Below, piece by piece: positions 1 to 28,824 of a stretch of 28,824 nucleotides of DNA. Made by a program: the position numbers and the translations under genes. The stretch is taken from the IMG/VR virus record IMGVR_UViG_3300020457_000062, positions 1 through 28,824 of that record. One strand, written 5' to 3'. Numbering within the stretch: position 1 is the first letter of the stretch; every line of letters begins with the position of its first letter. A model generated the notes under the pieces. That model searched no databases. It was given only the letters and a program-made list of their open reading frames with translations, and was not told the origin of the DNA. Source of the DNA: a virus.

Positions 1-7
1 AATAAAA

Positions 8-27
8 AGAGACCCTTGGGGGTCTCT
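8..27 (-). terminator. Rho-independent terminator after hsp20 operon
   Basis: An 8-bp perfect stem (AGAGACCC/GGGTCTCT) encloses a 4-nt loop. On the minus strand it is followed by a T-rich run. It sits about 20 nt beyond the stop codon of the 62-residue ORF, so it should end the hsp20 transcript. Its stem is identical to that of the terminator behind gp23 (24930-24949). Confidence 0.85.
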
Positions 28-47
28 TCAGTTGTACATTATATATG

Positions 48-236
48 TTAGTAATCATCGTCACTTGTTTGTGACTCTACCCACTCAGCATTGTTTCTAC
101 AGTATGCATCAGCATCTATTTCCATATGCCAGTGGGTGACGGTATGGAGGGTCTGTATCATAAACATCATACCTAATGTCAGCACAGGTCCTATCCATAA
201 GGGGTGCATAATTATGTCACCTGGTGTTCGTTTCAT
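48..236 (-). CDS. Small membrane protein downstream of hsp20
   Basis: A 62-residue protein with one likely membrane segment (about residues 10-30, LWIGPVLTLGMMFMIQ) and an acidic C-terminus ending SDDDY. The start codon overlaps the hsp20 stop codon (ATGA), which suggests translational coupling and supports this start; Met10 is an alternative. A terminator follows directly, so the two genes form one transcription unit. The membrane segment is followed by a His-rich stretch (HTVTHWH). I do not recognise a family and infer no function. Confidence 0.7.
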   Translation of the reverse strand: MKRTPGDIIMHPLWIGPVLTLGMMFMIQTLHTVTHWHMEIDADAYCRNNAEWVESQTSDDDY

Positions 237-688
237 ACTATATCATACACCTTTTTCTTCTGTGCTTCAGGCAACACACGAGTCAGGGTTACATTAAGTA
301 ATCCGTTGTTTAGTTTAACGTCAGTAACCTCAACATCATCTGACAGGTTGAATGACTTGTCAAATGAACGTGCTGCTATCCCTCTGAAATTATATTCTCC
401 TTGCTTATCCTCTTGGACTTTAGTGGATTTGATATGAAGTTGATGTCTCTCTGTAGAAACTTCGACATCCTCCTTACTCCATCCTGCTAATGCCATCTCG
501 ATCTTCCACTTATCGTCACTCTCTTTGACGATGTTATACGGTGGGTAAGATGTGCTTTGGGGGTTCAATCCAAATGCGTGTAATCTTGTTAGTGTGTCAT
601 CTAGTCCGACACTATACTTGTTGATTGCGTCAACAAGAACATCCATATCTTTGGATGCAAAATTTGAGAACCTTGTAAGTCCAGTCAT
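233..688 (-). CDS. hsp20: Hsp20-family small heat shock protein
   Basis: A 151-residue small heat shock protein. The alpha-crystallin domain covers roughly residues 48-140. It includes the conserved early strand (YNIVKESDDKWKIEMALAG), the W-x-x-E-D-[IV]-x-V pattern (WSKEDVEVS) and the late GLLNVTLTR strand. Members form oligomers that hold unfolding proteins in a soluble state; here the likely place is the infected cell cytoplasm. hsp20 genes are common in T4-like cyanophages. An AGGAG ribosome binding site lies before the ATG. A late-type CTAAATA element and a UUCG hairpin lie upstream, suggesting late expression. The C-terminal IxI oligomerisation motif is not obvious. Confidence 0.93.
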   Translation of the reverse strand: MTGLTRFSNFASKDMDVLVDAINKYSVGLDDTLTRLHAFGLNPQSTSYPPYNIVKESDDKWKIEMALAGWSKEDVEVSTERHQLHIKSTKVQEDKQGEYNFRGIAARSFDKSFNLSDDVEVTDVKLNNGLLNVTLTRVLPEAQKKKVYDIV

Positions 689-721
689 TGTTTTTCTCCT
701 TTAAAAGCGAGGTTTGATTTT

Positions 722-742
722 GTGGTCCCCGAAGGCAACCAC
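722..742 (-). other. 5' leader hairpin of hsp20 mRNA (UUCG loop)
   Basis: On the minus strand GTGGTTGCC pairs with GGGACCAC around a TTCG loop: 8 pairs including one T-G wobble, with one bulged G. It lies between the CTAAATA element and the ribosome binding site. If initiation follows T4 late spacing (about 6 nt after the element), the mRNA would begin near 740, within the first arm, leaving a 6-7 bp hairpin at the very 5' end. An mRNA-stabilising role is inference. Confidence 0.5.
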
Positions 743-745
743 CTA

Positions 746-752
746 TATTTAG
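746..752 (-). promoter_or_regulatory. Late-type promoter element for hsp20
   Basis: CTAAATA on the minus strand, followed by TAGG, lies 58 nt upstream of the hsp20 start. It resembles the T4 late -10 box (TATAAATA) read by gp55. The same heptamer recurs upstream of other genes in this window. It diverges from the plus-strand copy at 830-836. Confidence 0.6.
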
Positions 753-829
753 CGTTTATAGTACAAATATACAAGTTCGGTTGAAGTAGAAATGTCCGTA
801 TTGATACCTAATTTCAAAGCTAAGTTTGG

Positions 830-836
830 CTAAATA
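830..836 (+). promoter_or_regulatory. Late-type promoter element for the secreted-protein cassette
   Basis: CTAAATA followed by GGGG lies 24 nt upstream of the first plus-strand gene at 860. It is the only plus-strand copy found at a gene start. It suggests that the plus-strand cassette is transcribed late, like the structural genes. Confidence 0.6.
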
Positions 837-859
837 GGGGTGAAAGGTATCGTGGAATT

Positions 860-1372
860 ATGAAAAAAGCATCCTTACTTTTCGGTATGGCATTGCTAGG
901 GTTTACATTACCAGCACGTGCAGATTTGACGCATAGATTGACAAGCTCAGTTCAACTACAGGTTGATGCAGGATACACATCAGTATCACGTGCAGGAAAT
1001 TCTTATAGCACCAGTGGCTCTGGTGTCAGCACAACTATTACACCGTCTGGTGGTAGTGCAGCTAGTGACCTAGGTGGTATCTCTGCTATAAGCACTGCAG
1101 GGGTTGCTACTTTTGCATTACCTGATGTAGCACAGACAACTCAAGGAAATTCATATAGTTTCACTCAGAACATAACAACTGGTGACGCTATCGTAACTAC
1201 TGCTGCTGATGTAGGTGACGTATTAGGTTACAGTAACACAGTTTCTACAGCACCTGGTAGTGCGGGTAGTTTGGCTGGAACCCTTGCTACATCTGGTGCC
1301 ATTGGTTTAACAGCTGGTGGGGCTGGCACTTCAGCTACGGGACAATTCGTCACAGAAGTCACCATACGTTGA
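860..1372 (+). CDS. Secreted or exported protein, first of a three-gene cassette
   Basis: A 170-residue protein. Residues 1-21 form a clear Sec signal peptide: KK, then a hydrophobic core (ASLLFGMALLGFTL), then a cleavage site near PARA|DL. The mature part is rich in Ser, Thr, Gly and Ala, with no cysteine and no further membrane segment, as in extracellular beta-rich proteins. The SYSTSGSGVS stretch (about residues 48-57) resembles EYSVTGVGVS in the next gene, so the two may be paralogues. A late-type element lies 24 nt upstream. I do not recognise a family. An export, envelope or virion role is inferred only from the signal peptide and late-type promoter. Confidence 0.75.
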   Translation: MKKASLLFGMALLGFTLPARADLTHRLTSSVQLQVDAGYTSVSRAGNSYSTSGSGVSTTITPSGGSAASDLGGISAISTAGVATFALPDVAQTTQGNSYSFTQNITTGDAIVTTAADVGDVLGYSNTVSTAPGSAGSLAGTLATSGAIGLTAGGAGTSATGQFVTEVTIR

Positions 1373-1385
1373 TCGGCTATATAAG

Positions 1386-1856
1386 ATGAGACGTATAGGA
1401 CTCCTACTATTATGTTTCTTTGGTGTACCACTGAGAACCCTTGCGGTGCCTGTGGTCCCGAACTTTCAGCAGGGCTCGATGACGAGTCACACCGAGACTG
1501 AAAGTACAATTACGGAGACCATAAATTCTATAGATTATCGTACAGGATGGGAATACTCAGTGACAGGGGTAGGCGTTTCCAACAATGGAGAGGCTTTGAA
1601 CCCGAACGTGAACACGTCAACCGTGACAATAAATCCCTCAGTGGGATCAGGAGATGGAGCACTAACTGGCTCGGTCACCTCTCAATACGACAACTTGGAC
1701 TTCAACAATCAAGGAAACTTCACGATAACAACTCCAGGAGAAGCCTTTCAATTTACCCAGAGTTATCAAGGACCAGGTATGACCAACCAGACCCTGATCC
1801 AGAGAGTGACCACCATAAAAAGTGTGACAGACACAACCAGCACATTTACCCAGTGA
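1386..1856 (+). CDS. Secreted or exported protein, second of the cassette
   Basis: A 156-residue protein. I chose the ATG at 1386 over the longer frame because it gives an immediate signal peptide (MRRIGLLLLCFFGVPLRTLA, cleavage near LA|VP) and leaves a 13-nt gap after the previous stop. The mature region is Thr/Ser/Asn/Gly-rich and low in charge. It carries EYSVTGVGVS, similar to the upstream gene, and a FQFTQSYQ segment similar to YSFTQNI there, so tandem duplication and divergence is plausible. Its TGA stop overlaps the GTG start of the next gene. No family recognised. Confidence 0.72.
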   Translation: MRRIGLLLLCFFGVPLRTLAVPVVPNFQQGSMTSHTETESTITETINSIDYRTGWEYSVTGVGVSNNGEALNPNVNTSTVTINPSVGSGDGALTGSVTSQYDNLDFNNQGNFTITTPGEAFQFTQSYQGPGMTNQTLIQRVTTIKSVTDTTSTFTQ

Positions 1857-2959
1857 TACCAAGGGGTTTCGGGAATGCAAGAAGAATATACAGAACCACA
1901 GCCGCTGCTATCCTTGGTAGTTTTACTTTTCTTCCTAGTGGTACTGCTCTCGCTGAAGGTGTTGGTGGTGTAAGTGCTACTGCTAATCCTATAGCCAACT
2001 CGTCGGGCTCAGTCACCAACCAGGCAATACAGGTTTTACAAGGTCCGTATATAACTAACACTTATGGTGGTGGTGTACAGTGTCAAGGTAGTACGTTCAA
2101 CGTGACACCATACGTACAGTTTGCAGATTCAAGGAAAGATCCTTGGGAAGATTTTTATAACGAACCACAATATAATATGACTGACCTGACAGGTAAGACT
2201 ACCAAACAGACAGTCACAGTTAAAAACTATCCTTGGGAGTCTTGGTATGACACAAGGACAAAGGCAGATGGAACTAGATGGTTCCCAGATGGTGAAGATA
2301 TGCAGATAGAAATGGATATAGATGGTCCAGATGGTGTACCTGATGTAGTATCCAATGGCAGTATGGATCCTACGTGGTACAAACCAATAAGAACTGATAT
2401 GAGAGCCAATCAAAGTCTTAACCTTGGTGTATCTGCAACACTATCAATACCACTGAACCGTAAGCTAGTTAAGCAATGCCACGAGGCTGCACAAGCACAG
2501 ATTGCTATGCAGAATCAGTTAGTATCTAATAAGCGTTTAGACTTTGAATTAGCTCGTCTTAAAAATTGTGGTGAACTCAAAAAGAACGGCATATTTTTCC
2601 ATCCAGCATCACCTTATCACGCAGTATGTGCTGACGTAGTTGTTACAGCAGCAGGTGGACAAGTAATTCCACACACACATAACATAAGTAGACCTACTTT
2701 TGAGGAACCTACTTCTTCTTCTGAGCCTTCTTCTTCAGAGGAAGTAACCCCTTCTTCTTCCGATACTCATCTGCAAGAACCTCAGAACGAGAAGGACGAT
2801 AAGTTGTCTTTCCTAGGATTGAATTTACCTTGGTTACAACCTTCTTCACAGCAGGTTTCACCACCCTCAGCAGCAAGTCAGCTAGGGGTTTGGCAAGTAG
2901 GGCACTCGATGCAGCCACAGATGCTATCACCGCAGTCGTCGTCACAATCTGAGGACTAG
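1853..2959 (+). CDS. Secreted or exported protein, third of the cassette, GTG start
   Basis: A 368-residue protein from a GTG that overlaps the previous stop (GTGA). This start gives a signal peptide with Arg-rich n-region, hydrophobic core (TAAAILGSFTFLPSG) and cleavage near ALA|EG; the frame also runs open further upstream without a signal. The middle holds aromatic motifs (KNYPWESWYD, GTRWFPDGEDMQ) and a D/G-rich stretch that could bind calcium. Around residues 205-240 lies a Gln/Ala/Leu helix, probably coiled coil, followed by two Cys. The last 84 residues are Ser/Pro/Gln-rich and lie antisense to the end of the gene at 2709-3608. Function unknown. Confidence 0.7.
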   Translation: MIPRGFGNARRIYRTTAAAILGSFTFLPSGTALAEGVGGVSATANPIANSSGSVTNQAIQVLQGPYITNTYGGGVQCQGSTFNVTPYVQFADSRKDPWEDFYNEPQYNMTDLTGKTTKQTVTVKNYPWESWYDTRTKADGTRWFPDGEDMQIEMDIDGPDGVPDVVSNGSMDPTWYKPIRTDMRANQSLNLGVSATLSIPLNRKLVKQCHEAAQAQIAMQNQLVSNKRLDFELARLKNCGELKKNGIFFHPASPYHAVCADVVVTAAGGQVIPHTHNISRPTFEEPTSSSEPSSSEEVTPSSSDTHLQEPQNEKDDKLSFLGLNLPWLQPSSQQVSPPSAASQLGVWQVGHSMQPQMLSPQSSSQSED

Positions 2960-3608
2960 GTAGATACGCTTCTGCCATACCAATATCCTCATATAAAGTT
3001 ACACATATTTTTTCACCATCAGGGTTCTTAGGATCCCTCTGCAATTCAAATCCACTGACCTTCTCTTTCTGGCTCTGTGCTACATCACCTATACGTGGTG
3101 CTGTCGGACCTGGACAGGGAGGGTCTCCGTCTTGTTCAGGGGTACCAGGTGGTTCAGGTGTGTCTGGTGGATCAGGTGTATCGACTTCTGTATTAACACC
3201 TTCTGGTTCATCATCACTTTCTACTGTAATAGTTTGCCAACTTAATGATCTAGCATCATAGTTAGGTGGTTCATAATATGGCATACCTGCATCACATAAT
3301 ACCGTATTTCCTTTAGGGTCATCATTGACCAACATCTTATTATTATTTCCTTTCGTATTCTCCTTGTGTACTTTGACACAACCAGGCATATCAACTACAG
3401 GAGTACCAACCACTGTAGTAACTGGAAGTACTAATCCCTGAACAGCAGGTGTATCATTCATCCACGATCTATCTGCAATATAATTTGTCCCTATAGGTCG
3501 TACAAAAGGTGTACGTATCCTTAAAAGATTAATCCCCGTACCATTGACAGTTATGTCATTGATACGAGGACCATTAATGGTTACGTTTGGTACGTTAATG
3601 TTACCCAC
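2709..3608 (-). CDS. Cyanophage protein with proline-rich linker, membrane segment and Lys-rich tail
   Basis: A 299-residue protein starting at GTG and overlapping the upstream stop by 8 nt. The N-terminus repeats Val/Ile/Asn-rich strands (NVTINGPRINDITVNGTG). Residues 136-172 form an acidic, proline-rich linker with PDPPDTPEPPGTPE. Residues 219-250 are hydrophobic (TTTAVIASVAASSALLA), probably a membrane segment. The last 40 residues are very basic, ending KKKAQKKK. It is the last gene of the late-type unit that starts at 4309. A virion or membrane protein is possible, but I recognise no family. The 3' 251 bp overlap the convergent plus-strand gene. Confidence 0.7.
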   Translation of the reverse strand: MGNINVPNVTINGPRINDITVNGTGINLLRIRTPFVRPIGTNYIADRSWMNDTPAVQGLVLPVTTVVGTPVVDMPGCVKVHKENTKGNNNKMLVNDDPKGNTVLCDAGMPYYEPPNYDARSLSWQTITVESDDEPEGVNTEVDTPDPPDTPEPPGTPEQDGDPPCPGPTAPRIGDVAQSQKEKVSGFELQRDPKNPDGEKICVTLYEDIGMAEAYLPSPQIVTTTAVIASVAASSALLAKPLADLLLRVVKPAVKKVVTKVNSILGKTTYRPSRSEVLADEYRKKKGLLPLKKKAQKKK

Positions 3609-3804
3609 GAGTTTCTTCTATTGCTTCTTTGATTACAGTCTTTAACTGTCTTAGTTTCTTCTTACCAAGACCTGCTCTTGTATCTATCTTAACCTTTAAC
3701 CAATACACAAAGGCAAGTACAAGTATAAACTGAATACCTTCTGACCAAGATAGGTTCCACGCTTCATTTAAGTCAAGCGATGCTGCTGCTAATAAATTAA
3801 TCAT
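3601..3804 (-). CDS. Small single-pass membrane protein
   Basis: A 67-residue protein with a central hydrophobic helix (about residues 22-40, GIQFILVLAFVYWLKV) followed by a basic amphipathic tail (GKKKLRQLKTVIKEAIEE). Its start overlaps the stop of the gene before it (ATGA), and its end overlaps the GTG start of the next gene, so it belongs to the unit 4309 to 2709. Function unknown. The size and topology would fit a holin, spanin or virion-membrane accessory, but nothing in the sequence decides. Confidence 0.65.
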   Translation of the reverse strand: MINLLAAASLDLNEAWNLSWSEGIQFILVLAFVYWLKVKIDTRAGLGKKKLRQLKTVIKEAIEETRG

Positions 3805-4058
3805 TTTTGAGGAATTTGATTTTTATAATTTTGTGGGGTTGGTAGACCTTTGACATTACCAGTGGTCTCTGGCCAACTATCCCAGATTGCTTTCTGGACT
3901 TCTTCCCTGATTATCAAACGGAGTTCTGATTCCTGTGCCTTAGCACGTTTCTCAGGACCACCAGTTTGTTGGTCGATGATGTGTCCACCACCGACAAACG
4001 TACCAGTTCCGACTACAGCAATTGCTGTACCAGTAGAAGTAATCTTTTGTATATCCAT
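3801..4058 (-). CDS. Small membrane protein with N-terminal Gly-rich helix
   Basis: An 85-residue protein. Residues 8-26 form a Gly/Val/Thr-rich hydrophobic segment (STGTAIAVVGTGTFVGGG). A charged helix (EKRAKAQESELRLIIREEV) and a polar C-terminus follow. The start overlaps the previous stop (TAATG), and the stop overlaps the next start (ATGA). It belongs to a run of four small genes behind a late-type promoter. No family recognised. Confidence 0.65.
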   Translation of the reverse strand: MDIQKITSTGTAIAVVGTGTFVGGGHIIDQQTGGPEKRAKAQESELRLIIREEVQKAIWDSWPETTGNVKGLPTPQNYKNQIPQK

Positions 4059-4309
4059 TAGAAAGCAGGAACTGCTTTGGCAGGATCTATTTCCATTGGT
4101 GCTTGAGGAGCAGCCATATCAGGAACAGTTCCCTTAAGGGCACCACCACCAATACCACCAAGTGCACCACCACCAAACGATCCTAGTGCTTTCTCAGTCA
4201 CTGAATTTATGATGGCATCTTTATTAAGATACACGTAACCACCAACACCGACAACGGTAATAGATACAACGCTAGACGCAATAGCGAGTACATTTATAAT
4301 CTTTTGCAT
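4058..4309 (-). CDS. Small membrane protein with glycine-zipper repeats
   Basis: An 83-residue protein. Residues 5-28 form a hydrophobic N-terminal helix (INVLAIASSVVSITVVGVGG) that could be an uncleaved anchor. Gly-rich repeats follow (GSFGGGALGGIGGGALKG, about residues 44-61), then a Pro/Ala-rich tail. It is the first gene after the late-type element that overlaps the purM stop codon, with a leader of only about 15 nt and no clear ribosome binding site. Glycine-zipper segments are typical of oligomeric membrane proteins; any pore or lysis role is speculation. Confidence 0.65.
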   Translation of the reverse strand: MQKIINVLAIASSVVSITVVGVGGYVYLNKDAIINSVTEKALGSFGGGALGGIGGGALKGTVPDMAAPQAPMEIDPAKAVPAF

Positions 4310-4329
4310 TTTAGTTTTTATAGCAATGG

Positions 4330-4336
4330 TATTTAG
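4330..4336 (-). promoter_or_regulatory. Late-type promoter element overlapping the purM stop codon
   Basis: CTAAATA on the minus strand, 21 nt before the start of the 83-residue gene. The TAA inside the heptamer is the purM stop codon. Expected T4-like initiation would be near 4324. The site would let the four downstream membrane/structural-type genes be transcribed late, separately from purM. Confidence 0.55.
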
Positions 4337-5283
4337 CTTACCACAACTTCACCAATAAGCCAACTGGGTGTGGTCTGTATGAGAGAGTCAACTGCTCTAA
4401 TGACGTGGAGAGTATCTTCAACTGCTTCCTCTGGTACCACTAGACAGAATCCTATACCCATATTAAATGTCTTCTTCATCTCTTCCTCTGGTATCTCACC
4501 AGCAAGCATAATCTTACTAAAGATATCAGGCATCTTCCAAGAATTATAATCAACTCTTGCTTCTAATCCATCAGGAATACAACGTGGTAAGTTATCTGGT
4601 ATACCACCACCTGTTATATGTGCCATACCAAGTATGGGAACGTTATCTACGAGTGTCTTAACCAGTTTTGAATAGATCTCAGTTGGTTGTAACAATTCTT
4701 TAGGATAGTCTTTATAGTATAACTTTTGTCTCCATAGCATATCATTGATAAGACTATAACCATTACTATGCAGTCCACTACTACCAATACCTATGATCTT
4801 ATCTCCCTTCTTTATATCTCTACCGTCAATTACATTTGCTTCTTCTACAACACCTGTACAAAACCCTGCTAGATCATAGTCCTTAGCAAACCTACCGTGT
4901 TCAGCAGTCTCCCCACCTAATAGTTCTATACCTGCTATCTTACATCCTTCAATTATACCTTGTACTATCTTTTCACAGTTCTCATCTAACTTAGGTGTTG
5001 ATATGTAATCTAAAAAGTACAATGGATCTGCACCACAGCAGATCACATCATTAACACACATAGCTACCAGATCTATACCAATAGTAGTATAGTCACCTGC
5101 TACCTGACATATATTAATCTTTGTACCTACACCATCAGCACCAGAAACCAATAAAGGTTTCTCGTATCCTTCAGGTATCTTGTACATACCATTGAATCCA
5201 CCTATAGAAGGTGCAGACTCTCTGATCTTGTCAACGAATGCTTTACCTGCTTCGATGTCAACACCAGAGTCTTTGTAATTCAT
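4333..5283 (-). CDS. purM: Phosphoribosylformylglycinamidine cyclo-ligase (AIR synthetase)
   Basis: A 316-residue enzyme that converts FGAM plus ATP to aminoimidazole ribonucleotide in de novo purine synthesis. Family motifs are in order: YKDSGVDIEAGKAFV at the N-terminus, GADGVGTKI, DLVAMCVNDVICCGADPLYF, LGGETAEH, HSNGYSL and AHITGGGIPDNLPR. The ATG at 5283 overlaps the previous stop (ATGA), so the 6-residue longer frame is unlikely. Host enzymes are slightly longer (about 345). purM is a known auxiliary metabolic gene of cyanophages; it should raise nucleotide supply during infection. It closes the operon behind regA. Confidence 0.95.
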   Translation of the reverse strand: MNYKDSGVDIEAGKAFVDKIRESAPSIGGFNGMYKIPEGYEKPLLVSGADGVGTKINICQVAGDYTTIGIDLVAMCVNDVICCGADPLYFLDYISTPKLDENCEKIVQGIIEGCKIAGIELLGGETAEHGRFAKDYDLAGFCTGVVEEANVIDGRDIKKGDKIIGIGSSGLHSNGYSLINDMLWRQKLYYKDYPKELLQPTEIYSKLVKTLVDNVPILGMAHITGGGIPDNLPRCIPDGLEARVDYNSWKMPDIFSKIMLAGEIPEEEMKKTFNMGIGFCLVVPEEAVEDTLHVIRAVDSLIQTTPSWLIGEVVVS

Positions 5284-5837
5284 AGTACTTCTTCTTGGCA
5301 ATTATCATTAAGATCTTCTACCATTGTACCACCTATATCGCTCCCTGCGTCCATTCCTATCATCGTAGCAGCACCAGCAAGTACCCAACCAACAAAAGGA
5401 ACAGAGGAGAGACTAGGAGCAACAGCAGCACCAACGCTAGCCCCGACAAGCCTTCCCGATTGCTCTCCTCCACCGACCGCCTTGATACAGGCGACAGACT
5501 TTTTTCCTTCTTCTCCTGCTGCACCTCCTGAGTTCTTCCCTTGAAGATGCCTTGCACCGTCCATTGTGTACTCTTCAAAGCCTTCATACGTGTTGTTACC
5601 CAACCCAAGAAAGCCTGCTTTCTTCTTCACATCCCTTTCCACACGAAGTATCTTAGGATCATTAGACCTATAGTTTATCCTATATCCTTCTTTACTTGCT
5701 TCTACAGCATAGGATGTATAAGGACCAACTGGTAGGTTGAGCTGAGGGAGTCTACTACGAGTGGCAAGCATACCAATCATACCTATATGACTCACACCTA
5801 GGAGACCTCCTAGGGAAATAATAAACCACTTGTTCAT
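5280..5837 (-). CDS. Membrane-associated protein with glycine-zipper region
   Basis: A 185-residue protein. Residues 5-26 form a hydrophobic N-terminal signal anchor (FIISLGGLLGVSHIGMIGML). A polar central domain contains Tyr-rich strands and a basic patch (VERDVKKKAGFLGLG). The C-terminal 60 residues are a Gly/Ala-rich hydrophobic hairpin (GRLVGASVGAAVAPSLSS...VGWVLAGAATMIGMDAGSDIGG) of the glycine-zipper type seen in Rick_17kDa-like outer-membrane lipoproteins, although no lipobox Cys is present. The stop overlaps the purM start. Function unknown. Confidence 0.7.
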   Translation of the reverse strand: MNKWFIISLGGLLGVSHIGMIGMLATRSRLPQLNLPVGPYTSYAVEASKEGYRINYRSNDPKILRVERDVKKKAGFLGLGNNTYEGFEEYTMDGARHLQGKNSGGAAGEEGKKSVACIKAVGGGEQSGRLVGASVGAAVAPSLSSVPFVGWVLAGAATMIGMDAGSDIGGTMVEDLNDNCQEEVL

Positions 5838-5840
5838 AAC

Positions 5841-6266
5841 TTAAAGTTTGTAATTGTTATCCTCTTTCTTAGGATCTACAGCAATAATTTTTAAAGGAGC
5901 TTGTTCGATTACAAGAGTTTGAGTAGGACCACCGTTCTTACCTACACCATTTCCATTACCATTTTGTCCATTCATTTTCATAGTACCATCACCTTTTTTA
6001 GATGCAGTTTGAATCCCAAAGCTAGCTAAAACCCCCGTAAAAACCGAGGCTATGAAAGTCGGGTCGATCTTTTGTTGTGGTACTCCTGGGATGGCAACGT
6101 AATTTAATGTGAGTATTCCGCCACTCCAAACCAACACGCCAAGGCGAACAAATGTACTAATGATAGCAGCTTGCTCATCCTCATCTGGAAGTATCTTATC
6201 TTTGATTTTACCAAAGATACCTTTCTTCTCTTCCTCTGATAGTTCTTCCTTTACTTCTTTTGCCAT
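5841..6266 (-). CDS. Membrane protein with two hydrophobic segments
   Basis: A 141-residue protein. It has a charged N-terminus (KEELSEEEKKGIFGKIKDK) and two hydrophobic stretches near residues 35-58 (IISTFVRLGVLVWSGGILTL) and 70-86 (FIASVFTGVLASFGIQTA). A Gly/Asn-rich linker and a polar tail follow. Size and two-helix topology recall holins, but no diagnostic motif is visible. It sits between regA and the glycine-zipper gene with short gaps, so it is cotranscribed with the replication genes. No family assigned. Confidence 0.7.
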   Translation of the reverse strand: MAKEVKEELSEEEKKGIFGKIKDKILPDEDEQAAIISTFVRLGVLVWSGGILTLNYVAIPGVPQQKIDPTFIASVFTGVLASFGIQTASKKGDGTMKMNGQNGNGNGVGKNGGPTQTLVIEQAPLKIIAVDPKKEDNNYKL

Positions 6267-6295
6267 TTATACCTATGAAGCTATTACTATATAGC

Positions 6296-6721
6296 TCACT
6301 CAGTAGGTTGCTTTTTCTTACCTATATTATACTTTGATTCTAACTTCCATTCACCCTTATCTTTATAAGCTATAACTTTGATTTGGTTAAGTGGTGCTAG
6401 TTCACCGAGTTCAGACTCAGTTACAATATCCACTAGACCCCAATCAGATAAGAGTTTAGTAATTCTGTTGCGTCGTTCAATATCATTCGATGTTAGGTTA
6501 GCGTGTTTACCATCTAACGCAAACAACTCTTTGAAATGCACGATGTAATACTTGCCTTTCTTATGCAGTATGTGACAGGACTGGAACAACTTCTTTTCTT
6601 TACGAGAAGCTACACCTATCCTAGTAAGCGTCTCTCTGACCTTTAAGAAGTCGTCTGGTTGCCTTAAGGAAACCTCGACCATCATATCCACAGACCAAGA
6701 CACGTCTTGCTCTTCACTCAT
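6296..6721 (-). CDS. regA: RegA translational repressor
   Basis: A 141-residue homologue of T4 RegA (122 residues). In T4 it binds the initiation regions of early mRNAs, including gp44 and gp45, and represses translation. Support comes from the family pattern (FLKVRETLTRIGVASRKEKKLFQSCHILHK, described here in part; YYIVHFKELFALDG; DIERRNRI) and from its place directly behind gp62, as in T4. The start overlaps the gp62 stop (ATGA). An extra 20-residue charged C-terminus (about 122-141, ending KKKQPTE) exceeds the T4 length. Confidence 0.92.
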   Translation of the reverse strand: MSEEQDVSWSVDMMVEVSLRQPDDFLKVRETLTRIGVASRKEKKLFQSCHILHKKGKYYIVHFKELFALDGKHANLTSNDIERRNRITKLLSDWGLVDIVTESELGELAPLNQIKVIAYKDKGEWKLESKYNIGKKKQPTE

Positions 6722-7107
6722 CTCACTCCTCCAGTATTCAGTTTTGATTTGATCAATTCGATCTGATCTTTAGTCAGAATTCGTAATGCATCCCGAGCTT
6801 TGTCATTGTTATAACCAAAGTATTGCTTAATAAGATCAAGGTTCTCTGCCTTATCCTTTTTAAGCCAGGGACTGTAACGACGCTTCTTTCTGAGACTATT
6901 TAGATAAAATGAATATTGCATATCCCTGTCAAGATGATGCATCTGATTAATTTCATTTGCATACAAAACTGAATCTATATGACCCGACAAACATTTATTA
7001 ATAATATAAGATGGATACTTCTGCATCCAGTCAGGACCACGATCCCGAAGATCCTCCTTAGTCCAGTTAACACTGTTGAGGTAATCAGATAGTTTGTAGT
7101 TGCTCAT
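6718..7107 (-). CDS. 62: Sliding clamp loader small subunit
   Basis: A 129-residue gp62-like protein. It should pair with gp44 to load the gp45 clamp onto primer-template DNA. The N-terminus (SDYLNSVNWTKEDL), YPSYIINKCLSGHIDSVLYANEIN and the basic KKRRYSPWLKK segment are typical of the T4 family. It is clearly shorter than T4 gp62 (187 residues), as is usual in cyanophages. Its start overlaps the dam 3' end by 23 nt and its stop overlaps regA. Unlike T4, four modification-type genes separate it from gp44. Confidence 0.9.
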   Translation of the reverse strand: MSNYKLSDYLNSVNWTKEDLRDRGPDWMQKYPSYIINKCLSGHIDSVLYANEINQMHHLDRDMQYSFYLNSLRKKRRYSPWLKKDKAENLDLIKQYFGYNNDKARDALRILTKDQIELIKSKLNTGGVR

Positions 7108-7957
7108 TAAAAAGATCTTCTAAAATGGATTTAACACTATAGTTTGTTATTAGCAATTCCTTACGTTTGGACTGATCTACGTTATAAGATCCTGTTGATC
7201 TCATAGTATAAGTCAGATCCCACTCTCTCATATTATACTCTTTAAACAACTCTTTAATAGTATCGTTAGAATTATATGTGATCATCCACTTCTTACCAGA
7301 CGTAGAGCAATCTAATGCAAAGGTATCGTGTGTGAAGTTCCTATGCATCGTACCACCCTTCTCTCCATAAAGGAAGGACTTAATATCATATGGTGGATCC
7401 ATAAAGACAAAAGCATCCTCAGTGTCCTTAAGTAGATCAGTGTAATCTAAGTTTGTTATCTTCCAGTTCTGAATGATCTTAGAATATGTTGGTAACTTAT
7501 AGATACCTTGCTTAGAAAAGTTTGAATCAGATGCTTGTGGTGAGAATGATGAGTTCTCTCCTAGTCCTGAGAAGGAACACTTGTTAAGAACATAGAAGTA
7601 TGCTGCCTGTTCTCTCTCATTAACTGAGGAGATAGTTTCCTTACATCTATTGAATAGATCTCTTGCTTTATCAGGTGTGCTGTGTTTCTGTTTAAGACGT
7701 AAGAGATCCTCAGTTAATAAATTAGATCCTTTCTGTACTTGGAACCAGAAGTTATACAAATAATAATACTTGTCATTAACCCACACAGGTACGTGAGGAT
7801 TCTGTTTTGTAAATTCTAAAGCAACAGATCCACCACCTAAGAATGGTTCACGATACTGTTTGATGTTGAGTGGGAACTGACGAATAAGATACTTCGCTGC
7901 CCTAGACTTACCACCAGGATATCTAAGTGGTGTCTTATATGATTTTAGTTGTGTCAA
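7085..7957 (-). CDS. dam: DNA adenine N6-methyltransferase (D12 class)
   Basis: A 290-residue Dam-type enzyme transferring a methyl group from SAM to adenine N6, probably in GATC. Visible motifs: KTPLRYPGGKS (residues 8-18), SAM-binding PFLGGGSV (38-45) and catalytic DPPY (187-190). The start codon is TTG, overlapping the previous stop (TTGA), with a GAGGG ribosome binding site a few nt upstream. No in-frame ATG exists before the conserved N-terminal motif, so the TTG start is well supported. It could protect phage DNA from restriction or mark it for timing; neither is shown here. Confidence 0.93.
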   Translation of the reverse strand: MTQLKSYKTPLRYPGGKSRAAKYLIRQFPLNIKQYREPFLGGGSVALEFTKQNPHVPVWVNDKYYYLYNFWFQVQKGSNLLTEDLLRLKQKHSTPDKARDLFNRCKETISSVNEREQAAYFYVLNKCSFSGLGENSSFSPQASDSNFSKQGIYKLPTYSKIIQNWKITNLDYTDLLKDTEDAFVFMDPPYDIKSFLYGEKGGTMHRNFTHDTFALDCSTSGKKWMITYNSNDTIKELFKEYNMREWDLTYTMRSTGSYNVDQSKRKELLITNYSVKSILEDLFNEQLQTI

Positions 7958-8469
7958 AATAAATCCCTCATAGTTTCAGGTTCAACTGGATGAGTCTGAT
8001 ATACAAGACTGTATCTCATAGGAGCATCCCTTAAAGGTGGACGTGCACCGTGCCATAGCTCACTAGTAAATTTTACCATCCTTCCGAACTTTGGCACAAT
8101 ACTCTTAACAATCTCTCCATCTTCTAGGAAGATTGTTTCTCCTCCCATACCTGCGTGCCAGTCAGGATTACAATAGATCATATACGTGATGCCCTGTGAA
8201 CTATGTGAATCCGTGTGTGGTTTAGGACAGTCCATATATGTGAATGCATTGTATAAGCATCTACGTACTTTAGGATTACCAATTAATTTTAACCACTTCT
8301 CTGCAATAGGTTCAAACTCACGATACTCCAAATCAAATACTCTACCAAGACTAGGTACCTTATTACCAAAGGCATCACCTAATTTTTCCCATTGGGTATA
8401 TGCTTCGAAGTACTGATACAGTTCCCATACATCAGTGAACTCAAATAGATCGTCAGTATACTCAATCAT
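7954..8469 (-). CDS. 2OG-Fe(II) oxygenase, prolyl-4-hydroxylase type
   Basis: A 171-residue Fe(II)/2-oxoglutarate dioxygenase. The iron triad is visible: H85 and D87 in PHTDSHSS, and H140 in LWHGARPP. R152 in MRYSLVYQ is the expected 2-oxoglutarate-binding Arg. The HxD form places it in the P4H-like group, unlike the four other oxygenases in this window, which have HxH. Its stop overlaps the dam TTG start and its start overlaps the stop of the next oxygenase gene upstream. Substrate unknown; protein proline or nucleic acid are candidates. Confidence 0.88.
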   Translation of the reverse strand: MIEYTDDLFEFTDVWELYQYFEAYTQWEKLGDAFGNKVPSLGRVFDLEYREFEPIAEKWLKLIGNPKVRRCLYNAFTYMDCPKPHTDSHSSQGITYMIYCNPDWHAGMGGETIFLEDGEIVKSIVPKFGRMVKFTSELWHGARPPLRDAPMRYSLVYQTHPVEPETMRDLF

Positions 8470-9155
8470 AATGCCATCTGTGGTCCGTGTCCATAACCAA
8501 TGTCTTCTTCACCGTGTCCTCTTCTTCTTAACTCATCATCTTGTACCAACTTACAGTTAATCATATTCTGTCCATATGGTCCTTGATTAATAGGACCAGT
8601 TGGAAATGCATTGAATGAAATATTTGCACGTGGGAAGTCAGCAAAATGTGGTGCTGTAAAATGTACTAACCAACTTGGAAATATTACTAGGGTACCTGGT
8701 TTATATACAGGTGCTTCTACAGCGTTCTCATATACTGCTGAGATTATTTCTAACTGATTATATGATCTTGCGTGCACAGGGTCTTGGAAGAGCGTAGGAT
8801 ACCCATCTGTGAGGCAGTAGGTGCCACTGTAGTATGACATAGGATGTCTGTGTGGTTGATGGCATCCACCACTGTTAGGGAGCGATACAACCCCCCAAGC
8901 AAGACTGATCTCAAACTTACCCCACATTTCAAACTGTTGATCTTTCTTAACTTCATCTAAACATTGATCAATCCATTTAAAAGTATTTTTAAATTGTGGT
9001 AAGCAATGTAAATTGCCTTGTGTAGTCTGTACAAGATTAGGTAAATTAAAAGCTCCTCTCTCAATCGGATCTAAAGCGTCAAGAGTTTCTTCTACTAACT
9101 CAGGACTACTCTCAAATGTAAAGAGTTCTACAGGAAAGATGGGATGCTTTTTCAT
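8466..9155 (-). CDS. Putative 2OG-Fe(II) oxygenase (PF13759 type)
   Basis: A 229-residue protein. The core matches the PF13759-like pattern: PHRHPMSYYSGTYCLT with H102/H104 as likely iron ligands, then a GTLVIFPSWLVHFTAP strand with H165, and RANISFNAFP with R176 as likely 2-oxoglutarate contact. The ATG at 9155 forms an ATGA overlap with the methyltransferase stop; a GTG five codons upstream is less likely. Adjacent to a P4H-type oxygenase and a methyltransferase. Substrate unknown. Confidence 0.82.
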   Translation of the reverse strand: MKKHPIFPVELFTFESSPELVEETLDALDPIERGAFNLPNLVQTTQGNLHCLPQFKNTFKWIDQCLDEVKKDQQFEMWGKFEISLAWGVVSLPNSGGCHQPHRHPMSYYSGTYCLTDGYPTLFQDPVHARSYNQLEIISAVYENAVEAPVYKPGTLVIFPSWLVHFTAPHFADFPRANISFNAFPTGPINQGPYGQNMINCKLVQDDELRRRGHGEEDIGYGHGPQMAL

Positions 9156-9724
9156 TTCCTCCAAACACACATTGAATCGTATACACTCATATGTTGAGTG
9201 ATATTATTTTGTTCTCTAAATTCTGCTACTGCTCTCTGAATAAGATGTGATTTATAATCGTGACCACATAACAATCCACCATATTTAATCTTAGGATACC
9301 AATCATTTAATTCTTTAAGTGCTTGTTCATATGTCATCCAAGCATCCATAAAAATAAAATCAAAATGTTCGTCAGGAAATGTGATAGCTAAATCCTCTAT
9401 GTTACCTTTGATAATTGTTGATCTATCTTCTTCACCAGAGAATCTAATATGATGATGTGCCATAAATTCAAAGATCTCCATCTCTGCAAGATCAGTAGAG
9501 TTGGAAGGACCAGGTTCATTATCTTCTCTTAAGTAATCTGTATAAGGTTCCCAGTTATCAATACCAGTAAGGTGTTTAATATTAGGACAAGCTTGTAACA
9601 AAGTACAAAAACTTTGTGCACGATCTACCCCTAGTTCGAGACCAATAAGATTATCACCGTGCATACCAATAAGATGCACAACAGATCGTACATCCGTAAG
9701 AGAGTTTTTAAAGTCATAGTTCAT
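9152..9724 (-). CDS. Class I SAM-dependent methyltransferase
   Basis: A 190-residue protein. Motif I is LIGLELGVDRAQSF (about 26-39), motif II TGIDNWEPY (about 53-61) and motif IV HFDFIFMDAWMTYEQ (near 120-134). GGLLCGHDYKSHL follows. This resembles the Methyltransf_24 group that acts on small molecules, sugars or natural products, more than DNA methyltransferases. Its start overlaps the gp44 stop (ATGA) and its stop overlaps the oxygenase downstream. Target unknown; cotranslation with oxygenases suggests a shared modification task. Confidence 0.85.
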   Translation of the reverse strand: MNYDFKNSLTDVRSVVHLIGMHGDNLIGLELGVDRAQSFCTLLQACPNIKHLTGIDNWEPYTDYLREDNEPGPSNSTDLAEMEIFEFMAHHHIRFSGEEDRSTIIKGNIEDLAITFPDEHFDFIFMDAWMTYEQALKELNDWYPKIKYGGLLCGHDYKSHLIQRAVAEFREQNNITQHMSVYDSMCVWRK

Positions 9725-10656
9725 TTAAACTGACACCTCATCATAAGTTCTGTCATACAAGCAACTAAATTAATCTCTTGATCTGCTACGAATGCTGCCT
9801 TGTATTGGTACTCACCAATAACAAGAACTGCTTCAGGAATAGATTGAGATTGCAAATAATTATATAACGAATCATATAACTTTCTCATAATCTGAGTTGG
9901 TTCACTATCTAGGTTCTGAACCACCCATTTTTTCATATTGGTAAACTCTTTGTTCTTAAGATATCCTACAAGATCTTGCAACTTAGTATCTGTTACAGCA
10001 GCAAGTACACCTGTATCGATCTTACCAATAGAACTATATCTCTGTAACTCATTAAGAGTTCTTCTAAAGTCAGGGAAATACTTCTGAACTAATGCTACTA
10101 ATACTTTTGGTTCTGCTTCTACCTTCTGCTCTGTAAGGATATCTTGGATCCTCTTAAAGAACTGAGCAGCAAGTACCTGCTTCTCCTTACCATTGATACT
10201 AAAGTCTACAACTGAACAACGTGAATGTAATGGTTCAATTATTCTGTTCTTGTAATTGCACGTAAATATGAACCTACAGTTCGAGGAGAATTCCTCGATA
10301 GTAGCTCGTAACAATAACTGTACGTCATTTGTGGTGTTGTCTGCTTCATCGATGATGATGATCTTGGCACCACCCACGAGGGAAACAGTTGATGCAAAGT
10401 TTTTCGCTTGGTTTCTAACTGTGTCGAGGAATCTTCCTTCATCTGATCCGTTGATGACATAATAATCTGCTCCTAATTCTTCACACAATGCCTTAGCAAC
10501 TGTGGTCTTACCTATACCTGGTGGACCTGACAATAATAGATTTGGAATCTTTTTGTTTGCTACAAATTTCTGTAGAACTGTTTTGATGTTATCAGGAAGA
10601 ATACAATCCTCGATCTTACGAGGACGGTACTGTTCACACCATAGAAAATCAGACAT
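9721..10656 (-). CDS. 44: Sliding clamp loader large subunit (AAA+ ATPase)
   Basis: A 311-residue gp44. Walker A GPPGIGKTT (44-52), Walker B IIIDEAD (100-106) and the sensor/Arg-finger SRC (145-147) are intact. The N-terminus LWCEQYRPRKIEDCILP is the classical RFC-type start. Four gp44 subunits and one gp62 load the gp45 clamp using ATP. The start overlaps the upstream oxygenase stop by 8 nt. In T4, gp44 and gp62 are adjacent; here 2.6 kb of modification genes lie between them. Confidence 0.96.
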   Translation of the reverse strand: MSDFLWCEQYRPRKIEDCILPDNIKTVLQKFVANKKIPNLLLSGPPGIGKTTVAKALCEELGADYYVINGSDEGRFLDTVRNQAKNFASTVSLVGGAKIIIIDEADNTTNDVQLLLRATIEEFSSNCRFIFTCNYKNRIIEPLHSRCSVVDFSINGKEKQVLAAQFFKRIQDILTEQKVEAEPKVLVALVQKYFPDFRRTLNELQRYSSIGKIDTGVLAAVTDTKLQDLVGYLKNKEFTNMKKWVVQNLDSEPTQIMRKLYDSLYNYLQSQSIPEAVLVIGEYQYKAAFVADQEINLVACMTELMMRCQFK

Positions 10657-11218
10657 AGATCGACTCAGGGGATTGCATAATATTAAATGAGAATATAATT
10701 CTATCCTCTGCAGCAGCGTGTGGCAACGACTGATGCATACATTGTGATGGGAAGAAGATTATATCACCCTCTTCACATTTTGGAATCTTCTCGTCAATAA
10801 ATCCAGACCAAGGATCTGGAAATGGTGAGAAGAAACAAGTTGGTTTATGTGCTCTACCCAACTGTGCATAGAACACTGCTGAGTAACCTATAACACCGTG
10901 TGTATGTACAGGATGCATTTGGTTAGCACTATATCTCTGACACCAAGAACTCAATACCTGTGAACCAGGATTCTCTTGAGCAAAGAATTCTAATGGTCCT
11001 CTAAGAACTTCCATTAGATCCATATGATATGGAGGTTGCTCACCTCTAGTGAAGTACCTATGGAAATCACTATAGAAATGTTCTAGGTTACAGTCAGGAT
11101 CATCCCAGTTAATCGAAGATAAAAAATCCCTCTTAACATTTTGCCAGTCAGGTACGTGACATATAAGACACGGTAGTCTGAACAAATCTGCTTGGAGGGA
11201 TACAAATGTTGGGATCAT
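10649..11218 (-). CDS. Putative 2OG-Fe(II) oxygenase (PF13759 type)
   Basis: A 189-residue protein. HPVHTHGVIGYSAVFYAQL holds the likely iron ligands H105/H107. GDIIFFPSQCMHQSLP holds H162, and DRIIFSFN has R173 for 2-oxoglutarate. It is wedged between gp45 and gp44, overlapping both (ATGA at its start). The family is abundant in T4-like cyanophages, with unknown substrates. All catalytic positions appear present, so it is likely active. Confidence 0.82.
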   Translation of the reverse strand: MIPTFVSLQADLFRLPCLICHVPDWQNVKRDFLSSINWDDPDCNLEHFYSDFHRYFTRGEQPPYHMDLMEVLRGPLEFFAQENPGSQVLSSWCQRYSANQMHPVHTHGVIGYSAVFYAQLGRAHKPTCFFSPFPDPWSGFIDEKIPKCEEGDIIFFPSQCMHQSLPHAAAEDRIIFSFNIMQSPESIYV

Positions 11219-11895
11219 TTTGTGTCAGGTTCAAGAGCAATATAATACTCTACATTATTTGCTGCTGATACAAAGTGACTAACTTTATTCTTAGCAACAC
11301 TAACTGCATAATCACCTGGTAGAATCTTAAGATTCTCTACCTTAAAACAATAACAGAAGTCTTCACTACTTGTGTTCTTACCAACTGGAACTGAATATGT
11401 ATTTGATGTCTCGTTCTTCTTGTCACATACTTGCAATCTAATGTCCTCACCTTTATTAAACAAACATAAATCAGGTACCTGATATACACTTGCTGCTCTT
11501 ATAAGATCCTGTAATGTATCAGTCTTAAGACTAAACTGAACATCTACATCTGGCATCTGTATACCCTTGTTAGGTACTGATTGTATTACAGAAGGGTCAG
11601 AATAGTAGAACGTTCCTCTTGAGTTAGAGGCTTCGTCTGTTGTGATAAGTTTCGAAGTGTTTGAGAAGTCGAAGACTGGACTCTCAAAGAGTGAGAGAGT
11701 AGATAGGAAATTACCGAGGTCATAAATGGCAATTTCTTGAGGGAAGTTCTCGCTGACAATAGCAGAAGCAAAGATGTTTTTGTTGACAGATAATGTCCTG
11801 ATGCTGTTGCCAGGATCGATAACAATCGACTTGTTGATCGTGGCAAAGTTCTTAAGGAGGTTCTGAGTTTTTTTACTGAGTTTGACAAGGGACAT
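11215..11895 (-). CDS. 45: DNA polymerase sliding clamp
   Basis: A 226-residue gp45, the same size class as T4 gp45 (228). The trimeric ring tethers the polymerase and, in T4, also activates gp55-dependent late transcription. Typical features are the N-terminal KLSKKTQNLLKNFATIN, the mid IYDLGNFLSTLSLF and FSLKTDTLQDLIRAASVYQVPDL strands (quoted in part). Position before gp44 fits the T4 order 45-44-62-regA. A 15-nt gap separates it from the upstream DUF3310-like gene. Confidence 0.94.
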   Translation of the reverse strand: MSLVKLSKKTQNLLKNFATINKSIVIDPGNSIRTLSVNKNIFASAIVSENFPQEIAIYDLGNFLSTLSLFESPVFDFSNTSKLITTDEASNSRGTFYYSDPSVIQSVPNKGIQMPDVDVQFSLKTDTLQDLIRAASVYQVPDLCLFNKGEDIRLQVCDKKNETSNTYSVPVGKNTSSEDFCYCFKVENLKILPGDYAVSVAKNKVSHFVSAANNVEYYIALEPDTK

Positions 11896-11910
11896 AATGT
11901 AGTTAGAGGA

Positions 11911-12228
11911 TCATTTATCATAGTCTACAGCAAATGCTGTAGTACTATTGGAATTAATTTGGTTTGCTTTCTCACGCTTATCATTAAAGTGGAGTAGCAA
12001 GATACCGTAGTGAATAATCTTAATTATATCACGACGTGCTGTACCTTTTCTATCATAGCGTGAAGCATACTTAAGGACATTACTCCTACAGAATGCTTCT
12101 GCGTCACCTACTGAATCTATGAGGTCAAGAGTCTGTACGTTGCCGACTGAATAATGACCTCTGTAAGTGTTTGCAATGTACTCAGAGATCTCTTTGAGAT
12201 ACTCTTCCTCATTGTACTTTCGGTTCAT
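11911..12228 (-). CDS. DUF3310-like protein
   Basis: A 105-residue protein. DAEAFCRSNVLKYASRYDRK followed by RRDIIKIIHYGILLL matches the DUF3310 pattern (E-x-F-C-x-x-N-V-x-K-Y-x-x-R). That group includes T7 gp1.7, a nucleotide kinase. A nucleotide-metabolism role is therefore possible but unproven. The start overlaps the stop of the 54-residue gene (ATGA). It lies just upstream of gp45 in the replication operon. Confidence 0.7.
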   Translation of the reverse strand: MNRKYNEEEYLKEISEYIANTYRGHYSVGNVQTLDLIDSVGDAEAFCRSNVLKYASRYDRKGTARRDIIKIIHYGILLLHFNDKREKANQINSNSTTAFAVDYDK

Positions 12229-12389
12229 ACTGAATAACCATACTGTTCTTTAAGTATCTTCTTATAGGGTAAACCCAGATCTCTGAGTTCAATAACAAGT
12301 TTTAACTTGTTGTGAAGAGCAGTATCGCCACCCAGTTTCAGGGCAGCGACTACTGTTTTCAATTCTCGGTCGTCTAGTGGAAGATCCAT
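12225..12389 (-). CDS. Small protein between cobS-like gene and DUF3310-like gene
   Basis: A 54-residue protein (MDLPLDDRELKTVVAAL...) filling the only gap between two genes. It contains two predicted helices with D/E-R-E-L and KLKLVIELRDLGL patterns and a C-terminal YKKILKEQYGY. The TGA stop overlaps the next ATG (ATGA), the usual junction in this operon, which supports it as a real gene. Function unknown. Confidence 0.7.
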   Translation of the reverse strand: MDLPLDDRELKTVVAALKLGGDTALHNKLKLVIELRDLGLPYKKILKEQYGYSV

Positions 12390-12405
12390 TTGAATTAAGT
12401 ATACG

Positions 12406-13491
12406 TCAGTTTGGTTGATCGGTCAAGTCATTATCTGAGATATTAAATTCAGCATCGATCTTGTCATATAATTCCAAGAATGCTTGCTTAGTCTCATCAT
12501 CAAATCTGTTGATGCTGAACTGGATAGCATCTTCTTTAGAACCGAAGATCTCAAATGCCTTAACGATGTGAACCAACCTACGAGTGGAGATCACCTCATC
12601 AATTCCTCCATCAGCGAAGGTCTTACGGATGATCTGTGCCCAGTCAGCAAGACGTGCACAGAAGTCTGAATCAGCACATTGCTTGTTCAGGATTTTAACT
12701 TCTATCGCTGGTGATGGATACTCTTGCTCAAGAGTAATAGCGAATCTCTCAAGGAACGCTTCGTTGAGCACGTTAGTCCCGATGAATCTACCATCGTCAG
12801 AACCCTTACCCTTAGTATTCGCTGTCGCAATAACATTGAACCCATCAGCAGGTCTTACGTACTTGCCGATTTTCTTTAGGAAGACTCCTTTACCTTCAAG
12901 GATTGACTGTAAGCATAGAATCTTATTAGATGCTAGATCAATCTCGTCTAGAAGGAGGATAGCTCCCCTTTCCAGTGCTTCGATAACTGGTCCATTATGC
13001 CATACAGTGCTACCATTATTAAGACGGAACCCACCAATAAGGTCATCTTCGTCTGTTTCAACAGTAATGTTAACTCTAATCAACTCTCTATTTAGACTTG
13101 ACGCTGCTTGCTCCACACCAAATGTTTTACCGTTACCAGATAGACCAGTGATGAAAGTAGGATAGAACTTCTTACTCTTGATAATCTTCTTAACAGAGTT
13201 AAAGTTTCCGAATGGAACATATAGTTCATCCTTAGAAGGTACTAGAGATGCCTTTGGATCTGACTTAACGATTTGCTTTTCAAAAACCTCACGTGCTTCT
13301 TCTATGGTTAGGTTCCACTTACCTATGGACTTCTTGTACTGCTTAAGTCTCTTTTTGATTGTTGCGTATGAGCACTTGAACTCGTCTGCTGCTTTCAATA
13401 ATTCTTGTGTAGAAACTTCAGTCCCGAAGTTGTTTGTAAGGTACTCAACAACTCCTTCAGTTGTTACAGGGATTTCAGTTTGGAATGCCAT
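12406..13491 (-). CDS. cobS: CobS-like MoxR-family AAA+ ATPase
   Basis: A 361-residue AAA+ ATPase. The first 60 residues look like a helix-turn-helix (SYATIKKRLKQYKK). Walker A is GLSGNGKT (116-123) and Walker B AILLLDEID (177-185). A sensor-1 region FNVIATANTKGKGSDDGRF and NEAFLERF follow. Cyanophage versions are annotated CobS, the ATPase subunit of aerobic cobaltochelatase. The family also includes MoxR chaperones that work with VWA proteins. The adjacent upstream gene encodes exactly such a VWA partner. No CobN-like subunit is visible, so cobalt insertion is uncertain. It is transcribed after its own terminator/-10 region. Confidence 0.9.
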   Translation of the reverse strand: MAFQTEIPVTTEGVVEYLTNNFGTEVSTQELLKAADEFKCSYATIKKRLKQYKKSIGKWNLTIEEAREVFEKQIVKSDPKASLVPSKDELYVPFGNFNSVKKIIKSKKFYPTFITGLSGNGKTFGVEQAASSLNRELIRVNITVETDEDDLIGGFRLNNGSTVWHNGPVIEALERGAILLLDEIDLASNKILCLQSILEGKGVFLKKIGKYVRPADGFNVIATANTKGKGSDDGRFIGTNVLNEAFLERFAITLEQEYPSPAIEVKILNKQCADSDFCARLADWAQIIRKTFADGGIDEVISTRRLVHIVKAFEIFGSKEDAIQFSINRFDDETKQAFLELYDKIDAEFNISDNDLTDQPN

Positions 13492-13524
13492 AATGTGTTG
13501 TCCGTATTTGTTTTGTATGTACTA

Positions 13525-13530
13525 AGTATA
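13525..13530 (-). promoter_or_regulatory. Possible -10 element upstream of cobS
   Basis: TATACT on the minus strand lies directly after the terminator hairpin and 34 nt before the cobS start. No convincing -35 hexamer is present because the hairpin occupies that place. It would fit a middle-type promoter that needs an activator. A similar arrangement precedes the cobT-like gene. Confidence 0.35.
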
Positions 13531-13538
13531 GTGTAAAA

Positions 13539-13558
13539 AAGGGGTCTTGCGACCCCTT
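13539..13558 (-). terminator. Rho-independent terminator after cobT-like gene
   Basis: On the minus strand an 8-bp perfect stem (AAGGGGTC/GACCCCTT) encloses a GCAA loop and leads into a T run at 13535-13540. It lies 10 nt after the stop codon of the VWA protein and separates it from cobS. Confidence 0.85.
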
Positions 13559-13567
13559 AGTAGACAC

Positions 13568-15778
13568 TTATCCAACTGTCTCAGCGAATGATGCGAGCAT
13601 CTTTTTATTGGATGCTTTGTTCTTGAACATCTTCTTGAACGCTGCACCAACTTGTGCCTTTGTTGCATCTTCCTTAAGATCATCTAGTGGATTGTCATCT
13701 ACTAATGCAGTTGTTGGCATAACAAATAACTTGTCATAAGGTGACTCAGTTACTTCATAGAACTTCTGCTTTCTGAATCTCTTGATCGCTTCCTCGCTGA
13801 ACTCATTAATGAATCCCATATACTGAATCATTCTGAAGTATCCACTAGTGTCACGTGGTGTGATTAGACGGAACCCTAGCATTTGTACTTGTCTGAATGA
13901 ATCCTTAAGGTTCTGGATGAATACATTTGTCTGCTCTAGAGGGTTATCCTTACGAGCATATACTCTTCCAGTCTTACGATCTCTTAACTGGCAACGTCCG
14001 TTGAATGAGTTACGGAATAGGTTCTCACCCATTATTGCTGATCTCTTGCAGTTGTAAGAAGGTTGTGCTGCTTCACCGTCAGTTAGGATTGATAGAGATA
14101 TTTTCTCTGCACCAGTTTGCTTGATGAACTGTGGAAGTACTGAGTGCATTGCTGCAATTGCTTCCATCAATGGTGTACCTGATAGACCTAAGATTGCAGG
14201 ACATCCCATAGAGTATACACGAGACCAAGTTTTTGGTTGAGTGCTGTTAACACCAGCATTTCTCCAGAGTGCTAAAGCAGATCTATCTCTCTCTTTCTTG
14301 TTTCCTTCTGAAGTAAGCATTTCAAGTAGACCGAATCCTTGATTGAAAGAGATCTTACCCAACTTCTCTTCGAACTTATCTACTGTTCTATCATAGTAGT
14401 TGGCAGAATAGATGCTATTGCTGAATGCATATACTCTATAAGGGATACCAACTTTCTGGCAGAACCAAGTTAGTTGAAGAACTTGCTTTACTGTATCGAA
14501 TAAGCAATTGCTCATTGAACCAGACCAGTCTAGTAAGAAGACCATAGCGTGATTCTTTCCTTCAGGTAAGTTAGTTACCTTCTTAAAGAGATCCTCATTG
14601 TACTTGTAAGTGTGTAATCTAGCAGTATCAAGAACACCTGTACGACTTGTAGTAGCACGAGCATAACTAGATGCTGCTTTGCGACACTCAAACTCTTTAA
14701 CAAGATAGTTAACTTCTTTCTGTGATGACTTAAAGAACTCTCTATAGTCTGACTCACTCTTCTCAAGGTCTGCTTTCTCAACATTGTATCTCCAGAGTTG
14801 ACTGTCATCACCATCGATAGGCATCTCAACCTTATATCTCTCTTCAGACATCTGAAGTATTTCCTTCCAAGAGATGATTAACTTATCAGGATCAACTTTA
14901 TCAATCTCAACATACTCAGTCTCGAATCCACCGTGCTTGACATACTCTTTAACTTTGTCTGTAAAGATCTTATCTGTCTGTGCTTCTAATGGATTACCAC
15001 CTTCTACACCACCTTCAGTTGTAGTAGGTATCTCTGCATCCTGAGTTACATCACCACCCTCTGCTTCAGTATCATCACCATCATCACCTGATTGACCATC
15101 AGTATCTGCATCTATTGGTGGTTCCTGTGAGAAAGGATCTTGTGAATCATCACCTAGATCTGGATTTGTACCACCCATCTGAGGCATTTCGAATGCTGAA
15201 TCTGCTTCCTCTTCTGCTTCTTCCTTCTGCTTCTTCTCATACTCTTCCTTCATAAAGTCGAAGATCTGTTTAGAAACGTTCTCTACATCCTCGAATGTTT
15301 CACACTGTCCTACTGCATCTACAAATACTTGCTCTTCGTCTGTGAATGCGATGTACTGGAAGTTACCGATCTTGTACTGTAGGTTGATCTTATCAATTAA
15401 AGAGAACTTATCAACGTTTTCTTTTGATTCAAAGAAATCTTGCTCACTTAACTCCTTATAACCTGCGAAGAATGTCTTAGGAAGACCTTGATATCTACGC
15501 TTCATTAACTTCTCGATACGAGCATCTTCTACTACATTCAAGAATGACTGAGGAACTTTACCATACTCCCACTCTCTTGGAGTGTATAGAGCGTGTCCTA
15601 CTTCGTGACTGACGAGCATATCATATACTGCTTCAGTTGCCTGATCCCAGATTGGAAGAGTTAGTACACGTCTCTCCACGTCAAACTGAGCAGTCTCACA
15701 ATTTCTGTGCTCGATGATTAGATCCTCTGTTGCTAGTAGTTTAGCAAGGGTTCCTTTGACTTCTCTGTTGACTGTCAT
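13568..15778 (-). CDS. CobT-like VWA protein with HExxH metallopeptidase-type site
   Basis: A 736-residue protein. The N-terminal part has SHEVGHALYTP (H58-E59...H62) and NVVEDARIEK (E84), a zincin-like arrangement. Residues 183-262 are a very acidic low-complexity linker. The C-terminal half holds GVLDTARL (381-388), as in CobT, and a von Willebrand A domain with intact MIDAS DWSGS (417-421), then SGTPLMEAI and SILTDGEA. It pairs with the AAA+ gene downstream, as in CobS/CobT and MoxR/VWA systems. A GAAGG ribosome binding site precedes the ATG. It is flanked by terminators on both sides, so it may be a separately controlled unit. Peptidase activity is inferred only from the motif. Confidence 0.87.
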   Translation of the reverse strand: MTVNREVKGTLAKLLATEDLIIEHRNCETAQFDVERRVLTLPIWDQATEAVYDMLVSHEVGHALYTPREWEYGKVPQSFLNVVEDARIEKLMKRRYQGLPKTFFAGYKELSEQDFFESKENVDKFSLIDKINLQYKIGNFQYIAFTDEEQVFVDAVGQCETFEDVENVSKQIFDFMKEEYEKKQKEEAEEEADSAFEMPQMGGTNPDLGDDSQDPFSQEPPIDADTDGQSGDDGDDTEAEGGDVTQDAEIPTTTEGGVEGGNPLEAQTDKIFTDKVKEYVKHGGFETEYVEIDKVDPDKLIISWKEILQMSEERYKVEMPIDGDDSQLWRYNVEKADLEKSESDYREFFKSSQKEVNYLVKEFECRKAASSYARATTSRTGVLDTARLHTYKYNEDLFKKVTNLPEGKNHAMVFLLDWSGSMSNCLFDTVKQVLQLTWFCQKVGIPYRVYAFSNSIYSANYYDRTVDKFEEKLGKISFNQGFGLLEMLTSEGNKKERDRSALALWRNAGVNSTQPKTWSRVYSMGCPAILGLSGTPLMEAIAAMHSVLPQFIKQTGAEKISLSILTDGEAAQPSYNCKRSAIMGENLFRNSFNGRCQLRDRKTGRVYARKDNPLEQTNVFIQNLKDSFRQVQMLGFRLITPRDTSGYFRMIQYMGFINEFSEEAIKRFRKQKFYEVTESPYDKLFVMPTTALVDDNPLDDLKEDATKAQVGAAFKKMFKNKASNKKMLASFAETVG

Positions 15779-15950
15779 TTAATTCCTTCGTTTGTATACA
15801 CATATTATAAGACCCCCGATGGCGGTCGGAGGTCTTTAGTAGACACTTTATCAACTGGTTGCGTCTGTCTCTTGCACTCTTAAGTGCACGTGGTTTTAAT
15901 TTACGTTTGGGTGGCTTCCCAGAATTGTGTTGCCAGTTTGGAGTTGTCAT
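15741..15950 (-). CDS. Small basic protein whose frame reads through a terminator
   Basis: A frame of 69 residues starting at an ATG that overlaps the upstream oxygenase stop (ATGA), so the start is credible. The first 35 residues are basic (KPPKRKLKPRALKSARDRR), suggesting nucleic-acid contact. The frame then continues through a strong terminator and 38 nt into the cobT-like gene. Tandem stops (TGATAA) lie in another frame just before the terminator, so a single-base indel or sequencing error near 15850-15880 may have altered the true C-terminus. Confidence 0.5.
   Translation of the reverse strand: MTTPNWQHNSGKPPKRKLKPRALKSARDRRNQLIKCLLKTSDRHRGSYNMCIQTKELNDSQQRSQRNPC
15804..15809 (-). promoter_or_regulatory. 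Possible -10 element upstream of cobT-like gene
   Basis: TATAAT on the minus strand directly follows the terminator stem and lies 26 nt before the cobT-like start. No -35 match is seen 17 nt upstream, where the hairpin sits. The layout matches that before cobS. Confidence 0.4.
15809..15836 (-). terminator. Terminator-like hairpin between small basic gene and cobT-like gene
   Basis: An 11-bp stem (AAGACCTCCGA/TCGGGGGTCTT, one T-G pair) encloses a 6-nt loop. The downstream minus-strand sequence is TTATAAT rather than a long T run, so termination may be partial. It is preceded by GTGTCTACTAA, which also precedes the cobT-like terminator. Confidence 0.65.
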
Positions 15951-16486
15951 TTTGCATTGAAGGCTATGGATACTCTAGGAGTATCTATACGATTTTTCTC
16001 AGTTTTATGCTCTAACCAAGATGGGAATAAGACGAGAGTCCTTGGTGTAGCAGGGAAGTGGCGACCTTCCTCTGTACCCCATAGGCACATCTTAGAATGA
16101 GGATTCGGATTGATGAATACAATCCCTCCCATCTCAGGAACACAGTCCTTATGATAGTATACACCAGATACATTGAAACCAGCGTGGGTGTGTGCAATTT
16201 GGAAACTGTCCTTCGGTCCCCTATTCAGCCAAGAGTTCGCTATCGTACAGGTAGGATCTATATGTGCCAATGACTTTTCACAAAATGCTCTCAAGTGGGG
16301 TAAGTTATATTTTTGAAACAACTGGAGATCGTTTATTCCAGTATGAGACCCATAGAGGATCTCTTCCTTGGCACCTACACTCAGGTGAGATAGGATGTCT
16401 GGATCATCAGGAATTCCATCGATCTCCTCGTCTATTCTCTCGTCACTATGATTAAACACATATAGATGTGTGGGGAAAATTTCCAT
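15947..16486 (-). CDS. Putative 2OG-Fe(II) oxygenase (PF13759 type)
   Basis: A 179-residue protein from the ATG at 16486; a TTG at 16510 would add 8 residues and overlap the upstream gene by 13 nt. SWLNRGPKDSFQIAHTHAGF carries iron ligands H99/H101. LFPSWLEHKTEKN has H160, and TPRVSIAFNAK has R171. This is the clearest PF13759 match of the window. It follows a small membrane protein and another oxygenase of the same type in one operon with gp46. Substrate unknown. Confidence 0.83.
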   Translation of the reverse strand: MEIFPTHLYVFNHSDERIDEEIDGIPDDPDILSHLSVGAKEEILYGSHTGINDLQLFQKYNLPHLRAFCEKSLAHIDPTCTIANSWLNRGPKDSFQIAHTHAGFNVSGVYYHKDCVPEMGGIVFINPNPHSKMCLWGTEEGRHFPATPRTLVLFPSWLEHKTEKNRIDTPRVSIAFNAK

Positions 16487-16497
16487 ATCGAATTGAA

Positions 16498-16761
16498 TTA
16501 ACCTTGCCAAATTAAATCAGGCATTTGCTGTGCACCTGGTCTGTTAACAATCAATAGGATGAAATATCCAACAAACCATATGATGTTGAACAACCAAGCT
16601 TGTCTCCAGAAATACTTTCTAACTGACATAGACCTAAGAATCTCAGGTGCTTTATCTTGTGCTCTGAATATCTGCTCAATTATAAATGCAATGATTGTTG
16701 CTATCACTAGAGGATAGAATACAAAATTTGCAAAAGACATTATACCAATTAGGAATGTCAT
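16498..16761 (-). CDS. Small two-pass membrane protein
   Basis: An 87-residue protein with two hydrophobic helices near residues 3-30 (FLIGIMSFANFVFYPLVIAT) and 53-74 (WLFNIIWFVGYFILLIVN), separated by a charged loop. Its start overlaps the upstream oxygenase stop (ATGA). It sits between two PF13759-type oxygenase genes, so a joint role is possible. No family recognised. Confidence 0.7.
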   Translation of the reverse strand: MTFLIGIMSFANFVFYPLVIATIIAFIIEQIFRAQDKAPEILRSMSVRKYFWRQAWLFNIIWFVGYFILLIVNRPGAQQMPDLIWQG

Positions 16762-17336
16762 CTGGGTCTCGGTAAGTTAGGGAATCTTTGTAGTCTAACA
16801 CAGTCAGGAATACTCATCATAAAGGAAACCGACCATCTCTCGTCGTTCTCTTCATTCATACGAACCTCGTGGTCTTGGTAACCTGGCCAAAAGTATAGGT
16901 CACCTTCACGTGGTATCTGACAATGTGTTGTTGGCCAGTAAGGTCTTATTCTCCAAGTAGTTTCTACTGCGTGTGCAGGATGATAGAGATAAAGATCGCC
17001 AGTATTGCCAGGTGGCACCTGTAAATAATAGGTTCCTGCAACATCACACTCTGCGTGGTTGTGACGCATCTGGAACCCACCTTTAGGATTGATGTTAACC
17101 CAACAGTGGGTAACCTTAAGTTCTGGATCAAATAGTTCTTGTTTTGATAACAGTAACTCATTAAACTCAGGATACTCTTTATGTATCTGATCATTAGTAT
17201 GGATGGTGCTATAACCAGTACCATAAAATTTATTCTCTTCAGTACAAAACTCATCACGACGTGCTAATAATTCTTTCCTGAATTGACAGTGATTCTCATA
17301 TTCATTATTGCTTGTATAAAATGGGATGTCAAACAT
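16758..17336 (-). CDS. Putative 2OG-Fe(II) oxygenase (PF13759 type)
   Basis: A 192-residue protein. I chose the ATG at 17336, which overlaps the gp46 stop by 8 nt and has AAAGG upstream; a longer frame reaches 17390 but runs 62 nt into gp46. VNINPKGGFQMRHNHAECDV carries H92/H94. PGYQDHEVRM has H156, and ERWSVSFMMS has R167. The family pattern is complete. Substrate unknown. Confidence 0.8.
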   Translation of the reverse strand: MFDIPFYTSNNEYENHCQFRKELLARRDEFCTEENKFYGTGYSTIHTNDQIHKEYPEFNELLLSKQELFDPELKVTHCWVNINPKGGFQMRHNHAECDVAGTYYLQVPPGNTGDLYLYHPAHAVETTWRIRPYWPTTHCQIPREGDLYFWPGYQDHEVRMNEENDERWSVSFMMSIPDCVRLQRFPNLPRPR

Positions 17337-19047
17337 CTTCAAATACCTTTGAGAACTCATTAACCTTTTCAAACTTGATAGTTCTATCAAACTTGTCTAG
17401 GAGTACATCACCCTTATGGGAGATGATAAACATATTAGTATCAGTATATAACTCTTTAAGAATCTTAAGTAATTCTTCTGTTGCTGTATTATCTAGTGAA
17501 CTATCAAATACTTCATCAAGTATTAATAGATTTGTAATGATAGAGTTCTTTAATTTAGCAACGTGTCTCCAAGTAAAGAGAAGTGATAGGTCAATCTTCT
17601 GCTTCTCACCTTCAGAGAAGGATGAGTAAGAGAACTTATCACGATGACGTGACTTAATAACCTCACCAAACTCTTCATTCAAAGTAAAATTAATATAGGT
17701 ATCCATTGATGTAAGATATCTATTGATCCTCTGATTGATGATAGGAATATACTTAGAAATAATTTTTGCCTTGATACCACCATCCTTTAAAAGATTACTG
17801 ACTAACTTATAGTCCTGTGCTTCTTTACTGACACCTGAACAAGCAGTCTCCTTATCATTATAATCTTGTTGTAATTTCTCCAGTAGTAACTGTTCCTTAT
17901 TAAGGTCTGATTCATCAGTTAAATTTTTGATCTGAGATAAAATATCAGTATTCTGTTTCATCAACTTCTGTTCTTCGTTTACTAAACGACGAATTTCAAA
18001 TTGATATTCAGTTACATTAGAACTATCCTCTCTTAATTTCTCAATCGTTTGAAGTGTCTTCTGTACTTGTTTCTCTAGAGTACCTGCTGCTTCATTTAAT
18101 TCATCAACCTTTTCGTTTAAAGTTTTAACTTTGACCTGTCTAAATTTCTCTTCAATCTCCTGAGTACATACAGGACAAGATGAATTATCGTCAAAGAATT
18201 TAATATCTTTAACAACTCTCTCCTGTCTTCCGTTCAACTTACTCAGTATACCAAAGGTCTTTTTATATTCTTCTTCCTTTGTCTTTAACTTTGTAGTGCT
18301 GTTAACGAGTTTGTTAATCTTCTTTTGAAACTCTTCGATCTCTTCTTTTAGAGTCTTCATTCGTTCTTCATTGTTATCAAACCTTTCCTTCTGATGAGCA
18401 ATTCTCTCATCATTAACGATAGTAAGTTTTGATAATGTCTTCTCCTGTGCTTTGATAGCAGCAGTAGCCATTTCTAGTTCGTGCTTGCAATCACGAAGTA
18501 TCTCATTGTTATCCTTTACACGCTCCTTCAGGAGCATATTCATATGGGAAAAGATTTGTATGTCCAATAGATCTTCAATAACTTCTCTTCTATGACTAGC
18601 ACCTAATTGCATAAAGGGAACAAACGTACTACTCCCTAGTATGACCACCTGTGTAAATGACTTAAAGTTTAATTTTAATATACTTTGCTCAAGGTATTTC
18701 TGGTAGTCTCTATTAGCAGCATCCTGATCTATCAGAGTATCATTACGATACATCTCAAATACAGCTGGTTTAATTCCACGTACTACCTTATAATCTATTG
18801 TACCTACTTTAAATTCTATCTCAACTAAAGTATCTCTCTCGTTGATTGTATTAACTAACTGTGACTTTGTGATCTTCCTGAAAGGTTTGTTAAACAATCC
18901 AAAGCACAGAGCATCCAACATAGTAGATTTACCTGCACCGTTAGATCCAATAACAAGAGTGGAACTAGTTTGGGTGAAATTAATCTCAGTGAATTGGTTG
19001 CCTGTACTTAAGAAGTTTCTCCAACGAATCTTCTCAAATGTGATCAT
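17329..19047 (-). CDS. 46: Recombination endonuclease subunit, Rad50/SbcC-like
   Basis: A 572-residue gp46. Walker A is GSNGAGKST (34-42). A long coiled coil spans about 180-440 with a zinc-hook CPVC at 291-294. The ABC signature is SSFSEGEKQKIDLSLL and Walker B is LLILDEVFDSSLD. A late His-switch is IISHKGD. With gp47 it resects DNA ends for recombination-dependent replication and, in T4, degrades host DNA. All catalytic motifs are intact. The 85-residue DUF3110-like gene separates it from gp47. Confidence 0.96.
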   Translation of the reverse strand: MITFEKIRWRNFLSTGNQFTEINFTQTSSTLVIGSNGAGKSTMLDALCFGLFNKPFRKITKSQLVNTINERDTLVEIEFKVGTIDYKVVRGIKPAVFEMYRNDTLIDQDAANRDYQKYLEQSILKLNFKSFTQVVILGSSTFVPFMQLGASHRREVIEDLLDIQIFSHMNMLLKERVKDNNEILRDCKHELEMATAAIKAQEKTLSKLTIVNDERIAHQKERFDNNEERMKTLKEEIEEFQKKINKLVNSTTKLKTKEEEYKKTFGILSKLNGRQERVVKDIKFFDDNSSCPVCTQEIEEKFRQVKVKTLNEKVDELNEAAGTLEKQVQKTLQTIEKLREDSSNVTEYQFEIRRLVNEEQKLMKQNTDILSQIKNLTDESDLNKEQLLLEKLQQDYNDKETACSGVSKEAQDYKLVSNLLKDGGIKAKIISKYIPIINQRINRYLTSMDTYINFTLNEEFGEVIKSRHRDKFSYSSFSEGEKQKIDLSLLFTWRHVAKLKNSIITNLLILDEVFDSSLDNTATEELLKILKELYTDTNMFIISHKGDVLLDKFDRTIKFEKVNEFSKVFEDV

Positions 19048-19301
19048 AATGACAGAGGAGGAATAACAAGATCTTCAGGATTGATAAAAGCGTAGTTGTA
19101 GTTGTGAACAGAACAGTTGTCTATAACAATGTCCTCTTCTACTTCAGTCACTTCCAGTGGACGTTTATAGTCAACTGCTTCTAGCATACCATAATAACGC
19201 ACTGCGTCATCTTTGTCAACAAAAATTTGCACCACTTTATTTCCACCTTTATCAGTGACTGCATATACTCCTCCAGTTGATTTATCCAACAATATGAACA
19301 T
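19044..19301 (-). CDS. DUF3110-like protein between gp47 and gp46
   Basis: An 85-residue protein. MFILLDKSTGGVYAV followed by FVDKDDAVRYYGMLEAVDY resembles the cyanobacterial/plastid DUF3110 family (VLLFN..., FEDEDDAxRYAxLLEAQDF). This is from recall, not a search. It overlaps gp47 by 1 nt and gp46 by 4 nt, so it is tightly coupled to both nuclease subunits. DUF3110 has no known function. A cyanobacterial origin would support the host assignment. Confidence 0.65.
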   Translation of the reverse strand: MFILLDKSTGGVYAVTDKGGNKVVQIFVDKDDAVRYYGMLEAVDYKRPLEVTEVEEDIVIDNCSVHNYNYAFINPEDLVIPPLSL

Positions 19302-20359
19302 TAAAGATTGAGTGCTTCCGTGTACAACGATTTCAAAATATTCACTACGTTAGTCTTGTCTATAGAATCTTCCAAGTCCTGTACATAATTCTCTAAGATA
19401 GTAATCGTATCTTCTGTCTCAAGATTTTCATCCACATCAACCATATCCAATGATAGATCCTCAATGATTTTTAGATCAGCAACATCACTATCTTGAAGTG
19501 ATTTAATATAGCGATCAAACCATACTTGGTTCTCTCTATTCTGTACGATTACCTTTACATAAGATCCCTTTAACTTAGTGAAGTCAGGTAAGGTTTCATA
19601 GTCCTTCTGAACATCATCATAATATAATTTGTTAAAGATTTGATAAGGGTTAAGATGAAATGTTAAGTTAAGTGTATCAGTATTTAGTGTATGGAACCCT
19701 CTTCTCTGACCGTAATCATTCCAGTATAATTGGTACGGATTGCCGAGATAGTTGATGTTACCTTGCTTTGACTTCATATGGAAGTGTCCTGAGCAGCATA
19801 ACTTAAACTTATTATATGGTGATGGATCATCACCGTGCTCCATAAACCTACCTGGTATAGCTTCGAATCCTGTTAGTTCTAGATGTCCAAAGCATACTGG
19901 TGCATCTGACTCTTCAACCATCTGATCTATTTGCTTTCTATTATCGTCACAAATCCAAGGCAGCATTAATATTCTAACACCTTCAACTTCAATCTCTTCT
20001 GGTTCTGTGTAGATTTTTATATTGTCATACTCACCTAGGAGGTGCTGAGGTGAATTAATTTTAAGTGTGTTCTTATAGTATATGTCGTGATTGCCTATCA
20101 ACATATGCATCTGGACACCCATCTCTTTGAGAGGATCGAACCACATCTCTCTAGCAGATTCAAGCGACAAAAAATTTATAGCCTTTCTCTTATCAAAGGA
20201 ATCTCCAAGACACATCACAGTTGTGATCTTGTGTCTCTTGATATATGGTATGACTGTATTGGTATAGAACTCCCTGTACTTCTCTATGAATACTTGATTG
20301 TCGTTGCGTACACCAAAGTGCTGATCAGTTATCAGCAGCAGTTTTTTGTTTGATGTCAT
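19301..20359 (-). CDS. 47: Recombination endonuclease subunit, Mre11/SbcD-like
   Basis: A 352-residue gp47. Calcineurin-like phosphoesterase motifs in order: TDQHFG (D12-x-H14), CLGDSFDKR, MLIGNHDIYY, CFGHLELTG and CCSGHFHMKS, giving the full two-metal site. Partner of gp46. The start lies inside the end of the 91-residue gene (35-nt overlap). Confidence 0.95.
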   Translation of the reverse strand: MTSNKKLLLITDQHFGVRNDNQVFIEKYREFYTNTVIPYIKRHKITTVMCLGDSFDKRKAINFLSLESAREMWFDPLKEMGVQMHMLIGNHDIYYKNTLKINSPQHLLGEYDNIKIYTEPEEIEVEGVRILMLPWICDDNRKQIDQMVEESDAPVCFGHLELTGFEAIPGRFMEHGDDPSPYNKFKLCCSGHFHMKSKQGNINYLGNPYQLYWNDYGQRRGFHTLNTDTLNLTFHLNPYQIFNKLYYDDVQKDYETLPDFTKLKGSYVKVIVQNRENQVWFDRYIKSLQDSDVADLKIIEDLSLDMVDVDENLETEDTITILENYVQDLEDSIDKTNVVNILKSLYTEALNL

Positions 20360-20600
20360 ACTCGATTACAATCTTCTTAGACATTCTACCAGTTGAGTTG
20401 GAAGTAGTCAACTGTGTCCACTCACCTTTAAGTAGTTCTTGCATAGTATTCTTATCTAATCCACATAACATTTCAGCATTCTCTACTGCTGCTCTAACAG
20501 ATCCCAGACCATCAGGATATGTATTCTTTGCAAATCCATTAAGGTCTGTCTTCTTGGCATTCTCTAGTGCCTTATCAATATCAATATGAAATTCACTCAT
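20325..20600 (-). CDS. Conserved-type small protein upstream of gp47
   Basis: A 91-residue protein with charged and polar composition and no membrane segment. It contains ALENAKKTDLNGFAKNTYPD and a C-terminal basic RMSKKIVIEYDIKQK. Its start overlaps the stop of the 59-residue gene (ATGA) and its end overlaps gp47 by 35 nt, a long overlap for this genome. I recognise no family. Confidence 0.7.
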   Translation of the reverse strand: MSEFHIDIDKALENAKKTDLNGFAKNTYPDGLGSVRAAVENAEMLCGLDKNTMQELLKGEWTQLTTSNSTGRMSKKIVIEYDIKQKTAADN

Positions 20601-20776
20601 CGTTTAGTAGTGTTGCTACGTGTTCTGTTTATGATAGAGATAAACTTATCTCCTGCAAATGTGCCACCAAGACACACATCAATCTCATCACCGTCTTTCC
20701 AATTGACAGTTCCATCCTTCTTGGTATGTTGCATTGCAACTGCAATCTTGTCAATAACTGCTTGGGTTAGTCTCAT
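20597..20776 (-). CDS. Small 59-residue protein in the gp55-gp47 interval
   Basis: A 59-residue protein (MRLTQAVIDKIAVAMQ...). It has a helical N-terminus, then a strand-rich part (VNWKDGDEIDVCLGGTFAG) and a basic end (NRTRSNTTKR). The start overlaps the stop of a 23-residue ORF and its TGA overlaps the next ATG, both in ATGA form, which supports the reading. Function unknown. Confidence 0.7.
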   Translation of the reverse strand: MRLTQAVIDKIAVAMQHTKKDGTVNWKDGDEIDVCLGGTFAGDKFISIINRTRSNTTKR

Positions 20777-20844
20777 TTTCTAAAGACCCCCAGTCTTATA
20801 AGTGCGTACATAATAATCACCGTCCAAAATAAAGTGTACCACAT
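20773..20844 (-). CDS. Membrane micropeptide directly after gp55
   Basis: A 23-residue ORF, MWYTLFWTVIIMYALIRLGV followed by FRK. It starts 2 nt after the gp55 stop and ends with an ATGA overlap into the next gene. The composition is that of a single membrane helix with a basic end. It fills the 70-nt gap exactly. A weak 5-bp hairpin (20783-20797) lies within it. No ribosome binding site is obvious, so translation would depend on reinitiation after gp55. Function unknown. Confidence 0.55.
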   Translation of the reverse strand: MWYTLFWTVIIMYALIRLGVFRK

Positions 20845-20846
20845 AG

Positions 20847-21332
20847 TTAATAGCGAGTGTTCATTTCAATACGTGACTTGATGCCACTAAGTTCTGCATT
20901 AGCAGAAGGATCATCTGAATGGAATACTTGATCGAATCCACTCTTCTCTATAATCTTATCCTTTATATCCATCTGTCTTTTCTCTTTAGCAATTCTTCTT
21001 AGGAAGGCATAGTATACTATCTGTGTAAAATATGCGAAGGGGTTCTTAGACTTAGCAGGGTCGAAGTTATCTATGTACTGTACACAGTTCTCTACACCGT
21101 CTGAGATCATATCCTCCTTGTACATATAGTTGATAAAGTTAGGACGATAAGACAAATGTGTTGCTATCTTTAAAAAGCAATCACCTATGTATTCATCTAT
21201 CCTAGGTTTCTTTTTGTCCCTAATTTTAGCCAATTCAACCTTGTCACGATAAGCCACTATTGCCTTTAGGAACTTTTGGTTATCGACGTAATGTTGATTT
21301 TTGGTATTTTTTCTCGCCACCATAAATGCCAT
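20847..21332 (-). CDS. 55: Late-transcription sigma factor
   Basis: A gp55 homologue of about 161 residues. It directs host RNA polymerase to late promoters, in T4 together with gp33 and the gp45 clamp. The family region NQHYVDNQKFLKAIVAYRD, SDGVENCVQYIDNFDP and NPFAYFTQIVYYAFLRRI is clear, matching sigma region 2 (-10 recognition). The frame is open to 21386, but a strong promoter lies at 21358-21386. Translation therefore most likely starts at 21332 (MAFMVARK) or 21323. Likely expressed from its own host-type promoter. Confidence 0.93.
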   Translation of the reverse strand: MAFMVARKNTKNQHYVDNQKFLKAIVAYRDKVELAKIRDKKKPRIDEYIGDCFLKIATHLSYRPNFINYMYKEDMISDGVENCVQYIDNFDPAKSKNPFAYFTQIVYYAFLRRIAKEKRQMDIKDKIIEKSGFDQVFHSDDPSANAELSGIKSRIEMNTRY

Positions 21333-21357
21333 ATTTAACAGGTTGTTGCATAACAGA

Positions 21358-21386
21358 ATTATATCAGAAATGGAGTAGCTTGACAA
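21358..21386 (-). promoter_or_regulatory. Near-consensus sigma70 promoter for gp55
   Basis: On the minus strand TTGTCA (21381-21386) and TATAAT (21358-21363) are 17 nt apart: a perfect -10, optimal spacing and a -35 with 5 of 6 matches. Initiation is expected near 21350, leaving a leader of about 18 nt before the gp55 start at 21332. Host RNA polymerase should use it without phage factors. Confidence 0.8.
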
Positions 21387-21436
21387 GTTGTGTAAATTTG
21401 GTTAGACTCAACACTGTCAGGGTTGGCGGGATAGAC

Positions 21437-21886
21437 TTAGCTATTATCTGTATTAAATAGATCTTCTAATCTTTTACGGGTCTCATCGACTTTACCAATA
21501 AGTCCCATACCTAAATCAGGATCGATCTCTTGTGAGGTAGATCTACCTGTTGGATGCCTTAACTTTAATTCAGATTGAATAAAATATTTGTACATTACTA
21601 TAGCCTCTGTACTTAGAGGAGCAATTGTAAGGATCCTATCTTCAGGTATTATATAAAAATCTTCGGCGGAAAAAACCATCCACTTCTTTAGACCTACAGC
21701 TACAGCCCTCTTCCCTTCGGACATAGTATCATTTGCGTGAACCTTTGCAGGATCTTGAATGAATGCCATATGTCCACCTTCTTCATCAGATACTACTATC
21801 TTACCAATGATCTCTTCTCCGTTCATAAGCTTGATAGCTCCGAAGAATTCTTCATCAGGTCGAATGTAACTGAGGGATTGACTCAT
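21437..21886 (-). CDS. Conserved-type protein downstream of UvsW, possibly Sm-like fold
   Basis: A 149-residue protein. The N-terminal half (FFGAIKLMNGEEIIGKIVVS, then HMAFIQDPAKVH) has the strand-turn-strand pattern with L-x-[ND]-G-x-x-x-x-G typical of Sm/Hfq-like folds. This is a weak resemblance. The C-terminal half is helical and charged, ending RKRLEDLFNTDNS. The start overlaps the UvsW stop (ATGA). It is the last gene before the gp55 promoter. Function unknown. Confidence 0.7.
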   Translation of the reverse strand: MSQSLSYIRPDEEFFGAIKLMNGEEIIGKIVVSDEEGGHMAFIQDPAKVHANDTMSEGKRAVAVGLKKWMVFSAEDFYIIPEDRILTIAPLSTEAIVMYKYFIQSELKLRHPTGRSTSQEIDPDLGMGLIGKVDETRKRLEDLFNTDNS

Positions 21887-23349
21887 TTCTTGTCTCCTAA
21901 ATTAATCTCAGTGATGCCGTAGGTGAACTTCTCGTCGTTATAAATTCGGATCCGTTCAGTCAAATGGTTTAGAGTGAAATTTCTAAACTTACCATTACTA
22001 ATGTCATCAGCAAAATCATAAAGTGTAGCACGTGCCTTTGAATCGTGCTTCCTCAAGGCTCTACCTATTGATTGTAGGTTCCGAACTCTTGATTTAGTTG
22101 GTGAGGCAAAGATAACATTATGTAGGTTCTTGATATTGATACCCGTACTAAAGGTACCGTACGAAGCAAGGATGATAGCGTTGTCAGACGCTTCACAGAT
22201 TTGTCGTACTTCTTCACGTTCATCAGTGGGTACACCACCGTGAATATAAAACAAATGTTTAGATTTGTTATTACTATTTAGCATTTCCCACAAAACGTCT
22301 CCGTGCTTCTCGATAAAATTGAATAGTATCAAGGTGTTTCCAGAGATATCCTTTGCCAATCCAGTGATGATTTTATTCCGTTTCCTATTTCCTATTATAT
22401 AATTTATCTCATCCTGATAGGAATCAAATCCAATGTAATCGTGTTTACATACTAGGATGTTGATCTTTAATTCTGATAAGTACGAAGACTTCTGTAAGTC
22501 TGCAGTCCTAATACTTTGTTCTACGGGACCAAATAAACCTTCTAATACTAACTGGTTGCATTGAAGACCGTCGAGAGTACCAGTAAGACCCACGCGATAG
22601 TTAGCGTTATGGCACTTAGTAAGAATGGACGTAAGTGATTTTGCTTTGTATAAGTGTGCTTCATCTCCTATTACCGCATCGAAACGTTTAAAGTATGACT
22701 TGTCTTCCTTATAGATTGACTGCCACGTACTAATTATAACCTGAGACTTAGTATATTTTTCTTTACCACCATAGATCTGATCTACAGTCCCTTGACAATA
22801 GAATCCATATGATTGAAAATCTTTATATAATTGTTCTACTAATGATGTTGTTGGTACTATAATTAAGACTTCTAAGTTCCTTTGTATGTACCATCTCATC
22901 AAACAATATATTATTAAACTCTTCCCTGATCCAGTTGGGCTGAGTATAAGCCGTCTATATCGACGAAGTGCTGAGTAAATTGCTTTGAGTTGATAATCTC
23001 TTGCCTTGATAGGCATAGCCAGAGATCGAACAAAACGAGCAATTGTCTGCGGTGTAACTTCTGCATCTGTGTCTCCTGGTTTTCCGAACTGTTCGTTATC
23101 ATCGATGGTGTAATCGTACCCCATCTTTTCCAACCATTCAACCAGGTATCCATATAGTCCCACATACAATTCACCAGTGCCAGGAGAATACAGACGGATC
23201 TTACCATCCCATCTCCTGTACCTACGCTGTTGCTGTAGGAACTTTGCTTCAGGAACTTCGAAGGTAAAGTACTCAGACAATTCGTGATGAATATGCTGCT
23301 CAGTACCTATCCTAAGATAGACATCATTCTTTTTAACAATGGAAGTCAT
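21883..23349 (-). CDS. uvsW: UvsW-like SF2 DNA/RNA helicase
   Basis: A 488-residue superfamily 2 helicase. Q-like region IKARDYQLKAIYSALRR, Walker A SPTGSGKS (137-144), DEAH box (229-232), motif III GLTGTLDG and motif VI QSIGRALRKHDS are all present. In T4 UvsW unwinds branched DNA and R-loops and shuts off origin-dependent initiation late in infection. The N-terminal 100 residues resemble the UvsW DNA-binding domain (YRRWDGKIRLY). It overlaps uvsY by 1 nt. Confidence 0.95.
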   Translation of the reverse strand: MTSIVKKNDVYLRIGTEQHIHHELSEYFTFEVPEAKFLQQQRRYRRWDGKIRLYSPGTGELYVGLYGYLVEWLEKMGYDYTIDDNEQFGKPGDTDAEVTPQTIARFVRSLAMPIKARDYQLKAIYSALRRYRRLILSPTGSGKSLIIYCLMRWYIQRNLEVLIIVPTTSLVEQLYKDFQSYGFYCQGTVDQIYGGKEKYTKSQVIISTWQSIYKEDKSYFKRFDAVIGDEAHLYKAKSLTSILTKCHNANYRVGLTGTLDGLQCNQLVLEGLFGPVEQSIRTADLQKSSYLSELKINILVCKHDYIGFDSYQDEINYIIGNRKRNKIITGLAKDISGNTLILFNFIEKHGDVLWEMLNSNNKSKHLFYIHGGVPTDEREEVRQICEASDNAIILASYGTFSTGINIKNLHNVIFASPTKSRVRNLQSIGRALRKHDSKARATLYDFADDISNGKFRNFTLNHLTERIRIYNDEKFTYGITEINLGDKK

Positions 23350-23771
23350 CAGACTGGGAACTCGTACCGCTTTGCATCAATCGCATTCTTCACTTGGAAT
23401 CCACGATTGTTTATCATCTTGAGAATGTTCTCAATATAGTTTATACAAGTCTCAAAGTATTTAATTGTTAGTGTCTGCTTTGCTATATCCTCATCACTAT
23501 CCAAGAAGATATTTAGATCTCCCTTAAGAACCTTAAGGTCAAAATATTCTCCTTTAGTGTTTGGACCTTTGCCATTGTAATATAACCACTTCTGTTTCCT
23601 GATTATACCTAGTTCTATTTTCTTCTCTTCAAGAATTAGTTTGTACTTATTATAGTACACGTGATATTTTTGATGAAGTCTCGGTATAACTAGAGACTCA
23701 TCACCTAAAGCAAGTTCATCAAAGAGACAATCTTTTGCCCAAGACTCTTGGAGTTCATCAAGTAATGCCAC
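23349..23771 (-). CDS. uvsY: UvsY recombination mediator
   Basis: A 140-residue UvsY. It loads the UvsX recombinase on gp32-covered single-stranded DNA. Length is near T4 UvsY (137). The patterns IPRLHQKYHVYYNKYKLIL and KQKWLYYNGKG are family-typical. The start is GTG, overlapping the previous gene by 14 nt; no ATG exists in frame near the N-terminus. The position before uvsW follows T4 order. Confidence 0.92.
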   Translation of the reverse strand: MALLDELQESWAKDCLFDELALGDESLVIPRLHQKYHVYYNKYKLILEEKKIELGIIRKQKWLYYNGKGPNTKGEYFDLKVLKGDLNIFLDSDEDIAKQTLTIKYFETCINYIENILKMINNRGFQVKNAIDAKRYEFPV

Positions 23772-23952
23772 CTGTGTGCTCCTCCATAATATCCATAATG
23801 TGTTCGAACGACTTGATGTGATCTATATCACTAAGAAGTTTTGCAAGTTGTGAAACCACTAAGGGTTTCTCATTAATAGAAGCGTATTTAAGTGCAGCAC
23901 GTACGTTGCCACTAGCATCATTAAGATGCTCTTCAGTTTGCTTAGATAACAT
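23758..23952 (-). CDS. Small helical protein upstream of UvsY
   Basis: A 64-residue protein predicted to be mostly helical (EEHLNDASGNVRAALKYAS, then VVSQLAKLLSDIDHIKSFEH). No membrane segment. It starts 2 nt after the stop of the tail-tube-type gene and overlaps uvsY by 14 nt. No family recognised. Confidence 0.7.
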   Translation of the reverse strand: MLSKQTEEHLNDASGNVRAALKYASINEKPLVVSQLAKLLSDIDHIKSFEHIMDIMEEHTGGIT

Positions 23953-23954
23953 AA

Positions 23955-24524
23955 TTAATTCAAGTTAGTTTTACGAGTGCCTTCCAGTGATTGTATCTCG
24001 TATGATGTATAATCAAATGAAACACTTGCTTGGAAGTATTCCTGGTCAGATAATGTAGCATCAAATTCCAAAGTACTTAGTGCAGTTGGTTTTAAGTCTT
24101 TGAAGTTCACATTATATAGTGGTTGGAAATTTGAATTTAAAATTGCTAGAGTACCATCAGCATACCTGAGATCACCTAGAGACTTACCGTAGTTAGTTTT
24201 AAGATTCATAGGTTGATTCTCTATGAAGTCTTGTCTCTCTTTAAAGTTATCTGGTACACCCAATGCTCTCATCCAGTTATGAAGTATGAGAAAGTTTTCC
24301 ATATTTTCATCAACCAAGAAGGTTAGACTAAATTCACCGTAGGATACGGTGCCTTCTAAATTGATACTACGATAGGGAGTTGGTTGATCTACCAAACTAA
24401 CGGACATTTCTGGTACATTAGCAGACTGTGCAAAGTATGCCACCTTGGGAAACTTTGCCAGCACGAAACGGAAACCACCTGGTGATAAGAAATTCCTATT
24501 TGAGATTTGACTAGTGAAAGACAT
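23955..24524 (-). CDS. Tail-tube-fold protein (gp3 terminator or gp19-like)
   Basis: A 189-residue structural protein. GGFRFVLAKFPKVAYFAQSA followed by VPEMSVSLVDQPTPYRSINL, GTVSYGEFSLTFLVDENMEN and HNWMRALG matches the T4 gp19/gp54/gp3 tail-tube superfamily pattern. Between gp23 and uvsY cyanophages usually carry the gene called gp3 (tail terminator), so that role is likely, but the sequence looks more like a tube protein. A CTAAATA late-type element is 31 nt upstream. Confidence 0.72.
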   Translation of the reverse strand: MSFTSQISNRNFLSPGGFRFVLAKFPKVAYFAQSANVPEMSVSLVDQPTPYRSINLEGTVSYGEFSLTFLVDENMENFLILHNWMRALGVPDNFKERQDFIENQPMNLKTNYGKSLGDLRYADGTLAILNSNFQPLYNVNFKDLKPTALSTLEFDATLSDQEYFQASVSFDYTSYEIQSLEGTRKTNLN

Positions 24525-24554
24525 TTACTATATTAGTGGTCAGCTTCGTACCAC

Positions 24555-24561
24555 TATTTAG
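24555..24561 (-). promoter_or_regulatory. Late-type promoter element for tail-tube-fold gene
   Basis: CTAAATA on the minus strand lies 31 nt before the start at 24524 and directly after the TGA stop of the 54-residue gene. It fits the late element seen before other structural genes here. Confidence 0.6.
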
Positions 24562-24726
24562 TCACTGCCAATACTCGTCTAAAACATCAAACACTCTATT
24601 AAGAGTTTGGTTAGCACCAACGCATTCCCATTCTCCTTTCTCTCCTATTTCACACTTATAATCCAACTCTCTTTTGAGTTGCATTAATCTATTTGTCATT
24701 GCTACTTTGTCTAATCTACCGTTCAT
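24562..24726 (-). CDS. Small 54-residue protein between gp23 and tail-tube gene
   Basis: A 54-residue protein (MNGRLDKVAMTNRLMQLKRE...) that fills the gap before the tail-tube-fold gene. Helical N-terminus, then KCEIGEKGEWECVGANQTLN with two Cys, and a helical end (FDVLDEYWQ). The start lies within the end of the previous small gene (11-nt overlap). The shape is consistent with a small cyanophage core-region protein of unknown role. Confidence 0.75.
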   Translation of the reverse strand: MNGRLDKVAMTNRLMQLKRELDYKCEIGEKGEWECVGANQTLNRVFDVLDEYWQ

Positions 24727-24880
24727 TTGTCTGTATGTAATCGATTGAGTTCGGGTGGTCGTGGATATATGGTACGTCTTCTACAGCAATGCTTCGTGCA
24801 TCATAGGAATCACTTGCGGTCACACAGATTTCCTGATGATTGTGTGAGTTGTCCATATACCCGACATTGTAATGGGTCAT
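24716..24880 (-). CDS. Small 54-residue protein directly after the gp23 terminator
   Basis: A 54-residue acidic protein (MTHYNVGYMDNSHNHQEICV...), His/Asp/Tyr-rich, ending IDYIQTNER. A GGAG ribosome binding site lies 7 nt before the ATG, and a CTAAATA late-type element 27 nt upstream. It overlaps the next gene start by 11 nt. Most of the apparent gap between gp23 and the next small gene is thereby explained. The HxH and DHP residues could bind metal, but this is only composition. Confidence 0.7.
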   Translation of the reverse strand: MTHYNVGYMDNSHNHQEICVTASDSYDARSIAVEDVPYIHDHPNSIDYIQTNER

Positions 24881-24906
24881 TGGCACACTCCGTATTATAG
24901 TGCAAA

Positions 24907-24913
24907 TATTTAG
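24907..24913 (-). promoter_or_regulatory. Late-type promoter element after gp23 terminator
   Basis: CTAAATA on the minus strand lies 27 nt upstream of the ATG at 24880 and 17 nt after the gp23 terminator. A TATAAT (24894-24899) follows but has no matching -35. Confidence 0.6.
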
Positions 24914-24929
24914 GCTATGACATAAAAAA

Positions 24930-24949
24930 AGAGACCCCGAAGGGTCTCT
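24930..24949 (-). terminator. Rho-independent terminator after gp23
   Basis: On the minus strand AGAGACCC pairs with GGGTCTCT around a TTCG tetraloop, followed by seven T. It is 25 nt past the gp23 stop. Strong by all visible criteria. Confidence 0.92.
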
Positions 24950-24974
24950 CTTGTGTGTATATCGAAACTTCGAT

Positions 24975-26333
24975 TTACATTAGGTTGTCAACCAAACTAC
25001 GTCTGTAGTAGCGGTTTGCATTGGCAGTAAGTGCACCTTCACCTTGAGTAGTACCCTCAGCGAATGGGTTAGCAACTAGACCATATCTGGTCTTAAAGCC
25101 AATTTTTGGTTGGAATGTATCCTGACCAACCGCACGAACCATCTGTAGAGGAACGTATGGGCAGTAGAATAAACCAGCATCATATGCAGAACCACCTTTG
25201 TAACCTGCGACGTAGAAGTGTCTGTCACTTACGTTTGCAGAGTAAGGGTCAACATAAACCTTGATTCTTCCGTTAAGAGTACCAGCAAGTGTGCTGCTGT
25301 TGTCATCAGGAAGTAGATTGCTGTTTCCAGAAAGAGCAGGTGTGTAATCTAGTACACCAGCCATTGATAGTGCAGAAGCAACGTCAGCAGAACATATTAG
25401 TATGTTCCCCTTTCCACGACGAGTTTCGTGCCCGATGGCGTTCATATCTCTTTCAATGTTGAAAAGTAAACCTTTGAACTTTTCAACTGACCATCTACCG
25501 TTGGAGTCAACGTCTAAGTCGAAGATACCAGCAGTTGCTGTGTTGTTCTGAGAACCAGGTCTTGCAACCTTGTATACAGTACGAACAACTTCTCTGTTGA
25601 TCTCAGCAAGAACCTCTGTTGAGAGGATGTTTGCTAGTTCTGACTCAGCGTCTAAACCGTGAACGGCTTTGAGGTCTTGAGCTAGTTCTAGTGAGTACTC
25701 AGCTTTGAGGGCTCTGGACTTAGCAGTCACAGTAACTTTCTCAATACTGAAGTTCATCTCAGCGAACTGGTTGCCAGCAGCATCACCTAATGCTTCTGAC
25801 TCGGCAGTAGTCATACCTGTTGAGGTATTGTAAGTACCACTGTCGTTAAGTAATCCTGGGTTAGATCCAGACTGTGCTGTTCTACCTAGATCACTTGCTG
25901 CGTTCTCTGCAGAGAACTCTGAATCTGCTTCATTGAAGAATGCTTCAGTTCCAGCAGTACGGTTAGTACCGTAACGTGAACGCATTGCGAAGATAAGTCC
26001 AGTAGGACCAGTCATTGGCTGAACACCAGCAATGTCATAAGCAATAAGCTTAGGCATTGACCTTCTGATCAAGCTAATGAGAACAGGATCGAAACCTGCA
26101 CTTGGACCTGTGGCAGTAGCGGTGGCACTGAAACCTGCAACGGATGAGGTTGATGCTGTGCTAACTGTTGGAGCTGCTTCTGTAAGAACTCCAGCTTCTT
26201 CTCTTAAAAATTTTTCTTGGTTTTCGAGCAGGACTGCGGTGACCGCTTTCTTGTAATTGTCCTTGATACTATCAAGTCCATCACAATCAAGTACGGGGTT
26301 CCACTTTTCCTGCAACTGTTCAGAATTGAACAT
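24975..26333 (-). CDS. 23: Major capsid protein
   Basis: A 452-residue gp23. The N-terminal part ends with a probable gp21 cleavage site GVLTE|AAP (after E52), which fits the T4 rule [LI]-x-E. Family motifs include RSMPKLIAYDIAGVQPMTGP, GLIFAMRSRYG, MNFSIEKVTVTAKSRALKAE and NRYYRRSLVDNLM at the C-terminus. It assembles into hexamers of the T4-type head. AAGGAG lies upstream of the ATG. A weak late-type element (CTAAATG) overlaps the gp22 stop. A terminator follows. Confidence 0.97.
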   Translation of the reverse strand: MFNSEQLQEKWNPVLDCDGLDSIKDNYKKAVTAVLLENQEKFLREEAGVLTEAAPTVSTASTSSVAGFSATATATGPSAGFDPVLISLIRRSMPKLIAYDIAGVQPMTGPTGLIFAMRSRYGTNRTAGTEAFFNEADSEFSAENAASDLGRTAQSGSNPGLLNDSGTYNTSTGMTTAESEALGDAAGNQFAEMNFSIEKVTVTAKSRALKAEYSLELAQDLKAVHGLDAESELANILSTEVLAEINREVVRTVYKVARPGSQNNTATAGIFDLDVDSNGRWSVEKFKGLLFNIERDMNAIGHETRRGKGNILICSADVASALSMAGVLDYTPALSGNSNLLPDDNSSTLAGTLNGRIKVYVDPYSANVSDRHFYVAGYKGGSAYDAGLFYCPYVPLQMVRAVGQDTFQPKIGFKTRYGLVANPFAEGTTQGEGALTANANRYYRRSLVDNLM

Positions 26334-26375
26334 TGCTTTTTTTCTCCTTGGAAATAGTAGTTTTAATCAATTAGT

Positions 26376-26382
26376 CATTTAG
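26376..26382 (-). promoter_or_regulatory. Weak late-type element before gp23
   Basis: CTAAATG on the minus strand, 6 of 7 matches to the recurrent CTAAATA, overlapping the TAA stop of gp22 and 43 nt upstream of gp23. It could give the extra transcription that gp23 needs. Confidence 0.35.
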
Positions 26383-27374
26383 GCTTTGAAACGCTTCAGA
26401 GCATCTACGTAACGTGACATAGACTCTGTGATTTCGCTGTCCACAACTGGTTGTACGTCTTCTGCAACGGTTTCACTGTCAGCTTTCGCTGGCTTGCTGG
26501 AGAAGTACGACTCCTTCAGAGTTTCTACCTTGCTGCGGAATGACTCTTCATCTTCAAACTCAACCCCTTCTGATAAAGATGCTAGCTTCTCCTTTTCGGT
26601 AGATGCTAGTCCCTCAGAAACCTCGCTCACAATCCCATTCTTAACGAAACCTGCAACTGTAGAGTTGAGGCTTACATTCTTTTCAATTTGCTCGTTGAGT
26701 TTTGCTTCCATTGAATCAAGTTCAGATGCCATCGATTGAAGAACATCTGCCTTTTCTTCGGGAACCTCAATATGGTTCTCGACGAAAACTTTTTTAAGAC
26801 CGTCTACAACACTCTCAGCGATCTCTGCTTTGAGACCAGTATCAACTGCGAGTTTGTTATTGTCCATCCAACCTTGAACTGCATAGGTTAGATATTCATC
26901 GACCTTCTCGGCCAATTCAGTCTTAACAATTTGGATTTCCTCTGTTAAGGACTTGGTGTACTCTTCGTGTACTTTCTCAAGTTCCTCATTGAGGCGAGAG
27001 ACGACTGCAGCTTCGAAGATTGTTGCTGCTTTAGTCTTGAACTCTTCGGAGAGTTCTTCTCCTTCGGTTAATGCTGCAACATCTTGAGATACATCGATCT
27101 CGATTAACTGTTCACCATCAGCATTCTCTGCTTCTACAGACTCAGCCTTCTTGCTGCTTGCAGCAGATGGTTTTGTCTTAGGTGCAGACGCTTGAGTCTG
27201 AGTTGGTGTCTTAATCTTGTTGCTCTCATCATCAGGCTTTGAGTTCTGAGGTGTAGGTCCACCGAGAACTTCGACTGATCCGAGTGAAGAACCATCAGCA
27301 ACGGCACCGTCGAACTTAGCTTCGGTGACCTCTTGGGTTTGTTCTTCAGATGCCTTTACTGTTTCATCCGACAT
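26379..27374 (-). CDS. 22: Prohead scaffolding core protein
   Basis: A 331-residue gp22-like protein: very acidic, helical and without cysteine. The first 90 residues are Ser/Thr/Gln/Pro-rich. Then come long charged helices (RLNEELEKVHEEYTKSLTEE, AVQGWMDNNKLAVDTGLKAE) that match the gp22 family. The end SRYVDALKRFKA is typical. It forms the internal scaffold around which gp23 assembles and is degraded by gp21. A TATAAATA promoter lies 47 nt upstream, with an AAGGAG ribosome binding site. Confidence 0.92.
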   Translation of the reverse strand: MSDETVKASEEQTQEVTEAKFDGAVADGSSLGSVEVLGGPTPQNSKPDDESNKIKTPTQTQASAPKTKPSAASSKKAESVEAENADGEQLIEIDVSQDVAALTEGEELSEEFKTKAATIFEAAVVSRLNEELEKVHEEYTKSLTEEIQIVKTELAEKVDEYLTYAVQGWMDNNKLAVDTGLKAEIAESVVDGLKKVFVENHIEVPEEKADVLQSMASELDSMEAKLNEQIEKNVSLNSTVAGFVKNGIVSEVSEGLASTEKEKLASLSEGVEFEDEESFRSKVETLKESYFSSKPAKADSETVAEDVQPVVDSEITESMSRYVDALKRFKA

Positions 27375-27420
27375 TAGTTTTGTCTCCTTAATAAATTCTT
27401 ACTGGAATTAATCTAAAAAA

Positions 27421-27428
27421 TATTTATA
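27421..27428 (-). promoter_or_regulatory. T4-type late promoter for gp22-gp23
   Basis: TATAAATA on the minus strand, identical to the T4 late promoter consensus, 47 nt before the gp22 start. Initiation is expected near 27415. Confidence 0.72.
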
Positions 27429-27430
27429 AT

Positions 27431-28084
27431 CTATAGAGAGTTCATAAGTTTTGCGAATGCGGAAACTTTCATCTCTTCGATTACTTTTGCGTTTGGAGCA
27501 TTGTCCAAACCTTGCTTAATTGTGCGGAGTTCACGTTCTTTGAGAAGATTATTCTCCCAGACCCACTCCTTTCCTTCCATTATTCCAGACACAAAAGCGT
27601 CTGGTGCACTGGGATCTGCCACAATATCAGCAGCAGTGGCAAGCATAAAGTCATCAGCGACAACATTTACACCTTCACTAGTCCTTCTTAGGGATCCAAT
27701 CCCGCGTGAGGATACCCCTAATTTGACTCCTTCTCCTAAAAGAGACCTAGCAATGTTACCCATAGGGGTCTCAAGGATACGTGCTCTTCCTTTGAAGTTT
27801 GTTCCATCTTCTTGCAAAGATGTGATTAGATGAGATACTCTATCTAGGTTAACTGTTGGACCTTCGGGGTGACCGAGTTCTCCAAGTGCTCTACCTGACT
27901 TAACGAAGCTTTCGTTGTATTTACCAACTTCTCTTCGGAGAGTAGCCATAGGATACATCCTTCCATTGCGATTTTTAATCTCGCCTTGGAGAAACGTGCC
28001 TTCGATATACAGATTTTTCTTACCACTCTTTGTACTCTCTTCAAGTACTTGAATGTCTTCAATCTGTTCCGTTATCAGTTTCAT
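27431..28084 (-). CDS. 21: Prohead core protease
   Basis: A 217-residue gp21 serine protease, close to T4 gp21 (212). LYIEGTFLQGEIKNRNGRMY and LGELGHPEGP (H72) match the catalytic His region. GVSSRGIGSL (S125/S126) matches the catalytic Ser. DPSAPDAFVSGIMEG follows as in T4. It cleaves gp23, gp22, gp68 and itself during head maturation. The start overlaps the gp68 end by 26 nt. Confidence 0.95.
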   Translation of the reverse strand: MKLITEQIEDIQVLEESTKSGKKNLYIEGTFLQGEIKNRNGRMYPMATLRREVGKYNESFVKSGRALGELGHPEGPTVNLDRVSHLITSLQEDGTNFKGRARILETPMGNIARSLLGEGVKLGVSSRGIGSLRRTSEGVNVVADDFMLATAADIVADPSAPDAFVSGIMEGKEWVWENNLLKERELRTIKQGLDNAPNAKVIEEMKVSAFAKLMNSL

Positions 28085-28274
28085 TAGGTGTCTCCTCTGG
28101 TGTTACTTCAGTTTCAGGTTCAGAATCTTTTAACCAATCTTTTGCAATCTCTTGTCTTCTCTGATCTAGAGCATCTTGAGAGAGTGCCATCATTGCATCA
28201 TTAACTTCACCGCTTAAATCCTTTTTATCGGAAAACAGTTTGTCAACAATTTCAGTAGCTGGAATGCTAGGCAT
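28059..28274 (-). CDS. 68: Prohead core protein (gp68-like)
   Basis: A 71-residue acidic protein between portal and protease, where T4 has gp67 and gp68. The helical N-terminus (SIPATEIVDKLFSDKKDL, then ALDQRRQEIAKDWL) and the acidic Glu/Thr tail fit cyanophage proteins labelled gp68. It is much shorter than T4 gp68 (141). GAGGA lies 9 nt upstream of the ATG. Confidence 0.75.
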   Translation of the reverse strand: MPSIPATEIVDKLFSDKKDLSGEVNDAMMALSQDALDQRRQEIAKDWLKDSEPETEVTPEETPNETDNGTD

Positions 28275-28293
28275 AATAAGTCCTCATCAGTAT

Positions 28294-28300
28294 TATTTAG
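28294..28300 (-). promoter_or_regulatory. Late-type promoter element overlapping the portal stop codon
   Basis: CTAAATA on the minus strand, 20 nt before the gp68 start. Its TAA is the stop codon of gp20, as at the purM/membrane-gene junction. Confidence 0.55.
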
Positions 28301-28824
28301 AATTCCCCACGTTTATAGTCCGCAGGTTCTACATTATCTATGCCAATTGGAGCCTCTTCTTCCATCCCTTCGCCTTCCATAGCTGCAGGATCTTCGATAG
28401 GCATACCAGTGGCAGGGTCAATCGTTGCGGGATCTGGTAAGACACCCTTCTCGATTTCATCCTCAATCTGTTCGTCAATCTCATTGATCTCTGCGTCAGT
28501 ATGTCTAAGAATATGACGACGGATATATTCAAGTGAGAAGTAACGGCCAGCAAATGGATCCATTGCAGTGACTAGGTTTAGACGCTCAGTAAGCATCTCT
28601 TTCTCCTTCAGTTCAGCGAAGTAGTTGTCAGCAATGAAGTTGTACTGGATGTGCTCTGACATATCATCCCAGTCCTCAAGACTGATGATACCTTTCAGAA
28701 CTAATTGTGTCTTAAGTAGGTCGTGGAAGAGTGAACTAAACTTCTTACGTAACCTAGTGACAAACTTTTGGAATTTAATTTCGTCTCGTGTGATCTCAGC
28801 AGCACGACCTAAATTAAATGTTGA
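28297..28824 (-). CDS. 20: Portal vertex protein, C-terminal part
   Basis: The frame is open from the window edge (175 residues visible; the N-terminus lies outside). FNLGRAAEITRDEIKFQKF, LRKKFSSLFHDLLKTQLVLK and RYFSLEYIRRHILRHTDAEI are characteristic of T4 gp20. The tail after residue 130 is acidic, Pro/Met/Glu-rich, and probably disordered. gp20 forms the dodecameric ring for DNA packaging and neck attachment. Confidence 0.95.
   Translation of the reverse strand, partial: STFNLGRAAEITRDEIKFQKFVTRLRKKFSSLFHDLLKTQLVLKGIISLEDWDDMSEHIQYNFIADNYFAELKEKEMLTERLNLVTAMDPFAGRYFSLEYIRRHILRHTDAEINEIDEQIEDEIEKGVLPDPATIDPATGMPIEDPAAMEGEGMEEEAPIGIDNVEPADYKRGEF

Follow-up and report, generated by a model that had tools for sequence, protein, structure and literature searches.

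A CobT-like phage protein with an invariant HExxH motif and its AAA+ partner: a candidate remodelling machine rather than a cobalt chelatase

A T4-like marine myovirus encodes a CobT-like protein that joins an N-terminal head with the motif of a zincin metallopeptidase to a C-terminal von Willebrand factor A (VWA) domain, and the gene of a CobS-like AAA+ ATPase lies beside it. The reading towards which we lean, with modest confidence, is that the pair remodels target proteins by AAA+ action close to complexes of replication and recombination, that its metallopeptidase head is probably active, and that it is not a cobalt chelatase.

The function of such pairs has been described in two ways. In cyanophages, cobT was said to have been 'mistakenly annotated as a peptidase', and a role in cobalamin production was suggested (Liu 2021, PMC8651126). 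In jumbo phages, a MoxR-vWA pair with an N-terminal metallopeptidase was reported and a role in virion assembly was suggested (Iyer 2021, PMC7824862). Of the 'auxiliary metabolic genes' known from marine cyanophages, cobS is one of the most familiar, and it is taken to serve a vitamin B12 function. Should the pair be a protease-linked remodelling machine, the B12 reading would not hold for a core gene of viruses that are very abundant. The conflict between the labels 'peptidase' and 'CobT' would be settled, the N-terminal domain of CobT would gain an evolutionary origin, and a function common to phages and major resistance plasmids would come into view.

The gene pair and its family

The window, meaning the whole stretch of DNA analysed, is an entire IMG/VR record of 28,824 bases. 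The pair and the element between its genes are as follows.

13568..15778, minus strand: zincin-VWA protein, CobT-like, PHROG 459 'peptidase' (open reading frame; phrog_459 profile match; tblastn)
12406..13491, minus strand: CobS-like MoxR-type AAA+ ATPase, 361 aa (AAA_5 E=3e-19; phrog_249 E=1e-133)
13539..13558, minus strand: terminator-like hairpin and U-run between both genes (MFE -19.5 kcal/mol for 46 nt, z = -5.6)

The zincin-VWA gene occupies 13568-15778 in the list of open reading frames and encodes 736 aa from an ATG start. The initial annotation had the gene and its 736 residues right, but its span of 13559-15778 ran 9 bases beyond the stop and omitted the strand, which is minus. It had also placed a CobS-like ATPase directly after the VWA gene, and this is correct, the gap being 76 bp. 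The protein matches phrog_459 over residues 3-735, i.e., its full length (E=1e-231), and has relatives in 463 isolate phage records by tblastn, every one of them less than 60% identical to it. Pfam and NCBIfam yielded no credible match for it, and neither did PDB sequence searches with both alignments.

The pairing is conserved. A CobS homologue lies downstream in 78 of the 81 related loci with room for one, and upstream in two of the three exceptions. With a MoxR-type AAA+ gene adjacent to that of a VWA protein with a metal ion-dependent adhesion site (MIDAS), the locus is a MoxR AAA+/VWA pair. Within the CobS-like protein, residues 1-75 have a mean conservation of 0.51 as against 0.79 in the ATPase core; the matching region in the phage-plasmid CMS-2020a contains a Cys/His cluster.

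Because terminator-like hairpins flank the zincin-VWA gene, its transcription may be independent of that of the CobS-like gene. The second hairpin lies just before this gene, at 15809-15836 on the minus strand. The sequence GTGTCTACTAA precedes each hairpin (13557-13567 and 15836-15846), a repeat that is by itself not beyond chance.

A host origin of the gene was considered and rejected: one of 96 cyanobacterial genomes has a match, and the contig in question (L086) has phage gene order and is a binned phage contig. Many other relatives from 'bacterial' or 'archaeal' assemblies (L084-L105) also stand in T4-like gene order and look like binned phage contigs. The AAA+ relatives of Staphylococcus phage K, Microbacterium phage Pumpernickel and Acinetobacter phage Ab15 were set aside, the zincin-VWA partner being absent nearby. 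The CobS-like ATPase of Staphylococcus phage K (L143) has no VWA partner within 4 kb, and is a structural protein in the annotation of a related phage.

The zincin-like head

15224..15778, minus strand: N-terminal domain, residues 1-185, predicted minigluzincin-like (AlphaFold2; PDB fold search; viral library)
15593..15607, minus strand: HEVGH, residues 58-62, with candidate zinc ligands H58 and H62 and candidate catalytic E59 (invariant in 81/81)
15512..15538, minus strand: N81-V-V-E84-D85-A-R87-I-E89, with candidate third ligand E84 (invariant in 81/81; NxxED kept in distant relatives)

The architecture first described for the 736-residue protein, HEVGH and E84 followed by an acidic linker and a VWA domain with a MIDAS, was confirmed in every part. 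H58, E59, H62, N81, E84, D85, R87 and E89 are invariant across 81 aligned sequences at about 40% identity to the window protein. HExxH occurs in 0.5% of 20,000 shuffles of the protein, and HExxH followed by NxxED in 0.005% (1/20,000); the combined motif exceeds chance. Every relative with a complete site has HExxH and a downstream NxxE, both in the Pelagibacter-phage group (30 loci) and in the SSU5-type phage-plasmid group (43 loci), the site being cut at contig ends in the remaining loci of the two groups. HExxH and NxxED are also found in all 22 relatives with a readable open reading frame from genome contigs. Motif and invariance are thus established at the level of sequence, and H58, H62 and E84 would be expected to bind zinc.

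The predicted structure suggests a zincin-like head. Residues 1-185 were modelled by AlphaFold2 with a pLDDT of 84.5 and a pTM of 0.81, as a helix and three strands followed by two further helices. HExxH sits on the first of these (49-65) and E84 on the next (77-95), which is the gluzincin arrangement on both counts; whether H58, H62 and E84 converge was assessed from topology and fold matches. In the PDB fold search, ranks 1-9 are all gluzincins (ArdC, selecase, leukotriene A4 hydrolase), with a best E of only 0.19; the selecase match has a probability of 0.98 and a TM of 0.56 on the selecase-length scale. In the viral library, the protein's own family comes first, followed by CobT-annotated proteins, including those of haloarchaeal viruses, and then by SprT-like, metalloprotease and IrrE proteins, the viral SprT and metalloprotease matches being weak (E about 0.1). 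The initial proposal of a protease-like head agrees with the sequence and, at these weak E-values, with the predicted fold, which is not of a kind that would speak against it.

Linker, VWA domain and a candidate pore finger

14984..15211, minus strand: acidic disordered linker, residues 190-265 (32% D+E, 0% K+R; pLDDT <50 over 194-262)
14579..14644, minus strand: conserved RTGVLDxxxLHTYKYNEDLFKK, residues 379-400, before the VWA core; candidate pore finger as in NorD
13859..14566, minus strand: VWA domain, residues about 405-640 (MIDAS invariant; fold matches NorD VWA and Rea1 MIDAS)

The full-length model has a pLDDT of 72, and its best PDB matches are the VWA domain of NorD in the NorQD complex and the MIDAS domain of Rea1; the VWA fold is supported by this prediction. 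The MIDAS is formed by D417-W-S-G-S421, and D417, S419, S421, T535 and D567 are invariant in the 81-sequence alignment. In the segment 379-400, a candidate for the pore finger, the invariant residues are G381, L383, L388, Y391, K392, D396, F398 and K400.

The likeness to NorD bears on a different function, that of a metal-cofactor chaperone, in which the head would bind metal and the pair would load an enzyme of the phage that needs it, for instance ribonucleotide reductase or the 2OG-Fe(II) oxygenases. The VWA fold is closest to that of NorD, whose complex inserts iron (PMC13036017), and four oxygenase genes of PHROG 81 are present in the window. However, the catalytic Glu of HExxH is kept, for which a pure carrier would have no need, and the oxygenases are not seen beside the pair in the sampled plasmids or distant phages. 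We regard this function as quite unlikely, and 2OG oxygenases were rejected as a family-wide target since none was seen beside the pair on plasmids.

Relation to chromosomal CobT

The head is homologous to the N-terminal domain of CobT by profile comparison. A profile of the diverse family aligns with this domain of 28 chromosomal CobT proteins with a probability of 95.4% and E=1.8e-8 in hhalign (95-97% across comparisons). The score of 59.1 compares with at most 17.7 among 100 controls with shuffled columns and with 14.1 in a reversed control. The marine group profile is in turn linked to the distant mobile-element family with a probability of 99.1% (E=6.5e-19). The match to chromosomal CobT is strong only with the diverse profile; it is weak with the narrow marine profile (1-6%) and with a profile limited to T4-like, OC and HCTV-1 members (6%). 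Because of this homology, 'CobT-like' and 'peptidase-like' are not alternatives, and each label is partly true. Several mobile-element relatives pass the Pfam cut-off for CobT (98 bits for CMS-2020a vs 26.1), while the window protein matches neither PF06213 nor PF11775.

The state of the site differs between the two kinds of protein. It had been considered initially that all bacterial CobT proteins might share the motif, which is untrue: the 28 aligned chromosomal sequences lack HExxH and mostly read H-H-D-x-x-x-H and E-Q-A-R-V-E. HExxH and NxxED are intact in the CobT-like proteins of CMS-2020a (an E. coli phage-plasmid), the IncC plasmid pAR060302, a Vibrio plasmid, Rhizobium phage RHEph10, Roseobacter phage CRP-810 and a Desulfobacteraceae locus. 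In the haloarchaeal virus HCTV-1, of a family described by Liu (PMC8651126), the site reads HECGH and NAAEDGAIE. The ICP2 protein keeps HExxH without NxxED. Since the branches that diverge most, those of archaeal viruses among them, carry the intact site, its loss is likelier than its repeated gain. Descent of chromosomal CobT from such a protein, through decay of the site, would form part of the best explanation. A cellular counterpart in DUF2201 (PF13203) was also sought; it gave no match and is nearly absent from the Alphaproteobacteria searched.

Both histidines have been lost, with the AAA+ partner kept, in an Acinetobacter plasmid (L198 2980-4902), Pseudomonas phage nickie (L202 2974-5058) and Stenotrophomonas phage BUCTxx99 (L203 2992-4977), where the site reads DQEVAK, DSEISK and DREVST. 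Because these three relatives keep the pair without either histidine, cleavage is dispensable in some lineages, and remodelling without cutting suffices there. Together with the chromosomal CobT proteins that lack HExxH, they raise the question of whether the fold might serve for binding throughout, the pair being a pure remodelling chaperone with a pseudo-protease head. For the window protein, this is rather improbable: the eight residues of the site show no variation across the marine phages, at about 40% identity. Its metallopeptidase head is probably active.

The cobalamin question

The suspicion that the label 'cobalamin' is misleading for this phage pair is borne out by the CobS score, the lack of CobN and the surrounding replication and recombination genes. 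Against the CobS model TIGR01650, the AAA+ protein scores 66 bits where the cut-off is 558.55, which places it outside the CobS equivalog. As first noted, no CobN is visible in the window, a 28.8-kb fragment that is the entire record; CobN is also absent from 20 further element records (19 and the phage-plasmid PhiR41_1). PhiR41_1 carries the AAA+/zincin-VWA pair, and its host is E. coli K-12. E. coli K-12 is not known to encode CobN. For B12 synthesis in E. coli, the entire pathway had to be added, CobNST included (PMC6249242). Because CobN is missing from the 20 element records and hosts such as E. coli lack the corrin pathway, cobalt chelation by the mobile-element pair is unlikely.

In the published form of the chelatase reading, viral CobST acts with host CobN to raise cobalamin output (Liu 2021, PMC8651126). 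The homology of the head to chromosomal CobT agrees with this, as do the close mobile relatives that exceed the Pfam CobT cut-offs. Marine cyanobacterial hosts likely have a CobN/ChlH-type protein, given a control match in Synechococcus elongatus, and this leaves the reading some probability in such hosts. However, the CobS score, the missing Pfam CobT match of the window protein, the 20 records without CobN and the presence of the pair in an E. coli K-12 phage-plasmid all stand against it. Furthermore, mobile members retain the zincin site and true CobT has lost it, where chelatase function should favour the opposite. Overall, we hold a cobaltochelatase to be quite unlikely here.

Genomic surroundings

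The window contains genes for gp45, gp44, gp46, gp47, a UvsW-type helicase and UvsY, and, on the structural side, for the major capsid protein, scaffold, gp21 protease and portal. In marine phages, the pair lies between gp46/gp47 and gp45. DNA polymerase III alpha adjoins it in CMS-2020a, PhiR41_1, RHEph10, nickie and BUCTxx99. The neighbours are DNA polymerase, UvsX and primase-helicase in DLP6, ssb-bet-exonuclease on the IncC plasmid, exonuclease, RadC and primase on the Vibrio plasmid, primase and helicase in ICP2, and Hef nuclease and SprT in HCTV-1. These surroundings point to replication and recombination more than to virion maturation or vitamin B12, on the understanding that early regions of phages often contain replication genes and that the neighbourhood reading is a descriptive listing.

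Other genes also recur nearby. The SprT of HCTV-1 (record annotation; L141 33698-34357) is a few genes from the AAA+/VWA pair. A DUF3150 gene, possibly that of a third partner, is found near the zincin-VWA gene on plasmids and at the Desulfobacteraceae locus (L197, L199, L200, L106). The four oxygenase genes of the window fall within 9 kb (8466-9170, 10649-11218, 15947-16510 and 16758-17390), with two immediately preceding the zincin-VWA gene on its upstream side. The main text of papers on cyanophage transcription and virion proteomes held no usable data for the zincin-VWA gene.

A role in virion assembly has been proposed for jumbo phages, where the pair would fold or assemble particles and the head would trim structural proteins (Iyer 2021, PMC7824862). 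There is an archaeal-virus precedent for a MoxR-VWA pair in tail assembly (PMC7824862), and T4-like phages conserve the pair as they would a core function. A general virion role is nevertheless disfavoured, because related zincin-VWA proteins are found on conjugative IncC and Vibrio plasmids, which make no virion. The position of the genes, outside the capsid and tail cluster, also argues against it, the window already has a head protease in gp21, and PHROGs does not class the zincin-VWA protein as structural. Virion assembly is thus a rather unlikely function.

A proposed machine

In the proposed remodelling machine, the CobS-like ATPase would form a ring on which the VWA domain docks, its MIDAS gripping the target. 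A flexible acidic linker would bear the minigluzincin-like head, with a putative zinc site of H58, H62 and E84 and E59 as the catalytic residue. ATP-driven motion would then present or pull the gripped protein against the head, which would probably cut it. As targets, protein components of nucleoprotein complexes where DNA is replicated and recombined would be the most likely, and these could belong to the element or to the host.

The gene pairing, the absence of CobN and the identity of the neighbouring genes can be read from the sequences; zinc binding, proteolysis, the motor mechanism and the targets are what we infer from them. In favour of the machine are the invariance of the motif, the gluzincin-like predicted fold, the NorD-like VWA domain, the conserved pairing and the recurrence in distant mobile elements. 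Points against it are the best PDB fold E, the three histidine-less relatives and the hairpin between both genes. It is the NorQD-like order of parts, together with the analogy to Wss1-Cdc48, that favours an AAA+-driven protease or remodeller of nucleoprotein complexes.

A bolder version, which we consider unlikely though worth stating, is that an AAA+-powered minigluzincin family, present in phages, phage-plasmids, conjugative plasmids and archaeal viruses, removes or processes proteins where DNA is replicated and recombined. It would be a prokaryotic equivalent of Cdc48-Wss1/Spartan, and CobT would be a descendant whose catalytic site has been lost.

Comparison with known systems

The family is already known as PHROG 459, and the architecture has been published (Iyer 2021, PMC7824862). 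What is new here is the description of a mobile-element family with an intact zincin site, in a domain that is homologous to that of CobT and decayed there, which joins both labels. The PHROG 459 'peptidase' and its CobS neighbour (PHROG 249) in T4-like cyanophages are the same gene pair, with a match over the full length; nothing essential differs, although the window protein is divergent at less than 60% identity to every isolate. CobS is a cyanophage core gene (PMC3037559). Group 2.2 of the jumbo phages has, by description, the same architecture and type of partner, CobT and CobS being unmentioned in that proposal of virion assembly (Iyer 2021, PMC7824862).

The CobT of the aerobic cobaltochelatase (PF06213/PF11775) has the same domain order and, by profile comparison, a homologous N-terminal domain; it differs in having HHDxxxH in place of HExxH, and its partners are CobS and CobN. 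The CobT-like proteins of SSU5-type phage-plasmids and IncC plasmids have intact HExxH and NxxED and a VWA domain, with an AAA+ partner in the phage-plasmids. The plasmid versions differ in the DUF3150 gene nearby, and on the IncC plasmid an AAA+ gene was not seen within 4.5 kb.

NorQD, an AAA+/VWA system for iron insertion, has the VWA fold, the linker and the two-gene logic in common with the phage pair. In the published description, the VWA domain extends a finger into the AAA+ pore and the C-terminus touches the ring, while ATP-driven rotation stretches the linker to the N-terminal domain (PMC13036017). The phage protein follows the order of NorD as given there, namely head, acidic linker, segment 379-400, VWA domain and conserved C-terminus, and differs in its apparently catalytic head. 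The N-terminal domain of NorD is not described there as having a protease site, and the target is nitric oxide reductase (PMC13036017).

Yeast Wss1, which was modelled as closest to minigluzincins, has the AAA+ ATPase Cdc48 as its partner in acting on protein conjugates bound to DNA (PMC4559962). Wss1-Cdc48 and Spartan/SprT have in common with the phage pair a minigluzincin-like protease and an AAA+ ATPase directed at DNA-bound proteins (PMC4559962). They differ in the eukaryotic SUMO system and in having no MoxR/VWA pair, so that the likeness is one of analogy.
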